Source of the DNA: Thermoplasma sp. Kam2015
GTDB lineage: Archaea > Thermoplasmatota > Thermoplasmata > Thermoplasmatales > Thermoplasmataceae
Length of the DNA: 64,000 nt
Direction: 5' to 3'
Assembly: GCF_003205235.1 (NCBI RefSeq)
Contig: NZ_QJSM01000018.1
Location: 124,001-188,000, forward strand
Shown: positions 1 to 64,000 of the stretch, piece after piece
Numbering within the stretch: the stretch's first letter is position 1
Layout of the letters: every line of letters starts with the position of its first letter
Notes under the pieces: model-generated
Databases searched by the model: none
Told to the model about the DNA's origin: nothing
The model's input: the letters and a program-made list of their open reading frames with translations, nothing else
Translations under genes and position numbers: made by a program

Positions 1-207
1 CACGGGCTTCCTTCAACAAATGTATAAATTGCATTTCCATGCTTTTGCATCCTCAGCGATAACCAGATGGTACGATACATGAACGGTATAGATTAAACTC
101 TAATTTAAGCCTGCGGATATCACGGTATAGGTCTTGTATGGAATATACATGTAGAGGCAGATATCTCTTCGATAAAAGGAACATCCGAAGATTCCGCTGA
201 GGGTAGA
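1..207 (-). mobile_element. Short IS605-derived non-autonomous element, cut by the window edge
   Basis: Read on the minus strand from about 207 to 1, this stretch aligns by eye along its whole length with two other short elements in the window (26318-26580 and 59519-59832). It begins with the same right-end hairpin region (CCTCAGCGGAATCTTCGGA against CCTCAGCTGAAGCTTCGGA), then a conserved block resembling CTGCCTGTACGGATATATTC, and further in a block like TTATCGTGAATGATACAAAA. The other end lies beyond the window. No protein is encoded. It is called a MITE-like derivative of the TnpB element at 59833-61177 because the right ends match. Confidence 0.6.
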
Positions 208-1290
208 TCACGCGTACTTCGTAAGCGACTCCTTTGCCCTCTCCATGAACTCTAGCGGTATCTTGGGTTCACCCTCAGCCAATTTACCCTCAATGCAGAT
301 CTCACCTATTGCATCTGAAATCTCTTTAAGTTCGGAATCGCTTTCAGCGATTATCACCACAGATGGTCCTGTGTCTATTGATAAGCTTACGGAATTCCCG
401 CGCAATCTAAAATCCATGATATTTTTCACGATTTTCATTGTTCTGTCTGTCCATACTAAAGATGCGGATGACATCAGGATTGAATGCATCTTGAGTGTGC
501 TGCCAAGAGCGGTTCTCATTATGGTATCCGCATCAAATTCCATGTTCAGGAAGTCAAGTACTGCCTGTCGCTGATAGGAGGCCCATGCATTGTAGAATGG
601 CGATCTCAAGGCAGCTGAATGCGCGTCCTCAGTGCTCATATTGCCAGATAACGGAATCGCACAGATCGAGATCTTGTTTCCATTAAAGGGCAGATTCAGA
701 GAAAAGGAACTGTCATGGGAATATCCTGAGTCAGATATCCACAGAGAAAGCGGACCATTGACGGATTTGGATCCTGACCCTGATGCAAGTCTGGCTATCT
801 TCGAAACGAATGGGCCATCTCCGATCGATTCTTCACCAAAGACGGCCCTTGCGATAGATCTCGCAGCTGCGGCCGCCATAGAGGCAGATTCTCCAAGTCC
901 CTTTGCGTTATCGTATTTTCTCTTCATTGAGACATAAAGATGAAATGAACCCCTCACTGAATATATGTTACGGAACACATGCAGCGCCTTTATGGCTCTT
1001 CTCTTCACGCCTTCGTCTTCCACTCCGTCGAATATGACACTGTCATTGCCAGCATCTTCGGTCAGCATAACAGCGGAGTATGCCTCAGAAAAATCTGTGT
1101 TAATTGATATAGAAGGAAAGTTGGCTATGTTGAATGTACTGTCGTAATAGCCGAGGAATTTTATCACACCCGTTATTGGATATCCAGATCCATAGAATAT
1201 TTTACCATAAGATGGAACCGCATCGTATCTTCCTGTAGGAGAGTACAATCCTCTGCTCCTGATCAGAGATACAAGACGTGTTGTATACAC
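208..1290 (-). CDS. GHMP-family mevalonate-type decarboxylase paralogue (360 aa)
   Basis: Belongs to the diphosphomevalonate decarboxylase branch of the GHMP kinases. Visible family features are the Lys44 segment GVIKFLGYYD, the glycine/serine-rich nucleotide loop near 131-140 (GLGESASMAA), the ASGSGSKSVNGPLSLW block at 169-184 and DTGPS at 306-310, whose Asp306 corresponds to the catalytic Asp of the decarboxylases. Thermoplasma makes isoprenoids through mevalonate 3-kinase and mevalonate 3,5-bisphosphate decarboxylase, and carries several paralogues of this family. The retained Asp favours a decarboxylase over the 3-kinase, where it is replaced. The GTG start at 1290 is chosen because a TATA box (1311-1318) lies 25 nt upstream, giving a leaderless mRNA. 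Which paralogue this is cannot be settled here. Confidence 0.75.
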   Translation of the reverse strand: MYTTRLVSLIRSRGLYSPTGRYDAVPSYGKIFYGSGYPITGVIKFLGYYDSTFNIANFPSISINTDFSEAYSAVMLTEDAGNDSVIFDGVEDEGVKRRAIKALHVFRNIYSVRGSFHLYVSMKRKYDNAKGLGESASMAAAAARSIARAVFGEESIGDGPFVSKIARLASGSGSKSVNGPLSLWISDSGYSHDSSFSLNLPFNGNKISICAIPLSGNMSTEDAHSAALRSPFYNAWASYQRQAVLDFLNMEFDADTIMRTALGSTLKMHSILMSSASLVWTDRTMKIVKNIMDFRLRGNSVSLSIDTGPSVVIIAESDSELKEISDAIGEICIEGKLAEGEPKIPLEFMERAKESLTKYA

Positions 1291-1310
1291 ATTATAATAT
1301 TCAATTCACA

Positions 1311-1318
1311 TATAAATA
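1311..1318 (-). promoter_or_regulatory. TATA box of the GHMP decarboxylase gene
   Basis: TATTTATA on the minus strand is centred 25 nt before the GTG at 1290, the spacing expected for a leaderless archaeal transcript. Confidence 0.5.
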
Positions 1319-1417
1319 CTGTGATATTGGCCGTCTTATTTGGTGAACGGTATTTCCGATCTGAAAAACAGATATACGGTGGGAAATTAGCATAACTTTA
1401 ATCTATCATGTATTATT

Positions 1418-3124
1418 ATGCTATATATGGATAGTTTCTGGAAGAAGAAGCTGGACGAATTCAATACTGATAGAAAAAATCAGGAATACGAGAGATGGGT
1501 TGCCAGCACCTTGACGCCCTGGAATAGGCAAACGGGGTATAAGGAGAAGAAATATCAGAATTCATCCGAGATCACGTTAAAGGAGATATATACAAGGGAA
1601 GACGTTCCGGACGTAGAAAAGAGGCTTGGAATGCCGGGTGAATATCCATTCACCAGGGGTATATACCCAAACATGTACAGGGGCAAGCTTTGGACCATGA
1701 GGATGTTTTCTGGTTTCGGCACGCCGGAGGATACCAACAGGAGACTGCACTATTTGATTGAAAATGGAGAAACCGGTCTCAGCATAGCCTTTGATATGCC
1801 GACGCTTTACGGATATGATGCAGATAACCCAAGATCCGAGGGGGAAATAGGCAAATGCGGTGTGAATGTATCAACGCTAAAGGATATGGAGACCATATTC
1901 AGGGGCATAGATCTTGGAAAGGTTTCAACCTCCATGACGATAAATGCACCAGCGGCCATTCTGACAGCCATGTACCTGGCCATAGCCAAAAAGCAGGGTG
2001 TACCGTTCGATAAGGTGTCCGGTACAGTTCAGGCTGACATACTCAAGGAATACATCGCCCAGAAGGAATGGATGTATCCGCCGGAGGCGCACATCAGGAT
2101 AATAAGGGATATGATGGTCTACTGCACGAAGAACGTTCCTAAATGGAACTACATAAGCATATCGGGATACCATATAAGGGAAGCCGGTTCCAGTGCAGTT
2201 CAGGAGCTGGCTTTCACGCTTGCGGACGGTTTTTATTACGTCGATCTCGGCATAAAATCGGGCCTCAATGTTGATGATTTTGCTCCGCGCCTTTCGTTCT
2301 TCTTCAATTCGTCAATAAACTTCTTCGAGGAGATTGCCAAACTCAGGGCCGCGAGACGCATATGGGCCACCGTCATGAAGGAAAAATATGGAGCAAAGAA
2401 TCCAAGATCAATGACGCTGAGGTTCCATACCCAGACCTCAGGTTATACTCTGACGTGGCAGCAGCCTCTCAACAATATAATCAGGACTACCATAGAAGCC
2501 ATGGCTGCCGTGCTCGGCGGTACGCAGAGCCTGCACACAAACTCCTATGATGAGGCATGGGCCCTTCCATCAGACGGTGCCGTCAAGGTGGCTCTCAGAA
2601 CGCAGCAGATAATAGCGGAGGAGAGTGGCATTCCAGACGTTATAGATCCGCTCGGCGGATCTTATTATGTAGAGTGGCTCACCGATAAGATGGAGGAGGA
2701 GGCCTACAAATACTTTGACAGGATCGAGAGCATGGGCGGGATACTCGAGGCGATAAAGAAGGGGTACATACAGAAGGAAATTGCTGATACATCATACAAG
2801 AGGCAGAAGCGGTTGGAGAATGGAGAGGAGATAATGGTTGGCGTTAACAAATACATAGAGGAAGGCGAAGAACCCATAAATTATCTCAAGATAGATAAGA
2901 AAGCGGAAGAGGCCCAGATTGCAAGACTCAGGGAGATCAAAAGAACTAGGGATGAAGCAAAGGTTAAGAAGGCACTCGAAGATCTCAGAAATGCGATGCT
3001 GGACGAAAATGAGAATCTGATGCCCTATTATATCAGGGCTGTTGAGTCGTACGCCACAGTTCAGGAGATATCGGATGTAGGGAGGGAGGTATTTGGAAGC
3101 TGGAAAGAACCTGTCATCGTCTAG
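1418..3124 (+). CDS. B12-dependent acyl-CoA mutase large subunit; isobutyryl-CoA mutase-like active site
   Basis: This is the substrate-binding TIM-barrel subunit of the methylmalonyl-CoA mutase family (568 aa), without the B12 domain, which is a separate gene immediately downstream. Family blocks include YPFTRGIYPNMYRGK (76-90), RRLHYLIENGETGLS, SISGYHIREAG with His252 (His244 of the Propionibacterium enzyme), and GGTQSLHTNSYDEA. The two residues that select the substrate differ from methylmalonyl-CoA mutase: Tyr89 is Phe97 (RMFSGF) and Arg207 is Gln215 (KEYIAQKEW). Phe plus Gln is the published signature of isobutyryl-CoA mutase, which interconverts isobutyryl-CoA and butyryl-CoA. The operon continues with the B12 subunit and a MeaB GTPase; no epimerase gene is nearby, which fits. 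An ATG six nt beyond the ORF start (ATGGATAGT, 1427) is an alternative start. Confidence 0.85.
   Translation: MLYMDSFWKKKLDEFNTDRKNQEYERWVASTLTPWNRQTGYKEKKYQNSSEITLKEIYTREDVPDVEKRLGMPGEYPFTRGIYPNMYRGKLWTMRMFSGFGTPEDTNRRLHYLIENGETGLSIAFDMPTLYGYDADNPRSEGEIGKCGVNVSTLKDMETIFRGIDLGKVSTSMTINAPAAILTAMYLAIAKKQGVPFDKVSGTVQADILKEYIAQKEWMYPPEAHIRIIRDMMVYCTKNVPKWNYISISGYHIREAGSSAVQELAFTLADGFYYVDLGIKSGLNVDDFAPRLSFFFNSSINFFEEIAKLRAARRIWATVMKEKYGAKNPRSMTLRFHTQTSGYTLTWQQPLNNIIRTTIEAMAAVLGGTQSLHTNSYDEAWALPSDGAVKVALRTQQIIAEESGIPDVIDPLGGSYYVEWLTDKMEEEAYKYFDRIESMGGILEAIKKGYIQKEIADTSYKRQKRLENGEEIMVGVNKYIEEGEEPINYLKIDKKAEEAQIARLREIKRTRDEAKVKKALEDLRNAMLDENENLMPYYIRAVESYATVQEISDVGREVFGSWKEPVIV
3081..3090 (+). promoter_or_regulatory. 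Strong ribosome binding site inside the upstream gene
   Basis: GGAGGGAGGT lies inside the end of the mutase large-subunit gene, 2 nt before the TTG at 3093, and decides that unusual start for the B12 subunit. Confidence 0.6.
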
Positions 3125-3533
3125 ACCCATTAAGGTGCTTCTTGCCAAACCTGCTATAGACGGCCATGATCGTGGCATATTCGTGCTTGCAAGGGCGCTG
3201 AGGGATGCCGGTATGGATGTAATCTATGCCGGCCTGCTCCCGACCCCTGAACAGGTCGTGGATATTGCAATAAGCGAGGATGTTGATGTCATAGGCTTAA
3301 GCCTGCTGAACGGCGCCCACATGACCGCCTTCAAGAAGGTCGTTGATCTCCTCAAGGAGCGCGGAGTGGATGATATAGCGGTTGTTGGTGGCGGGATAAT
3401 ACCCGACGATGATAAGCCCAAGCTGGAGGCTATCGGAGTGACCGGAAACTATGGGCCTGGTACGCCGCTTGCCACCATAATAGAACACATACGTAAGCGT
3501 GGAGAAGAGGCTAGAAGGAAAAAGGAGATGTAA
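3093..3533 (+). CDS. B12-binding small subunit of the acyl-CoA mutase (146 aa)
   Basis: A free-standing cobalamin-binding domain. It carries the base-off motif DxHxxG as DGHDRG near residues 23-28, followed by GLSLLNGAH and VVGGGIIP, which cradle the dimethylbenzimidazole tail in this family. It pairs with the large subunit encoded just upstream to give the two-chain mutase usual in archaea. The start is a TTG at 3093, overlapping the large-subunit gene by 32 nt; it is chosen because a strong Shine-Dalgarno sequence (GGAGGGAGGT, 3081-3090) sits directly before it. The C-terminal tail is rich in Arg, Lys and Glu. Together with the downstream GTPase gene (next codon after its stop) it forms a tight operon. 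Confidence 0.88.
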   Translation: MEAGKNLSSSRPIKVLLAKPAIDGHDRGIFVLARALRDAGMDVIYAGLLPTPEQVVDIAISEDVDVIGLSLLNGAHMTAFKKVVDLLKERGVDDIAVVGGGIIPDDDKPKLEAIGVTGNYGPGTPLATIIEHIRKRGEEARRKKEM

Positions 3534-4499
3534 ATGGATACGCGTTCCATCATAGAAGGCATTGCTGCGCATGATCCTAGGATCATCGCTCGGGCCATAT
3601 CCATCATAGAGGAGGACAATGAAAGGTCATACGAGATAATAAGGGCTATTTACGGTATGACGGGGCATGCGCATATCCTTGGTATAACTGGGCCTCCTGG
3701 CGTCGGTAAGAGCACCATGATCGGTATACTGTCCAGAAAACTGACCGAGATGGGAAAAAAGGTATCCATACTGGCTGTTGATGCAAGCAGTCCTTTCAGC
3801 GGCGGTACCATACTGGGAAACAGGATAAGGATGCAGGATACGCTCTCCAAGTATGGAATATATATGAGAAGCGTCTCTAACAGGGGAATGACCGGTGGTC
3901 TCTCAAGATCCACATGGAACATGGTGAAGATACTCGATGCCGCAGGAAACGATTTCATAATAATAGAGACGGTAGGAGCCGGACAATCTGACATAGATAT
4001 TGTTTATCTGGCAGATACTGTAATAGTAACTCTGGCGCCAGGTCTTGGCGACAGTATACAGGCGATAAAATCGGGAATGATGGAGATCGGGGATATCTTC
4101 GTCATAAACAAGATGGACAGGGAAGATTCGTTCTTTGCCCTCAAGGATATAATGGACAATGTCTATGAAAGGAACGGTTGGATGCCAAGGGTTGTCGGCA
4201 CGAACTCCCTGAAGGGGGAGGGTTATGGTGAACTGATAAGGGCAATAGAGGAACATCGCGTATTTACCGAAAAAAATGATGGAAAGAAGAAGATAAGGTA
4301 CAGGGAAGAGGTGAGACTTGCGCTCTCCAGGATAATTGACCGGAGCGTGTGGCGTGAATTCGGCAGGTTTCTGGAGAATGGCGAAATAGATGGATACTAC
4401 GATGAACACGTCGATCCAAACACGGTTGCCATGGAAATATTCCGTGAAAACAGTGCATTTGCTCACAGTCATTCAGTTGAGGGAAGGGTAGAATCCTGA
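3534..4499 (+). CDS. meaB: MeaB/ArgK-type G-protein chaperone of the B12 mutase (321 aa)
   Basis: A SIMIBI-class GTPase that loads and protects adenosylcobalamin in acyl-CoA mutases. The P-loop GPPGVGKS is at residues 53-60, followed by AVDASSPFSGG, the GNRIRMQ switch segment, GMTGGLS, and the G4 motif NKMD near 193. The C-terminal 60 residues form the helical dimerisation arm. Its ATG follows the stop of the B12-subunit gene directly, and an AAGGAGA ribosome site overlaps the end of that gene, so the three genes are one operon. In bacteria this protein pairs with either methylmalonyl-CoA or isobutyryl-CoA mutase, so it does not by itself decide the substrate. Length is normal for the family. 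Confidence 0.92.
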   Translation: MDTRSIIEGIAAHDPRIIARAISIIEEDNERSYEIIRAIYGMTGHAHILGITGPPGVGKSTMIGILSRKLTEMGKKVSILAVDASSPFSGGTILGNRIRMQDTLSKYGIYMRSVSNRGMTGGLSRSTWNMVKILDAAGNDFIIIETVGAGQSDIDIVYLADTVIVTLAPGLGDSIQAIKSGMMEIGDIFVINKMDREDSFFALKDIMDNVYERNGWMPRVVGTNSLKGEGYGELIRAIEEHRVFTEKNDGKKKIRYREEVRLALSRIIDRSVWREFGRFLENGEIDGYYDEHVDPNTVAMEIFRENSAFAHSHSVEGRVES

Positions 4500-4774
4500 A
4501 TATTTTTTACTTTCTATTATGCGATCTCCTCCAGTCATAGCACATATGGGATACAGACATGCATTATTTATGGATAAATTAGGTGCCAGAGTAGGCATTA
4601 AGAATTAAACAGTGAAATGCACCAGGAATAAAAAACGGAATTGGTTTGCAGATTTTTTAGTGGATATTATCGTATAAAACGAGGAAGATTCCGTATACTC
4701 GTATGCATTATGTCTGATTGATGAAAATCTAGGAAATATCAGAAGAAAAGATAATAAAAAGAAAAATTGATGAC

Positions 4775-5680
4775 TCAGATATGAACGGCCTTGTGGACTG
4801 CATCGTCCATGAGGGCCAGCGCGTATCCGGTCATCCTTTCAAGCTCCTTGTTAGACTCGGATGAGCTCTTTATGTTTTCAAGTATTTCATGCGCGTTCCT
4901 TCTTATTCTTGGAGCCATGTTTATGTCTTCGGTCTTGAACATGTTGATGATGTTCTCCATGGTATTTATCAGTAGCAGTATCTCATCTCTCAATTTCATG
5001 TCTTCCTGCTTTATGTTTCCTATGAGCAGCCTCGTGTGCGTTATGAATCTGCCCAGATCCCTTGAAGCCACGGCATATAAAATTATATCCTTTATCGGCA
5101 CGTCAAGTTTGTACTTGTCGTCACGCTGTACTGTCAGGGCTATACTTCTTATCAGCTTGTAGTAATCGGAATTCAGCGCAAGGCATCTGGACGTCAGATC
5201 CTGCTTCATATCCTCTCTGGGCGTCTCTATGACCTTAGTCACGTCCTTTAGGATGGATAAGGCCTTATTCGAGAAATCGAAGAATGAGTCCTGAACCTTC
5301 AGTATCTCCTCATCTACCTCGAATATCAGCGAATTGAATGTTTCCTCCTTCAGGTTAAGGCCAGGCAGCTCCAGCTGCAGCATCTTAATTCTGTCCTTCA
5401 CATCCCTTGAAATGACATCTTTTGACTGCAGCGATATCTTTGTCATCCCCTGCATATAGTAAACTGAGATCAGATATTCAGCAGTCTCTTCATCTGTATA
5501 TTCTATCACCCTCTCGGAATTGAAGTCCTTCTTGGGCCTTATCTTTATTATGCCGGATGATTCAAAGACCTCGACCTCCCTTGTGACGTCAAGGCCGTTG
5601 TCTCTAACCCAATCTGATGGCAGAGACACTATGTAGCTTCCCCCCTTTATCTTCTGAATTCTTCTCAAATTTGTTGACAT
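4775..5680 (-). CDS. phoU: PhoU-domain regulator with N-terminal AbrB-type DNA-binding domain (301 aa)
   Basis: Residues 1-50 form a SpoVT/AbrB-like swapped-hairpin domain (RRIQKIKGGSYIVSLPSDWV), and residues from about 110 onward form the helical PhoU repeats. This fusion is the usual archaeal form of PhoU-like proteins, thought to sense phosphate status and bind DNA. No phosphate transporter gene is adjacent. A TATA box (5701-5710) is centred 25 nt before the ATG, so the mRNA is probably leaderless. The family is clear; whether it controls phosphate genes here is inference. Confidence 0.85.
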   Translation of the reverse strand: MSTNLRRIQKIKGGSYIVSLPSDWVRDNGLDVTREVEVFESSGIIKIRPKKDFNSERVIEYTDEETAEYLISVYYMQGMTKISLQSKDVISRDVKDRIKMLQLELPGLNLKEETFNSLIFEVDEEILKVQDSFFDFSNKALSILKDVTKVIETPREDMKQDLTSRCLALNSDYYKLIRSIALTVQRDDKYKLDVPIKDIILYAVASRDLGRFITHTRLLIGNIKQEDMKLRDEILLLINTMENIINMFKTEDINMAPRIRRNAHEILENIKSSSESNKELERMTGYALALMDDAVHKAVHI

Positions 5681-5700
5681 TTCAGTTGGGAGATTTATAA

Positions 5701-5710
5701 TTTATATAAA
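5701..5710 (-). promoter_or_regulatory. TATA box of the phoU-like gene
   Basis: TTTATATAAA, palindromic in its core, is centred 25 nt from the start codon at 5680 on the minus strand. Confidence 0.55.
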
Positions 5711-6030
5711 CCTTTTCCCATCATTGATCGAAATTCGCAAAGAAATATTAGTTAATTTTTGAAAATAAATCTATAACATGGTTTCATTTATAATATTTAA
5801 GTAATTAGATATTAAGAATTGAAGTGGGATGATAATCAAAATATCCTATAAATATAGCTTTTTGTTGATTTTCCATGGTGGAGGCTAAAACAGATATTTC
5901 ATGATTATATCTATCAAAGTGGTACGCGGGCACTGTTGCCCATGGTCACGGGCATCATTGAGAACATCAGATTCTGATTTGGGCGCATGATTCATCTCTT
6001 TTATGTGGAAGTGCAGGGCAATATTATCCA

Positions 6031-6040
6031 TATATTATGT
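6031..6040 (+). promoter_or_regulatory. Probable TATA box of the YeeE/YedE gene
   Basis: TATATTATGT is centred about 31 nt before the ATG at 6066 and is the reason for preferring that start over the in-frame ATG at 6003. Confidence 0.4.
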
Positions 6041-6065
6041 TCTATCTGTGCATTTCTTGCACATA

Positions 6066-7304
6066 ATGAAAAATAATTATCTCAACTTCGAATTTAATGT
6101 TATGAAATTCAACATTCTATATATCTATTCCATCTTGCTGGCCCTAGCCTCCTTTGCGCTGGCGGTGGCTTCATATGTGGTCAGCGGTCAGGCCCTGTGG
6201 TGGGGTGTGACCGGAGCAGAAAGCCAGATGGGAGGAGAATTCTGGAGCTTCTTTGGATTAGATATATCAAAGTTAGCATATTACCATGTGTATCCCATAC
6301 CGGAGATAGACAAGGCTTTCACTTGGTTTCTTGTCTTCGGAATAATAATCGGTTCTTTCGTAACCTCTCTTGCCAAAGGGGAATTTTCCATAAGGCAGGT
6401 TCCCAACAGAAATCTCTCTCTACAGGCACTGATCGGCGGTATACTGATAGGCTATGGAACTAGGATGGCAGGCGGATGCAACATAGGCGACTTCTACTCC
6501 GGGTTTGCAACTGGAAGCTTCTGGGCATTCCCCTTCTTTCTATCCATGCTTTCAGGCATATACTTGATACTGCTGTTGTCCAGATCAAGATGGTTTTCGC
6601 GTTTCTTTGCATCTGCTAAACCAAGATCCACCTTTGTTTGGCTTGGCAGAAAGATTCAATATTCGATGCTAGCCATCTCTATTGCGGTAGTAGGAGCTAT
6701 GATCTATATGTTTCAGGACACAATGGTCAGGATATGGCTCGTATTCGGTATGATTCTTGGATCCGTGGGATACCTGGGTACTCTGTGCTTTCAGACCTCG
6801 TTCAGGGAAACACTTGGTGTCTCCAGGGATCGCGAGATGATCAGACTGATTGCTGTATCTCTACTTGTGGTATCTGTGCTTGCGCAGATCTCTATCTTCG
6901 CACTACATTTGCGCACGAATTTCTTCTTCGATCAGAATCAGAGCGTGTTGTATCAGATAATTGGGGGCTTCGTCTTCGGGCTTGGGATGGGTCTGGCCTT
7001 CAACTGCACCTTCAGTATGGAATGGAGGATGGGTTCTGGAAACATCCAGGCGCTGATAACCTTTATTGGTCTTACGTTCATAGGTGCACCCCTTTATGCG
7101 CTCTCATACTCATTCTGGCATTCATTCATCCCCGTACTTGTTTATCCTGCGACATACTGGCAGTTTTCAATATATAGATACGGAATACCTGGTGCAGTGC
7201 TGATCGATCTCTTCCCGATTATGTGGATAATCTTCTTTGGATACCGCAGAGGATCCGAACTGAAAGAGGAGAAGACAGAAACCTCTGGAAGCATGGCCTC
7301 ATGA
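6066..7304 (+). CDS. YeeE/YedE (TsuA-like) sulfur-compound transporter (about 412 aa)
   Basis: A polytopic membrane protein of the Sulf_transp family, to which the thiosulfate importer TsuA belongs. The diagnostic GTRMAGGCNIGDFYSG segment with its conserved Cys is in the first half, and a second-repeat counterpart, GLAFNCTFSMEWRMGSG, with another Cys lies in the second half. About ten hydrophobic segments are visible and the C-terminus is charged (KEEKTE). An in-frame ATG at 6003 would add 21 poorly conserved residues; 6066 is preferred from promoter spacing, and 6102 is also possible. No rhodanese or TusA partner gene is adjacent, so the substrate (thiosulfate or another sulfur species) is inferred from family alone. 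Confidence 0.82.
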   Translation: MKNNYLNFEFNVMKFNILYIYSILLALASFALAVASYVVSGQALWWGVTGAESQMGGEFWSFFGLDISKLAYYHVYPIPEIDKAFTWFLVFGIIIGSFVTSLAKGEFSIRQVPNRNLSLQALIGGILIGYGTRMAGGCNIGDFYSGFATGSFWAFPFFLSMLSGIYLILLLSRSRWFSRFFASAKPRSTFVWLGRKIQYSMLAISIAVVGAMIYMFQDTMVRIWLVFGMILGSVGYLGTLCFQTSFRETLGVSRDREMIRLIAVSLLVVSVLAQISIFALHLRTNFFFDQNQSVLYQIIGGFVFGLGMGLAFNCTFSMEWRMGSGNIQALITFIGLTFIGAPLYALSYSFWHSFIPVLVYPATYWQFSIYRYGIPGAVLIDLFPIMWIIFFGYRRGSELKEEKTETSGSMAS

Positions 7305-7370
7305 TACGGTGAACGCCATGTATACCGAGGAAAACTTTTCGGAGATCAGATGGGGTTAATGATTTGTATT

Positions 7371-7380
7371 ATATATATAA
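7371..7380 (+). promoter_or_regulatory. TATA box of serS
   Basis: ATATATATAA ends 18 nt before the ATG at 7398; its centre is 23 nt upstream, consistent with a leaderless transcript. Confidence 0.5.
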
Positions 7381-7397
7381 TTTAAATATGGTCTGCA

Positions 7398-8723
7398 ATG
7401 ATAGATGTAAAGCTCCTGAGATCCAATAGAGAATTATTTGAGAAGAACTGTGAATACAGAGGCGTGGATAAGGCGCCTATTGATGAATTTTTCAGGCTGG
7501 ATGAGGAGTGGAGAAACATAAACAAGGATCTCAATAACCTGAGATCACAGAAGAATAAGGAGACAAGGAAGATTGCTGAACTGATCAAGAAGAATGAGGA
7601 CCCATCCCTAGAGAAGAGGAACGTAGAGGAGATAAACGCTAAAATTTCGGATCTTGAGGATAGACTGAGAAAGATCGAGGAGGAGAGGGATCGGATCCTG
7701 TGGACCATACCTAACCTGATCCATGAGAGCGTTCCTGTCTGCTTTGGAGATGAAAACAACAGGCTCGTCAGATATGTGGGTCATGCGAAAGTATTTAAAG
7801 ACGATGTTGATGAATTTGAAAAATACTCTGGCAACAGTGAGGATTATGAGGTCATCTATGAGAGGCCGAAGAGCCATGTGGACCTGGGCCAGGATCTTGG
7901 CGTCATAGATCTCGAGAGTGCAGCAAGGATATCTGGTTCGCGTTTCTATTTCATAAAGAATAGGCTCCTGAAACTTGAGATGGCCCTAGAAAACTACGCT
8001 GTTGATTTCCTCTCGCAGCGCGGGTTTTCTGTTGTTGAACCTCCATACATGCTCAATCTGGACAGCATGAGAGGCGCAACTGACCTTGAGACCTTTAAGG
8101 ATACGCTGTATAAGATAGAGGGTGAAGATCTTTACCTTATAGCCACCTCGGAGCACTCAATCGCGGCGATGCTCTCCAACCAGTTCCTTGAGGAGAAGGA
8201 ACTTCCGGTTAGGGTTGCCGGCATATCGGCATGCTTCAGAAGAGAGGCCGGCGCACATGGCAAGGATACCAAGGGGATATTCAGAGTGCATCAGTTCAAC
8301 AAGATAGAGCAGTTCGTGTTCTGCCGGCCTGAGGATTCATGGGACTTTCTTGAGGAGATCCTGGGAAATGCTGAGGCAATATACCGCAGCCTGGGCATAC
8401 CCTACAGGGTCGTCAACGTCTGTTCTGGAGAGCTAGGCCGCCTCGCGGCAAAGAAATATGATATAGAGGCATGGTTCCCGGCTCAGGGAAAATTCAGAGA
8501 GATAGTTTCAGCATCAAACGACACCGACTATCAGGCCAGATCGCTTAACATAAAGTACAGGACGAGCGACGGAAACAAGTTCGTTCACACGCTCAACAGC
8601 ACCGCCATAGCAACTACAAGGATCCTCGTTGCCATAATGGAGAATTTCCAGGAAGGTGACAGGATAAGAATACCTGACGTTCTGGTTCCATACACCGGAT
8701 TCCAGTACATAGAGAAGGAATGA
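7398..8723 (+). CDS. serS: Seryl-tRNA synthetase (441 aa)
   Basis: A class II synthetase of the standard bacterial/eukaryal-type SerRS, not the rare methanogen form. The N-terminal 110 residues form the long antiparallel coiled-coil arm that grips the tRNA-Ser variable arm (many Lys/Glu heptads). Motif 2 is CFRREAGAHGKDTKGI near residues 276-291 and motif 3 is LNSTAIATTRIL near 399-410. Length is normal. It is transcribed on its own from a leaderless promoter and converges with ahcY, with only 2 nt between the stops. Confidence 0.97.
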   Translation: MIDVKLLRSNRELFEKNCEYRGVDKAPIDEFFRLDEEWRNINKDLNNLRSQKNKETRKIAELIKKNEDPSLEKRNVEEINAKISDLEDRLRKIEEERDRILWTIPNLIHESVPVCFGDENNRLVRYVGHAKVFKDDVDEFEKYSGNSEDYEVIYERPKSHVDLGQDLGVIDLESAARISGSRFYFIKNRLLKLEMALENYAVDFLSQRGFSVVEPPYMLNLDSMRGATDLETFKDTLYKIEGEDLYLIATSEHSIAAMLSNQFLEEKELPVRVAGISACFRREAGAHGKDTKGIFRVHQFNKIEQFVFCRPEDSWDFLEEILGNAEAIYRSLGIPYRVVNVCSGELGRLAAKKYDIEAWFPAQGKFREIVSASNDTDYQARSLNIKYRTSDGNKFVHTLNSTAIATTRILVAIMENFQEGDRIRIPDVLVPYTGFQYIEKE

Positions 8724-8725
8724 GG

Positions 8726-9958
8726 TTAAGTTCCCTCATCCCATGAATTCAAATATCTGATCTGTTCTTCGTTCAGCTGATCGAGCTCGCCTCCGAACTG
8801 TTTCAGTCTTATTTCTGCAACGTATCTGTCGATCTCGGCTGGAACCGGATAAACCTTCTTTTCCAATTTTTCGTGGTTCTTTACAAGGTACTCAGCTGTG
8901 AGCGCCTGAAGCGCAAAGCTCAGATCCATTATCTCAACTGGATGGCCCTGGCCAGCCGCCAGATTCACGAGCCTTCCATCTGCTATTATGTCCACGGTAT
9001 TTCCATTTTCCAGCTTGTACCGCTTTACAAATTCCCTGACTTCCTTTTTCTCCAGCGATCTCTTCTCTATCTCGGAGACCGCAACCTCGTTATTGAAATG
9101 GCCAGCGTTGGCCATAACTATGTTTTTCTTGGCCACGAGGGCATCCTCGTATTTGACAACGTCCTTCATGCCTGTTGCGGTTATGACCATATCGGCATCT
9201 CTTATCGCCCTGTTCATCCTCTTCACCTGGAAACCGTCCATTATTGCCTCGTTCGCCTTTATCGGGTCAATCTCGGTTACTATAACGTTTGCACCCATGC
9301 CCTTCAGTCTCATGGCTATTCCACGGCCGCAATATCCGTATCCAGCCACCACCACGGTTCTTCCCGCGATCAGAAGATTTGTTGCATTCATTATCCCGTC
9401 AAGCGTGCTCTGACCTGTACCATATCTGTTATCGAAGAGGTGCTTCATGTTTGCATCGTTAACATCGAACATTGGAAAGAGAAGTACTCCTGCCTTTTCC
9501 ATCGCCTTAAGCCTCTGGACGCCTGTCGTTGTTTCCTCATTTCCCCCGATTATGTTCCGGGCAAGGTCCTTTCTTTCTGTATGCACTATCTTCGTGAGAT
9601 CGCCGCCGTCATCTATGATTATATCTGGCTGAACATCAAGAGTTCGGTGAAGATACTCATAGTATTCTTCATTCGTCTCGCCCTTTCGTGCAAAAACGGG
9701 CATTCCATAATCTTCCTTTAAACTCTGCACCACAGAATCGTCGGAACTCAGTGGATTGCACGATGCCATCTTGATCTCTGCACCGCCTTCCTTCAGTAGG
9801 AGGGCAAATATCCCGGTCTTCGCTTCAACATGAAGGGCCATTGCTATCCTTATTCCCTTGAACGGTTTCTCTGTTTGAAACCGCTTTCTTATCTCTGCCA
9901 TGACTGGCATATGATCCCTGGCCCAGGCCAGTCTCAAGAAACCCTTGCTTTCTTCCAT
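8726..9958 (-). CDS. ahcY: S-adenosylhomocysteine hydrolase (adenosylhomocysteinase, 410 aa)
   Basis: Catalyses reversible hydrolysis of S-adenosylhomocysteine to homocysteine and adenosine, removing the inhibitor of methyltransferases. Visible features are AMHVEAKTG with the conserved His, DDGGDLTK, TTTGVQRL, FDVNDANMKHLFDNRYG with the catalytic Lys and Asp, and the NAD-binding loop GYGYCGRG near 206. It has the shorter archaeal form without the C-terminal KPxHYRY tail of animal enzymes. Some archaeal members prefer S-inosylhomocysteine, and this cannot be excluded from sequence alone. It is divergent from the MMPL-family gene at 10040 and convergent with serS. Confidence 0.95.
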   Translation of the reverse strand: MEESKGFLRLAWARDHMPVMAEIRKRFQTEKPFKGIRIAMALHVEAKTGIFALLLKEGGAEIKMASCNPLSSDDSVVQSLKEDYGMPVFARKGETNEEYYEYLHRTLDVQPDIIIDDGGDLTKIVHTERKDLARNIIGGNEETTTGVQRLKAMEKAGVLLFPMFDVNDANMKHLFDNRYGTGQSTLDGIMNATNLLIAGRTVVVAGYGYCGRGIAMRLKGMGANVIVTEIDPIKANEAIMDGFQVKRMNRAIRDADMVITATGMKDVVKYEDALVAKKNIVMANAGHFNNEVAVSEIEKRSLEKKEVREFVKRYKLENGNTVDIIADGRLVNLAAGQGHPVEIMDLSFALQALTAEYLVKNHEKLEKKVYPVPAEIDRYVAEIRLKQFGGELDQLNEEQIRYLNSWDEGT

Positions 9959-10039
9959 GCATAGAATATAGTGCTGATGTTGATAAAAGTTGATATTTAG
10001 TATCTAAATTCTTAATTAGTTAAATGAAATCAGGGCTCT

Positions 10040-13000
10040 GTGTTTGAGAACACATTCAGAAGGATAGGCACATTTTCAGCTAGGCACAGTGCAGCAGTAA
10101 TAGTTGCCTGGATCTTGGTTCTGGTAATTCTGGCGCCATTCGCTCCTGCTCTCTTTTCAGATACCAGTTATAACATAGCAAGCGATATAGTACCACCGAA
10201 TTCTCCGGCCAATATAGCGTCTAACCTGCAATCACAGTATTTTAACTCTTCCAACGATTCATCTTTTGTCATCGTCACAAACAATACGAGTATAGACAGC
10301 ATCGCATCGTTGCATGCTCTCATGAATATGCAAACGGCGATTCTGTCATATCTGCACAGAAATGGTTTCTCTGCAAACGCCTCAAGTATAATAACCATTG
10401 AAAACAGCACCTTACGGTCTGTATCTCTATCACTTGGGAGGGAGCTGTCAGGAATATATAAATTGAATGAAAATCTATATAATAGCAGTATTAAGATAAA
10501 CCAGACATTAAATCTAACGGCTGATTTTCTCTTTATTCCTGCGCTGGCCTATGTTAAGTATTTTGATATAACATTTGAAAGCGGCAAGAATTTAACACGG
10601 TCAGAGCTGTCGGGATACAGCAATGCAACCCAGTATATGTTGTACTTCTCCAAAACTCCATACGCTTCTCTTGCATCGCCATACCTGGCATCGTTCTCTG
10701 GATATATGAATAAAACTATAACAGGAAATGTGAGTTCTTTACCTGAAATTGCGAATACAGCTGTTAATGTGACAGCACTCGAACTTTCGAAAGAACTGGC
10801 TTCTGCCTCTCCATTTCTTTCCTTGGCGCTGATGTCAGTTGATGAGAACCTCACAATGACAGATTTCGTAAATATGTCTATATATATTCCATTTGCCAGA
10901 CAGTTTGTGGCAAACTCATTGATCTCTGATCTTTCAGGATATTCATCCATCATATCGGATCTAAACACAACCGCTGATCGTTTTGTCCTATCAATAGTGA
11001 ACATATCACTGAAGGACAACTATGCGGGTATACCGCATCTCACATCTTCTGAGGTATACAACGGTACGATATACAAGTTCAACGGAAATCCACTGGTGAA
11101 TCTGAATTCTAGGTATCTTCTACCATACCTTATGGATCTCCTAAACGCCGGCAATACTAATGGTTCATATATAAACAGCACTGTCAATCATACGCTTTAC
11201 GATGAAACATTTCTGAGCTATCCCGTGGTTCCGTCGCAGTATGTGATGGGTTCTTTTGTAGGTTATGGCAACACAACCGAGATCTTTGCATTCTCACTGA
11301 ATAAGAATTATACAATATCTACGCTGAATTCGGTGAATAAGATAGCCTCCTCATATGTTTCCACAAAGCCGGTTAACGGTGTATATTATACTGCTGGTAC
11401 AGATGTCCTGGATCAGCAGATAGAACAGGAGGTCATGACTGGATTGGTGCGGGCACTCATTATAGGCATAGTGCTGTCCATACTCATAGTTGGCCTTTTC
11501 TTCAGATCTCCCGTCGCCGCATTTCTTCCATTCAGTCTCTTCCTAATGTCATCCATAATTTCATTTGGCCTCAACGATCTTTTGTATCGTTATATCCTGC
11601 ATTCAACGGTGTCGTTCGTCACCCCAACGCTGCTGCTCATACTCCTGCTCGGTCTCACCAGCGATTATGTTGTATATATAATGTCTAGGTACAGGCGCGA
11701 ACTCTACAGAAACGGCGGTGACCCTATCCCAGAATCCTCTAAGTGGGCCGGTCATGCCGTCTTCACGTCCGGTATAACGGTCGCTCTTTCCTACATAGTG
11801 CTCTATCTGTTCAAGGTTCCAATATTCAGCGACGCTGGTATCACGAACGCTGTGGGCGTTATAGTATCCATAATGCTGGCAAATACTTTCCTCATAGCTC
11901 TTTTCAGCAGGTTGGGATACCGGACGTTCTGGCCGGCTAAGAACAAAAGGATACCCATGGAGGGTACGATGGAAAGAATATCAGGTATTGTACTCAGGAA
12001 CAAGAAGAAGATACTGGTAATATTCATGTTAGTCGCTTTCGGATCGCTGTACGTTTATGCCTCCACACCGACCAATATGAATGTCTTCAGCCTCATACCA
12101 CCCAGCAGCGGCATACAGTCCGCAGTGGTGGTAAACCAGAGCTTCCACAGGGATCTTTTCTTCGAGAGTTTTGTAATCGTGAAATTCAGCGAGCCAGTGA
12201 TATCCAATGGAACATACAATGTTGCGGAGATAAATCAGATCACCAAGCTGGAGAACATGATAGCAGGTCTCAGCGGTGTGGCAGAGGTTTATGGTCCGAC
12301 CTATCCATACGGCAAGTACGTCAATCTGGACAGGCTCCCATCAAATTACGTTTCCACCTACAGATCTCAGATAAACTCCTACATTGGAAAGGATCCAAGG
12401 TACGTGATGATTGAGTTTGAATTATCCAACATAAGCTGGTCTAATGCCGCCACCTCGTTCATAAACAGGCTTCCATCGGAGATATCATCCTACATGGGCA
12501 ATTCGCTTACGTTTTATGTTGGTGGTCTTACGGCCGGTCTTGATGCCGCCTATAGCCATACACTGCATACATTTGAGGAGATGATACCAATACTGGCGGC
12601 CTCTATATTCGTCATATTGGCCATACAGCTCAGCTCAGTATTCACTCCGTTGAGGCTTATACTTATGGTTCTTGCATCTGTCATAGTGGGCCTCATGATA
12701 ATTTACTGGATAGTCTACTATGTCTATCATCTCCCAATAATCATATTCATGCCCATGTTCACCTTCGTCACTCTCCTGGCGGTGGGCCTTGATTACGACA
12801 TATTCATGATTACGAGGGCCAGAGAGGGCGTGATGAAGGGAATGACAGACGAGGATGCCATAACCACAAGCATAAAGGAGAATGGTGGTATAATAGTCAC
12901 TCTTGGTTCGCTGCTTTTCGTCACATTCGGTTCGCTCTACTTCAGTGATCTTCAGCTGATCGAGGAAATAGGCGGCGGATTAGCCATAGGCGTGCTCATA

Positions 13001-13093
13001 GATACTTTTCTGAGCTGGCCGTTCTTCGTTCCGGCCGTCATGCTCCTGATGAAGAAATGGAACTGGTGGCCATCTAGGATCAGAAAGATTTAA
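10040..13093 (+). CDS. MMPL/RND-superfamily membrane protein with large glycosylatable outer domain (1017 aa)
   Basis: The duplicated architecture is one transmembrane helix, a large outer domain (about 35-470), a cluster of membrane helices (about 470-640), another helix with a second outer domain (about 665-820), then the final helix cluster. This is the RND/MMPL layout of lipid or hydrophobe exporters. The conserved TM4-type segments TSDYVVYIMSRYRRE and GLDYDIFMITRAREG carry the Asp-Tyr pair of this family. The first outer domain contains roughly two dozen N-x-S/T sequons, fitting a heavily N-glycosylated surface domain. The start is a GTG. The C-terminus KKWNWWPSR is typical of archaeal MMPL proteins. 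Substrate unknown. hsp20 follows 55 nt after the stop but has its own promoter. Confidence 0.85.
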   Translation: MFENTFRRIGTFSARHSAAVIVAWILVLVILAPFAPALFSDTSYNIASDIVPPNSPANIASNLQSQYFNSSNDSSFVIVTNNTSIDSIASLHALMNMQTAILSYLHRNGFSANASSIITIENSTLRSVSLSLGRELSGIYKLNENLYNSSIKINQTLNLTADFLFIPALAYVKYFDITFESGKNLTRSELSGYSNATQYMLYFSKTPYASLASPYLASFSGYMNKTITGNVSSLPEIANTAVNVTALELSKELASASPFLSLALMSVDENLTMTDFVNMSIYIPFARQFVANSLISDLSGYSSIISDLNTTADRFVLSIVNISLKDNYAGIPHLTSSEVYNGTIYKFNGNPLVNLNSRYLLPYLMDLLNAGNTNGSYINSTVNHTLYDETFLSYPVVPSQYVMGSFVGYGNTTEIFAFSLNKNYTISTLNSVNKIASSYVSTKPVNGVYYTAGTDVLDQQIEQEVMTGLVRALIIGIVLSILIVGLFFRSPVAAFLPFSLFLMSSIISFGLNDLLYRYILHSTVSFVTPTLLLILLLGLTSDYVVYIMSRYRRELYRNGGDPIPESSKWAGHAVFTSGITVALSYIVLYLFKVPIFSDAGITNAVGVIVSIMLANTFLIALFSRLGYRTFWPAKNKRIPMEGTMERISGIVLRNKKKILVIFMLVAFGSLYVYASTPTNMNVFSLIPPSSGIQSAVVVNQSFHRDLFFESFVIVKFSEPVISNGTYNVAEINQITKLENMIAGLSGVAEVYGPTYPYGKYVNLDRLPSNYVSTYRSQINSYIGKDPRYVMIEFELSNISWSNAATSFINRLPSEISSYMGNSLTFYVGGLTAGLDAAYSHTLHTFEEMIPILAASIFVILAIQLSSVFTPLRLILMVLASVIVGLMIIYWIVYYVYHLPIIIFMPMFTFVTLLAVGLDYDIFMITRAREGVMKGMTDEDAITTSIKENGGIIVTLGSLLFVTFGSLYFSDLQLIEEIGGGLAIGVLIDTFLSWPFFVPAVMLLMKKWNWWPSRIRKI

Positions 13094-13100
13094 ATATTTA
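13091..13100 (+). promoter_or_regulatory. TATA box of the hsp20 operon
   Basis: TAAATATTTA overlaps the stop of the upstream gene; 25-30 nt downstream lies the palindrome at 13115-13135, where transcription would begin. Confidence 0.45.
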
Positions 13101-13114
13101 TTTTTAATATTAGG

Positions 13115-13135
13115 TTGTCAACCATCGGTTGACAA
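13115..13135. promoter_or_regulatory. Perfect palindrome, candidate operator of hsp20
   Basis: TTGTCAACC (13115-13123) and GGTTGACAA (13127-13135) are perfect 9-bp inverted arms around a 3-bp spacer. The site lies between the TATA box and the hsp20 start, at the expected transcription start, where a bound repressor would block initiation. The second gene of the operon encodes a winged-helix protein that could be that repressor. Confidence 0.6.
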
Positions 13136-13148
13136 GTAGGTGGTGAAT

Positions 13149-13688
13149 ATGGCAAAGAAGGATGAATTCGATGATTGGGACGACATGTTTGACGAGTTCT
13201 TCAAGGACTTCGGCATAGACATAAAATCCCTGAACAACAGGCTGATGAGGATATGGAACAGGATACTTAACGATCCGAACATGACCATGTCTGAACCATA
13301 TGTGTACGGATTTACATACAGAATTGGCTCCGACGGAAAACCTATATTCCAGGAATTCGGTAATGTACCTGGTATAACGAGGGGGGCGAGGCCTATAGAG
13401 CGCGGAGTTAGAGAGCCGATAACCGATATCAACGACGACGAAAAGAAGGTCTACGTGACATTCGAGCTTCCAGGCGTCAGCAAGGAAAACATAGATCTGA
13501 AGATATCAGAATACAACATAACGCTGAACGTGGATGAGGATCAGAGGAAGTACTATAAGAGCATAGACTTCGACTACAAGCTTAAACCTGAGACCGCCGC
13601 GGCAAAGTTCAACAACGGCCTTCTGGATGTGACGGTTGAAAAGGCCACCAGCAAGGAAGGCAGTGGAAGGAAAGTTTCGATAGAATGA
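13149..13688 (+). CDS. hsp20: Hsp20/alpha-crystallin small heat-shock protein (179 aa)
   Basis: An ATP-independent chaperone that holds unfolding proteins. The N-terminal arm is acidic (FDDWDDMFDEFFKDF), a long linker follows, and the alpha-crystallin domain occupies about residues 90-175, ending in the family hallmark FNNGLLDVTV and a Lys-rich tail. The ATG at 13149 is preferred to the upstream GTG codons (13140, 13143) because AGGTGGTGA is positioned as its ribosome site. A perfect palindrome at 13115-13135 lies at the promoter. The stop overlaps the start of the following winged-helix gene, so the two are translationally coupled. Confidence 0.92.
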   Translation: MAKKDEFDDWDDMFDEFFKDFGIDIKSLNNRLMRIWNRILNDPNMTMSEPYVYGFTYRIGSDGKPIFQEFGNVPGITRGARPIERGVREPITDINDDEKKVYVTFELPGVSKENIDLKISEYNITLNVDEDQRKYYKSIDFDYKLKPETAAAKFNNGLLDVTVEKATSKEGSGRKVSIE

Positions 13689-14284
13689 TGGACGACATAG
13701 ATCTTTTTATTTCTGCCATTGAAAATTCTACGAGGCGTGAGATTATAAAGATGCTCACTCAGCTTGAGAGATCGTATGCTCTGGAGCTGAGCAAGAGCAT
13801 CGGTCTCAGCCAGCAAGCCATATTGAAGCAACTTGATCTTCTTGAAAAGGCTAATCTAGTAACCAGCATAGGGTTTGTTCCAAGTGATCTTGGCGCCAAG
13901 AGGAAGATATATCTGCCCTCTGGATTCTCATCAGTGTTCATAGACTATGGGCGCAACTTCTTCGCCATAAGGCGCATACCTATCGAGACCAAGGAAACTA
14001 GGATCGAAGGCATGGGAGATGCTATGAAAAGATTGAGAGATATCAACAGGCAGATAGACGATCTCACAAGGATGCGCACAGATCTGATAAAGGAAAAGGA
14101 CAGCCTGATAACCGCAATAAAGGACAGCTTGGATCAGAATGATGGGATCTCCCGTGAGGTGATCACTGTATACCTTGATACGATGAGCATCGCGGAGACT
14201 GCAAGGATCACCGGCCTCAGTGAACTGGAGGTAGCTGAGATACTCAGCAGTCTTGGTCTGATTGAAGATGGAATAGAGGAATAA
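13685..14284 (+). CDS. Winged-helix DNA-binding protein with coiled coil, candidate hsp20 regulator (199 aa)
   Basis: Residues 5-75 form an ArsR-like winged helix (REIIKMLTQLERSYALEL, then GLSQQAILKQLDLLEKANLV, ending in the wing with GAKRKIYLP). Residues about 112-150 form a coiled coil that probably dimerises the protein, and the last 40 residues look like a second helix-turn-helix (SIAETARITGLSELEVAEIL). The ATG overlaps the hsp20 stop (ATGA), so it is co-expressed with the chaperone. Family members with this build are archaeal transcription regulators. A role as autoregulator of the hsp20 operon through the 13115 palindrome is inference from position. Confidence 0.78.
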   Translation: MMDDIDLFISAIENSTRREIIKMLTQLERSYALELSKSIGLSQQAILKQLDLLEKANLVTSIGFVPSDLGAKRKIYLPSGFSSVFIDYGRNFFAIRRIPIETKETRIEGMGDAMKRLRDINRQIDDLTRMRTDLIKEKDSLITAIKDSLDQNDGISREVITVYLDTMSIAETARITGLSELEVAEILSSLGLIEDGIEE

Positions 14285-14386
14285 TTTCGCTTTTTCATAT
14301 CCGCATTCATCTAAACTTTGTCGTATTACGCTTCTGGTTGAAAAATGATATATAGATGCATGAATTATTTTTTCAGGTGAAAAAAA

Positions 14387-15088
14387 ATGTCTGATGAAAG
14401 CAGGTTTCCATTGATAGGTGAGAAATTCCCCGAGATGGCGGTGGAAACGACGCAGGGCAGCATGAAGCTTCCTGATCAGTATAAAGGTAAATGGTTCATG
14501 CTGTTCAGCCATCCAGGTGACTTCACTCCGGTCTGTACCACCGAGTTTTACTCATTCGCAAGGCGATACGACGACTTCCAGAAACTCAATACAGATTTGA
14601 TAGGACTTTCCGTGGACAGCGTTATAAGCCATATAGAATGGATAAACTGGATCAAGGACAACCTGAAGATCGAGGTTCCGTTTCCAATAATCGGAGATTC
14701 GATGGGGCGTGTTGCTTCAAGGCTTGGGATGATACAGGCCGAGTCCTCAGCAGCGACTGTCCGCGCGGTATTCATAGTGGATCCAAACTCTGTGGTCAGG
14801 CTCATAATGTATTATCCTCTGGAGATTGGCAGGAACGTTGATGAGCTTCTTCGGGCCATAAAGGCGCTGCAGACGTCAGATAAATACAAGGGTGCAATGC
14901 CTGCCAACTGGCCATACAATGAACTGATAGGCGAAAAGATGCTCAACTCCGCGCCGAAGAATGTGAAAGACATCCCGGCAAGGATGAAGGAGTACAAGGG
15001 CTATGCATGGTGGCTGACGTACAAGGATGTACCGGATAACGAGGTTCAGGAGATAAAGAAGATCGTAAAAACAAAGGACGAGAAGTGA
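14387..15088 (+). CDS. Peroxiredoxin, single-cysteine type (233 aa)
   Basis: Reduces hydrogen peroxide and organic peroxides. The active site [12 protein letters not shown] near residues 43-54 has the peroxidatic Cys with its Thr, and the partner Arg is in [13 protein letters not shown]. The long C-terminal domain (about 165-233, PANWPYN, then the WW pair) is that of the archaeal Prx6-like group. This is the only cysteine in the protein: the two C-terminal cysteines found in Aeropyrum-type enzymes are absent, so resolution must use an external thiol or protein. AGGTGA 9 nt before the ATG is the ribosome site, and ATATATAG upstream is a possible TATA box. A T-rich tract follows the stop. Confidence 0.93.
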
Positions 15089-15102
15089 TTTTTTCATTTT
15101 TC
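15089..15102 (+). terminator. T-rich terminator after the peroxiredoxin gene
   Basis: Two T tracts (TTTTTT, then CATTTTT) directly follow the stop codon, the usual archaeal intrinsic termination signal. No hairpin is needed or seen. Confidence 0.4.
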
Positions 15103-15164
15103 AATATTCATAGGTTTTTCAACTATGTTCAATAAATTTTTATGATTGTTAACGCTGAAAGATT

Positions 15165-16040
15165 ATGGAAATCAGGACTGCTGCAGTCGTGGGTAGCGGG
15201 GTCATGGGACAGGGCATAGCCCAGGTCTTTGCCCGGTCTGGATATCCGGTTACCATAATCGATGTCAGGGAGGATATCCTCGCAAATGCCATAAAAAATA
15301 TACGTGAAGGTCGCTATGGGCTGATAAACCTTGTGAAAAAGGGCACGATCACCGAGGCAGAAATGAACGTAATTATGGGCCGCATAAAAACTTCAACGGA
15401 GTACCAGTCGTTATCGAATGCGGACATAGTCGTGGAGGCGGTGCCCGAAGATCTCAATCTCAAGAGAAAGGTGTTCGTGGAGATAGAGAAGCATGTGCGT
15501 GAGGACACCATAATGGCCTCCAATACTTCTGGCATCACCATAGCGGAAATAGCTCAGGATCTTAAGGCAAAGGGGAGAGCTGTTGGAATGCACTGGTTCA
15601 ACCCGGCCGGCATAATGAAGCTGATAGAGGTTGTCAGGGCAATGATGACGTCGGAAGATACGCTGAACACAGTGGTTGATCTTTCAAAAAAGCTTGGGAA
15701 AACGCCAGTGGTGGTGGCAGATGTTCCAGGCTTCTTCACCACCAGGTTCATAGCGGGGTGGCTCCTCTCAGCGATCAGATCCTATGAGGAGGGGGTAGCA
15801 TCCAAATCCGACATAGATACGATGACGAAGCTTGCATTCGGCTTCCCCATGGGGCCGTTTGAACTCATGAATATAATAGGAATAGATACGGTGTATCATA
15901 TAGCCGAATACCTCAGGGAGGAGACTGGCGATCCACAGTTTGTTCCGCCAATATCCCTGAAGCAGATGGTGATCAACGGATACCTCGGTGATCCAAAGGT
16001 CAAGTATGGTAGCAGGGGAGGCTGGTTCGACATACAGTGA
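15165..16040 (+). CDS. 3-hydroxyacyl-CoA (3-hydroxybutyryl-CoA) dehydrogenase (291 aa)
   Basis: NAD-dependent oxidation of L-3-hydroxyacyl-CoA in beta-oxidation-like pathways. The Rossmann loop GSGVMGQGIAQVFARSG is at residues 10-26, the catalytic His and Asn sit in MHWFNPAGIMKLIEVV, and the helical C-terminal domain has PGFFTTRFI and GFPMGPFELMN. It is the stand-alone form, without a crotonase domain. An uracil-DNA glycosylase gene begins 6 nt after its stop. It could work with the acyl-CoA mutase at 1.4 kb in short-chain acyl-CoA metabolism, which is inference. Confidence 0.93.
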   Translation: MEIRTAAVVGSGVMGQGIAQVFARSGYPVTIIDVREDILANAIKNIREGRYGLINLVKKGTITEAEMNVIMGRIKTSTEYQSLSNADIVVEAVPEDLNLKRKVFVEIEKHVREDTIMASNTSGITIAEIAQDLKAKGRAVGMHWFNPAGIMKLIEVVRAMMTSEDTLNTVVDLSKKLGKTPVVVADVPGFFTTRFIAGWLLSAIRSYEEGVASKSDIDTMTKLAFGFPMGPFELMNIIGIDTVYHIAEYLREETGDPQFVPPISLKQMVINGYLGDPKVKYGSRGGWFDIQ

Positions 16041-16046
16041 TATCAG

Positions 16047-16736
16047 ATGGCGTCCGATGAGAGATGGATCAGTATAGCTGAGATGAACGATCAGCTGATC
16101 TCCTGCAGGAAATGTCCAAGGCTAGTCCACTTCAGGGAGGCTGTTGTGGGCAGAGATAAACGTTTCCGCGGTCAAGCATACTGGGCCAGGCCGGTTCCAG
16201 GATATGGAGATATCAACGGCCATATCCTGATAGTCGGACTGGCCCCGGCAGCCTCAGGAGGAAACAGAACAGGAAGGGTCTTCACTGGAGATAAGAGTTC
16301 AGACTTCCTGGTTTCATGCCTGCACGAGGTGGGGATAACAAATCAGCCAACTTCGGAGAGCAGGGACGACGGTTTAAAGTACAATGATGCGTATATAACT
16401 GCAGCCGTGAAATGCGTACCACCAGATAATAAGCCAACGCCGGAAGAGATCACAAACTGTTCTGTGTATCTCCGTTCTGAGATATCGATGATGAAAAACC
16501 TCAGGGTGATACTTGTACTCGGTCAGATAGCATTTCAGGCAGTTCTTAAGCTGCTTGCTGATCAATCGATATCAAGATCCGGATACAAATTCTCTCACGG
16601 CGCAGTGTACAGTCTGAACGGTGTAAGCGTAGTGTGTTCTTACCATCCAAGCCCGCGCAATGTGAACACAGGCAAACTGAGCAGAGACGATTTCATAGGC
16701 GTTCTGAAGAAGGTCAAGGAGCTGGCATCGAACTGA
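16047..16736 (+). CDS. Family 5 uracil-DNA glycosylase (UDGb type, 229 aa)
   Basis: Removes uracil, and in this family also hypoxanthine and related damaged bases, from DNA. Motif A is GLAPAASGGNRTG near 72-84; an Ala where family 4 enzymes have an acidic residue defines UDGb. The second motif is HPSPRNVNTG near 193-202. Cysteines in CRKCPRL and in VKCVPPD plus TNCSVYL are placed to bind a 4Fe-4S cluster. The gene starts 6 nt after the dehydrogenase stop and is probably co-transcribed. At the growth temperature of this organism cytosine deamination is fast, which makes the role plausible. Confidence 0.92.
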   Translation: MASDERWISIAEMNDQLISCRKCPRLVHFREAVVGRDKRFRGQAYWARPVPGYGDINGHILIVGLAPAASGGNRTGRVFTGDKSSDFLVSCLHEVGITNQPTSESRDDGLKYNDAYITAAVKCVPPDNKPTPEEITNCSVYLRSEISMMKNLRVILVLGQIAFQAVLKLLADQSISRSGYKFSHGAVYSLNGVSVVCSYHPSPRNVNTGKLSRDDFIGVLKKVKELASN

Positions 16737-16750
16737 TCCTCGATGCGGGT

Positions 16751-18034
16751 TCATAGCGATATCATGAGGCTGTATACCCCGGCCGACTCAATTATCGCTA
16801 TGGTTGCCCAGTATATGGCCATATACCATCTTTTCATCGGATTTCCTTTCATGACGGTGCTGTCCGAAACAAGAAGACCAAGGAGAATGGCCACAGGAGC
16901 AAGAACTATAACGAACACTATCATGAGATCGATGACCAGCGATAAAAGGTAGGATGAAGCTACGATGGCTATCGCCGCTGCGGGTATGCTCTCCGTCATA
17001 TAGAGGGTCAGGAACTTTCTTCTATCTGATATGACGCTCTGCCTTATGGAGGATCTGTCGCCATATGTACGATCCTCATTCCTTATGATGTATCTGCCAT
17101 ATCTGTGGAATTTCCATCCGAGTGCTTCCGCTATACCCCACGTTGAGGCAAGCGATATGACTATCAGCGCAAGAAAACCAGCGGTGAAGAAGCCGGCAGC
17201 CATTATGTATGGCGCAAGGCTCCCAAACGGCTTCAGGGCACGATCAAGCATCATCGGATCCGTTGCATATCCCCCTATGAACGTTCCCGCTATGACGGTC
17301 ATGATCATGAGGAACTCGCTTACAATGGACCCTATTGCAGTTTCATTTCTGCTTATCTTGATATCCCGTCTCTCCATTCTCTTCTGGACGCTCGCTCCTG
17401 CCTGATAGAATATCATGAATGGCATTATCACGGCTCCTATATTTGCTATAAGGAGCGTCTCATATGTTCTATCGGTGTAAGGCTGTATTGGATTAAGACC
17501 AACATGGATTATCTCATAGATCGACGGTTTCATGAGGAGTGCGCTTGCTATTATAGATATCACAAGTATTAGCGATATGAAGAGGAGCATCTTTTCAATT
17601 CTGCGATATCTTCCCGCCATTATTATTGCGTTATGTATTAAAAATATAACCGGAATGGATACTATGGGTGGAATTCCTATCATGTAAAGGCCGATAGCCA
17701 TACCGCTGTATTCAGCTATGTACGATAGCACATCTGTCGAAGCCATCGGTATTGCAGCTATGAGTGCAAGTTTCTTTCCATACCTTGTCCTCACGGCTTC
17801 ACCAAGCCCCATACCGGAAAATATGCCAAGGTATCCTGCGGCATTCTGTACGATGAACAATGGCGGTATGAGAATGATCATTATGAATATCATCCGATAG
17901 CCGAAGGCTGCGCCGGACTGAAGGCCTGTTATAACGCTTGCGACATCCACATCGGCCATCATCACGATCCATGCTGGGCCGATCCTTGACATGATCCTGT
18001 GTATACTGGCCGGTTTAGTGATCTCAATATTCAT
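16751..18034 (-). CDS. NRAMP-family transporter with altered metal-binding site (427 aa)
   Basis: An eleven-helix NRAMP-fold protein. TM1 begins GPAWIVMMADVDVASVITG, where classic Mn/Fe transporters have DPGN: the Asp is kept but P, G and N are V, D and V. TM6 reads GAVIMPFMIFYQAG, keeping the Ala and Met of AxxM but replacing MPHN by MPFM. The metal site is therefore rewritten, as in NRAMP-related subgroups of uncertain substrate. A hydrophilic loop (about 285-330) and a final C-terminal helix complete it. A palindrome at 18044-18059 lies just before the start codon, and a TATA-like ATATTTATATA element lies at 18066-18080. Confidence 0.85.
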   Translation of the reverse strand: MNIEITKPASIHRIMSRIGPAWIVMMADVDVASVITGLQSGAAFGYRMIFIMIILIPPLFIVQNAAGYLGIFSGMGLGEAVRTRYGKKLALIAAIPMASTDVLSYIAEYSGMAIGLYMIGIPPIVSIPVIFLIHNAIIMAGRYRRIEKMLLFISLILVISIIASALLMKPSIYEIIHVGLNPIQPYTDRTYETLLIANIGAVIMPFMIFYQAGASVQKRMERRDIKISRNETAIGSIVSEFLMIMTVIAGTFIGGYATDPMMLDRALKPFGSLAPYIMAAGFFTAGFLALIVISLASTWGIAEALGWKFHRYGRYIIRNEDRTYGDRSSIRQSVISDRRKFLTLYMTESIPAAAIAIVASSYLLSLVIDLMIVFVIVLAPVAILLGLLVSDSTVMKGNPMKRWYMAIYWATIAIIESAGVYSLMISL

Positions 18035-18043
18035 TGCGACACC

Positions 18044-18059
18044 GTAAGGATAACCTTAC
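18044..18059. promoter_or_regulatory. Inverted repeat at the NRAMP-like gene start, candidate metalloregulator operator
   Basis: GTAAGG and CCTTAC are perfect 6-bp arms around ATAA, 10-25 nt upstream of the start codon and downstream of the TATA box (about 18066-18080 on the minus strand). The position and the AAGG...CCTT symmetry resemble DtxR/MntR-family operators, although the regulator is not identified here. Confidence 0.5.
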
Positions 18060-18118
18060 ATCGTTATTGAATATATAAATATAATGTAAGATGAAGAAAA
18101 AAATACCAATCTATAAGT

Positions 18119-19150
18119 TCAGTGCTCTCCTGGAGGAAACACCGTACTGTCGTAATCCCTGTATCTTCTATCCTCAAATCGCAGCATATCAGGATTGATG
18201 TTCCTGCGTACTGCGAGATAATAGGCAAGATAGTAGAGATCGAGAGTATTCAGAAAAGATGCGGAAAATTCATCAGGTGGGTCATTGTAGATGCTCAGAT
18301 CTCCCTCGCCGTTGATCACCAGAGTTGTCGATCCAACGTATCGCGACGCCCTAACGATCTGATCGCCTCTTGATCTGTCCTTCTGGCCCTCTATGAGGAT
18401 CACCAGCGTATGATCATCCATCACCGCTGTGCATCCGTGATTGAATTCTTCGAATTCTATGCCTTCCGCATGCATGTGTGTCGCCTCCTTTATCTTCTGC
18501 GCCGCCTCCCTTGCAACTGGAAAGTTATAGCCGGATCCAAGCACAAATATATCGTTAATATGATCGAGATCCTCCGATATGGTCTTCATCTCGGCATCAT
18601 CGCTGGAGACATGCTTTACTATCTCCGATCTTAGGGCCTTCATGTCGTATGATAGATTTCCATAGTAATCCGAAATGTAAAGGGCTGCGAAGGCGTTGTT
18701 GAAAAATGCCTTGGTGTTGCAGAGCGATAGATCCTCATCAGCTATGGTTATGGGATGATCCACCGCTTTTGAGAGTGGTGAATCTGCATAATGTGTGATA
18801 CCAGCCGTTATTGAGGTTTTTCTGGCCTTAATGGCGGCATCAACGGTGCTCTTCGTCTTCCCAGTGTGGGATACAGCGATGGTGGTGGCACTGGATCGCA
18901 TGTAATTCAGATATTCATAGGCCTGCACAACGGAATGCCTTCTGGCGGTCTCATCGAGTATCTGGCTTCCAACATACGCGGAATGGTAAGCTGTGCCATT
19001 ACCCAAGAAGAGTATATGATCGCCCAGGAATGACAGATCTATCTTCTCCATTGAGGATAAGGTTCTATCTATCCCATTTGGGATATCTCTCATCATATCG
19101 TACATCACGTAAGGATGCGATCGCCTTACTTCCGGTAATTTGTCCGTCAT
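18119..19150 (-). CDS. Double-SIS-domain sugar isomerase, GlmS isomerase-like (343 aa)
   Basis: Two phosphosugar-binding SIS domains: the first about residues 40-180 (LFLGNGTAYHSAYVG and AVSHTGKTKSTVDA) and the second about 195-340 (FVLGSGYNFPVAREAAQKIKE). The segment EGIEFEEFNHG matches the catalytic region of the isomerase half of glucosamine-6-phosphate synthase. There is no N-terminal glutaminase domain, so it is either a deaminase/isomerase using free ammonia or a related ketose/aldose isomerase. It is divergent from the ornithine cyclodeaminase family gene, sharing an AT-rich 70-nt promoter region. Confidence 0.8.
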   Translation of the reverse strand: MTDKLPEVRRSHPYVMYDMMRDIPNGIDRTLSSMEKIDLSFLGDHILFLGNGTAYHSAYVGSQILDETARRHSVVQAYEYLNYMRSSATTIAVSHTGKTKSTVDAAIKARKTSITAGITHYADSPLSKAVDHPITIADEDLSLCNTKAFFNNAFAALYISDYYGNLSYDMKALRSEIVKHVSSDDAEMKTISEDLDHINDIFVLGSGYNFPVAREAAQKIKEATHMHAEGIEFEEFNHGCTAVMDDHTLVILIEGQKDRSRGDQIVRASRYVGSTTLVINGEGDLSIYNDPPDEFSASFLNTLDLYYLAYYLAVRRNINPDMLRFEDRRYRDYDSTVFPPGEH

Positions 19151-19164
19151 CGTCGCTGTATTCC

Positions 19165-19216
19165 TTATTAATTAATAAAAATTGGTAAAAAATTGAAAGC
19201 GCAATGAATTAATTGC
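19165..19216. promoter_or_regulatory. Divergent promoter region with two palindromes
   Basis: TTATTAATTAATAA (19165-19178) is a perfect 14-bp AT palindrome placed as a two-way TATA element between the SIS gene and the cyclodeaminase-family gene. GCAAT and ATTGC (19201-19216) form a second inverted repeat at the expected rightward transcription start. Confidence 0.35.
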
Positions 19217-19220
19217 CTTA

Positions 19221-20141
19221 ATGCATCATCTTAGCATGTATTATATTAATGAAGATGAGGTTAATGCGAATCTTTCCATGCAGGATACCATACAGGCGAT
19301 CAGGGAGGCCTTTGAGGAATACCATGCTGGTAAAGCAACGTCAAATACCAGAGTAAGGACATTCTCTGAGGGTTCTGTTCTCAACACCATGCCGGCATCG
19401 CTGGATAAGTACCACATAATGGGTCACAAGACCTATATCGCCTCGAAAGAGGGCGCAAGATTTGTCGTCACGATCTTCGATGCGAGGAGCAATGACCTCC
19501 TCGCCATTGTGGAAGCCAACAGGCTGGGCCAAATGAGAACAGGTGCAGTAACTGCCTATGCGACGAGCATGCTTCACCCATCTGTGGAGAATTTCACGCT
19601 GATAGGATCAGGATTCCAGGCTGAAACGCAGCTTGAGGGTATACTGACAGTTTCCCATCCCCACTCCATAAGGGTGTACTCACGAAACTACGATCATGCG
19701 AGGAATTTTGCCTCAAGGATGTCGAAGAAGCTGGGTACTGAGATCAGAGCTGTGGAGGGGATAGAGGCCGCTCTTGATGGATCAGACACGATAACATCCA
19801 TAACCAACAGCACCTCTCCGATAATTTTAAGGAAGTATCTGCCTGACAGATACCATGTGAATCTTGCCGGCTCAAATTATATGAACAGGAGAGAGGCCGA
19901 ATATGAGGTACTTCACGATTCAGACCTTGTTGTCACCGAACACTATGATCAGTCAATGGTGGAAAGCGCAGAGATAGCAGAGTACGTCAGGCTGGGTGGA
20001 AAACCTATCGAACTGCGGGATATAGCGGGCAATTACGGAAAGTTCTCAGGGATGAATAGAACAGTATTCAAATCCATGGGCATAGGGCTAGAAGATATCG
20101 CTACAGCCTATAGGGTACTGCGCAACATGAACCTTGTGTGA
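19221..20141 (+). CDS. Ornithine cyclodeaminase / mu-crystallin family protein (306 aa)
   Basis: A NAD(P)-dependent enzyme of the family that includes ornithine cyclodeaminase and archaeal alanine dehydrogenase. Visible features are HKTYIASKEGARFVV with the substrate Lys, RLGQMRTGAVTAYAT, the Rossmann loop LIGSGFQAETQLEG near 128-141, and LAGSNYMNRREAEYE with TEHYDQSMVESAEI. The exact substrate (ornithine, alanine, other) cannot be read from these motifs. An ATG 15 nt downstream (MYYINEDEV) is an equally good start. It stands alone between a divergent SIS gene and a convergent aldolase/dehydrogenase gene. Confidence 0.88.
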   Translation: MHHLSMYYINEDEVNANLSMQDTIQAIREAFEEYHAGKATSNTRVRTFSEGSVLNTMPASLDKYHIMGHKTYIASKEGARFVVTIFDARSNDLLAIVEANRLGQMRTGAVTAYATSMLHPSVENFTLIGSGFQAETQLEGILTVSHPHSIRVYSRNYDHARNFASRMSKKLGTEIRAVEGIEAALDGSDTITSITNSTSPIILRKYLPDRYHVNLAGSNYMNRREAEYEVLHDSDLVVTEHYDQSMVESAEIAEYVRLGGKPIELRDIAGNYGKFSGMNRTVFKSMGIGLEDIATAYRVLRNMNLV

Positions 20142-20355
20142 ACAGTTCCAAATCCCATATACAAATATTCCATTGATCAAGGGGCCTCAGTCAGGCGTTG
20201 AAATTTCATGAAATAGGTCGCAGTGTATTCGAGGCCCATACCTTTCAATATCTTTCAGCATAAAGCGGGTTTTTTGAAGAAAAATTTAGGATATCAATCA
20301 GTTCTCAATGGATCTGGGAAAATGGATTCAATGGATATTATGGCACATGATCACC

Positions 20356-22326
20356 TCACAGGATGCCGCCATCAACCGGCACCATGGCGTCGGTGGTTGC
20401 ACCGAATATGTCCTCATTGACCATGGCTATGAGCATGTTGGCCACATGGGATGGAAGAACCTCTCTTCTAAGCAGATTTCCAGTTACGTATTCCTCAACA
20501 GTCTGGCCCTTTGCCTTTGCCCTGGCCTCTAGCACTCCATTTTCCCATATCTTTGATCCCCTGAAGATCTTGTCTGGATTTATTATGTTAGCGCGGATCC
20601 CATATCTGCCGCCTTCCTTGGCTACATAGTGGCATACCTGCGCCGCAAAAGCCTTCGCGGATCCGTAGGAGACCATCTCTGGCCCAGGATGGGTAAGGTT
20701 CTTGGATATGTTGAAAACGATGTTTCCACCTATGCCCTGTGCGATCATTATCTTCATGGCCTCACGGGAGGTTATGAAGGAGGCCCTGCCGATGATTGCG
20801 TAATGCCTGTCCAGATCTTCAACGCTGGTCTCAATTATCTTTGAGCTCTTCAGTATGCCAGCATTGTTGAACACGATATCTATTCCGCCCAGGTTCTTCA
20901 CGATTTCCCTGAACATGTTCAGAATCTGATCCTCTGAGGACAGATCGACGACAAAAGGCAAGGCCCTGACGCCATACTGTTCTTCTATCTCCCTGCATCT
21001 TTCATTTATGGAAGGGTCTATATCGCATCCGACTACGGTGCATTCATTTTCGGCGAGTTTCTTCATGGCCTCAAGCCCTATACCACTTGCAGCACCGGTG
21101 ATAAGCCCTATGGAACCGAGGAGGAATTTGTGGGTAGTCTTCCTCAGCTTTGCCTCCTCAAGCGGCCAGTATTCCATAGCGTATGCTTCCTCCTTGGATA
21201 TGAATTCATGCTTCGAGATCTGTTCCGTATTTGCATTCACCCTGAAGCTGTGTATGGCTAGATCATCGATTATTCTTGCCTCTCTGTAGCTGGTTCCTGC
21301 GGTTATTATACCAAAACCACGCACAACCATGACGGCAGGATACGGATCATGCATTTCGAAGCCCTTCACGTAGCGTTTGTATTCTTCGCTGTACCTTGAT
21401 GCATACTCCTCTATGAGATCGTCTGATCTGGTCAGATCGTCCAGATAGAGAAAATCATACTTTGTTCGTATAAGCATATCTGGGGTTGCAGGCCCGTAAC
21501 CGCACATATCCCTTGTCCTTTCCGTTCTCGCTATCTTTCTGGCCTCCTCTGAGGTATCTATGTAGAGTATCTTCTTCTTCCTCTTTGAAACGCATCCTCT
21601 TATTACCGGTATATACTTTTCAATATCATTGAAGCTGACTTCAGGAACCTCCTCCTTGAAGAAGTCACCGGTCCTCTTACTTGAAATGAATTTTTCAGCT
21701 CTTGTCACAATATCTATATGCCTGTCATATGCCTCCTTACCGGTATCTCCGAATGTGAGTAGACCATGCTTTCTCAGGACAATGCCATCTATATCCTTCC
21801 TGAAATTTTTGAGTACTTCCTTAGCGAGCTTGAAGCCGGGCGGTATGTATGGCAGTACAACAACCTTTCCTAAAATATTTGAAATCTCTTCAGAAGAAAG
21901 ATCCGTATTGGTGATCGACAGAATGGCGTCAGCATGGGAGTGAAACACAAACTTGTAAGGCAGAAAGGCATGGAGAAATGTTTCGACGGAAGGTGAAGGC
22001 TCTGATGGATTTACCATGCTCCGCTTGAGGTAGTCCACCATCTCTTCATCAGTCATATGATCGATGTTCACGGCAGCCAATGCATCCTCCATCCTTATAC
22101 CGGTAAACCCGCGGCTGTCAATCGTGCCAAGATTTGATCCACTGTTCTTGACACGCAGCACATCTTTAAGCTTGCCCGTGTGATCCCTTTCCTGCGTTTT
22201 GACGGATGTATTACCCCCACCATGAAGAACCAGATCCGGTTCATTTCCTATCAACCTTGAACCGTATACGACCTCCTCAATATCGTTGGCGAACTTTGTC
22301 TGAGCCCATTTGTTCTGCATGGACAA
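20356..22326 (-). CDS. Bifunctional class II aldolase / short-chain dehydrogenase (656 aa)
   Basis: Residues about 20-370 form a class II aldolase/adducin domain (LVLHGGGNTSVK, then FHSHADAIL with zinc ligands, and RKHGLLTFGDTGKEAYDRH). Residues about 395-656 form a complete SDR domain: GLITGAASGIGLEA for NAD binding, NNAGI, and YGSAKAFAAQ with the catalytic Tyr and Lys. This is the architecture of the rhamnulose-1-phosphate aldolase/alcohol dehydrogenase proteins of deoxysugar breakdown. No rhamnose isomerase or kinase gene is nearby, so the substrate is uncertain. The gene is monocistronic. Confidence 0.9.
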   Translation of the reverse strand: MSMQNKWAQTKFANDIEEVVYGSRLIGNEPDLVLHGGGNTSVKTQERDHTGKLKDVLRVKNSGSNLGTIDSRGFTGIRMEDALAAVNIDHMTDEEMVDYLKRSMVNPSEPSPSVETFLHAFLPYKFVFHSHADAILSITNTDLSSEEISNILGKVVVLPYIPPGFKLAKEVLKNFRKDIDGIVLRKHGLLTFGDTGKEAYDRHIDIVTRAEKFISSKRTGDFFKEEVPEVSFNDIEKYIPVIRGCVSKRKKKILYIDTSEEARKIARTERTRDMCGYGPATPDMLIRTKYDFLYLDDLTRSDDLIEEYASRYSEEYKRYVKGFEMHDPYPAVMVVRGFGIITAGTSYREARIIDDLAIHSFRVNANTEQISKHEFISKEEAYAMEYWPLEEAKLRKTTHKFLLGSIGLITGAASGIGLEAMKKLAENECTVVGCDIDPSINERCREIEEQYGVRALPFVVDLSSEDQILNMFREIVKNLGGIDIVFNNAGILKSSKIIETSVEDLDRHYAIIGRASFITSREAMKIMIAQGIGGNIVFNISKNLTHPGPEMVSYGSAKAFAAQVCHYVAKEGGRYGIRANIINPDKIFRGSKIWENGVLEARAKAKGQTVEEYVTGNLLRREVLPSHVANMLIAMVNEDIFGATTDAMVPVDGGIL

Positions 22327-22431
22327 GTATCACTGTTCTTCTCTTAAATCTTTTATGCAACTTCGCAGCCTGAAATGGAACATAGCTTTGGATCGTTGTA
22401 GTTTCTGCACCTAACATTATTTCTTTATCTG

Positions 22432-22830
22432 ATGTGCGCATGTTCCATCATGTACAAATTTGAGATAGAGGTCTCTGGCGGGCTAGAAGAGGTCTATGGT
22501 AAGATGTTCAAACTATTGAAAGACTCTGGTTTTGTCATCCTTTCATATGTTGACGTGAGGGAGATACTAAGGAAGACAGTTAATAAGGATATCGATCCGC
22601 TTTACATTCTGAACATATGTAAGCCAATAGCTGCTGACGAATTCATAAGCACCTCTTATGAGACAAGCATGTTTATACCCTGCAAGATCGTACTTCATCA
22701 AGTCGGGGAGAAGACAAGGGTATCTCTCCAGCTTATCTCGCCGCAGATCGAGAAGTTCACAGACATGCCAACAGACGCTGCCAGAAAGTATGAAAATGAA
22801 ATAATTGAGGTTCTCAGGCGTTTGGGATAG
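22432..22830 (+). CDS. DUF302-family protein (132 aa)
   Basis: A small alpha/beta protein of the DUF302 family. The pattern matches: GFVILSYVDVREILRKTV, then YILNICKPIAADEFI, MFIPCKIVLHQVG and VSLQLISP. The family has no settled biochemical role; structures suggest small-molecule or metal binding. Cysteines in NICKP and IPCKI are the family-conserved ones. The start at 22432 or the ATG at 22450 (MYKFEIEV) are both possible; the latter fits the domain start better. The tRNA-Tyr gene follows. Confidence 0.75.
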   Translation: MCACSIMYKFEIEVSGGLEEVYGKMFKLLKDSGFVILSYVDVREILRKTVNKDIDPLYILNICKPIAADEFISTSYETSMFIPCKIVLHQVGEKTRVSLQLISPQIEKFTDMPTDAARKYENEIIEVLRRLG

Positions 22831-22850
22831 GGGGCGGCATACCGAGCGCG

Positions 22851-22862
22851 AAAATATTAAAT
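22851..22862 (+). promoter_or_regulatory. Promoter of tRNA-Tyr
   Basis: AAAATATTAAAT lies about 35 nt before the mature tRNA 5' end, the usual TATA position for an archaeal tRNA gene with a short leader. Confidence 0.4.
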
Positions 22863-22891
22863 GATGCGATGAAATTAGGGATACTGCCAAT

Positions 22892-22989
22892 CCCGGCTTA
22901 GCTCAGTTGGTAGAGCGGCGGACTGTAGAGGGTTCAACGGTGAATTCGCCGTAATCCGCAGGTCTCTGGTTCGAATCCGGAAGCCGGGA
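22892..22989 (+). tRNA. tRNA-Tyr (GTA anticodon) with a 25-nt intron
   Basis: A full cloverleaf can be drawn by hand: acceptor CCCGGCT/AGCCGGG with discriminator A, D-stem GCTC/GAGC, anticodon stem GCGGA/TCCGC, variable AGGTC, T-stem TCTGG/CCGGA with loop TTCGAAT. The anticodon loop reads CTGTAG then A, giving anticodon GTA. A 25-nt intron (22929-22953) interrupts between positions 37 and 38, the canonical archaeal site cut by the splicing endonuclease. The C1-G72 pair is the archaeal TyrRS identity element. CCA is not encoded. Confidence 0.95.
22929..22953 (+). other. Intron of tRNA-Tyr
   Basis: Twenty-five nt inserted after position 37 of the tRNA; removing it restores a 7-nt anticodon loop and a 73-nt tRNA. 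It can form the helix of a bulge-helix-bulge with the anticodon region. Confidence 0.85.
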
Positions 22990-22995
22990 TCTATA

Positions 22996-24129
22996 TTATT
23001 GTATTGTGGATTTTCTAAGCGCATCTCTTATATCTTCAATAACGAATGAGGGATCCTCTATTCCCACCGAAAGGCGCATAAGCGATGGTGTTATGCCTAT
23101 CCTTTTTCGATCAGCATCGCTCAGGTTCCGGTGGGACATTGTCTGTGGATTTGATATGAGGGTGGAAACGCCACCCATGGTATTTGCAGGCGTTATGGCT
23201 TCAAGCGAAGACATGAATTTCTGGACTTCGACATTCTCATCCAGCACAAAAGAGACAACCGCTCCATAATTTTTAAGTAGCCTCTTCGCAAGATCATGAT
23301 GTTCGTTATCGGAAATCCCTGGATAATAAACTCTCGTTATATGATCCATGGCCATCAGTTCTTCGGCTATCTTTGCAGCGTGCTGTGATGAGGTTTCCAC
23401 ACGGATCTTCAGCGTCTTCATGCCCTGCAGGAAAAGAAATGCCGAGAATGGATCCATTGAAGCGCCAAGGCTTCTTCGGAGGGCATCGATTTCTTCAATC
23501 ATTCTAGCGGATCCTGAAGCTGATCCTCCTATCGCTGCATTGTGGCCGCCGATGAACTTGGATAGACTGTTAACTGCAAGATCTGCATTTAGTTCCAGGG
23601 CCCTCTGTCCGATGGGGGTGATGATGGTGTCGTCCACAATCAGGATCGCTCCGATCTGTCTGGTTATCTCCGCTATCCTCGGAATATCATACACGCGAAG
23701 CAAAGGATTAGATACGCTCTCCACGAAAACCATCCTCGTTTTCCCATCAATAGCATCGATCACCTTTTCAGTCCCGGGATCGGTTGTCTTGACATCTATA
23801 CCATACTTGGACATGAAATCCCTGGCAAAGGTGTAGGTTCTGCCAAAGACATCGACGGGTAGTACAAGGCGATCGCCGGGTCTGATCAGGGAGAGAAAAA
23901 CGGTAGATATGGCACCCATCCCTGATGAAAAACACACGGTGTTTTCTGCGTTCTCCAGGATACCCATCTGCCTGGCAAGCTCCTCAACGGTTGGATTCAT
24001 CTCCCTTGAATAGCGAAAATGATCACCCTCAGGCGATCTGTACGCGGTTGTGGCGTATATTGGGAAATTAACTGAATGTGCATTTTTATCAAAATTGTCT
24101 CTAATCGGAAATTGGAGATCCTTCGACAT
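22996..24129 (-). CDS. Cystathionine gamma-synthase/lyase family PLP enzyme (377 aa)
   Basis: A fold type I PLP enzyme of the Cys/Met metabolism family. Markers: YSREMNPTVEELARQM, FSSGMGAIST, VDDTIITPIGQRAL and NSLSKFIGGHNAAIGG with the PLP Lys. Start: an in-frame ATG at 24177 would give 393 aa, but the ATG at 24129 has GGTGGTG as a ribosome site and fits the family N-terminus (MSKDLQFPIRDNF). Either way the gene overlaps the end of homoserine kinase, so the two are coupled. This raises the possibility that it uses O-phosphohomoserine to make cystathionine, as plants do; a gamma-lyase role is the alternative. Confidence 0.87.
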   Translation of the reverse strand: MSKDLQFPIRDNFDKNAHSVNFPIYATTAYRSPEGDHFRYSREMNPTVEELARQMGILENAENTVCFSSGMGAISTVFLSLIRPGDRLVLPVDVFGRTYTFARDFMSKYGIDVKTTDPGTEKVIDAIDGKTRMVFVESVSNPLLRVYDIPRIAEITRQIGAILIVDDTIITPIGQRALELNADLAVNSLSKFIGGHNAAIGGSASGSARMIEEIDALRRSLGASMDPFSAFLFLQGMKTLKIRVETSSQHAAKIAEELMAMDHITRVYYPGISDNEHHDLAKRLLKNYGAVVSFVLDENVEVQKFMSSLEAITPANTMGGVSTLISNPQTMSHRNLSDADRKRIGITPSLMRLSVGIEDPSFVIEDIRDALRKSTIQ

Positions 24130-25024
24130 AGGCACCACCAGATATTCCGGCCTCCACGAGCCTGCAGGAAATACCATGCTTCGATAATATCAGTTCTGCG
24201 CTTCTTTTTATGGATTCGATATCTGAAAGTTCATCGCAAAGAATGAGAATTGATGGGCCTGCTCCGCTAACCGCGACACCCACTGCGTTGTATTCAAGCG
24301 CTGATTTTTTCACATCAGGATAATATGGAAATAGGGGCAACCTTGATGATTCGACAACATCGTCATTCATCCCGATCCTGATCATATCTCGATCACCGTG
24401 CATCAGTCCGGCTATTAGAGAAGCGGTCCGTGCTATTGCTCTGGAATATTCGTTCAGAGAAATTAATGTAGGGATCATCTGCCTTGCCATCCTTGTCTTG
24501 TTCTCTATTGAAACATCTGGTATAGCTATGAGGAATCGGTATTCATGTGAGATGGGGAGCCGCGATACCTTAAGATCGCCATCGCGGGTCACGAGCGTGA
24601 GGCCACCAAATATGGAGGCGGCGACGTTATCTGGGTGCGGGCTGCCAGAGGCGGCGCTTTCTCCGATCATGGCATATTTCACCAGTTCCTCACGTGTCAG
24701 TTCTAGGCCAAAGTATGAGTCCAGTGCAACGACCGCTGCGGCTGCGCTGGCTCCGCTGCTTCCTAGGCCAAGGCCCTTAGGTATCCCCTTTTCAATCCTG
24801 ATCTCAATATTTCGGCTGATATCCATATCATCGATAAGAGAAAGTGCGGCAAGGCCTGCCGTGTTCATTACAGGATCAGCCGGTACTCCATCTCCTATTA
24901 CTCTGAAGGTGTGACTCTCGTCAACTGTTACCCTATCATAGAAAGCATCCAGCGCTATGGCCAGCGCATCGAAGCCGGATCCAAGATTCGCAGAAGAGCA
25001 TGGAGCAACAGCTGTGATCTTCAC
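24101..25024 (-). CDS. thrB: Homoserine kinase (307 aa)
   Basis: A GHMP kinase that phosphorylates homoserine in threonine synthesis. The N-terminal PCSSANLGSGFDALAIALD (about 8-26), the ATP loop PKGLGLGSSGASAAAAVV near 86-103 and the C-terminal GVAVSGAGPSILILCD are those of ThrB. Its product feeds threonine synthase (a candidate gene is at 58 kb in this window). The 3' end overlaps the start of the cystathionine gamma-synthase-like gene by 29 nt, indicating an operon. An AT-rich promoter region separates it from the aminotransferase gene upstream. Confidence 0.93.
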   Translation of the reverse strand: MKITAVAPCSSANLGSGFDALAIALDAFYDRVTVDESHTFRVIGDGVPADPVMNTAGLAALSLIDDMDISRNIEIRIEKGIPKGLGLGSSGASAAAAVVALDSYFGLELTREELVKYAMIGESAASGSPHPDNVAASIFGGLTLVTRDGDLKVSRLPISHEYRFLIAIPDVSIENKTRMARQMIPTLISLNEYSRAIARTASLIAGLMHGDRDMIRIGMNDDVVESSRLPLFPYYPDVKKSALEYNAVGVAVSGAGPSILILCDELSDIESIKRSAELILSKHGISCRLVEAGISGGAYVEGSPISD

Positions 25025-25083
25025 GAAATCGCGATTATCGCATTAGTAATAATAATTATGTTATAAATAATTACCTTGAGTAA

Positions 25084-26232
25084 TTAGATCTCGTGTATTG
25101 TCCTAATGAGCCTCTCGAGTCCCTCCCTTATGGTCTCTTCAGAGGTGGCAAATGAGATTCTGAAATGTCTCCTTCCGCCAAGGCCAAAGGCATCTCCGGG
25201 TGTTACGACAACCTGACCCCTGCTGAGGAGCAGATTCGAAAGTTCTTCCGATTCCATCGATTTCTTATACGCTGGAAATACGTAAAAGGCCCCCTCCGGT
25301 TTGTACACCTCAAGATCCTCACTCTCTGAAAGTATCTCGTAGGTAAGATCTCTGCGCTTTTTGAACTCGGATCTCATCATCGATGGACTCACGTTATCAT
25401 CAAGAGCCTTCAGGGCAGCATACTGCGAGATCGAAGAGACACAGGTTATCGTCTGCTGCTGTATCACGTTGGCCGCCTCCACGATTTCCCTCTGAGCAAC
25501 GAGATAACCTATTCGCCAGCCGGTCATAGCGTATCCTTTGGAGAAGCCGTTGAGAGTTATGGTGTGCTCAAAGGCCTCCTGCCCCATGGATGCCGGTGAA
25601 TAAAGCTTTCCTTCATATATCAGATCCTCGTATATTTCGTCAGAAACTATGTAAAGGTTGTTCTCTATGGCAAGATCTACAAGATCCTTCACATCCTTTT
25701 CTGGAAGAACCTTGCCGGTTGGATTGTTTGGGTTGTTCAGTATTATGGCCTTTGTCCTTGGCGTTATGAATTTTCTGATTCTATCAGTATCAATATCATA
25801 GCTCTCTGTGGTGTTTACAGGCACCGGCTTTCCGCCGGCCAGTTTGACTATATCGGGATAAGAAACATAGTATGGATCGGGTATTATTACCTCATCGCCT
25901 GGATTTATCAGCACCATCATTGCAAGATTTATGCCGAATTTGGTAGGTGTGACAAGCACCTCATCGGCCTCGGCTTCTATGCCATTTTTAGACCTGAGTT
26001 TTGCGGCGATTTTTTCCCTGAGTTCCATTATGCCAGCCGAGGGAGTATAATGGGTTTTACCCTGCTTTGCCATCTCAAATGCATAATCTATTATATTTTC
26101 CGGTGTGGTGAAATCAGGTTCACCGATACCAAAATTGAAGATCTTCACGCCCTGTTTCTTCAGCTTCTCAACATTGTTTGAGGCAGACACAGTTGCTGAC
26201 TCGTTGATATATTGCATCCTTTCGGAAAGCAT
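25084..26232 (-). CDS. Class I aminotransferase, aspartate aminotransferase-like (382 aa)
   Basis: A fold type I PLP aminotransferase of the AspAT Igamma/Ib group. Recognisable are FNFGIGEPDFTTPENI, HYTPSAGIMELREKI, NNPNNPTGKVL with the substrate-side Asn, NGFSKGYAMTGWRIGY with the PLP Lys, and the C-terminal Arg in HFRISFATSEE that binds the alpha-carboxylate. Aspartate/2-oxoglutarate is the likely pair, but archaeal members are often broad. It lies upstream of thrB on the same strand, 60 nt away, and could supply aspartate for that pathway. Confidence 0.88.
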   Translation of the reverse strand: MLSERMQYINESATVSASNNVEKLKKQGVKIFNFGIGEPDFTTPENIIDYAFEMAKQGKTHYTPSAGIMELREKIAAKLRSKNGIEAEADEVLVTPTKFGINLAMMVLINPGDEVIIPDPYYVSYPDIVKLAGGKPVPVNTTESYDIDTDRIRKFITPRTKAIILNNPNNPTGKVLPEKDVKDLVDLAIENNLYIVSDEIYEDLIYEGKLYSPASMGQEAFEHTITLNGFSKGYAMTGWRIGYLVAQREIVEAANVIQQQTITCVSSISQYAALKALDDNVSPSMMRSEFKKRRDLTYEILSESEDLEVYKPEGAFYVFPAYKKSMESEELSNLLLSRGQVVVTPGDAFGLGGRRHFRISFATSEETIREGLERLIRTIHEI

Positions 26233-26317
26233 TTTTACATAATCCCTGAGTAGAATAAAACTTTTCTATGCGCCATCGTATATCGATGTATTATCCAACC
26301 CAAATATCTGTTCCTGG

Positions 26318-26580
26318 TGAGCCACTCCTCAGCTGAAGCTTCGGATCTTCCTTTCATTTAAGGATATCGGCCATTCCGGACATACGTAAAAGCCATATAT
26401 CGCTATAACTACAGGCGTGAATTCGGATCTCATCGATCCTACTCAAATATTGTACATTTAGTTATCGTGGACGATACAAAATGTGGAAAGACAGTTTATA
26501 AATCACTCTATTGGGGAAGTCCGTGCATTGAATCGCCGAAGCATTTGAAAGTTACAGCTTCTCACAAATCCCTAAGCTCC
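26318..26580 (-). mobile_element. Short IS605-derived non-autonomous element (about 263 bp)
   Basis: Both ends of the TnpB element family are present with no gene between. The right end is CACTCCTCAGCTGAAGCTTC at about 26323-26342 and the left end is CACAAATCCCTAAGCTCC at 26563-26580. Between them are blocks shared with the copies at 1-207 and 59519-59832, including TTATCGTGGACGATACAAAA. The left end stops 11 nt before the promoter of the RaSEA-like gene, so the insertion may have shaped that promoter. Confidence 0.7.
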
Positions 26581-26591
26581 ATTTAAATGAA

Positions 26592-26599
26592 GTTATATG
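26592..26599 (+). promoter_or_regulatory. Probable TATA box of the RaSEA-like gene
   Basis: GTTATATG is centred about 24 nt before the GTG at 26619 and supports that leaderless start. A further AT-rich stretch (26581-26588) adjoins the inserted element. Confidence 0.35.
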
Positions 26600-26618
26600 G
26601 TAGAAGTAATATATCGAA

Positions 26619-27719
26619 GTGGTGATACAGCAAAAGGGTTTTAATCAGGAAGGAATAAGCTTAAACATGGTCAATAAAGAACTTGCCCTTTTCATCAGAT
26701 CGCTCATGCCTGACGGGAGGGCAGGTGGAGATCCTGATCGTCCGGTTTCTATGTGGAACGAACTGGACAGATTACGCGGATATCCTGAAAAGACAACGGT
26801 CGTTATCTTCAGAACGAGAGGGTGTTCCTGGTACCGGTTCTCATCTTGCAGCATGTGCGGTTATTTCAACGATACGCAGAATGTGACGGAGGAGAACCTA
26901 TATCACCAGATAGATCATGTTGCATCCACACTGAATTCAGAGGTATTGAAGGTGTTCACCTCTGGCAGTTTCCTTGATCCTGTTGAGATACCCGATCAGG
27001 TTCGGTCTTATTTCTATGAAAAGGTTGGTTCCAGGGTCTCGAAGCTGCTTGTTGAATCCAGGACTGAATACATAAGGCCAGAACGGATGGAGGAATTGAA
27101 GAAGATAGGCATACCTGTGAGAATTGCCATAGGCTTGGAATCGGCTAACGACTATCTAATTGAAAATTCGATAAACAAAGGATCCAGCTTCAGGAAATAT
27201 CTAGATGCAGCCCTGACCGCGAAGAAGTACGGCATGGAGATAAGGACGTACTTGCTATTCAAACCGCCGTTCATCTCGGAAAAAGCCGCAATTGCTGATG
27301 TGCTTGAGTCCATAAGAAAGGTCAGGGATATAACCACGGACGTTTCCATAAACCCGACCAACATACAAAAAAATACGCTTGTAGAATATCTTTGGAAGAA
27401 TGGACTGTACAGACCGCCCAGGCTCTATTCCCTAGCCAGAGTTCTGATAGATGGCATGAAGATAGGACCTGAAGTGATATCGTATCCAACTGGAGGAAAC
27501 AAGGAAAGGGGCGTTCACAACGATACATTCGATGATAAGCTTCTTGATCTGATCGTGGAGAGTTCTCTGAACCAGGATTTTACGGATCTTGAACGTTATA
27601 TGGAATCGCTTGATCTTTCCAATTTCTGGGATATGATAGAGGCCGAGGACAGGGCGATGGTGCAGGTTGATTTTGAGAGGGTCATCCGGCAGGCTCTTTC
27701 AGCTGTTCCAGAGATATGA
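26619..27719 (+). CDS. Radical SAM protein of the archaeosine (RaSEA, TIGR01210) type (366 aa)
   Basis: Matches by eye the archaeal radical SAM family whose Thermococcus member, RaSEA, works with ArcS to make archaeosine at tRNA position 15. The cluster cysteines are Cys69, Cys77 and Cys80 (RGCSWYRFSSCSMCGY), a C-x7-C-x2-C spacing unlike the canonical CxxxCxxC. Further family blocks are FTSGSFLDPVEIP, VESRTEYI and IGLESAND. GTG at 26619 is chosen from promoter spacing; the in-frame ATG at 26667 is possible. A RecJ-like gene starts 3 nt after its stop. The archaeosine role is inferred from family. Confidence 0.78.
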   Translation: MVIQQKGFNQEGISLNMVNKELALFIRSLMPDGRAGGDPDRPVSMWNELDRLRGYPEKTTVVIFRTRGCSWYRFSSCSMCGYFNDTQNVTEENLYHQIDHVASTLNSEVLKVFTSGSFLDPVEIPDQVRSYFYEKVGSRVSKLLVESRTEYIRPERMEELKKIGIPVRIAIGLESANDYLIENSINKGSSFRKYLDAALTAKKYGMEIRTYLLFKPPFISEKAAIADVLESIRKVRDITTDVSINPTNIQKNTLVEYLWKNGLYRPPRLYSLARVLIDGMKIGPEVISYPTGGNKERGVHNDTFDDKLLDLIVESSLNQDFTDLERYMESLDLSNFWDMIEAEDRAMVQVDFERVIRQALSAVPEI

Positions 27720-27722
27720 TGT

Positions 27723-29195
27723 ATGCTTATTGAGAAGTATCTTCACGATGAGAAGTATCGGCGGCTGTTTGGAATAGCTCGAGACGTCGCTAGCATAATA
27801 AGCGAGCAGAAGAGGGTTGTAATAGTATCGCATATCGATGCCGACGGATTATCATCCTCAGCTATTGCGAAGAGGACGCTTGAAAGATCTGGGATAGACA
27901 CTGAAGTGGTATTTATAAAAAATGTGGATCCTGAAATTCTCAAGGATCTACCACCTGGTTTCAAATGGTTCGTTGATCTGGGTTCAGGATCAATGAAGAT
28001 GATAAGGGATGCACAGATAGAATGCGCAATAACAGATCATCATCTACCAGATCAGTTTGACATAGATCCGGAGTTCAGGAGAGACCTCCTTGAATTTCTG
28101 GAACATTCAGACTTCGGATCTATATATCAGGTCAACCCGCATATGGTAGGGCTGAATGGTTCCTACGAGGTGAGTGGTTCTGGCGTGACCTTTCTCGTCT
28201 CCATGGCAATGTCCGATGAAAATGCGGATCTTGTTGTGCCCGCCATAGTGGGAGCTGTCGGAGACGTACAGGATGCCAACAGCGGAATTCTCGAGGGTTT
28301 GAACAGGATATTCATCAACCTTGGGGGCGATCTTGGCCTTGTGAGAATAGATCAGGATCTGAGATTTTTCGGTCGTGCGACAAGGCCTCTGTCCAAGTTT
28401 CTGGAACTGGGTTATGACAGGCTGCCTGGGATATCAAACCTCAGGGGTTCAGGATCCAGACTTCTAAAATATTTGAACATACCGATCAAGGATGGAGAAA
28501 GGTTCAGGGTCTACAACGATCTGAGCGAGGATGAAAAGAGGATGATCAGGACTGAGATATTCAAACGGCTGATCATCGGAGATATTGACGCATTCGATGA
28601 GGTCTTCGGAGAAACCTACGTCTTTCCGAGGGAAGATCCAAGGTCTCCAACCTACGATGCAAAGGAATTTGCTACTCTTTTGAACTCATGCGGAAGATAT
28701 GGGGAGGGGATGATAGGTCTCAATGTTGCGGCAGGCGATCGTGGAGAGGATTACATGAGATCGATATCTCTGATGTCTTCTCACAGGCGAAATCTGGTCA
28801 ATGGGTACAACCATATAATGGCAGAGGGCCTTAGATCACTCAAAAATATAGATTATTTCTATGCTGGAAAGGACATAAATGAGAACATCGTTGGAATAAT
28901 AGCGAATATGATAATAGCGAGGAACCCTGAGACGAGGAGGCCGCTGATCACCATGGCGGATTCAGATCCTGGTACGGTCAAGGCAAGCGTCAGAGCAAAC
29001 AAGGTATTCTTGAAGACTGGCGTGGATCTAGCCGAGCTTTTCAGGAGGGCTGCGATGGGGGTCGGCGGTGTCGGAGGAGGCCACGATCTGGCTGCAGGGG
29101 CAAATATACCTGCAGACAGGATAGATGATTTCCTAAGATTTGTGGATGCTGAGATCGGCAGAGCGGTATCTTCGATCGTTGAAAGTGGTCGCTGA
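27723..29195 (+). CDS. RecJ-like DHH-family nuclease (490 aa)
   Basis: A DHH/DHHA1 phosphoesterase of the archaeal RecJ-like group (GAN/RecJ). Motif I is VSHIDADGLSSSAIAK near 37-52, the DHH motif is CAITDHHLPDQFD near 101-113, a metal-site HSDFGS and GAVGDVQD follow, and the C-terminal DHHA1 domain ends in GGVGGGHDLAAGA. Archaeal members either bind GINS at the replication fork or act in 5'-3' single-strand DNA processing; sequence alone does not decide. It is directly downstream of the RaSEA-like gene and probably co-transcribed. Confidence 0.9.
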   Translation: MLIEKYLHDEKYRRLFGIARDVASIISEQKRVVIVSHIDADGLSSSAIAKRTLERSGIDTEVVFIKNVDPEILKDLPPGFKWFVDLGSGSMKMIRDAQIECAITDHHLPDQFDIDPEFRRDLLEFLEHSDFGSIYQVNPHMVGLNGSYEVSGSGVTFLVSMAMSDENADLVVPAIVGAVGDVQDANSGILEGLNRIFINLGGDLGLVRIDQDLRFFGRATRPLSKFLELGYDRLPGISNLRGSGSRLLKYLNIPIKDGERFRVYNDLSEDEKRMIRTEIFKRLIIGDIDAFDEVFGETYVFPREDPRSPTYDAKEFATLLNSCGRYGEGMIGLNVAAGDRGEDYMRSISLMSSHRRNLVNGYNHIMAEGLRSLKNIDYFYAGKDINENIVGIIANMIIARNPETRRPLITMADSDPGTVKASVRANKVFLKTGVDLAELFRRAAMGVGGVGGGHDLAAGANIPADRIDDFLRFVDAEIGRAVSSIVESGR

Positions 29196-29290
29196 TAATT
29201 GACGATTAGTCCGGATAATACAATTTCAGAGATCTGCCGTTCATTCACATCCGATAATTGTAAAATACAGCAAGTCATAACCTGATCGAA

Positions 29291-30265
29291 ATGAAGCTGA
29301 GGGATCTTGGCGAAAGATCGATCATATCAAGGCTGGCTTCAATCACGGGCCTCCCATATAAGGATGATTGTTCCTACATAGATGAGGGAGATCACTATAT
29401 TCTCATCACAACCGACGTGATAAGAAAGGATACACATATACCAGACGGAACCGATCCGGAACTTGCAGGCCGTTTCATGGCGTCTATAAACCTCAGCGAC
29501 ATTGCGGCAATGGCCGGAGTCCCACAGTACTTCATGACGGCCTATTCTCTGAATCCTGACCTGGATATGGACTATGTTGAATCCATAGAGAGAGGCATGA
29601 TGTCTGTTCTAAGAAAGTATTCAGTTGATTTCATCGGCGGAGATATGAAGGAGGGTGATGATCTGACGCTTACGGGGATAGCCATTGGAAGACAGACAAA
29701 GAAGCTCACGAGAAAGCGTTCGGATATAGCGAAGGGACAGATGGTAGGATACACAAACAGGATAGGCAGGGCGGCAAGCGGTTACATATTCTATAGGAGC
29801 GGTTATGACAGAAAGAGGGGTATATTCATGCTCCTTGGAGTTGAACCCAGGATAACCGAAGCCATCAAAATGAGTGAATATGGTGCAAAATTCATGATGG
29901 ATCTCTCTGACGGCCTGTATTCATCTCTTGATCAGATGAAACAGGATTATGGTGTTGGATTTCGCATAGTCAGGGATGAGATCGTGTTTGATGAATCCGT
30001 AAGCAAGGCGTCGGAGATATCAGGTTCTGATGTCTATGATATATCTGCAAATTACGGTGGGGACTACGAGATACTGTTCACTGTGGATGAATCAGATTAC
30101 AAGGATTTTCAGGCTGCAATGGATTCTGAGCATATAGAGGTCCACTTTATCGGAGAAACATGGGAGGGTGATAATATAATATTTGACGGAAGATCATGGC
30201 AGCGCATAGTGGGTAGAGGTTATGAGCATTTTTCTGAAAAACCGAAGCTAGGGAGGATAGAGTGA
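29291..30265 (+). CDS. thiL: Thiamine-monophosphate kinase (324 aa)
   Basis: An AIRS-superfamily kinase making thiamine diphosphate from thiamine monophosphate. Visible are DDCSYIDEGDHYILITTDV with metal-binding acidic residues, ASINLSDIAAMAG, VDFIGGDMKEGDDLTLTG, MMDLSDGLYSSLDQM and the C-terminal GGDYEILFTVDESD, all ThiL features. TATA-like ATAATTGTAAAAT about 25 nt before the ATG suggests a leaderless mRNA. Its stop TGA shares a base with the start of the dph6 gene, so the two are coupled. Confidence 0.93.
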   Translation: MKLRDLGERSIISRLASITGLPYKDDCSYIDEGDHYILITTDVIRKDTHIPDGTDPELAGRFMASINLSDIAAMAGVPQYFMTAYSLNPDLDMDYVESIERGMMSVLRKYSVDFIGGDMKEGDDLTLTGIAIGRQTKKLTRKRSDIAKGQMVGYTNRIGRAASGYIFYRSGYDRKRGIFMLLGVEPRITEAIKMSEYGAKFMMDLSDGLYSSLDQMKQDYGVGFRIVRDEIVFDESVSKASEISGSDVYDISANYGGDYEILFTVDESDYKDFQAAMDSEHIEVHFIGETWEGDNIIFDGRSWQRIVGRGYEHFSEKPKLGRIE

Positions 30266-30897
30266 TGAAGGTCATCGCGCTGCTATCAGGCGGCAAGGAC
30301 TCGTTCTTGTCAGCATACATAGCGATGCAGCAGGGCCTGGATATAATAAAGGCCGTCATAGTGAGGCCGAAGGAATATTCATACATGTTCCATTTCCCAA
30401 ATGTTGACATGGCTGGATCAGTCGCCGATCTGCTCGGTCTGGATTATGTCTATGTACTGGAAGATGAATTCAGGGATCGCATATTCCAGTTCGTCCGTGA
30501 AGGCGCAAGAGCGATAATTTCAGGAGCCATTGCCTCTGAATTCCAGAAGACAAGGCTTGAGAGAATTGCAACCGAAGCGTCCATAATCTCGTATTCACCG
30601 CTGTGGAGGATAGATCAGCACAGGGTGATAAGGGAAATTCTGGACGCAGGCATAAGGGCAATGATAGTGTCGGTGTCTGCAGATGGCTTCACGGATAGGG
30701 ATCTTGGGATGGAGATTGATGAGTCATATGCAGAACACCTTGTATCTCTTGAAAGGAGATATGGTATAAATATAACGGGCGAAGGGGGAGAATATGAGAC
30801 ATTCGTATTCGGATTTGGTAAAAGGCAGCTCAGAGTGAATGGGCATAAGGTCTGGAAAGGATCTGGCGGTTACTTTATAATAGATAGTATATATTGA
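30265..30897 (+). CDS. dph6: Diphthine-ammonia ligase, Dph6 (210 aa)
   Basis: An ATP-pyrophosphatase-type amidase that completes diphthamide on elongation factor 2. The PP-loop is LLSGGKDSFLSAY near 5-17; the Dph6-specific blocks are SGAIASEFQKTRLE, YSPLWRIDQ and the terminal GEGGEYETFVF. It is the single-domain archaeal form without the C-terminal RidA-like repeats of the eukaryotic protein. The ATG at 30265 overlaps the thiL stop by one base and is preceded by GGGAGGA; a GTG 3 nt earlier is less likely. Confidence 0.93.
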   Translation: MKVIALLSGGKDSFLSAYIAMQQGLDIIKAVIVRPKEYSYMFHFPNVDMAGSVADLLGLDYVYVLEDEFRDRIFQFVREGARAIISGAIASEFQKTRLERIATEASIISYSPLWRIDQHRVIREILDAGIRAMIVSVSADGFTDRDLGMEIDESYAEHLVSLERRYGINITGEGGEYETFVFGFGKRQLRVNGHKVWKGSGGYFIIDSIY

Positions 30898-30974
30898 CAG
30901 AGTGAGGATCATCTAATGCGTTTCTTCATTCGGCGGCATTTTCAGTAAAAACATCGCAGTTTACGATAACTGCA

Positions 30975-31568
30975 TCATAGATCCAACGTTTTCTGTTTTC
31001 TGTCGTTATCCGGAATGGTGTATTTCTTCAAGTCAATAAGCTGGCCTATAAGCGCAGAAAGAAGATCAACCGTGGCATCATTTACGGTTTCCCTTGGTAT
31101 CACAAGCATGTCCGTGTCCGGGATCATTATGCCGGACTCCGACAGCTTCTTTATCAGTTCCTTTCTGCGTTCCCATATAACGGTTTCGAAATTCATCGGC
31201 TTCTTTGTACCGCATCTTTCTATCTCTGTGAGGAATATGGGTCTCCTCAATATGCTGTGAAGCAGCTTGAGTGCGAGATCCCCATCCATCCTGTTCACAG
31301 ATGTACGTATGGTATTTCCCGTGATCTCGTATATGCTGAGATCCTGCCTCTTCAAGACTGAATAGAGGGTAACGGGCTTTATTCGTCTTTCCCTGAGAAT
31401 TCCAACATCCACCAGTGCCTTGAGATATCCAGAAAGCATTATGCGATGCATCTTGAAGTCATTGGCCTTCAGTACGCCTGCAATGCCTGATATGGATTGC
31501 TCTCCGTTTTGAAGAGTGTCCAGAATGACCTCCATTATACGTCTGTTCTCAGGAAGCTTGCTCTCCAT
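30975..31568 (-). CDS. Winged-helix protein of unknown role (197 aa)
   Basis: Not recognised beyond its fold. The N-terminal 75 residues look like a winged helix (MEVILDTLQNGEQSISG, then RIMLSGYLKALVDVGILRE, then KPVTLYSVLKR). The rest is helical and contains a single Cys (ERCGTKKP). It overlaps the 3' end of purB by 20 nt on the same strand, so it is probably co-transcribed with purine synthesis. A regulatory role is plausible but unproven. Confidence 0.6.
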   Translation of the reverse strand: MESKLPENRRIMEVILDTLQNGEQSISGIAGVLKANDFKMHRIMLSGYLKALVDVGILRERRIKPVTLYSVLKRQDLSIYEITGNTIRTSVNRMDGDLALKLLHSILRRPIFLTEIERCGTKKPMNFETVIWERRKELIKKLSESGIMIPDTDMLVIPRETVNDATVDLLSALIGQLIDLKKYTIPDNDRKQKTLDL

Positions 31569-32916
31569 CCACCATCCCGATCCTTTTTCTCGCTTTCTTC
31601 AATATCATATCGCATATGATGGGCGCCGATCCGATGAAGTTTGCAGGATCCATATTTTTATCCAGATCGGATCGGCTGACATATTTATCTATACCATTTT
31701 CTATGAGACTTTGCCTGAAGCTTATCCCTCTGCTTCTTGCGTACATGGCGGCTTTACGTACAAATTCATGAGCGTCCTGCCTGCCCATTCCATTTCTTGT
31801 GAGCAGGGTCACTACGCCTTCGGAATATATGCTATCATCGCTTTCAAGATTCCTCCTTATGTTATCCTCCTTCACCACAAGTGTTCTGAGCACGCCGTTC
31901 AGCCTATCTGTGGCGTAATCAATCAGTATGCTTGCATAGGGTATCACAAAACGTTCTGATGCGCTGTTCGTAAGATCCCTTTCATGCCATGTTACACCGG
32001 CCTCATACTCTGGTATTATCATGGATCTTATCAGGCGGGATAGGCTTGCTACATTTTCAGAATTTATGGGATTCACCTTACTGGGCATTGAACTGGAACC
32101 AACCTGCTTGTCGAAATCAAAATACTCCGATATCTCGTCTATCTCCGGTCTCTGTAGATTTCTTATCTCTGTCGCTATCTTTTCTAGCGTTACTGCTATA
32201 CCGTTTATAACGGATAGGTATTCTATATATCGATCTCTGTTCACTATCTGTGTGGCGCCATCCTCAGCATAGATGCCAAGTATCTCCATGACCCTATTCT
32301 GGACGTCAAGCGCCTTTTCGCCAAGAGCCGCGCCAGTCCCTACCGGTCCGAGTATCTTTCCAGCAAATGCCCTTGTGGACATCTGATCCCAGCGATCCAG
32401 ATGCCGGATCATCTCGGCCAGATAGACGGCGAACTTGAGTCCCAGAGTAATGGGTGATGCGTGCTGCCCATGGGTTCTTCCCATCATCGGCAGATCTCTG
32501 TATCTCTCCGCAAGTCCGATGAGCGTCTTGATGAACGATACAATGTTCGAACGGTAGAGTGAAGAAAAATCTCGCATCTGGAGTGCAGTGGCCGTGTCGT
32601 TGATATCGTTTGATGTCACGCCCAGATGCACATACCTCGATCCGTCGCCTGAATATTTTGATAGAACCTTCACCATGGCCATGACGTCGTGCTTAATCTC
32701 GTTCTCCACCTGCCTGACCTCTTCGATCCTCACAGATCCAGAATCCACAGCTTTCTGTATATTCTCATAGGCTTCAGCTGGTATGATGCCAAGCTCCGAT
32801 TCGGCTCTTGCAATTGCAGCTTCAACGCTAAGCATATAACGGAGCCTGGTCTCCTCATCGAATATATCCTTGATCTGTTTTCTGCCATATCTGTATTCAA
32901 TGGGCGAAACTACCAT
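31549..32916 (-). CDS. purB: Adenylosuccinate lyase (455 aa)
   Basis: Purine biosynthesis enzyme of the fumarase/aspartase superfamily, splitting SAICAR and adenylosuccinate. The signature loop is SSSMPSKVNPINSENVAS near 260-280; other blocks are HDVMAMVKVLSKY, HLGVTSNDINDTATALQM and GRTHGQHASPITLGLKFA with the catalytic His. Length is normal. The start MVVSPIEYRYG is preceded by an AT-rich promoter (TATTATATG). A winged-helix gene overlaps its end. Confidence 0.95.
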   Translation of the reverse strand: MVVSPIEYRYGRKQIKDIFDEETRLRYMLSVEAAIARAESELGIIPAEAYENIQKAVDSGSVRIEEVRQVENEIKHDVMAMVKVLSKYSGDGSRYVHLGVTSNDINDTATALQMRDFSSLYRSNIVSFIKTLIGLAERYRDLPMMGRTHGQHASPITLGLKFAVYLAEMIRHLDRWDQMSTRAFAGKILGPVGTGAALGEKALDVQNRVMEILGIYAEDGATQIVNRDRYIEYLSVINGIAVTLEKIATEIRNLQRPEIDEISEYFDFDKQVGSSSMPSKVNPINSENVASLSRLIRSMIIPEYEAGVTWHERDLTNSASERFVIPYASILIDYATDRLNGVLRTLVVKEDNIRRNLESDDSIYSEGVVTLLTRNGMGRQDAHEFVRKAAMYARSRGISFRQSLIENGIDKYVSRSDLDKNMDPANFIGSAPIICDMILKKARKRIGMVDGEQAS

Positions 32917-33048
32917 TGCTCAATAATACATATAATAGTTTAAAGATTTGTCATTGGACGGCGGCAGAGGGAAAATTGCTGAAATGTAAAGACTTATCCT
33001 ATTTCCAGATCTCATTAACCTTTATATTTAACATGTCAATATCAACGT

Positions 33049-34059
33049 ATGACACTTGATCTAACCAAGCTCCGTTTCGGCAGCGAACTGATCAAGAGAG
33101 GGTTCTCTGCCATGACGAAGGGTGGTGTAATAATGGATGTTACCACTGCCGAACAGGCAAAGATTGCAGAGGCTGCCGGTGCAGTGGCGGTTATGGCCCT
33201 GGAGCGCGTGCCTGCTGATATAAGGGCGGCGGGTGGAGTGGCCAGGATGGCTGACCCGCTGAAGATAAAGGAGATCATGGATGCGGTTTCAATTCCGGTG
33301 ATGGCTAAGGTAAGGATCGGGCATATATCTGAGGCGTATGTGCTGGAGAAGATAGGCGTTGATATGCTTGATGAGAGTGAAGTCCTCACACCTGCCGATC
33401 CATTCTTTCATCTCTATAAGAAAAGCCTGACCGTCCCGGTTGTAGCTGGAGCTAGGAACCTTCCAGAAGCGGTTAGGAGGATATTTGAGGGTGCAGCAAT
33501 GATAAGGACCAAGGGTGAGGCCGGGACGGGTAATATAATAGAGGCCGTGAGGCACATAAGGAAGGTAAACGAGGAGATAAGCATCCTCAAGAAGATGACC
33601 GATGAGGATCTGCGTTCTGTTGCTTCCAATATTTCGTCATCTTACTTCACGCTCAGAGACGAAGCCTCGAAGGATCTTATGGGATCAGAAGGGAAGCTGC
33701 CCTACGATTCGGTGTATGCAGGTCTGAGCAGGAGCAGGATTGAACGCGAAATTCTTGGAATCTTAAGGCAGATACGCAGACTTGGCAGACTGCCGGTTGT
33801 GAATTTTGCGGCAGGAGGAGTTGCGACACCAGCAGACGGCGCCCTGATGATGGAACTTGGAGCGGACGGCGTTTTCGTGGGCAGCGGCATATTCAAATCA
33901 CCGAACCCAGAAAAGATGGCCAGGAGCATAGTAGAGGCCGTGGAAAACTATAGAGACTACGAAGCTGTGGAGAAGGCAAGCGAAGGGCTTCAGGGTATGC
34001 CGGGCGTGGACATAGAGTCCATACCCAAGGATATGAGGCTTCAGGAAAGGGGCTGGTAA
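33049..34059 (+). CDS. pdxS: Pyridoxal 5'-phosphate synthase lyase subunit PdxS (336 aa)
   Basis: Makes PLP from ribose 5-phosphate, glyceraldehyde 3-phosphate and ammonia, with the glutaminase PdxT. The TIM-barrel blocks [33 protein letters not shown] and [19 protein letters not shown] are typical, with Lys residues in VMAKVRIG and the upstream conserved sites. It is about 40 residues longer than bacterial PdxS because of an insert near residues 190-240 (from about [10 protein letters not shown] to [12 protein letters not shown]), as in some other archaea. No pdxT is adjacent. Confidence 0.95.
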
Positions 34060-34102
34060 AACGACCATAGAAACGATCCTCCTTACCCTTGCCATACTTG
34101 CG

Positions 34103-34777
34103 GTGCTCTTCGTGATCTCTTTGAAACTGAACGTTCTGGATCTCAAGGGTAGCTTGGCTGCTTTATTTATAGGAGCGATCGTTTCTTTCCTTGGTTCTAT
34201 TTACTGGCTTATACTCATGCTGATATTCGTTGCCTCATCATTTCTGGCCACTAAGGCCTTCTTCAGAAGGAAGGTGAAGATGAAGGTTCAGGAGGGTCAG
34301 CATGGAGAGCGACGCATATCCAACGTCGCATACGCTGCCCTTGTAGGCATACTGATAACGCTGATATACGGTATCTATCCACATATGCAGAACTATTTCT
34401 TCGAATTATTCGCAATATCGTTCGCAGTCATAAATTCCGATACATTCGCGTCTGAGATAGGTGTGATAGATCAGAAGGTGTATATGATAACAAATTTCAG
34501 GAGGGTCAAACCCGGCGTCAATGGTGGCATATCGCTCACGGGCGAGATGGCCGCGATATTAGGGGGCTTGATCATAGCCATATCTTACTCCATCTTCGCA
34601 TACCATGGAATAAATATGGCGAAGGTGGTGGAGGTGACCGGAGCGGGTTTTGTTGGCTGCCAGATAGACAGCCTACTTGGCGCTGTATTCGAAAATCGTG
34701 GAAAGCTGAACAAGGGGCAGGTCAACTTTCTGTCGTCCTTTTTAACCGTGGTGGCGAGCGCTGCCATGTTCGTCTGA
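34103..34777 (+). CDS. DUF92/TIGR00297 membrane protein, VTE6-like (224 aa or more)
   Basis: A polytopic membrane protein of the family that includes the plant phytyl-phosphate kinase VTE6. The hallmark is NSDTFASEIGVIDQK then RRVKPGVNGGISLTGE. In archaea it may phosphorylate prenyl phosphates, which is inference. The only canonical start is the GTG at 34103, but this cuts the first transmembrane helix: the frame stays open upstream for about 23 codons with hydrophobic residues (TILLTLAILAV) yet no ATG, GTG or TTG. An ATA at 34067 downstream of a GGGGCTGGT motif could be the real start, or there is a base change. It follows pdxS closely. Confidence 0.75.
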   Translation: MLFVISLKLNVLDLKGSLAALFIGAIVSFLGSIYWLILMLIFVASSFLATKAFFRRKVKMKVQEGQHGERRISNVAYAALVGILITLIYGIYPHMQNYFFELFAISFAVINSDTFASEIGVIDQKVYMITNFRRVKPGVNGGISLTGEMAAILGGLIIAISYSIFAYHGINMAKVVEVTGAGFVGCQIDSLLGAVFENRGKLNKGQVNFLSSFLTVVASAAMFV

Positions 34778-34888
34778 ATGGGATGCCGCAGAGAAGCATC
34801 ACGATGAATAGGTCTCTGGCGAGGCAAGAATATGACCGTTGATCATTATTTTTAAGGCACGTCCCATCATGGGATTGAGATATCCATT

Positions 34889-36178
34889 TCAGGGTCTTGT
34901 CCTCCTTATCGTTCTCGGGTAGGGTATCGCTTCCCTTATGTTGTCAAGGTGCATTATCCACATGGCCAGTCTATCGAGGCCAAGGCCAAACCCTGAATGT
35001 GGAACGCTGCCGTACTTTCTCAGATCTATGTACCAGTAATAGGCCTTTTCGTCCAGATTTGCTTCCCTGATCCTCTGCATCATCTCGTCATAGTTCCAAA
35101 TCCTCTGGCTCCCACCGATTATCTCTCCGTAGCCTTCTGGCGCAAGCATATCATGGTTCAGGACTTCGCCCGGATTCTCTGGATCCACGGGCATGTAGAA
35201 GGGTTTCAGTTCCTTGGGGTAGTTTGTCACAAATATTGGTCTGTCATATTTCATGGTTATCTGTCTCTCCTCGTCTGCACCAAGATCATCGCCGTATTTC
35301 AGTGCTAGGCCTATGGAATTTGCTGTCTTTATTATCTCGGAATACCTTATTCTGGGATATGGAGGTTTCATTCCTTTGAGCAGATCCGGATCTCTTCCAA
35401 GCATCCTAAGATCGTCCTCATTATCCTCAATTACCCTGCTTATTATGTAGTATATCATGCGTTCCTCGATATCCATCATCTCATTGTTATCGATCCAGGC
35501 GACCTCAGCCTCTGCATGCCAGTATTCCGTAAGATGCCTCCTTGTTCTGGATTTTTCAGCTCTGAAACTCGGTGCGATGGTGAAAACCTTCTCCAGGCTG
35601 TATATCATGGTCTCCAGATAGAACTGTGCACTCTGGTTCAGAAATATGGGTTCGCCGAAGAAGTCCACCTTGAAAAGGGTGGATCCGCCCTCCACGGCGG
35701 TCGATACCATAAACGGCGTCTGCACCTGGTAATAACCATTCTCATAGAAAAAATCAGCAAATGATCTGAATATGGTAGACCTTACCTTCAGGATGGATGT
35801 GAACTCCCTGCTCCTGAGCCATAGGTGTCTGTTATCAAGCAGAAATTCCTCGCCCTGATCCTTGGTTATCGGGAAAACATCGTTCTTCTGATAGATCCTG
35901 CAGGAATCCACCGCAAGCTCATATCCGGATGGTGATCTTCTATCCTCCTTGAGCGTTCCATGAAATTCAACGCTGCTCTCTATACCCAGAGATGCTATTG
36001 AATCATAGACATCTGGTTGGAGTTCATTCTTTCTAGCGGTGCACTGTATTATGCCGCTGGAATCCCTCACGACCACAAAGGTGACTCCCCCGCTGCTCCT
36101 GATTCTGTACACCCAACCTCTTATGGCAACCTTTGATCCAACGTAAGCTTTAGTGGAAACCTCAGCAATAGATAACAT
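34889..36178 (-). CDS. asnS: Asparaginyl-tRNA synthetase (429 aa)
   Basis: A class IIb synthetase with an N-terminal OB-fold anticodon domain (about 1-105) and catalytic core. AsnRS rather than AspRS is read from [40 protein letters not shown] (motif 2) and the C-terminal motif 3 [10 protein letters not shown] followed by [12 protein letters not shown]. An in-frame start at 36229 would add 17 residues; 36178 is preferred because a TATA box (36202-36213) lies 27 nt upstream and the shorter length fits the family. The presence of AsnRS implies direct charging of tRNA-Asn. Confidence 0.93.
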
Positions 36179-36201
36179 CCTCGGGTTATTTATCTTTAAG
36201 A

Positions 36202-36213
36202 AATAAATATTTA
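36202..36213 (-). promoter_or_regulatory. TATA box of asnS
   Basis: AATAAATATTTA reads as a TATA element on the minus strand and is centred about 27-29 nt from the ATG at 36178, which settles the start. Confidence 0.5.
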
Positions 36214-36356
36214 CCTGTGTTTTTTGCATAAATTGTCCGCCAAGCGTCCTTTTCGATCATCATTGAATGGCTATCATACGGACAAAGCCGATATTTCTCA
36301 TAACGGCAGAATCAGCATCGATAAATATATATTATACTGACGGAATAAAGTAAGGA

Positions 36357-37223
36357 ATGGTAGAAGAATCACCTCTTAAGGATGTCAGATTCAAAATCCC
36401 CGCGGATCTTGACGCCAGGGTTAAGGAGAGCGGGAAAAGTTACAGGGACATTGTTTACGAATATTTCAACGGAACAGGTACGGATAATTCCATACCAGAA
36501 TGGATATTTGAGCCAGAGAAGGTAAATAGGATATCGCTCTACGGCTATCTCAGGAATCTTGAGGTTAATGATTATAACCAGAAATTTGTGAGATATCTTT
36601 ATCACCGGATTACAGAGAGGCTTGAGAAGAATCCTGTAGACGAGAAGCTGAACGATCTCAAGGAATTTGTCATACAGGATATGACCAATGATGAAAGCCC
36701 CTTTGAACTGGATCTTGTCAGGACTGCCATGAGGCCCATAATCGAGATCATCGACAGCATATATTCCGATACAGGTCTGGCCGGCGAGAGGAAAAAGATG
36801 GAGGCTGAGATACAGGATCTCAAGATCCAGAAGGATAGACTGTTGCAGGAGATCGATCAGGCGAAGCAGGAACTAGCCAATCTCGGAAATACAAAGGTGC
36901 AGATAGACCAGTCACTTGCCGACATGCAGAGGCAGATGGACGACATACAGAATGGCATAGATGAGAGGATAAAGCAGATATATGCTGAAAATGAGAGCAT
37001 GAAGAAGACACTCGAGGACTACGACAAGGTAAGGAGCGATCTGGCAAACGCAATGTCAACCATATCACAGATGAAGGATCTTATACTTCAGAGGGATGCA
37101 GAGATAAAGAAACTCAAGGATAATTATAATGATATATTCAAAAAATACGACACATTGATAAATAAAATGACAAGAAAGGAATTTGAAAAGATCAACGCAA
37201 GACCACTCCCATCCAAAGAATAA
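36357..37223 (+). CDS. Coiled-coil protein of unknown function (288 aa)
   Basis: Not recognised. Residues 1-140 are globular and helical (FKIPADLDARVKESGKS, EWIFEPEKVNRISLYGYL). Residues about 145-270 are a long coiled coil rich in Lys, Glu and Gln with regular hydrophobic spacing. No signal peptide, membrane segment or cysteine is present, so it should be a soluble cytoplasmic protein, perhaps structural or an adaptor. A TATA box at about 36320-36337 and the short distance to the ATG suggest a leaderless mRNA. A T-rich tract follows the stop. It is monocistronic. Confidence 0.65.
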   Translation: MVEESPLKDVRFKIPADLDARVKESGKSYRDIVYEYFNGTGTDNSIPEWIFEPEKVNRISLYGYLRNLEVNDYNQKFVRYLYHRITERLEKNPVDEKLNDLKEFVIQDMTNDESPFELDLVRTAMRPIIEIIDSIYSDTGLAGERKKMEAEIQDLKIQKDRLLQEIDQAKQELANLGNTKVQIDQSLADMQRQMDDIQNGIDERIKQIYAENESMKKTLEDYDKVRSDLANAMSTISQMKDLILQRDAEIKKLKDNYNDIFKKYDTLINKMTRKEFEKINARPLPSKE

Positions 37224-37229
37224 ATATTA

Positions 37230-37237
37230 TTTTTTTC
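37230..37237 (+). terminator. T-tract after the coiled-coil gene
   Basis: A run of seven T residues 8 nt after the stop codon is a likely archaeal intrinsic terminator. Confidence 0.4.
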
Positions 37238-37433
37238 ATAATGATTTCGCATATGATACTACAACTCATGCGTATTTTTCATCAATAAACCAAATTGATG
37301 TTCTGAAATTGCCCATTATATATGGTCAGCAAAATATGTATTTGTTTGTATCGCATTCTGGATTTTGATCAGAAGCATTAACAAAAATCAAATATACAGG
37401 CAACCGTTTTAACTTTAATTCTAGGTGTATTTG

Positions 37434-37646
37434 ATGGTGGAGCTGAAAGTTAAGACGGAGATGGATGTTGACAGAAACCTCTGCAACTATTGCGGAGCTT
37501 GCGTAGGAATGTGTCCTACTGATGCCATTTGGCTCGATGAAACGGTGATAAAGATTCACGAGGAGAAATGCATTGAATGTGGCTTCTGCATAGTTGGATG
37601 CCCGACTGGTGCGATTACCGCGGAGTGGTTCAATGGAAACCTATGA
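37434..37646 (+). CDS. Ferredoxin with two 4Fe-4S clusters (70 aa)
   Basis: Contains two full cluster motifs, CNYCGACVGMCP and CIECGFCIVGCP, each CxxCxxCxxxCP. The ATG at 37434 is preferred over the GTG at 37425 because AGGTG lies 6 nt before it. The gene end overlaps the start of geranylgeranyl reductase by 14 nt, so the two are translated together. In Methanosarcina a ferredoxin next to the reductase gene donates the electrons for saturating isoprenoid chains; the same partnership is inferred here. Confidence 0.93.
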   Translation: MVELKVKTEMDVDRNLCNYCGACVGMCPTDAIWLDETVIKIHEEKCIECGFCIVGCPTGAITAEWFNGNL

Positions 37647-38823
37647 TGTTCTTGTGGTCGGTGGTGGCCCAGGAGGAAGCACAGCCGCCAGATATGCCGC
37701 AAAGTACGGTCTCAGGACGCTGATGATAGAGAAGAGGCCAGAGATCGGATCGCCCGTTAGGTGCGGTGAGGGACTTTCCAAGGGTATACTGAATGAAGCG
37801 GATATCAAAGCTGATAGATCATTCATAGCGAATGAGGTTAAGGGTGCCAGAATATACGGTCCATCGGAGAAGAGGCCGATAGTGCTTCAGAGCGAGAAGG
37901 CAGGGAATGAAGTTGGATACGTTCTCGAGAGAGACAAGTTCGACAAGCATCTTGCAGCACTGGCAGCCAAAGCAGGTGCGGACGTATGGGTGAAGTCCCC
38001 AGCTCTTGGCGTTATCAAGGAGAACGGAAAGGTTGCAGGAGCAAAGATACGCCACAACAACGAGATCGTTGAAGTCAGGGCCAAGATGGTGATAGCTGCA
38101 GATGGCTTCGAAAGCGAGTTCGGAAGATGGGCCGGTCTTAAGAGCGTTATACTGGCGAGGAACGACATAATTTCCGCACTGCAGTACAGAATGATAAACG
38201 TTGATGTGGATCCGGACTATACCGATTTCTACCTTGGTTCCATAGCGCCAGCCGGATACATATGGGTATTTCCAAAGGGAGAGGGAATGGCAAACGTTGG
38301 CATCGGTTCATCCATAAACATGATCCACAACAGATTCGAACTGAAGAATTATCTGGACAGATTCATAGAGAACCATCCTGGCCTGAAGAAGGGGCAGGAC
38401 ATACAGCTTGTCACGGGCGGCGTCTCTGTCTCAAAGGTTAAGATGCCAATAACCATGCCCGGCCTGATGCTGGTGGGAGATGCGGCCAGACTGATAGACC
38501 CCATAACCGGCGGAGGAATAGCGAATGCCATAGTATCCGGAATGTATGCTGCCCAGATAACAAAGGAGGCCATCGAAAGCAACGATTACTCCCCACAGAT
38601 GATGCAGAAATACGAAAAACTGGTCAAGGAACGCTTCGAAAGGAAGCATCTCAGAAACTGGGTGGCAAAGGAGAAGCTTGCTATGCTATCAGATGATACG
38701 CTGGACAAGCTCGTGGATATAGTGTCAGAACAGGTACTAACCACGATATCTGTAGAGGCAATATTGAAGGCAATCGCTGAAAAATACCCCGAGGTCGTCA
38801 AGGAACTTGAAGACCTCATCTGA
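37633..38823 (+). CDS. Geranylgeranyl (digeranylgeranylglycerophospholipid) reductase (396 aa)
   Basis: FAD-dependent enzyme that saturates the isoprenoid chains of archaeal membrane lipids. Visible are the dinucleotide loop VVGGGPGGSTAARYAAKYG at residues 8-26, RCGEGLSKGIL near 45-55, and GDAARLIDPITGGGIANA near 280-297. The sequence is recognised from memory as almost identical to T. acidophilum Ta0516, whose crystal structure is known. Translation starts at METYDVLV (37633), inside the ferredoxin gene. The ferredoxin partner is therefore produced in step with it. Confidence 0.95.
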   Translation: METYDVLVVGGGPGGSTAARYAAKYGLRTLMIEKRPEIGSPVRCGEGLSKGILNEADIKADRSFIANEVKGARIYGPSEKRPIVLQSEKAGNEVGYVLERDKFDKHLAALAAKAGADVWVKSPALGVIKENGKVAGAKIRHNNEIVEVRAKMVIAADGFESEFGRWAGLKSVILARNDIISALQYRMINVDVDPDYTDFYLGSIAPAGYIWVFPKGEGMANVGIGSSINMIHNRFELKNYLDRFIENHPGLKKGQDIQLVTGGVSVSKVKMPITMPGLMLVGDAARLIDPITGGGIANAIVSGMYAAQITKEAIESNDYSPQMMQKYEKLVKERFERKHLRNWVAKEKLAMLSDDTLDKLVDIVSEQVLTTISVEAILKAIAEKYPEVVKELEDLI

Positions 38824-38956
38824 TCTTTTTATTGAAAAAGTTCAGTCAATTCGAGAATTTTTCTTGCTAATAAATCAGCGAAAAACTGGATGTGCCTGTG
38901 GTGATATCACAGCTCAAAGGAACGAATAAAGATTAAATTTTTTCAACGAAGCGTGT

Positions 38957-40327
38957 TCATTCCTTTATTCCGAGATCCTCCAGGCCGAAATTCCCGGATC
39001 TGAAATTGGACTGCAGCATCTTCTTCAGGCCGCGGTTGCCCTTCATCATCTTCATATTGTTCTTCATGGCTCTGAATTCCTTCAGCAGCATCCTTACGTC
39101 TTCCTCCTTCACTCCGGCCCCTCTGGCAATCCTCGTTATCCTCTTAGCATTTATTATGTCAGGATTTTCCAATTCCTGGAACGTCATTGAGTCCATTATT
39201 ATCCTGTAAAGCTTTAGTTTGTCCTCAGCGCTCTGGATCCTGGTTTCATCTATCTTCTGTGATCCGGGTATTCTCGCTAGTGGAAGGGCATCCACAAGTT
39301 TTTTCATAAGCCCAGGCTTGGAGAACTTTTCCCAGACATCGTACATGTCCTTGAGGTTGAATTTACCGGTCATCAGCTTCTCGAAGGATTCCTGAGCCTC
39401 CTCCTCCGTTATTTCCGCTTCCTTTACGGTCTCAAAGAGCGATTCAAGATCTCCGAGACCGAGCAACCTCGATAGGAATTTCTTCGGGTCGAACACCTCG
39501 AGGTCATCCATATGTTCGCCTGTACCTATGAAGTATATTGGAACATGTATCTCTGCAACTGCGCTCAGCGCCCCACCACCCTTTGCGGTACCATCCATCT
39601 TTGTTATCACTATGCCAGTGACGCCAACGGCCTCATTGAATGCCTTCGCCTCTGGTCCCGCTTGCTGCCCCATTGTGGCATCTATTATCATCAGCACTTC
39701 ATCAGGATTTATTGCGGCCTTTATCCTCTTGATCTCATCGAACAGCTCCTCATCCATGGAGTCTCTTCCGCTGGTATCTATTATCTTTACAGCCACGTCC
39801 TTCAGATATTCGAGTCCGTGCTTGATCAATTTTACCGGATCCTTCTCGTTCTGATCTCCATAGAATTTAGCATTGACCTCAGAGGCGATCTGCTTCAACT
39901 GATCGTATGCCGCATACCTGTGTACGTCGGCGGCTATAAGTCCTGAGTTAAGCCCCTTCTTTGCAAAAAATCTTGCCAGCTTTCCGGCGGTTGTTGTTTT
40001 TCCGTTTCCGTATAGACCAACAAGCATTATGGTCTGAGGCTTGAGCTTCACATTTGATGGTTCTCCAAGTATCTTCAGCAGCTCTTCATATATTATGCGA
40101 ACCATATAGTCCTGATGGGCCATTCCTGAGGGTGGTTTTTCTTCGAGAGCCCTTCTCTCAAGTTCTCTTGTAACCTGTAACACGGTTTTAACGTTGACGT
40201 CGGCCTTCAACAGCACACGCTGCAGATCCTTTGATATCTCCTTAACGGTTTCCTTGTCGATATAGCTCGATCCGGTGATCTTTCTTATGGTCTCACGCAG
40301 CGAGGCTGAAAAGCTTTCAAGAACCAT
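38957..40327 (-). CDS. srp54: Signal recognition particle 54 kDa protein (456 aa)
   Basis: GTPase that binds signal sequences and targets ribosomes to the membrane. The N domain is residues 1-90, and the G domain follows with LVGLYGNGKTTTAGKLA as P-loop, IIDTSGRDSMDEELF and TKMDGTAKGGGAL. The Met-rich M domain (about 295-456) binds 7S RNA and signal peptides. Start at 40327 (MVLESFSASL) is chosen from TATA spacing (40343-40358); an ATG 6 nt earlier is possible. The SRP RNA gene is not in the window. Confidence 0.96.
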   Translation of the reverse strand: MVLESFSASLRETIRKITGSSYIDKETVKEISKDLQRVLLKADVNVKTVLQVTRELERRALEEKPPSGMAHQDYMVRIIYEELLKILGEPSNVKLKPQTIMLVGLYGNGKTTTAGKLARFFAKKGLNSGLIAADVHRYAAYDQLKQIASEVNAKFYGDQNEKDPVKLIKHGLEYLKDVAVKIIDTSGRDSMDEELFDEIKRIKAAINPDEVLMIIDATMGQQAGPEAKAFNEAVGVTGIVITKMDGTAKGGGALSAVAEIHVPIYFIGTGEHMDDLEVFDPKKFLSRLLGLGDLESLFETVKEAEITEEEAQESFEKLMTGKFNLKDMYDVWEKFSKPGLMKKLVDALPLARIPGSQKIDETRIQSAEDKLKLYRIIMDSMTFQELENPDIINAKRITRIARGAGVKEEDVRMLLKEFRAMKNNMKMMKGNRGLKKMLQSNFRSGNFGLEDLGIKE

Positions 40328-40342
40328 ACACATCTATATTGA

Positions 40343-40358
40343 TTTTTAAATATTTAAG
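40343..40358 (-). promoter_or_regulatory. TATA box of srp54
   Basis: A run of TTAAATATTTAAAAAT character on the minus strand is centred 24 nt from the ATG at 40327. Confidence 0.5.
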
Positions 40359-40441
40359 TTATCCATCTCGAGAAAATGATTTGATTTTGAATTATTCATT
40401 TCAGGACTCTGGTAGATAAGGCCTGAAACACCATGGATCAT

Positions 40442-41230
40442 TCAGACGATCTCCTTTCTCACCAGACCCATGTTCCATTCCTCAGTGCTATACTTTCTGT
40501 CGAACAGTTCTTCCGCCATGTTTTCTTCTTTCTCCGTTAGGGTCGACTCCCTGAAATCTATATGCAGCGTATCGGAGAAACCCTTTATGAGAGCATTTCT
40601 GACATCCTCAATTGAAACGTTTACGAAATCCGATACATTTGCCACCCTTTCCCTTGTACTCTTTGCGATCTTGTCCCTGAACTTCTCATCCGGAACCTTG
40701 AGAACTGCGGAAAGCATGTCGAGATCAGTTCTGACCAGCATGGCAGCATGCCAGAGTTTGGCGCCCTTTCTCATCGCGCCTGCAGCCCCCATTATCTTCT
40801 TCTCGCCTGCCATTATGTCTGTCTTCTTATTCACCGGGATGGAAACATCATTAAGCTCTCCTGGCCTTGCATCCAGACCCAGAATCCTGAGAGAATTTAC
40901 CACAGCATCATTCATTGTTCTGAACATTGAGGTTATGTCCATATCATCGCTCGATCTGACAACTGAGAAGTTAAGATCACCCAGATCATGGTACACAGCT
41001 CCCCCGCCGGTGTATCGTCTTGCAAGCATTATACCGTGCTTTTTCATATAGTCAAGATCGACTTCTTCCTCTGCTACTTGGAAGTACCCTATGATTACCG
41101 ATCTATCGTGCTGATAGAACCTCAGAATAGGCTTATCGCCATACTGAAAGCTCCTGTATATTGCCTCATCATACGCAAGGCTCATGCGGGTGTTTCCAGG
41201 AGTTTCTACAAACAATAGTCTTCCTTCCAT
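40442..41230 (-). CDS. lplA: Lipoate-protein ligase A, catalytic subunit (262 aa)
   Basis: Activates lipoate with ATP and attaches it to E2 or GcvH lysines. The catalytic loop RRYTGGGAVYHDLGDLNF is near residues 72-89 and the lysine site DIMAGEKKIMGAAGAMRKG near 138-156. The sequence is recalled as nearly identical to T. acidophilum LplA (Ta0514), which needs a separate C-terminal-domain protein, LplB, for adenylation. That partner gene is directly upstream; its stop overlaps this start. Confidence 0.95.
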   Translation of the reverse strand: MEGRLLFVETPGNTRMSLAYDEAIYRSFQYGDKPILRFYQHDRSVIIGYFQVAEEEVDLDYMKKHGIMLARRYTGGGAVYHDLGDLNFSVVRSSDDMDITSMFRTMNDAVVNSLRILGLDARPGELNDVSIPVNKKTDIMAGEKKIMGAAGAMRKGAKLWHAAMLVRTDLDMLSAVLKVPDEKFRDKIAKSTRERVANVSDFVNVSIEDVRNALIKGFSDTLHIDFRESTLTEKEENMAEELFDRKYSTEEWNMGLVRKEIV

Positions 41231-41490
41231 CAGATCACCGTTAAAGCCTTTACGAAATCTTCCGGATCAACGCCGGGAGTTGTTATCCCGCGCTGGTAAA
41301 ACTTTTTGACTATCTCAGCAACGCTGTTGACATCGGATCCCTTCAGCATATCTTCAAGATCGTTAATGGAATTCTCTGGAAACATGAAAAAATCGCCAGA
41401 GATGTGGATGTCCTTTATCGTATTTCCCTCAAGATCAAGCGTAACCCTTATGAGCCCTTTTTTAGCTTTCCAGTTCCTAGTGTATCTCAT
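41230..41490 (-). CDS. lplB: LplB, C-terminal-domain accessory subunit of lipoate-protein ligase (86 aa)
   Basis: A small protein equivalent to the C-terminal domain of bacterial LplA. It reads KGLIRVTLDLEGNTIKDIHISGDFF, with PENSINDLEDMLKG and the final GVDPEDFVKAL, all matching the LplB/CTD family. In T. acidophilum it must combine with LplA for lipoate activation. It is the first gene of the pair; its last base overlaps the LplA start, ensuring balanced synthesis. Confidence 0.92.
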   Translation of the reverse strand: MRYTRNWKAKKGLIRVTLDLEGNTIKDIHISGDFFMFPENSINDLEDMLKGSDVNSVAEIVKKFYQRGITTPGVDPEDFVKALTVI

Positions 41491-41610
41491 ATCATGGAGT
41501 TAATTCAGTGCAGTTTATTATGGTTTCGAAAATATTGATAATACAGTTTCTATGGACTATTTTGCTAAGTATTGTTCGTTTTGCGGCCTTGGCATGTGCG
41601 CGAATGTAAC

Positions 41611-41620
41611 ATTTATTAAT
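41611..41620 (+). promoter_or_regulatory. TATA box of tyrS
   Basis: ATTTATTAAT is centred 28 nt before the ATG at 41643 and overlaps the alternative upstream ATG at 41619, arguing that translation starts at 41643. Confidence 0.45.
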
Positions 41621-41642
41621 GGAACCAGCGATAACCAGCACG

Positions 41643-42641
41643 ATGCAGTTAGTCGAAAAACTTTACAAGAATACCAGAGAGATCGTGACCAGGGAAGATG
41701 CAGAGAAGTTGGTTAATACAGATAATGTCAGATCATATATTGGGATAGAGCCTTCGGGTATACCCCATATAGCAACGGCTGTTATGTGGCCAAGGAAGCT
41801 TGCAGAACTGCAGCATGATATGAAGATAACTGTATTGCTTGCCGACTGGCATGCGATGATAAATAACAAGCTTCACGGCGATCTGGATCTGATAAGAAAA
41901 GGGGGTGAAGTGCTCAAGAAAGCTTTCAGATCTGAAGGTCTGACCGATGCCGATTATATATGGGCTTCAGATCTTGTTGATTCTTCCGATTACTGGCAGA
42001 TGTTCATAAATACAGCCAAGAAGAGTACACTTAAGAGGGTGATAAGGGCGCTTCCCATAATGGGCAGGACTGAGACGGATGCCGAGAAGGACTTCAGTAT
42101 GTACCTGTATCCGATTATGCAGGTCACAGATATTTTTTATCTTGATGTTGACGTGGCTTTCGGTGGTATGGATCAGAGGCATGCCCACATGCTTGCCAGG
42201 GATATAGCTGAGAAGATGAAGAGAAAGAAGGTCGTCTCCGTTCATGGCTTTCTGCTGAGCAGCCTGAAGGGTAACAGTAGAATGGACAATTTCGTAAAGA
42301 TGTCGAAGAGCGACCCGAATTCCGCCATACTGGTGACCGATGATCGTGCGGATATAGAGAGGAAGATAAATGCTGCTTACTGCCCCCCAGGACAGGTGGA
42401 TGGGAATCCAGTTGCTGAGATAATGAAGTACATCGTTATCCCGTACTACGATAAGGAGATCGTGATATTAGGAAAAGAAGGCAAGATCACTATTGACAAT
42501 GCAGAGATATTTGATCAGGCATATGTGAAGGGGGAGATACAGCCTTCTGAATTGAAGAATACAGTTAGCACTATACTTGACGAGATGATCGATCCTGCAA
42601 GGAGATCATTAGAAGGCATAGATATCTCAGAATTTCAGTGA
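41643..42641 (+). CDS. tyrS: Tyrosyl-tRNA synthetase, archaeal type (332 aa)
   Basis: Class I synthetase of the short archaeal/eukaryal TyrRS form. The first signature is IGIEPSGIPHIATAV (HIGH region), the tyrosine pocket has YPIMQVTDIFYLDVDVAFGGMDQRH, and the KMSKS loop is VKMSKSDPNSAI. An upstream ATG at 41619 would add 8 residues but overlaps the TATA box. It converges with the AbrB-type gene, with a single base between the stop codons. The cognate tRNA-Tyr with intron is at 22.9 kb. Confidence 0.94.
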   Translation: MQLVEKLYKNTREIVTREDAEKLVNTDNVRSYIGIEPSGIPHIATAVMWPRKLAELQHDMKITVLLADWHAMINNKLHGDLDLIRKGGEVLKKAFRSEGLTDADYIWASDLVDSSDYWQMFINTAKKSTLKRVIRALPIMGRTETDAEKDFSMYLYPIMQVTDIFYLDVDVAFGGMDQRHAHMLARDIAEKMKRKKVVSVHGFLLSSLKGNSRMDNFVKMSKSDPNSAILVTDDRADIERKINAAYCPPGQVDGNPVAEIMKYIVIPYYDKEIVILGKEGKITIDNAEIFDQAYVKGEIQPSELKNTVSTILDEMIDPARRSLEGIDISEFQ

Positions 42642-42642
42642 T

Positions 42643-42801
42643 TCATTCTATTTTCTCTATTGTGACTTTGCCGTCATCCTCGAAAAAACCAATTATATCC
42701 TCTGGCTTGATGTCCAGTTTCTGGATCACCTTCTTCGGTATGGTTATGCGCAGAGACGAACCCCTGCTGGAAACATGCGATACATCGAGTAACTTTTTCA
42801 C
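42643..42801 (-). CDS. AbrB/SpoVT-type swapped-hairpin DNA-binding protein (52 aa)
   Basis: A single swapped-hairpin domain: VSSRGSSLRITIPKKVIQKLDIKPEDIIGF, shown here in part, ending VTIEKIE. Such proteins dimerise and bind DNA as regulators or antitoxins; no toxin gene is adjacent, so a regulator is favoured. The reading frame extends upstream to 42861, but GTG at 42801 (VKKLLDVSHV) fits both the domain and a TATA element near 42822-42832. It is convergent with tyrS. Confidence 0.72.
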   Translation of the reverse strand: MKKLLDVSHVSSRGSSLRITIPKKVIQKLDIKPEDIIGFFEDDGKVTIEKIE

Positions 42802-43006
42802 TGCGATTAGATATTCAAGTCTTAATATTAAGATTTTTTCATTTTTAAAAACATATAACATTTGAAAAATGTATTATTATGGCCTAAATACGATTAATAC
42901 CATAATGGGGAATCAAACGAAATACCATAAAAGAGCATTTCATCGCGTATTCTGAGAGATCCGAAGTCAAGAAATAATATATCGAGATTCTATATAGCGG
43001 AGCGTC

Positions 43007-44179
43007 GTGAAGAACATGGCTATGTTCAGGCGCCTATCATCCCTGATGCACGAGGAGAACGTTTCCCTCATAGGTATATTAGAGGGCATCAGAACGTTTT
43101 CTGCATTTCTGCCTATACCCGTCTTCTCGCTTTATGCGTTCCGTTTCACGGACTCAGGGCTGATGGCCGGTATGGCTCTGGGAGTATATGGTATAGCTAT
43201 GATATTTTCTCAGATACTGCTAGGTCATTTATCCGACATCATTGGAAGAAAGAAGATCGCCTATCTATCTGCCATTCTTTTCTCCCTTGGAAATCTAATT
43301 TCGTGGCATCCTTTTAACATATTGGTACTTATATTTTCAAGAGCCATAGCTGGTTTTGGAGCCATGAGCAGTCCACTGTTGGCACTCCTGAATGAACAGG
43401 CTGATCGTGAAAGGCGCACAATCTATATGGCGGCCGTCGGCACCTTCTCTGGATTTGGAATAGCTATAGGCGTAATTGCCGGCCCATGGATCATGCAATA
43501 TATTGGTTTGAGTACATTATTTCTCATTTCTGCCATTCTTGGATTCATCTCAATAACTCCCATTTCGATGCTGAAGGAACATAGCGTAAAATCCAGTGCA
43601 AGGCCGGCATTGGAGATCAATGTACCCTTCGTTTTTTCTTCGTTTGCTTCATCATTTCTTCTCTTTGGATCGTTTTTCTTTCTCCCATTATACTGGGTAT
43701 CGCATGCCGGTGGGATATCATATTCAACGATGATACTGATTACCCTGATTACTGCAGGCATTCTCGGTATCTTTATCAGCGTAAGAATGGGAATGAAAGA
43801 TTCGATCTCCACAATTACTCTACTTTTATTTGCGGTTTCCGCAATTTTTATGTTCTCGCTATGGCAATTTCAGATTCTTGTAGCTACAGGCTTCTTCATA
43901 TTTGCCTTGGGTTATACCATGTTCGAAATTGCCTTCATCCCGTTATTGCTGAAAGACAGTTATAGAAATTACGGATCTCTCATAGGATTCTTCAACAGTG
44001 GGCGATATGCAGGTGAATTCCTCGGATCCATAACCATAGGATATTTTCTCGGTACATCGCGCATATTCCATCATCTGATATGGTTTACTCTTCTGATCGA
44101 TGCGCTCATGGTATTTTCCATCCTTTTACTAAATGCTCAAGATTTGAAATATGGCAATATGTTCAATATGCACAATTAG
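43007..44179 (+). CDS. Major facilitator superfamily transporter (390 aa)
   Basis: About twelve hydrophobic helices. The MFS loop 2-3 motif is present as GHLSDIIGRKKIAYLS near 73-88, followed by the TM4 segment with IAGFGAMSSPLLALLNEQADRERR in part. It resembles drug or small-molecule efflux carriers, but no substrate can be named. GTG at 43007 or ATG at 43016 are both possible starts. It is isolated from its neighbours. Confidence 0.85.
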   Translation: MKNMAMFRRLSSLMHEENVSLIGILEGIRTFSAFLPIPVFSLYAFRFTDSGLMAGMALGVYGIAMIFSQILLGHLSDIIGRKKIAYLSAILFSLGNLISWHPFNILVLIFSRAIAGFGAMSSPLLALLNEQADRERRTIYMAAVGTFSGFGIAIGVIAGPWIMQYIGLSTLFLISAILGFISITPISMLKEHSVKSSARPALEINVPFVFSSFASSFLLFGSFFFLPLYWVSHAGGISYSTMILITLITAGILGIFISVRMGMKDSISTITLLLFAVSAIFMFSLWQFQILVATGFFIFALGYTMFEIAFIPLLLKDSYRNYGSLIGFFNSGRYAGEFLGSITIGYFLGTSRIFHHLIWFTLLIDALMVFSILLLNAQDLKYGNMFNMHN

Positions 44180-44209
44180 ATTTAAATAAAGAATGATTAT
44201 CATGTTTTT

Positions 44210-44776
44210 ATGAATTTCAAAAAATTAATTCCGCTCATAGCGGTTGCCTTACTGCTTCCTACGGTTGCGACTGCGTCTGTCATAGTTTCCGATACATATA
44301 CGGTATCTGTAAGCACTACAACGCACGGTATTTACCTCATGCCAGGCCCTAATTATGCTACAGCCAAAAGTAATGGATATATTTATGCTCCTGTAACGGG
44401 CTCCGGCAATATGGCAAACATAACCAGCGGATCCCCCATAATGGTTAACTATACAAAATATTCAGGCACCGATTATCTGATGAATGTTCTTGAGATCAAG
44501 GATGTGGGAGTAAGTGGAGCACTCTATATAAACGGCAGTCTTCCATCAGGAATATCAATATACGTTAGCAACAACAGTCAATCTTCTCTATTATGGTCAT
44601 CATCAGGATATTCTATAAAAAACGCAACGACTAATTCGGAAGCTTCATACTCCAACGTAACTCCAATAGTACTAACTCCTGATCATATCTACTACATTAG
44701 CTTTGTCATAGATGTTTCCGGATCTTCGACATTATCTGGTTCCAGAACATTGTATCTGAACTACGTATATGATTAA
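44210..44776 (+). CDS. Secreted protein of unknown function, first of a tandem pair (188 aa)
   Basis: Has a Sec-type signal peptide (KKLIPLIAVALLLPTVATA, about residues 4-22) and no further membrane segment. The mature part is rich in Ser, Thr, Tyr, Gly and Asn, with several N-x-S/T sites, and reads like an all-beta surface or pilus-type domain. Its last 8 nt overlap the next gene, which encodes a protein of the same size and style. TTTAAATAAAG about 25 nt before the ATG suggests a leaderless mRNA. Function not recognised. Confidence 0.65.
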   Translation: MNFKKLIPLIAVALLLPTVATASVIVSDTYTVSVSTTTHGIYLMPGPNYATAKSNGYIYAPVTGSGNMANITSGSPIMVNYTKYSGTDYLMNVLEIKDVGVSGALYINGSLPSGISIYVSNNSQSSLLWSSSGYSIKNATTNSEASYSNVTPIVLTPDHIYYISFVIDVSGSSTLSGSRTLYLNYVYD

Positions 44777-45320
44777 ATATGCAATTGCAGTCGCCATAGC
44801 TCTGGCTATGGTGACCTTATCTGTGTCGAGTGCTGTGCCTGCGGGAGCAACCATATCCAATGGATATAATATACAGGCCAGCTCCATAGCGGATAAGGTT
44901 TATCTTACTTACGGACCAGCTTTTTTCTATCTGGGTAATATCTCGGTGAATAATACGGGGAATTCGTTTATAATAGGAAGTGGTTCCACAATATACCTGA
45001 ATGCTAAAGAATTTGTAGGAGGATTCATTTTATTACTTTCTTATGCTTTGCAGGTAAACGATTCCTTATCTCCGAATCATGCAGTTCAACTCTGGATAAA
45101 TGGAACTATTCCTTACAATATAACTGTGCTCGCCCAGAATGATACATCTTCATACGTCATTTCAAATAATACTGTTTTCAACCTATCAAACAATGTACCG
45201 CTATATTTTACATTCTTCGCGTTTTCATCCAATAATAATGAAACATTCAGTTTAAATTTCAACTACATAATTGATCATAAAATTGTCATAGAAGATACCT
45301 ACAATTTTGTATTAGATTGA
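44769..45320 (+). CDS. Secreted protein of unknown function, second of a tandem pair (183 aa)
   Basis: Signal peptide MIKYAIAVAIALAMVTLSVSSA, then a beta-rich mature domain of Ser, Asn, Tyr and Phe with about eight N-x-S/T sequons, but no C-terminal anchor. It resembles its neighbour in length, layout and the early motif (DKVYLTYGPAF against HGIYLMPGPNY), suggesting an old duplication. The start overlaps the preceding stop by 8 nt, so both are expressed together. Possible roles include surface fibre subunits; this is speculation. Confidence 0.65.
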   Translation: MIKYAIAVAIALAMVTLSVSSAVPAGATISNGYNIQASSIADKVYLTYGPAFFYLGNISVNNTGNSFIIGSGSTIYLNAKEFVGGFILLLSYALQVNDSLSPNHAVQLWINGTIPYNITVLAQNDTSSYVISNNTVFNLSNNVPLYFTFFAFSSNNNETFSLNFNYIIDHKIVIEDTYNFVLD

Positions 45321-45547
45321 GTTTTTCATAGAACGATCGTAGTTCATTATAGTACTATCTTAAAAGTCAAGACTATTATACAATAAACCGACATTTAAGT
45401 CATGATCTTAGTTTAAGCGTTTAAAGTATACCTATCTATGGGCGTTCAATAATTTTGGACAATACATGTTCGTCTATACGATCGAAGTTCTAAGGGCGAT
45501 ACTGTTCAGGCAAAAGAATTATTTACACAAGGGATTATAGTATCCAT

Positions 45548-46585
45548 ATGGTCGATCAAAACGATAACGGTGAGGACATCTGGACCAAGGATGAGGATCT
45601 CAACAGAATCATAGAAGACCGTAATTTCAGGATCAAGGTTTTTGGATTTGGCGGATCTGGATCAAACACCATAAATAGACTCATGAAGGAAAATCTTGTG
45701 GGCGTAAAACTGATCGCATGCAATACAGATGCGGCCCACCTGCTTCGCATACGATCGCATGCGAAGATACTGCTAGGAAAGAATCTAACGAGAGGCCTCG
45801 GTGCCGGTGCAGATCCGACGGTTGGTGAGATGGCTGCGAAAGAGTCTGAAAGTGAAATACTGAGGCAAATCGATGAAACGAGCATAGTATTCATAACTGC
45901 CGGTTTCGGAGGGGGTACAGGTACAGGTGCTGCGCCCTATGTTGCGAAGCTTGCAAAGGATCGTGGCGCATTGACGATAGCCTTCGCAACGCTCCCTTTC
46001 AGCTCAGAGGGTTATGTGAGAATGAAGAATGCCGCTGAAGGCATAAGAAAGCTCGTTAAGAACAGCGATGCAGCCATAGTGATTCCCAACGATAAGCTCA
46101 TAGAAAAATATAACGACGTTCCGGTTTACAAGGCGTTCAAATTCGAAGATGAGGTGATCGCAACCGGAATAAAGGGCATAACCGATCTGATCATGAATAC
46201 AGGAACGATCAATCTGGACTTCAATGATCTACGCAAGGTTATGAAGGATGCCGGATATGCCGCCATAGGCATGGGTTCTTCAAACCAAGCCGTAAACGAT
46301 AGAATTGTGGAGGCTCTTGAAAGGGCTCTTGACTCCCCATTTATGGATTACGATATCTCGCATGCGAAGGGGGCAATAGTCAATGTAACTGGGGGAAGAG
46401 ATCTCCAGCTTCAGGAGGCACAGCAGGCAGCGGATATGCTGAGAAAGAAGATATCCAGAGATGCCACTATAATGTGGGGTACGGTGATAGATGAAAACAT
46501 GCGCAGCGGAGTGAGAATTCTGATCATCGTATCAGGCATAAGGCCAAATTTCAAGATAGATCAGGATCTTGAAGAAGTGAAGTGA
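45548..46585 (+). CDS. ftsZ: Cell division protein FtsZ (345 aa)
   Basis: Tubulin-like GTPase forming the division ring. Visible are FGFGGSGSNTINRLM near 31-45, CNTDAAHLL, the tubulin signature GFGGGTGTGAAP near 119-130, and NDLRKVMKDAGYAAIGMG in the T7 loop region. The N-terminal 25 residues are acidic and flexible, and there is no long C-terminal linker after residue 340. TATA-like TTATTTACA at about 45517-45526 gives leaderless spacing to the ATG. It is followed by the Cld/HemQ-like gene 37 nt later on the same strand. Confidence 0.95.
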   Translation: MVDQNDNGEDIWTKDEDLNRIIEDRNFRIKVFGFGGSGSNTINRLMKENLVGVKLIACNTDAAHLLRIRSHAKILLGKNLTRGLGAGADPTVGEMAAKESESEILRQIDETSIVFITAGFGGGTGTGAAPYVAKLAKDRGALTIAFATLPFSSEGYVRMKNAAEGIRKLVKNSDAAIVIPNDKLIEKYNDVPVYKAFKFEDEVIATGIKGITDLIMNTGTINLDFNDLRKVMKDAGYAAIGMGSSNQAVNDRIVEALERALDSPFMDYDISHAKGAIVNVTGGRDLQLQEAQQAADMLRKKISRDATIMWGTVIDENMRSGVRILIIVSGIRPNFKIDQDLEEVK

Positions 46586-46622
46586 TAAGTTAATAATAAT
46601 TACTTCAATGTAATATCTATTT

Positions 46623-47288
46623 ATGTCTGAGATATACACCTCGGTTATATCTTATCGCTTTCTCGAGGGCAGGGAGCATGATGTAAACAACATTGAGAGA
46701 TCATTCGGAACAATAGGGGCATTTTTCTCTGGGAATGCCGGATACATAAATTTTCATGCATATCGTTCATATCGTGCCGATTCAGACATCATATTCTGGT
46801 ATTCCAGCAGAGATCCGGATCTCATGATACTGGCCAAAGACAAGATACAGGCGATCATGCGGAAATTTGCAGTTTCATCTTATTCTTCAATATCTGTGTA
46901 TGATGAAAGTCCATATAATGCCATGAATAAAAAACTGGAAGACAGCCTTAAATTGCCTCCACTCAATTATTTTGTGGCATACCCAATGTCCAAGGATCCT
47001 GAGTGGTATCTCCTGGATTTCGATACCAGGAAGGAGATAATGCATGAACACATCAGGATGGCACTGGACCATCCAGATCAGAGAGGTATAAGATCCTATA
47101 CGACCTATTCTTTCGGGATCGGAGATCAGGAATTTGTGGTTCTTTACGAAATACCAGATATAGCAGCATGGTCTAGAGTTACAGAAAAGCTGAGAGAAGC
47201 ACGTGCAAGAAAATGGATAGTGAAGGAAACGCCGATATTACTTGGCAGGCTCGTTGATGTCAGCAGTTCCGTCAGTTTCCTTTTCTGA
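46623..47288 (+). CDS. Chlorite dismutase/HemQ-family heme protein (221 aa)
   Basis: A ferredoxin-like double domain of the Cld/HemQ family; recalled from memory as the T. acidophilum Ta0507 family member with a crystal structure. The proximal heme His is in EIMHEHIRMALDH (His143), followed by YTTYSFGIGDQEFVVLYE and KLREARARKWI, typical of HemQ-like members. Bacterial HemQ decarboxylates coproheme; the role in Thermoplasma is not established. The 3' end overlaps the end of thiI on the opposite strand by 51 nt. Confidence 0.88.
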   Translation: MSEIYTSVISYRFLEGREHDVNNIERSFGTIGAFFSGNAGYINFHAYRSYRADSDIIFWYSSRDPDLMILAKDKIQAIMRKFAVSSYSSISVYDESPYNAMNKKLEDSLKLPPLNYFVAYPMSKDPEWYLLDFDTRKEIMHEHIRMALDHPDQRGIRSYTTYSFGIGDQEFVVLYEIPDIAAWSRVTEKLREARARKWIVKETPILLGRLVDVSSSVSFLF

Positions 47289-48683
47289 ATTTCTTCTTTT
47301 GATGCCTTTATAAGTTGTGTAGAAAGCATTCACGCCATGGTTTCTAAGAACAGACGCCACGTATGCGCTTTGGAGACCCATACTGCAGTATATAACATAG
47401 GTCTTATTTCTATCATCTATCTGCAGGGCCTGGCCTATCGTCATATTCACTGAATTTTGAACATGATCCTTCTGGTACATTGATTTAGGCCTTAGATCTA
47501 TGATCACTGCATCAGATGGCACCGATCCCTTGAGTTCGAAATCATCGTTGATCATGCCCCTCAGATCGTCAATATCGAAGATCCTAACGCTGTTCTCGAT
47601 CTCATTCATATCTATATGCTTCATATCCTCGTCTATGTCCTCTGGTCTTGATCTTATTATTGGATGCGATGCAAAGAGTGAACAGAACTCACCCATGTTC
47701 CTCGTAGGAAACGTTCCGATACTCCTGGCTATCTCCACTACCTCATCCTTATCCATCCCTATGAGCGGACGGAGCACAGGAACATCTATGCCACTTTCAA
47801 TGGCTCTGAGGTTTTCCGCAGTTTGAGATGATACCTGTCCAAGCGACTCTCCTGTAACGATACCGTTGTATCCCTGCTTCAGTACTATGCTTTCGGCGAG
47901 CTTGTATATGATCCTCTTGAACGTAACATTGGAATATCTAGTCTTGCCTTCAACGACCATTGTACGTATGAGCGGCCTGCAATCGGCAACATATATTCTT
48001 GGTTTTCTATATGGTGCCCATCTTTCGATGAGCCTGCTCACAACATCGACAAATGGAACAAGATCCACAGGATAGGAAAGTGAGCAGAATAATATGTCAC
48101 TGGGCGAACCGCGCTTCATGATCGCCCAGGTTGCGACTGGTGAGTCGATTCCGCCTGAAACAAGGGCCAGATATCTGCCTTCAGATCCGAGAGGGAGTCC
48201 ACCAGGGCCGGAAATGACTGTGTCATAGAAGAATGCATCCTTTCCGACTATATCCACGTGTATCCAGACATCAGGATTCTTCAGGTTCACGCCAGCGGAT
48301 ACTCCATAGAGCGCGTCACCCACGCCTTTCTCAACGTCTAGTGAGGTGAAGCCATGTGTACCGATGCGGTTGCATCTCACTCCAAAAGTTTTTCCCTTGA
48401 CCTTCTCGTTATAGAGTCCAACTGCTATTTCCTTGAGGTCGTCAAGAGTTTCAAATCGGAATCTTTTCGTGGGGGAATAAGATTTTATCCCCATTATATA
48501 ACGCAGAGGATCATCGTTCTCAGCTTCCACCAGAATATGTCCGGACATTATCCTGCAGCTTGCGTTCCATCCCTTGATTCTATAATATGAACTTATATTT
48601 TTAATTAGTATATTTTCCATCCTCTTCCGTTCTTTATCACCTTTGAGGCCGATCTCCGAGTATCGAACTATGTAGAGTGTCAT
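47238..48683 (-). CDS. thiI: tRNA 4-thiouridine synthetase ThiI with C-terminal rhodanese domain (481 aa)
   Basis: Order: ferredoxin-like/THUMP (1-165), PP-loop ATPase (LVSGGIDSPVATW near 175-187), and rhodanese domain (about 385-465). Both sulfur-handling cysteines are present: GEFCSLFA in the ATPase part and VIYCSMGLQSAYVA in the rhodanese loop. Among archaea, the rhodanese extension is known mainly from Thermoplasmatales; it delivers persulfide for s4U8 formation and possibly thiazole synthesis. The end overlaps the Cld-like gene antisense, and the 5' end shares ATGA-type overlap with the gene at 48680. Confidence 0.94.
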   Translation of the reverse strand: MTLYIVRYSEIGLKGDKERKRMENILIKNISSYYRIKGWNASCRIMSGHILVEAENDDPLRYIMGIKSYSPTKRFRFETLDDLKEIAVGLYNEKVKGKTFGVRCNRIGTHGFTSLDVEKGVGDALYGVSAGVNLKNPDVWIHVDIVGKDAFFYDTVISGPGGLPLGSEGRYLALVSGGIDSPVATWAIMKRGSPSDILFCSLSYPVDLVPFVDVVSRLIERWAPYRKPRIYVADCRPLIRTMVVEGKTRYSNVTFKRIIYKLAESIVLKQGYNGIVTGESLGQVSSQTAENLRAIESGIDVPVLRPLIGMDKDEVVEIARSIGTFPTRNMGEFCSLFASHPIIRSRPEDIDEDMKHIDMNEIENSVRIFDIDDLRGMINDDFELKGSVPSDAVIIDLRPKSMYQKDHVQNSVNMTIGQALQIDDRNKTYVIYCSMGLQSAYVASVLRNHGVNAFYTTYKGIKRRNSEKETDGTADINEPAK

Positions 48684-49750
48684 TGTACGACACCGGCTGA
48701 TGCCATGAGATCCTGCACTATACCTGGGTTTATATTTGCCAGCCTAGTCTTGAGATCATCGATAGAAATATGGCCATCGGATATGAGGCCCTTGACCAGG
48801 TAGGAGTATTTCTGGAACACGTATTTCACCAGAGGTAGAAGATCGCTCTTTTCCAGAAGATTTACATCACCTATACTTATGGAATTGACGGTCTTCTTTC
48901 TCACCATGAGGTTCTGCATGATTCCGGCTATATAACCAGATATTGACTTTATGCTGATGTAATCAATGTATTTCGAAAGTATCGGATCGCCATCAACGTT
49001 TACCTTTCCAGAATCATCCTTATAATCTATGCGTATCATGTCTGGATTGTCAACGGGATAGAAGAATGAAATCTGCGAGAGCGTATCTTCATTCTCTATG
49101 ACGACGCTTATGTATTTCGGGCTGTATTCAACATATGATAATATGTACTTATCCAGCTTCTCATAATCAACGGATATCTCTGAACTCATCAGGGATCTTC
49201 CCTTTCTCACCGGTATCCTGATACCCTTCGATATTGACGACATGTATAGCGTATCCTTCAGCTCCGGTATGAGGCTGCTGTTGAGGGAGAATTCATACGT
49301 GATGTTATCATCGCATCTGTAAACCGCCCTTGCCTGATAAGATCCACCGATATGATTTAGGTAGACTGTGTAATCTATTATGTGAAAGGGATCCTGCACC
49401 ATGAACAGGCTCAGGCTTCCTATGGATCTGTTCAGATCGCCATCCATCTTCTGCTTTATTGCGTTCTGATCGTCTCTTGCTTTGGCCTCTATCTTTTCCT
49501 TTATCTGGGAAATGGCCAGGGATGCGAACTCTATCACCTTGTTCTTTACATCCGATGCATCCACTCCAGTTTGTGAGAAATCGAAGTTCTGAACGGTATT
49601 CTTGACTTCAAGCACGAAGTTATCGGCGATCTTCTTCCTATTGTCTATCAGAACGCTGAAATTTTCGTAATCGCTCTTCTCCTTCCTGTAATTCTCCATA
49701 TAGACGAGAGCGTCGATAAGATTTGAGATCGATTCTGCGGTTATAGCCAT
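48680..49750 (-). CDS. Uncharacterised protein (356 aa), co-transcribed with thiI
   Basis: Not recognised. Residues 1-105 are helical and charged (MENYRKEKSDYENF, IKEKIEAKARDDQNAIKQKM), and the rest is mixed alpha/beta without cysteine-rich motifs (only one Cys). No signal peptide. The frame is open to an ATG at 49843, but that would add 31 hydrophobic residues that antisense-overlap the divergent gene; ATG 49750 with TTTATAATAC upstream is preferred. Its stop overlaps the thiI start, suggesting a link to sulfur or RNA metabolism, or just an operon neighbour. Confidence 0.6.
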   Translation of the reverse strand: MAITAESISNLIDALVYMENYRKEKSDYENFSVLIDNRKKIADNFVLEVKNTVQNFDFSQTGVDASDVKNKVIEFASLAISQIKEKIEAKARDDQNAIKQKMDGDLNRSIGSLSLFMVQDPFHIIDYTVYLNHIGGSYQARAVYRCDDNITYEFSLNSSLIPELKDTLYMSSISKGIRIPVRKGRSLMSSEISVDYEKLDKYILSYVEYSPKYISVVIENEDTLSQISFFYPVDNPDMIRIDYKDDSGKVNVDGDPILSKYIDYISIKSISGYIAGIMQNLMVRKKTVNSISIGDVNLLEKSDLLPLVKYVFQKYSYLVKGLISDGHISIDDLKTRLANINPGIVQDLMASAGVVQ

Positions 49751-49808
49751 GACAAAGAGTTTATTCAAAAGTATTATAAAGCAATATCTCAATATTGAAG
49801 GGATATTT

Positions 49809-50252
49809 ATGGCAGACACGCTTGATAAGGCGATAGACGACACAATACTTCAGATCAAGGCCCTGATGCTCATTGCTGGAAATGACAGGGCAGCTCAGAT
49901 CAGAATAAGGGACAGGATATATCAAAGCCGCGATCAGTCTGTGATGGAGTTCAGGCAAATCGTCGGACAGGAAAAGCCAGGCCGTGAATATCTGTATACT
50001 GCCATAGGTGACTTCATAATATCGTCGTTTCTTATACTTCTCTCAGCTATGGTGATGACACCAGCTCTGGCGACCTTTGTTAATGCAAATCTTGTTTCTA
50101 GGTATCTGGACAGCGTTGCGGTAAACATAGTAGCGCTGAATACGGTTGGATACGCAGAAGTTATAGGAATGCTGTTTCTCTCATTCTTCATGCTTTTCCT
50201 CGGGCTGCATACAATAAGGTTAGGTGCAGAGAACACGTCAAGGATATGGTGA
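49809..50252 (+). CDS. Small membrane protein with two transmembrane helices (147 aa)
   Basis: Residues 1-60 are soluble and charged (DTLDKAIDDTILQIK, RIRDRIYQSRDQSVMEFRQ); helices are about 67-85 (ISSFLILLSAMVMTPAL) and 108-135 (VIGMLFLSFFMLFLGLHT). Function unknown. It begins 58 nt from the divergent gene at 49750, and the permease gene follows after 4 nt, with the ribosome site inside this gene, so the two probably work together. An upstream in-frame ATG at 49749 is judged less likely. Confidence 0.6.
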   Translation: MADTLDKAIDDTILQIKALMLIAGNDRAAQIRIRDRIYQSRDQSVMEFRQIVGQEKPGREYLYTAIGDFIISSFLILLSAMVMTPALATFVNANLVSRYLDSVAVNIVALNTVGYAEVIGMLFLSFFMLFLGLHTIRLGAENTSRIW

Positions 50253-50256
50253 ATAC

Positions 50257-52062
50257 ATGTTCAGACGGTTTAGGAGGATCACGCTGATCACAAAGGCACT
50301 ATCCACAGCCGTCGGTATATTCTTTATCTATTCAACCATCTTCTATCTCATAACCTCCAGCCCACTGTCAAACTTTTCATTTGGGTACATGATAGTGTTC
50401 TTTGCAGTCATCGTTTCACTGGTACTTTCATCCATCCTGATAGCTGAATTACCATCAGTTTACAGGATAAGATTCAGGAAACCAACACTGAAGGAAGGTG
50501 GTACCCCGGTATATGGATTCTTCACCCTCTTTGCCATAGGACTCGGTACCACCATAGGTTCTCCGCTTTTTATACTGATCCCTGAGAATATATACGAATA
50601 CTTCATAGTTTCAATATCCTCCCTTGTCCTGGCAGTGATAATGTCCTATCTACTCGCATACCTCTACGATCGTATGCATATATACTCTCACGACCACAAC
50701 CTGAATGCACTCGGCGGCCCATCATTCATAAGAACGGCATATGGAAGGCAGAGCCTGAGGTATTTCATATCACGATTTTCCATGTGGATAGCAAATACGT
50801 CTCTGGCAGCATTTTCAGTCATTTACTTTGTAGAATTCACCTTCAACGTCATTTCTCCTCTGCTGGCCGTAATGGGAGTTTCCCAGATACTGAGGAATGG
50901 AGTCATTGCCGGAGCCATACTCTTCATGATAATCTGGTTCGTAATAAACGCCTTCTATGGAAAGAGGTATATGAGAGGTATAGGCATCGCACAGATAATA
51001 TTCCTGACAATAATGGTCTCCATAATATTCTTTGACGCGCTGGATCTTGGCTTCGGTCACTCCTGGAACATGTCTGGGCTCCTTGTATTTCATGCAGGTG
51101 CTCCTGAGCTTATTCTTATAAATACAGGGTATCTGTTCATACTCTTCTTCGGGTTTCAGGAGATACAGGTTATGGTAAGAGATTCCAAGGATGAGTCCAG
51201 AATTCCGATCATTTCTTTCATAACCGGCAAGGCCTATCCCAAGAGAAGGTACATGCCATACTCCATGTATGCAACCATAGCTGGTGCAGGCTTCATTCAG
51301 GTTCTGTATGCTCTTGCGGTCTTTTCAGTCCATGCACAGTATTCAGCCGTGGAAACAGCTGTAATACCTGCCATATACATCGCATCCGTGTTCCAGAATA
51401 ACCTGTGGGCTCTGGCTATGGCGGTCTCGTTCCTCCTGGCCACGGTCACTACGTTCGTTCCCGCGTTCATGGCTGCGTCAAGGCATCTGCGATCGCTTGC
51501 GGAGGATGGGATATTCCCTCAGTCGTTTTCAACTCTCTCATGGGTATTCACCTTTGTGCTCATAATATTCATGAGCCTTGGTGGCACAGCCTTCCTGGTG
51601 AATATAACGGACTTCATGGTTCTTATTTCCCTGTCATTGATAGCCCTGGCGGCAATACCGCTGAGAGATAACCGCAGCAGATTTGATCATGTGGCAGCCA
51701 TTTCAATAATTACGTTCCTCATGTTTATGATCGGCGCTGTCAGCATTTACTTCAACGATAAATCAGTAGTAATCCTTGGGATAATGGCTATACTCTCTGC
51801 GTATCTTCTTTACGATATAATGAAACTATCAATGATGGGGATGGAACTTTTCGGTCTGGCGCTTGGCATCATGTCTCTGCTGTCTCTTCTGGTATTCAAA
51901 GCAGTGGCCTCGCCCACGGTCAGAATAATCGGAAACATAGCAATTCGTTCGCCTTACAACCTCATCTACATAGAGCTTTCCCTGATCATAATGTCGATCA
52001 TGCTCATCCTGAACGTTTTGCTTCGCCTTCGGACTCAATCCAGGAATATAACCTTCACATGA
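50257..52062 (+). CDS. APC-superfamily amino acid/polyamine permease-like protein (601 aa)
   Basis: About fourteen hydrophobic helices. The TM1-type unwound segment is FFTLFAIGLGTTIGSPLF, corresponding to the GxGxG region of APC carriers, and TM6 has GFQEIQVMVRDSKDE. It is longer than the usual 450-500 residues because of extra C-terminal helices. No substrate can be deduced. ATG 50257 is chosen because GGTGA lies just before it at the end of the preceding gene. Confidence 0.8.
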   Translation: MFRRFRRITLITKALSTAVGIFFIYSTIFYLITSSPLSNFSFGYMIVFFAVIVSLVLSSILIAELPSVYRIRFRKPTLKEGGTPVYGFFTLFAIGLGTTIGSPLFILIPENIYEYFIVSISSLVLAVIMSYLLAYLYDRMHIYSHDHNLNALGGPSFIRTAYGRQSLRYFISRFSMWIANTSLAAFSVIYFVEFTFNVISPLLAVMGVSQILRNGVIAGAILFMIIWFVINAFYGKRYMRGIGIAQIIFLTIMVSIIFFDALDLGFGHSWNMSGLLVFHAGAPELILINTGYLFILFFGFQEIQVMVRDSKDESRIPIISFITGKAYPKRRYMPYSMYATIAGAGFIQVLYALAVFSVHAQYSAVETAVIPAIYIASVFQNNLWALAMAVSFLLATVTTFVPAFMAASRHLRSLAEDGIFPQSFSTLSWVFTFVLIIFMSLGGTAFLVNITDFMVLISLSLIALAAIPLRDNRSRFDHVAAISIITFLMFMIGAVSIYFNDKSVVILGIMAILSAYLLYDIMKLSMMGMELFGLALGIMSLLSLLVFKAVASPTVRIIGNIAIRSPYNLIYIELSLIIMSIMLILNVLLRLRTQSRNITFT

Positions 52063-52096
52063 ATGCGTTCATAGACCACTTATCATACAAGATATT

Positions 52097-52507
52097 TCAT
52101 TGCGATCCTCCATTCATGCGAACTTTCTCCGTAGTTGATAAGAAATAGAGCGAAACAGCGAGTGAAACGATGACGATCGCGAGTGCCGAAAGGGAGTATA
52201 TGTCCTTAACTCCGGTGGATATGTCAATTATGATTTCCCTTATTATGTATGAAAGACCAGCCTCGACCACATGTTTTAGGCCAAGTGGGCTTCTGACGAC
52301 GAAGTCATGCGCTCCGAGATACAGTTCAAGCAGAACTAGGGCGAAGAAGGCATTTTCGACTAGGGAATAGGAAAGAGCCTCAAGGCCATCAGACCTCATT
52401 GTATATATATCATATATTGCATAGGCAATGTCCAGTATGATGCTGATTACAAGCAATGTTTCTATGATGTATCCAAAGATCTTTATGATGGCAGGAGTGA
52501 CATCCAC
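52097..52507 (-). CDS. PsiE-family membrane protein (136 aa)
   Basis: Four hydrophobic helices with the PsiE-type blocks ENAFFALVLLELYLGAHDF and EAGLSYIIREIIIDIS. PsiE proteins are induced by phosphate starvation in bacteria; their biochemical role is not known. It ends 34 nt from the convergent permease gene. Moderate confidence from short family motifs. Confidence 0.62.
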   Translation of the reverse strand: MDVTPAIIKIFGYIIETLLVISIILDIAYAIYDIYTMRSDGLEALSYSLVENAFFALVLLELYLGAHDFVVRSPLGLKHVVEAGLSYIIREIIIDISTGVKDIYSLSALAIVIVSLAVSLYFLSTTEKVRMNGGSQ

Positions 52508-52535
52508 GATGGATTATACCCAGAATGGTTATAAA

Positions 52536-53033
52536 TTATTTTTCGGAAGATTCGTCGATCTGATGCCATCTCTTTGCCAGATCGATTGCTAGATCGACAG
52601 CTCGTTCAGGATCCGGCTCAACATATACATGGCCTTCCTTTTCCTTCGTTCTCGGTATGCTGATCGGATATATAGAGACCACATCTTTGCCTTCGCTTAT
52701 GGCGAATGAAGCCTCTGAGAGAGTACCTGCAGATCCATCTATCGCTATTATGGCCTGAGATGCCCTGATTATTAGGAAATTTCTCATATAACCCATTCCT
52801 GTGGGTATCGGTATCTTAACGTAACGGTTGGCCTCCGATGGGTCATAACCTGGTAGTATGCCTACCACCAAACCATTTCCATCAGAAACACCGTGCGAAA
52901 CACATTCCATGACTCCGGTAAGCCCACCGCATATCACCGTGACATTCCGCATGGCGAGTATCCGGCCAACCCGATACGCTATATCGCACACTTCATCCTT
53001 TACACGACTTCCACCTATGACTCCTATGTTCAT
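52536..53033 (-). CDS. LOG-family (TIGR00725) nucleotide-binding protein (165 aa)
   Basis: Rossmann-like lysine-decarboxylase-like fold. Blocks are IGVIGGSRV, VICGGLTGVMECVSHGV and, in place of the PGGxGTxxE motif, DGSAGTLSEASFA near 110-122. LOG proteins hydrolyse nucleoside monophosphates, for example cytokinin precursors; the TIGR00725 branch is less well known. It follows the ThDP enzyme gene by 8 nt on the same strand, so they are probably co-transcribed. Confidence 0.82.
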   Translation of the reverse strand: MNIGVIGGSRVKDEVCDIAYRVGRILAMRNVTVICGGLTGVMECVSHGVSDGNGLVVGILPGYDPSEANRYVKIPIPTGMGYMRNFLIIRASQAIIAIDGSAGTLSEASFAISEGKDVVSIYPISIPRTKEKEGHVYVEPDPERAVDLAIDLAKRWHQIDESSEK

Positions 53034-53041
53034 GGGATCAC

Positions 53042-54550
53042 TCAGAACAGATCTGGAATCTGGTTATCGACATCAAGGACAAGAACCTTTGGTGCATCTC
53101 CCTCATTGATCCATTCCAGATCACTTTCCGCTTCATAGTTTCTAACTTCGGAACCAAAGCCTTCTGCGATCTTCTCTATGTTGAAGTTGAATTTCAGGAA
53201 TTCCCTGTCCTCTACTCCATATCCATATGTCCTCGAATAACTTCTCAGTATATTGTAGCCATTGTTCCTGAGCACTATGAATTTGGCAGCAATTCCGTAT
53301 TTATGAGCAGTCCATAGGCTCTGCGGGGTGTACATGAATGCGCCATCGCCAATAATGCCGATGGTCTTCTTCTTTAGCATGGCGACTGATACGGCCGCCG
53401 CATCGCCCCAGCCAAGAGGACCACCACGTGAAGTGAAGTAGGTTTTTGGCCCGTCTGCAAAGTATTTCCTGACAGAACCGGAAGCCGTAACGGCCTCATC
53501 CACTGCAGTATACCCTTTGAGATGGCGGTGCACCTTCGCTATTATGTCCTCATACACTAATTTCTCAGGAAACCTGTTGGGTTTGATCCATTCCTTCTTT
53601 CTTGCGTACTTTACCGCTGCACGCAGGAATGACGAAGGATCGGAGAAGTAGGTCTCGCCCACGTAATGGCCGGATTGCGTGGATATGAATATGGATCTGT
53701 CCATAAATTGCGGATCCTCTCCGGTGTATGGATATACGAACACATCCGATCCTATGAAGAGTATGAGGTCATAGGGTTCGAGGATCCTGTTCATGGCGGA
53801 GAAGGCGGGAGGCAGATCCTGAACGTACAGATCATCCTTGTAATATGAAGACGCCTGGGCCCAAGGTTCGACATATACAGGGACATTCAGTGAATGGGCA
53901 AAATTTCTTGCATCCTCCATCGCGCCGTAAGCATCTATTTCGGATCCGAATATCAGTGCGACCCTCTTTGCAGAATTTACACGTTCCATTATTTCACGTA
54001 CCTCATCCTCGGTCAGGGCGGCTAGCGAATGCCCGGCAACATTCGTTTCAATCGGATCCGCGGTTTCATCCATTATGTCCATGGGAAATGAGACGAAAGT
54101 GGGCCCGAAGGGTGGCGTCATGGCTATATTATAGGCACGTTTCATTGCGAGAGGAATCTCCTCAGGCCGCCTCACCTCATATGCATATTTTACATAGTTA
54201 GAAACCATACCCAGCTGATCGCCGGATAGCAGTGGATCATAGTATAGATGCCTTCTGTCCTGCTGACCAGCTGTTATTATAACGGGAGAGTGATTGCGTG
54301 CCGCGGATGTTATGAATGCCATTGAATTCGAAATGCCTGGTAATGAATGCAGGTTCACCACGGAAGGACGCCCGCTGAACTGGGCATAGGCATCGGCCAT
54401 TGCGACCGAAATCGAATCATGCAGAGTCAGTACATAATCCTCAACCGAGGATAGCATCGGTATTTCCGTCGTACCAGGATTTCCGAAAATAGGATATAGG
54501 TGGTTCTTCTTGAGAAAATCCGAGAATATCTGTGAGGCCTTCATATTCAT
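53042..54550 (-). CDS. Benzoylformate decarboxylase-like ThDP-dependent enzyme (502 aa)
   Basis: Three-domain ThDP enzyme of the acetolactate synthase/2-oxoacid decarboxylase family. The N-terminal region (IFGNPGTTEIPML, ADAYAQFSGRP, VNLHSLPGISNSMAF, ITAGQQDRRH) matches benzoylformate decarboxylase, including its His in NLHS (His68 here). The ThDP motif is GDGAFMYTPQSLW and onward to NNGYN. The near-universal catalytic Glu that activates ThDP is Asp45 (LTLHDSIS against LALQEAC), an uncommon change. The substrate is unknown; a 2-oxo acid is likely. The start may be 54550 or the ATG at 54544. Confidence 0.85.
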   Translation of the reverse strand: MNMKASQIFSDFLKKNHLYPIFGNPGTTEIPMLSSVEDYVLTLHDSISVAMADAYAQFSGRPSVVNLHSLPGISNSMAFITSAARNHSPVIITAGQQDRRHLYYDPLLSGDQLGMVSNYVKYAYEVRRPEEIPLAMKRAYNIAMTPPFGPTFVSFPMDIMDETADPIETNVAGHSLAALTEDEVREIMERVNSAKRVALIFGSEIDAYGAMEDARNFAHSLNVPVYVEPWAQASSYYKDDLYVQDLPPAFSAMNRILEPYDLILFIGSDVFVYPYTGEDPQFMDRSIFISTQSGHYVGETYFSDPSSFLRAAVKYARKKEWIKPNRFPEKLVYEDIIAKVHRHLKGYTAVDEAVTASGSVRKYFADGPKTYFTSRGGPLGWGDAAAVSVAMLKKKTIGIIGDGAFMYTPQSLWTAHKYGIAAKFIVLRNNGYNILRSYSRTYGYGVEDREFLKFNFNIEKIAEGFGSEVRNYEAESDLEWINEGDAPKVLVLDVDNQIPDLF

Positions 54551-54732
54551 GCTTATTATTTTTATCTAATATTCTTTTTGTGATAGACTGTATATATCAT
54601 TCACGGAATATATACGCATATGATTCGTTCTTATCCATATCTTGAGGCGCAATCCATTTAGGACGCGTCCCCCATTCCTTTTCACATACACTCAAACAGA
54701 TAATATTTAAACTGATAGCTATAACGGAACCT

Positions 54733-55446
54733 ATGAAGACCAAAGCATTGTACTTGGACGATTCATATTCAGTTGAGGGTACAGGAACAGCTGTATTTGT
54801 GGAATTCACTGATATGAAGGTGGATCAGTCAATATTCTATCCGACAACGTTTGGAGAGCCAAATGATACGGGTAAGGTGATAATAGATAACAAGGAGTAT
54901 CAGATTGTCGATACAATTTACGACGGCGAATATATACATCTGATATCAATGGATACTTATCCACAGGACATAGTTGGAAAAACTGTGAAGCAGAAGATAG
55001 ACTGGGACAGGCGGTATATACATATGAGATTCAGAACAGCATTGAAGATAATATCTGGGCTTGCTTATAGAAAATGGAAGGTGCCCTGCCGCGTTAATGA
55101 GACCTACGATGACAGGGCATGGATAGATATCGAGAAGCCAGACATCACGGAAGACGAGATCAACGAAGTCATGACGGAAGCAAACGAGATTGTTAAGAAA
55201 GATCTAGAAGTTAAATTCAGATATATTGGCCTGGATGAGTTCAACGGCGATGAGGATCTTAAAAAGATGTCTGCCCATGATGCCTTTGACGAAGAGAGAA
55301 TACGTATAATGGCCATAGATGGACTTCCTGAACAACCGGAATTCGGTGTAAATGTAAAGCGGACCGGCGAGGTCGGCCAGATAAACTATAAAACTACAAA
55401 ATTAAAGGGAAAGGTTTCGAACAGAATAAACATAACATTACAGTGA
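54733..55446 (+). CDS. AlaX-like (alanyl-tRNA editing family) protein lacking zinc ligands (237 aa)
   Basis: Overall it follows AlaX, the free-standing editing domain related to AlaRS: an OB-like start (YSVEGTGTAVFVEF), then DWDRRYIHMRFRTALKIISGL at the place of the HTALH zinc motif, and EFGVNVKRTGEVG where AlaX has CGGTHVxxTxEIG. Both His of HxxxH are Arg and Lys, and the Cys and His of the second motif are also absent, so the tRNA-end binding zinc site is gone. It is likely repurposed or inactive in editing. TAATATTTAAAC before the ATG is a promoter candidate. Confidence 0.78.
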   Translation: MKTKALYLDDSYSVEGTGTAVFVEFTDMKVDQSIFYPTTFGEPNDTGKVIIDNKEYQIVDTIYDGEYIHLISMDTYPQDIVGKTVKQKIDWDRRYIHMRFRTALKIISGLAYRKWKVPCRVNETYDDRAWIDIEKPDITEDEINEVMTEANEIVKKDLEVKFRYIGLDEFNGDEDLKKMSAHDAFDEERIRIMAIDGLPEQPEFGVNVKRTGEVGQINYKTTKLKGKVSNRINITLQ

Positions 55447-55496
55447 ATCTGATGATTCACATGCTTGCAATTTTATTTTGTGAACATACGAGGTGT

Positions 55497-55673
55497 CTAT
55501 TTTTCCTTTACAGCCTGTAACACCTTATCCCTTATTTCATCTGTGAAATCGTATATATTATGAGCATATCTGAAATGCATCTTCACCATGGGTGGGACAT
55601 CTTCCTTCCTTTCTTCTTCCAGAGTATAGCTGCAGTCGAATCCATAATCCCTGCATCTGAACACATACGTCAT
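55497..55673 (-). CDS. DUF1059-family small protein (58 aa)
   Basis: A short gene in the spacer after the AlaX-like gene. Translation on the minus strand begins MTYVFRCRDYGFDCSYTLEE and ends with VLQAVKEK. The start CRDYGFDCSY with two Cys, the spaced HFRYAHNIYDF with two His, and the length match the DUF1059 family, small proteins of unknown function that may bind metal through these Cys/His residues. A full stop-to-start frame is confirmed by reading each codon. Confidence 0.8.
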   Translation of the reverse strand: MTYVFRCRDYGFDCSYTLEEERKEDVPPMVKMHFRYAHNIYDFTDEIRDKVLQAVKEK

Positions 55674-55997
55674 AACACTAACATACCTAGGCTGTAATTA
55701 ACGATTTTGTTTATTGAAAAATAAGCGGCCTGTAAAAAACAAAGATACGATATTTTTATGGTTATACGTAGACCTCTGTCAATGACGATTCTTAATGAAA
55801 ATTATTTCTAGGCCAATAAGAATGGATCTATGCATTCTGGATGAGGGCTTGCTGAGGTAACGAAATAGATATTCTATCTTATTGGATGTGCTGATGGAGA
55901 TATCTTCTCTGAAATTAATATCCGAAACTTCAACTATGGGTCAGCTCATAGACAGAACCGAAAAATGATGCTTAAAACTATGCAATGCTTACGTGTT
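55674..55997. other. Gene-free spacer
   Basis: AT-rich, no ORF of note on either strand, no clear repeat. It holds the promoter of the DUF1059 gene at its left edge (AT-rich at about 55695-55720) and the stop region of the Zn-ribbon membrane protein at its right. Confidence 0.4.
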
Positions 55998-57107
55998 CTA
56001 GTGTGTTTCATAGATGCTGTCTGAGTAATAATGATCATGGAGTCTGCCATATATATCGACCTTGACGTTGAACGGACCAACATCATCGGCTGCGATGATA
56101 TGGTGGCAGTGATCGCATTCAAGGCTCATGTTGTCCTTAACATGGAAGACTATGCCTCCGCACTCTGGACATGAGCTCCGTATGAAAAGATCCTCAGGCT
56201 TCAATAGCGGAACCTGTATCTCTCTCCTTGGCTCTTCCTGTACCCGGCTCCTCTCATGCTGTATCCTCTTCTGTCTTGATTCGTTCTCCAGAAACAGATA
56301 GTATATACCTACAGAGGACCATGCGAATAGAAATACAGTCAATAAAAGAGAATAATCTGGAAATCTTGAAGCTAAGACGCTGAGAAAACTTATCATACTC
56401 ATGATATAATTGGTGAGTACTGCCCGCATCAAGCCGAATTTGATGTAAATTATAGAGACCATCAGGGTTGTTATATAGGCTGATATCACATAATAGATGT
56501 TTTCTCCAAGAATGAGATACAATATTGCGGAGTACGTTGCCACACCTATGGATATGGCCCCTACTATATTCCAGTTTAAGTCGTCACTCTTGAGGATTAT
56601 CCTAGGCTTCCTCGAGGCATAACCATAAATGATCATCATCACAGTTATTGGAATAACGGAGAGAAATAACGATTCAAATGGTACAGATACAAAATAGTAG
56701 TAAACCTGTATAAAATTCGGAAGCTTATTCACACTGGTTATTCCATAGGAAGGATAAACGCTTGAAATTATGAAGGATAAGATCAGATCAACTAGAACAT
56801 AGATGGCCAGATACCAGAAGAACTTGCCTGACCCTTTAGTAGAGAATGAGGTGGTGTAGTCTTTCTTAAATTTCAGAAGCGAGATGAGACCAATAATGAC
56901 AAGAATTATTGAGATGATTATGACGGCAAAGAAGAAAATTATACTGGTATGAAAGGACAGCAAAGCATAATCAGAGACAGGAAGTACGGATAGCTTCGCG
57001 ATATTCTTGAAGATCGCCGGCAGATAGTATAAAGTTATGATTATTGCAATAGAGATACCAGCAAGTCCGAATATATAGCCAGGTACATCCTTTTTATCCA
57101 TTGACAT
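55998..57107 (-). CDS. Polytopic membrane protein with C-terminal zinc ribbon (369 aa)
   Basis: About eight hydrophobic helices fill residues 10-270, followed by a basic linker (RQKRIQHERSRVQEE) and a zinc ribbon, CPECGGIVF...CDHCHHII, near 312-340, on the cytoplasmic side by charge rule. The fold of the membrane part is not recognised; it loosely resembles archaeal YIP1/CPBP-like integral proteins. A start at MDKKDVPGY (57101) is equally good. It lies next to a type IV pilin gene, without clear linkage. Confidence 0.6.
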   Translation of the reverse strand: MSMDKKDVPGYIFGLAGISIAIIITLYYLPAIFKNIAKLSVLPVSDYALLSFHTSIIFFFAVIIISIILVIIGLISLLKFKKDYTTSFSTKGSGKFFWYLAIYVLVDLILSFIISSVYPSYGITSVNKLPNFIQVYYYFVSVPFESLFLSVIPITVMMIIYGYASRKPRIILKSDDLNWNIVGAISIGVATYSAILYLILGENIYYVISAYITTLMVSIIYIKFGLMRAVLTNYIMSMISFLSVLASRFPDYSLLLTVFLFAWSSVGIYYLFLENESRQKRIQHERSRVQEEPRREIQVPLLKPEDLFIRSSCPECGGIVFHVKDNMSLECDHCHHIIAADDVGPFNVKVDIYGRLHDHYYSDSIYETH

Positions 57108-57481
57108 ACCAGTATTAAAACTTTGAATTAAGACTTATGGATAATGTTTGAGGCCCGATTAGAGAATTAAGATTTAGAAGACTGAGTGATTGATTAAGCG
57201 AATGGAAAAGAAAGGAAACGATTTGAATGAGTCCTTAGGCTGATCGATATCGCAGCGTTCCTCTATTTCAATTGGATCGGAAACTGAGGCTTGTATAAAC
57301 GCAATATATTGCTGTGGATAAGATGCCCAGTTTTCACGTAGAACACATCAACACTGTAAGAGATAATTGGACTGAGTTAAATCGCAAATGCTTAGCCAAT
57401 ATATGCCAAATTGTAATTTAGAGAATGCGAAATGAAGCTTAAGCGAAGTAACTGTTTTAAGCATGTATCTAGTATTCCATT
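57108..57481. other. Gene-free spacer upstream of the pilin gene
   Basis: 374 nt of AT-rich sequence between divergent genes with no coding potential seen. Inverted GCTTAAGC-like and TTTTAAGC segments lie near 57430-57463, close to the pilin start, and may be promoter parts. Confidence 0.35.
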
Positions 57482-57940
57482 ATGCATGATAAGGCCGTTT
57501 CACCGATCATAGCCACGATACTACTGATCGCTATAACGGTCACCTTGGCTGCAACTTTCTATACAGAGGTGTCACCATATTTTTCTCAAAACCAGTATTT
57601 TACCCCTCAAGCTCAGATACAGGTCATAGCTGGAAACCAGACTCATGCATATGCCTATTACATTTATGTATCGTATTTTCCGGGATCGCTGGCTCTTCAT
57701 GATGTTGACATGATCTTGATATCCAATGGTACTCAAATGATCATAAACCTTGGAGCGGCATATCCTCAGGACAACCTGTCGACCACGGGCCTTGAAGTCA
57801 ATATAACGATCTATACCAACGGCCCTTATTTCAATTCCGGATCATACGTGTTTCTTAAAATGCCCAGCTCACTGTCCTATATTTCATTCGTGGATATGAA
57901 AACAGGATCTAGGATAGTTTCTCTCTCATCAAATATATAG
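57482..57940 (+). CDS. Archaeal type IV pilin-like protein (152 aa)
   Basis: The N-terminus MHDKAVSPIIATILLIAIT is the archaeal type IV pilin class III signal, cut by prepilin peptidase near KA/VSP, followed by one hydrophobic helix (about 6-26) that forms the filament core. The remainder is a beta-rich, Thr/Asn/Tyr-rich domain with N-x-S/T sites. No assembly ATPase or membrane platform gene is near, so it depends on a pilus machine elsewhere. Length and composition are typical for euryarchaeal pilins. Confidence 0.85.
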   Translation: MHDKAVSPIIATILLIAITVTLAATFYTEVSPYFSQNQYFTPQAQIQVIAGNQTHAYAYYIYVSYFPGSLALHDVDMILISNGTQMIINLGAAYPQDNLSTTGLEVNITIYTNGPYFNSGSYVFLKMPSSLSYISFVDMKTGSRIVSLSSNI

Positions 57941-58080
57941 GGATCGTATCTTTACTTCTTACAATGATCAACGGCATATCATAAAGGATCCTTTTGATTT
58001 TTGTTCCAGAAATTAAGCTCAACAGCTGATCAGGAAAAAATATTTCATATCAGGTTATATAGATAGAGAGGTAAAGAGTC

Positions 58081-59106
58081 ATGGATGTACCTGCATACTG
58101 TATCGGCTGCGGTAGAAAACGAAAGGGCGATGAGCTGAGATGCCCTGCCTGTGGTTCCCTGTTTGAGATACGCCCAGAATTTCGATATCATGATAAGATT
58201 GAATATAATTTCCCATATCTACGGAATGTCATTTCTTTAGGGGAATCTGAAACTCCCGTATTTCAAGCCGATGGCTTCAGCTTGAAGCTTGACTATATGC
58301 TTCCAACATTCTCATACAAGGACAGAGGATCAAAGATACTTATTTCTCATATAGTTGATATAAGAGATTCTGAGAACATCTCGAAGATCTCTGAGGATTC
58401 TTCTGGAAATGCTGGAGCATCGATAGCAGCTTATGGATCTGCTGCTGGATTTTCTGTGGAAATATATGTTCCAGAAACAGTTGCCGGAAAAAAATTCTGG
58501 CAGATACAGGCCTATGGAGCAAGGGTAATAAAGATAGCGGGTAGCAGAGAGGACGTCCAGGCAGCGGCGGAGAGATCAGGATCATTTTATGCAAGTCATG
58601 TTCTCAGGCCTGAGTTCAGGGATGGCATAAGAACACTTGCATATGAGATATACAGGCAGTTCGATAAAATGCCAGAAAACATATATGTGCCCGTCTCAGC
58701 CGGAACGTTATTGCTGGGTCTATTCTCAGGATTAAATCATCTTAAGGAAGCCGGAGAGATAACAAGTATGCCCAAGATAATCGCCGTTCAGACCGAAGCA
58801 GTTTCCCCATTGTGCGCTAGAATGAACGGCACAAGGTACGATCCGGATAACACATTGAAATCCGTAGCAGATGCACTGGTTTCTAAAAGGCCGCCACTTC
58901 TGGAAAGGATGCATTCGGTTGTATCAGAAAATGGCAGGTGCATAACCGTGAATGATGGGGAGATAATAGATGCAAGAAACGATCTTGCAAGAAAGGGATT
59001 CCTTGTTGAATATAGCTCTGCAACGGTGTTCGCGGCGTTTAAGAAGAAAAGATTGAACAACAGCCTGTTGATCCTCACTGGGTCTGGGCTGAAGAACGAT
59101 TTTTGA
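58081..59106 (+). CDS. thrC: Threonine synthase-like PLP enzyme (341 aa)
   Basis: Fold type II PLP enzyme converting O-phosphohomoserine to threonine. It starts with the zinc-finger-like CIGCGRK and CPACGSL typical of archaeal threonine synthases, then PTFSYKDRGSK with the PLP Lys near 83, SEDSSGNAGASIAAYG, and the glycine loop VSAGTLLLG. It is shorter than most (about 400 aa), with tight loops. It would use the product of the homoserine kinase gene at 24-25 kb. It overlaps the opposite-strand gene at 59075 by 32 nt. Confidence 0.86.
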   Translation: MDVPAYCIGCGRKRKGDELRCPACGSLFEIRPEFRYHDKIEYNFPYLRNVISLGESETPVFQADGFSLKLDYMLPTFSYKDRGSKILISHIVDIRDSENISKISEDSSGNAGASIAAYGSAAGFSVEIYVPETVAGKKFWQIQAYGARVIKIAGSREDVQAAAERSGSFYASHVLRPEFRDGIRTLAYEIYRQFDKMPENIYVPVSAGTLLLGLFSGLNHLKEAGEITSMPKIIAVQTEAVSPLCARMNGTRYDPDNTLKSVADALVSKRPPLLERMHSVVSENGRCITVNDGEIIDARNDLARKGFLVEYSSATVFAAFKKKRLNNSLLILTGSGLKNDF

Positions 59107-59455
59107 TCCGCTCCTTACGTTCTCTTTTTAACCTCTCTATTCTTTCCTTTTCCTCACGCACTCTAATTGCCTGCCCAACGAATTCTCCCTCGTTAGTCAG
59201 TATGATCTTTTCTCCGAGTCTTTCTTTATCCTCGGCGACAAAGCCATAATCTATGAGATTCTTGAGTGTACCATCAGGATCTTTCACGCCACTCTCGTTT
59301 TTGACTCTGTAAAGCGGAACCTTCCCGCCATGGTTCTTTATGAACATCAATAGCTTAACTTCATCTTCTGACATATCATAGTTGTTTTCCAGCTTTCCCT
59401 TTATCACAGGTTTGTTGAAGGGAGAACCTTTAACCAGCACCTTAGACTCAGCCAT
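59075..59455 (-). CDS. Small winged-helix-like basic protein (126 aa)
   Basis: Not a known family. Residues 25-90 look like a winged helix (DMSEDEVKLLMFIKNHGG, LKNLIDYGFVAED, GEKIILTNEGEFV), and the last 30 residues are a strongly basic helix (RLKRERKERIKNR). This is the build of small archaeal DNA-binding proteins. It converges with thrC and overlaps it by 32 nt. Confidence 0.6.
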   Translation of the reverse strand: MAESKVLVKGSPFNKPVIKGKLENNYDMSEDEVKLLMFIKNHGGKVPLYRVKNESGVKDPDGTLKNLIDYGFVAEDKERLGEKIILTNEGEFVGQAIRVREEKERIERLKRERKERIKNRSSAQTQ

Positions 59456-59518
59456 TCATACCGCCCCCATATATACATTTAGAGTATCGTGATCGATGAT
59501 GCTATATGGATCGCCTTA

Positions 59519-59832
59519 TCGTTACTCCTCAGCTGAAGCTTCGGAGCTTCCTGCTTCAACGATCAAACTCGATCCCCCTACTGCCAGATCGCAGTTTCCC
59601 GTCATTGGAAACTTTCTTTCGGACCACGTCTGGAAGAAGGGTTACGGAGGTTGCGATCTCCACAGGCGTGTATTCGGATCTCATCGATCCCACTCAAGTA
59701 TCATCCACTTGTTTATCGTGAATGATACAAAAGAATATGGTAAGACCATCTATAAATATTTCCATTGGGGGATGTCTGTGCATCTCCTGTCCGAAGGAGG
59801 AGAATTACTGCTTCTCCCAAATCACTAAGCTC
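59519..59832 (-). mobile_element. Short IS605-derived non-autonomous element (about 314 bp)
   Basis: Right end GTTACTCCTCAGCTGAAGCT at about 59521 with the hairpin GAAGCT-TCGG-AGCTTC; left end CCCAAATCACTAAGCTCT ending near 59832. Inside are blocks shared with 1-207 and 26318-26580, including a hairpin built from GTATCAT and ATGATAC with TTATCGTGAATGATACAAAA. It has no gene. It is directly joined, left end to right end, to the tnpB element that follows, so it lies exactly where the guide segment of that element's omega RNA would be. Confidence 0.72.
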
Positions 59833-61177
59833 TCTGTGAGCTACTCCTCAGCTGAAGCATCGGAGCTTCCTGATTCAACGACCGACCTCTGCCTGTACGG
59901 ATATATTCCGTACAAGCCCGATGTTGCGATCTCCACAGGCGTAAGTTCGGACTGCACTAGCCCTACTTTTATCAATCCTATTTTCCTTATGTTCTTTGAT
60001 GCGTTGTGATCCCTGTCTATGATGAGACCACATACATCACAATGATATATGCGATCTGATAACTTCAGATCATGCTTTACGTTACCGCATGATGAACATA
60101 TCTTAGATGATGGATCGAACCTTCCTATCTCTATTATATTCTTTCCATATTTTTCTGCTTTCCATTCCAGTTTCTGCTTGAAGGAATAGAAAGAAACATC
60201 ACTTAGACTCTTCGATATATGATGGTTCTGCATCATTCCATGTACGTTGAAGTCTTCGATGACTATGGTATCGTACTGCTTGGCTATCGCAGTCGATATT
60301 TTATCATCGAAGTCTTCACGCATGTTTCTCAGCTTCATGTACTCCTTCTGTAATTTAAGTATATGCTTCCTTCTATTCTTCGATCCTTTCTGCTTTCTTG
60401 ATAACTGTTTTTGAAGACGCTTTATTCTTTTCTCTACCTTCTTTATGAATCCTGGATTCTCTATTGCTATACCATTCGATAAGGTTGCAAATTTTTCGAT
60501 GCCTAGATCTATACCAACGGAGTTCTCTTCAGATAATGGCTTCTTCTCTGGTAGTTCTTCCTCATTTTCATATATAATAGAGCAGTAGTAATAACCTGAA
60601 TCCTTGGTTATTACTATCTCGTTGATGTCTTTAATCTCGGACAGCTTCTTCTCAGAGCCCTTGAAGTATATGCCTTCAGAGAACTTTGGGAAATATATAC
60701 TGTTTCCTCGAATTTTGATGTGCTGTGGTACTGCAAAGAATTCGTTGATACCTTTCTTTTTGAATTTAGGATGTTCAGTATTCTTATGGAAGAAGTTCTT
60801 GAATGCATTGTCTAAGAAACTAGGGACATCTGTAAGGATTGTGAGTTTATTTCATACAGCCATGGATATTCCTTCTTTAGATCGATGATCATGTTCTGTG
60901 TGTCCAGATAGCTCAATGAAGATTTCTCCGCATCCCTATGCGTTATATAGTATTCATCCCTCTTCGCTAAGAAGTAATTGTATACGAATCTACAGCTGCC
61001 AAAGTGCTTTTCCAGTAAAATTTTTCTGTCTTTCATTTGGATACAGCTTCACTCTGGCAGCTGTTATCATTGTCTATAGATATTATATCATCATATTAGC
61101 CTTTCCTTTGGGGGAAGTTCGTGTATCTCATCGCTAAAGCTGTTGAGATTTACAGCTTCCCCCAAACCCCTAACTTC
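59833..61177 (-). mobile_element. IS605/IS1341-family element with a broken tnpB (about 1.35 kb)
   Basis: The right end is at about 59833-59875 (GCTACTCCTCAGCTGAAGCA hairpin) and the left end at about 61105-61177, where GGGGGAAG and CTTCCCCC (on the minus strand) form the subterminal stem enclosing GCTGT...ACAGC. Only tnpB is present; no Y1 transposase (tnpA) gene is seen. A perfect 8-bp hairpin with arms TGTACGGA/TCCGTACA at about 59893-59913 lies in the probable omega-RNA region at the 3' end of tnpB. Confidence 0.75.
59841..61070 (-). pseudogene. tnpB: TnpB (RNA-guided nuclease) pseudogene with two frameshifts
   Basis: Read from ATG 61070, the N-terminus VKLYPNERQK is in one frame, then shifts at the T5/A5 run at 61021-61025 into LLEKHFGSCRFVYNYFLAKR. 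A second shift at 60811-60825 (stop TAG at 60812) leads into DNAFKNFFHKN, and from there the frame stays open to 59841. The catalytic residues are intact: RuvC-I Asp in SVGIDLGIEKFATL, Glu in IVIEDFNV, zinc finger CSSCGN...CDVC and RuvC-III Asp in IDRDHNASKNI. It would be about 410 aa if repaired. The 3' end overlaps the omega-RNA and the right end. Confidence 0.85.
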
Positions 61178-61374
61178 TTTTTTAAATTGGCGGATAATGA
61201 TTTGATCTTTATCAATATATCAAGCTTAGAGAAAGGAGAATATGCTTCAACCAAAAAATAGCGGACTAAATCGCATCCTGCAGATGATCCCTCGGTATGA
61301 GAATAATCCTGGTCTATGCTGATAGATACCTCCATGGATCATCTTTAATATGTGATTTTGAGCGATTCCAGCAC

Positions 61375-61713
61375 TCAAAAATAGCCAAGTCGGTGTCTGA
61401 TGATCGGTACGGATGACTGATGTGAACTACCCCGCCCTCGGGGCAGTCCAGATCCCGTACGATGAATATTTAAAGAAGTATCATAATCACGGTTTGCAGT
61501 CCAACCGCATTTATGACATGAGAATATACAGTCTGATAAAGTTAGATCTTTCTTTACATAACAGCATCTAGCACATGTCTTTGAAGTGTTCCTCGGATCT
61601 ACTTTCACTACCATCCTAACAGCGCTACTAGCCTTGTAGGGGAGGTAGATCATAAACTTGGAGAAGTTGGAGTGAAGGAGATGCTTTCTCAAAATGAAAC
61701 ACGTAGCTGGCAA
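61375..61713 (-). pseudogene. C-terminal remnant of a second TnpB
   Basis: Carries only the end of a Tnp[17 protein letters not shown], then [25 protein letters not shown], i.e. the zinc finger and RuvC-III Asp. The RuvC-I half and N-terminus are missing. It is a different branch from the 59.8-kb TnpB (finger spacing and SLNI end). The hairpin CCCCG-CCCT-CGGGG (61430-61443) followed by the GTAGTTCAC motif on the minus strand, usual at the right end/omega RNA of archaeal IS605 elements, is kept. The first 20 residues before [12 protein letters not shown] are not TnpB. Confidence 0.75.
61430..61443 (-). repeat. Right-end/omega-RNA hairpin of the second TnpB remnant
   Basis: Arms CCCCG and CGGGG around CCCT form a perfect stem; on the minus strand it is followed by the GTAGTTCACATCAGTC context common at TnpB element ends. 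Confidence 0.55.
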
Positions 61714-61755
61714 CTTGAAAATTCTTAATGAAAATGCGTCCTATGTGAATACTGT

Positions 61756-62244
61756 TCATTCCTTCATTGTTTCATATATTATATGGTCGATCAGTTCAAG
61801 TATCAAGTCCGCACCTATATCCTGCGCTTTGGGAGAACCCGGAAGGGAGAAAACTGGTTTTCCAAAGATTATAAAGAGATCCGCCGATGACAGATAAGCG
61901 AAGATTCCAGCCTGCCCCTCGCTTCTCCTCCGGAAAATTTCCCCGAAGCCAGCCACCTGTTTTTCGGCAACCTTTCTCAAGGTTGTTGAAGTAACATCAT
62001 ATCTGCTTACGCCGGTCCCCCCATTATAGACGAAAACATCATACTCGCCAAAGTCAACGAACAGCTCAGACAGTATCTGTACCGGATCATCTTTAACCAG
62101 CGATCTCTTCACCCTGTAATCTTTGAATCGTTCAGCAAGTATGTTTCCGGACTCATCCGTTTCCATGGTCCTTGTGCTGGATACAGTGATGATTTTTATT
62201 CTTAAATCGTAGTGCCTTTCACCATGATGATCCCTCTGTTCCAT
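61756..62244 (-). CDS. moaB: Molybdenum cofactor biosynthesis protein MoaB/MogA family (162 aa)
   Basis: Adenylyltransferase-like protein of molybdopterin activation. Typical blocks are IITVSSTRTMETDESG near 18-33, VYNGGTGVSRYDVTSTTL near 72-89 (the GGTGxxxxDVT signature), RRSEGQAGIFAYLSSAD and PVFSLPGSPKA. In archaea MoaB carries out the adenylylation of molybdopterin needed for Mo or W insertion. The moaC gene lies 530 nt away on the other strand, with a TnpB remnant between them. Confidence 0.92.
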   Translation of the reverse strand: MEQRDHHGERHYDLRIKIITVSSTRTMETDESGNILAERFKDYRVKRSLVKDDPVQILSELFVDFGEYDVFVYNGGTGVSRYDVTSTTLRKVAEKQVAGFGEIFRRRSEGQAGIFAYLSSADLFIIFGKPVFSLPGSPKAQDIGADLILELIDHIIYETMKE

Positions 62245-62315
62245 GTATTAGTAATAGTTTAGTATCGATATCTATCTTTGCTTCATTCGGTAATGAACTA
62301 CCGTTCCTGAAATAC

Positions 62316-62329
62316 TATGCATTATTATG
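62316..62329 (+). repeat. Left arm of a 14-bp inverted repeat around the TnpB remnant
   Basis: TATGCATTATTATG here pairs perfectly with CATAATAATGCATA at 62647-62660. The two arms enclose the 62315-62683 remnant. Confidence 0.7.
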
Positions 62330-62646
62330 CATTTCTTTCTTGCAGTCATTGGCATCCTCAACAATTACTTGATCTGGATGGTACAAGTAATCATTCTTCA
62401 TATAATGCCAAGAGGAACTGCTACTCACGGTAAACGGGGTACCGCAGAGGTCTAATCCACGGATAGAAATGGATAACGATGATAATCTATTCCTATCGTA
62501 GGTTAAACCACAGCTATTGCATTTGGATGCTTTCCAGATTGGGTGCTCTAATCTTCCACCACATACAGGACATTCAGAAGAAGTCCCCTCTGGGTCTATA
62601 TACAATGTTTTATTATTTGTTGTGTATATTTTACTCATATATATTA

Positions 62647-62660
62647 CATAATAATGCATA
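62647..62660 (-). repeat. Right arm of the 14-bp inverted repeat
   Basis: CATAATAATGCATA, exact reverse complement of 62316-62329. Confidence 0.7.
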
Positions 62661-62696
62661 ACTATATATATAAATATTTCCATTAAAAGTTAAAAC

Positions 62697-62746
62697 CCTT
62701 CCCTTACGGAAGAGGACTTTCGCCCCTTTAACCCCCGCACGTTAAA
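62697..62746. other. GC-rich structured block upstream of moaC
   Basis: Two adjacent hairpins: CTTCC/GGAAG (62698-62702 with 62708-62712) and TTTAAC/GTTAAA (62727-62732 with 62741-62746), in an otherwise AT-rich spacer. It may be an end of the neighbouring TnpB element (its sequence resembles omega-RNA-type CGAAAGTCC motifs on the minus strand) or a leader of moaC. Confidence 0.45.
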
Positions 62747-62777
62747 GAGTTAAATCCGATGAAAATATACTGGACCA

Positions 62778-63209
62778 ATGATAAATATATCAAAAAAGGG
62801 TATAAGCATCAGAACAGCTACAGCCATCGGAAGAATACATCTCAGGAAATCAACGATCAAGGCAATAATAGACCATAATGTGAAAAAGGGGGACGTATTT
62901 GAGGTGAGCCGCGTCGTGGGGACGCAGCATGCAAAGAATACATTTCTAAATATACCGTATTGTCATAATATACCGATTGAGGGAGTGGATGTAGATTTCA
63001 AAACGGGTGAGGATTATATTGAAGTTTCATGCACGCTGACGACAACTTACAAGACGGGCATAGAAATGGAGGCCATTAACTGTGTCTCAGGAGCACTGCT
63101 AAATATTTGGGACATGGTTAAGTATCTTGAAAAAGACGAAACCGGCAATTATCCTGAAACAAAAATTGAAAACATCCGCGTGCTGGAAAAGAAGAAGAAT
63201 TCCCTATAA
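62778..63209 (+). CDS. moaC: Cyclic pyranopterin monophosphate synthase MoaC (143 aa)
   Basis: Second step of molybdenum/tungsten cofactor synthesis, after MoaA. Conserved MoaC blocks are VVGTQHAKNTFLNIPYCHNIPI near 45-66, with the catalytic Lys and His region, and YKTGIEMEAINCVSGALLNIWDM near 96-118. GAAAATATACT at about 62760 with the ATG at 62778 suggests a short or leaderless mRNA. The N-terminus (MINISKKGISIRTATA) is normal for the archaeal form. Confidence 0.94.
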   Translation: MINISKKGISIRTATAIGRIHLRKSTIKAIIDHNVKKGDVFEVSRVVGTQHAKNTFLNIPYCHNIPIEGVDVDFKTGEDYIEVSCTLTTTYKTGIEMEAINCVSGALLNIWDMVKYLEKDETGNYPETKIENIRVLEKKKNSL

Positions 63210-63336
63210 TATTGAGATTTTGCAATTAAATTGAAGATCGTTTTCAATCAGATAGCCTAGAGACTATGTGATATTTTCCTATTGAATGACGATCTGGCGA
63301 ATCAATAACATGTAGCTTAAATCTTCAATAATGCGT

Positions 63337-63345
63337 TTATATTAT
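63337..63345 (+). promoter_or_regulatory. TATA box of the B12-radical SAM gene
   Basis: TTTATATTA is centred 21-22 nt before the ATG at 63362, giving leaderless spacing. Confidence 0.4.
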
Positions 63346-63361
63346 GACGAATTATTAAGTT

Positions 63362-64000
63362 ATGAAAGTTTTACTGATAAAGCCTCTGAATCCAACCGGG
63401 AGTGGTTATACCACGAAGTTTGGTTTTCTTCCAACTCCACTGGGGCTTCAAGTTCTGGCAGCACAGGCAAGATCCATAGGCGTCAGCGACGTGAGGATCA
63501 TCGATATGGAAGCTGACGATCTAAATATGGATGATATGGTGGAATACGTCGATGAATGGAGGCCTGATGTCATTGGAATAACGCTTCACGCGACCGCCGC
63601 GCATGCATTCTCTCAGGATCTGATAAAGCGAATAAAGAAAATTTACGATCCGCTTGCGATAGCCGGAGGACATCAGGCAACATTCGTACCAGGCGAGCTA
63701 CTTGACAACGGATTTGACGTTATAGTTCTCGGAGAGGGCGATGAGGCATTCAGAGATATACTGGATCATTACAGAGACGGGCGAGATTTTTCAGACATTC
63801 CTGGCATCATATATAAAAATGGAACTCTGAAAATTCGCACAGAGAGGAGAGAACTCATCGACGATCTGGACAGGTTGCCCATACCGGCCTTCGATCTTGT
63901 CGAGAAGGATAGGTATACCTTCAAGGTCTTCGGAGAGGGAAGTGTAGCAACTGTTGAAACCTCCAGGGGCTGTCCATATGCATGCGATTTCTGCTCCGTC
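63362..64000 (+). CDS. B12-binding-domain radical SAM protein, 5' part (213 aa to window end)
   Basis: Runs off the window end. Residues 1-130 are the Rossmann-like B12 domain of this superfamily (VLLIKPLNPTGSG, TPLGLQVLAAQA, IGITLHATAAH, IAGGHQATF, VLGEGDEAF), without the DxHxxG His, as is usual in this class. Then RLPIPAFDL and the radical SAM cluster motif CPYACDFC (CxxxCxxC) near 205-212. Typical members are methyltransferases or ring-forming enzymes; the exact reaction cannot be told from the part seen. ATG 63362 is chosen by promoter spacing. Confidence 0.88.
   Translation, partial: MKVLLIKPLNPTGSGYTTKFGFLPTPLGLQVLAAQARSIGVSDVRIIDMEADDLNMDDMVEYVDEWRPDVIGITLHATAAHAFSQDLIKRIKKIYDPLAIAGGHQATFVPGELLDNGFDVIVLGEGDEAFRDILDHYRDGRDFSDIPGIIYKNGTLKIRTERRELIDDLDRLPIPAFDLVEKDRYTFKVFGEGSVATVETSRGCPYACDFCSV

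Follow-up and report, generated by a model that had tools for sequence, protein, structure and literature searches.

A tnpB element joined end to end to a short tnpB-less relative in Thermoplasma, probably by insertion at the relative's TAM

In the genome of Thermoplasma sp. Kam2015, the right end (RE) of a tnpB element meets the left end (LE) of a short, tnpB-less relative, so that this LE occupies the position from which a TnpB guide is taken. The stretch analysed, here called the window, comprises 64,000 nt of contig NZ_QJSM01000018.1 (positions 124,001 to 188,000); all coordinates refer to it, and both elements are read on the minus strand. The last base of the tnpB-element RE is 59836 and the first base of the short-element LE is 59835. 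The observation is confirmed and precise, and its explanation is simple: with a probability of roughly 85%, an older tnpB-less relative was in place first, and an IS200/IS605-type solo-tnpB element then used the relative's TAM for insertion.

The borders rest on 67 copies of the RE, about 58 copies of the LE and empty alleles in a sister species, the copies within the genome having been gathered by pattern and by region. Across 59836 and 59835 the minus strand reads ...GAGGAGTAGCTCAC/AGAGAGCTTAGTGATTTGGGAGAAGC..., where the slash marks the border. The RE motif AGGAGTAGCTCAC has 67 matches in the genome at no more than one mismatch, compared with one match for the reversed control, and the DNA 3' of it varies between copies. 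The LE consensus consists of about six purines plus GTTAGGRGTTTGRGGGAAGC, in which the purines are followed by GTTAGG, and the TAM (TTTAA, TTTAT or a near variant) stands directly 5' of the LE in the other copies. The outer limits, TAM/ and GCTCAC/, were set by contiguous empty alleles that the sister genome G060 holds for three other copies, whose joined flanks leave a gap of 0 or 1 nt. The cleanest of these, at locus L112, reads GATTAT/AGATCC when empty and GATTAT/A(7)GTTAGG...GCTCAC/AGATCC when occupied, with an ambiguity of one A. LE flanks and empty alleles show that the family inserts 3' of a short fixed motif and without target duplication. Together, the RE copies, the LE copies and the G060 alleles fix the borders in such a way that the two elements abut with 0 nt between them, and the 16-20 nt at the TnpB guide position are therefore the LE of a relative. 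The junction, GCTCAC/AGAGAGCTTAG, is thus an exact abutment of RE and LE, and it lacks a TAM. This bears out the original prediction that the two ends meet directly, without other DNA between them, and that, by position, a related short element would provide its LE as the guide. The limits it gave for the short element need a small correction, as the LE starts at 59835 rather than 59832 and the length is about 315 nt rather than 314 bp.

The tnpB element (59836-61181, about 1,346 nt) has consensus ends, its borders being transferred from the empty alleles of other copies, and is directly preceded by TTTAA at 61182-61186, in line with the TTTAA or TTTAT found 5' of most LE copies. Its tnpB frame is broken into a 5' part of 78 codons (60812-61048), which matches HTH_OrfB_IS605, and a 3' part of 336 codons (59841-60851), which matches OrfB_IS605 and Cas12f1-like_TNB, the two open frames overlapping at 60812-60851. 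Jointly they hold the HTH, OrfB_IS605 and TNB domains of TnpB, and the last two of these are the TnpB domains that characterize the IS200/IS605 type. With its tnpB frameshifted in this way, the composite is probably in decay. Intact TnpB relatives of 409 aa are present elsewhere in the genome and are 89-93% identical over the compared part, and a scan of public genomes with the tnpB alignment returned a single relative, in a Thermoplasmata MAG. No tnpA adjoins the tnpB element, and the single Y1 transposase of the genome belongs to a different tnpA-tnpB element. The tnpB-element LE contains a subterminal imperfect hairpin (61107-61166; DNA fold z = -4.4), while the tnpB-element RE and most short LEs fold no better than shuffled sequences. 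Since the folding of other short copies is no better, the idea that a decayed LE hairpin marks the short element as immobile was abandoned.

The short element (59521-59835) was delimited by relatives of 86-98% identity and by comparison with G060 and locus L002. It lacks a transposase gene, has both ends in common with the tnpB element and belongs to a set of several copies, as is characteristic of PATE-type derivatives. Its RE, which ends at about 59521, is without four nucleotides (GAGTA, a gap of four, then AC) that G060 keeps. G060 carries the short element too, bordered by the same right-hand sequence (94% identity over 1.8 kb) but not by a tnpB element. Since G060 has the short element alone and the RE in the window has lost four bases, the short element probably predates the tnpB element here, as judged from these sequences. 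Its left flank in G060 is different because a segment has moved in that genome, so that G060 does not offer a clean pre-insertion allele. The segment matching window positions 58001-59821 is parted from its neighbours in that genome (G060:C5:1-1933 and G060:C9:54934-56366), and a piece of the family RE at the start of that contig suggests a rearrangement through repeats.

Genome-wide, the family falls into size classes of about 213, 269, 320 and 1,345 nt with both ends in common (for example L005, L011 and L058), and one 63-bp copy consists only of the termini, its LE being fused to the RE with nothing between (L101 1900-1962; G000:C17:20299-20361). At the LE flanks the TAM and the first base of the element form TTTATA or TTTAAA, which resembles an archaeal TATA box; the insertions may have host promoters immediately upstream and be expressed from these. 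Two further TnpB-derived sequences are found close to the tandem. Just upstream of the tnpB element, 61375-61713 is a C-terminal remnant of a different TnpB with a TNB domain, and the minus strand after it, GGGGTAGTTCAC, resembles the RE motif of the studied family. Positions 62293-62741 form a 449-bp insertion relative to G060, where the blocks 61441-62292 and 62742-62998 are contiguous, and show no target duplication. A TNB-domain fragment within it and partial copies of 97-98% identity on several other contigs mark it, by its sequence, as a further TnpB-derived element that was mobile recently.

The insertion point of IS200/IS605 elements lies just 3' of a short motif, which is retained as the left flank, and a donor-joint model has been described for them (PMC8612924); TTTAA and TTTAT are the reported TAM of archaeal TnpB elements (PMC10640517). 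Insertion just 3' of the TAM means that each resident copy presents TAM/LE and is itself a TAM site. The starting state would have been TTTAA/LE-short...RE-short, and a tnpB element entering 3' of the same TTTAA would have produced TTTAA/LE-tnpB...RE/LE-short...RE-short. As both elements would use the same TTTAA, RE and LE would abut automatically, and the TTTAA at 61182-61186 was in all likelihood originally the TAM of the short element. The nested insertion is supported by GCTCAC, which is not a TAM, in front of the short-element LE, and by TTTAA in front of the tnpB-element LE. We infer the order of the two insertions from these features. Two points speak against this reading: no tnpA adjoins the tnpB element, and a clean pre-insertion allele TTTAA/LE-short at this place was found neither in G060 nor in a search of the genus. 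The pre-insertion LE AGAGAGCTTAGTGATTTGGG, searched across the genus, has an exact match in this copy only.

An identical order LE-RE-LE-RE would result if the short element had arrived second, directly 3' of the tnpB-element RE, or if the pair were mobile as one composite unit. We think this very unlikely, as GCTCAC would be needed as a TAM and precedes no other LE, the junction is present once in the genome, and the short element looks older and occurs in G060 without tnpB. It could also be asked whether a mis-assembly or a homologous exchange between copies fused RE to LE, given that the 1.79-Mb genome is in 63 contigs, several of which end in family copies, and that G060 is rearranged at this element. 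The genes that flank the tandem (59075-59455 and 61756-62244) are however adjacent in two congeners, with about 230 bp between them, which makes a mis-assembly unlikely, and neither homologous exchange nor a random join would be expected to give a border with single-nucleotide precision, so that an artefact of this kind is hardly credible.

The tandem was predicted to be an unusual arrangement, and it is indeed rare: of the 147 REs counted in four genomes of the genus, one shows it, and no other RE/LE junction (at most two mismatches) was found across 77 genomes of the taxonomic family. Chance nevertheless accounts for it, since about 0.19 such events are expected in this genome, based on about 60 copies and about 9,370 TTTAW sites as extrapolated from the 64-kb window. 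As the guide matches no other copy exactly, the tandem is probably an ordinary accident.

With the nested insertion as the preferred reading, the question is what RNA the tandem would produce. Both RE regions contain an omega-RNA-like segment with a RAGATH-18 core, at 59836-59940, where it overlaps the end of tnpB, and at 59548-59666 in the short element, although their scores of 26.2 and 23.7 bits lie below the Rfam gathering score of 44.9. The 5' box of the segment is present at 52 of the 67 REs, mainly at those of short elements. The covariation analysis neither supported nor denied a structure: 42 mixed copies gave a trivial consensus and nine copies of a 151-nt class were nearly invariant. 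Most short copies retain the segment without tnpB and could, to judge from this retention, supply guides in trans to intact TnpB copies.

An omega-RNA from the tnpB-element RE would carry the short-element LE as its guide; the predicted guide, AGAGAGCTTAGTGATTTGGG, corresponds to the first 20 nt of this LE (59816-59835), directly 3' of the RE. Because the TAM lies directly 5' of the LE in other copies, this site would in principle be open to cleavage with a matching guide. The original prediction was that the RNA could be directed to left ends throughout the family; this is mostly unsupported by the comparison with all LEs, as no other LE has an exact match over 10, 12 or 16 nt. The nearest LE, C37:27862, adjoins TTTAA and has two mismatches in 20 (guide positions 7 and 12), the next few, C26:136133 among them, have three, and most have at least four (4-7), several of them within the seed. 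An exact 10-nt seed in common with another copy is found in 69% of LEs and is missing from the short-element LE.

Functional targeting of the element's own family would require that the RE omega-RNA loads intact TnpB made elsewhere and cleaves TAM/LE of family copies, altering their spread or loss. The guide position falls exactly on an LE, intact 409-aa copies exist and C37:27862 is a near match, but the local tnpB is frameshifted and the remaining LEs diverge as described, and we regard such targeting as improbable. Mismatch tolerance differs between systems: SisTnpB1, with a seed of +1 to +10, tolerates single changes outside +1 (PMC10640517), whereas a single mismatch within positions 1-13 impairs a RAGATH-18 TnpB (PMC11061315). 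A weak activity on the nearest copies, in trans from intact TnpB, is therefore possible, and one on the whole family is not. The one exact target expected from this analysis is the element's own donor joint TTTAA/LE-short, which tnpB-element excision would leave and which would be an ordinary TnpB target in its usual donor-joint role. The suggested bearing on the persistence of short copies found no link in the data.

Among known systems, the tandem resembles the solo-tnpB IS200/IS605-type (IS1341-type) elements of Sulfolobus islandicus, the SisTnpB group, in the TTTAA or TTTAT TAM directly before the LE, the conserved RE followed by variable DNA and the omega-RNA segment at the tnpB 3' end, and differs from them in that a relative's LE follows the RE and tnpB is frameshifted (PMC10640517). 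In the part consulted of the account of Haloquadratum walsbyi PATEs there are likewise many tnpB-less derivatives with both ends in common, copies reduced to the termini (52 bp, against 63 bp here) and IS605-type elements nested in one another; that part mentions no guides and no insertion placed precisely at another copy's TAM (PMC3119063). The CCUGUGGAG...CGUUGAAnCAGGAA core matches RAGATH-18 RNAs of IS607 TnpB, but the score is below the gathering threshold, the RNA segment and the end of the tnpB coding sequence overlap, and TTTAW takes the place of AGGAG or GAGGG as the TAM (PMC11061315). Membership in IS607, considered because of RAGATH-18 and of serine recombinases in the genome, was rejected, as the TAM and the overlap of RNA and coding sequence differ from that description.

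A more far-reaching scenario is that insertion at a relative's TAM creates a family-directed guide with which intact TnpB in trans would cut near-matching TAM/LE sites, tandems surviving only with a diverged guide or a dead tnpB, both of which apply to the present case. We consider it doubtful at best; survival by divergence is consistent with a guide outside the 69% of seed-sharing LEs, in a single case for which a non-matching LE would be met by chance in 31%. Although this one decayed tandem itself shows no such targeting, a resident under TAM-directed insertion always presents TAM/LE, so that a second insertion would make the relative's left end the guide, which amounts to a testable prediction on self-targeting in TnpB-rich genomes.
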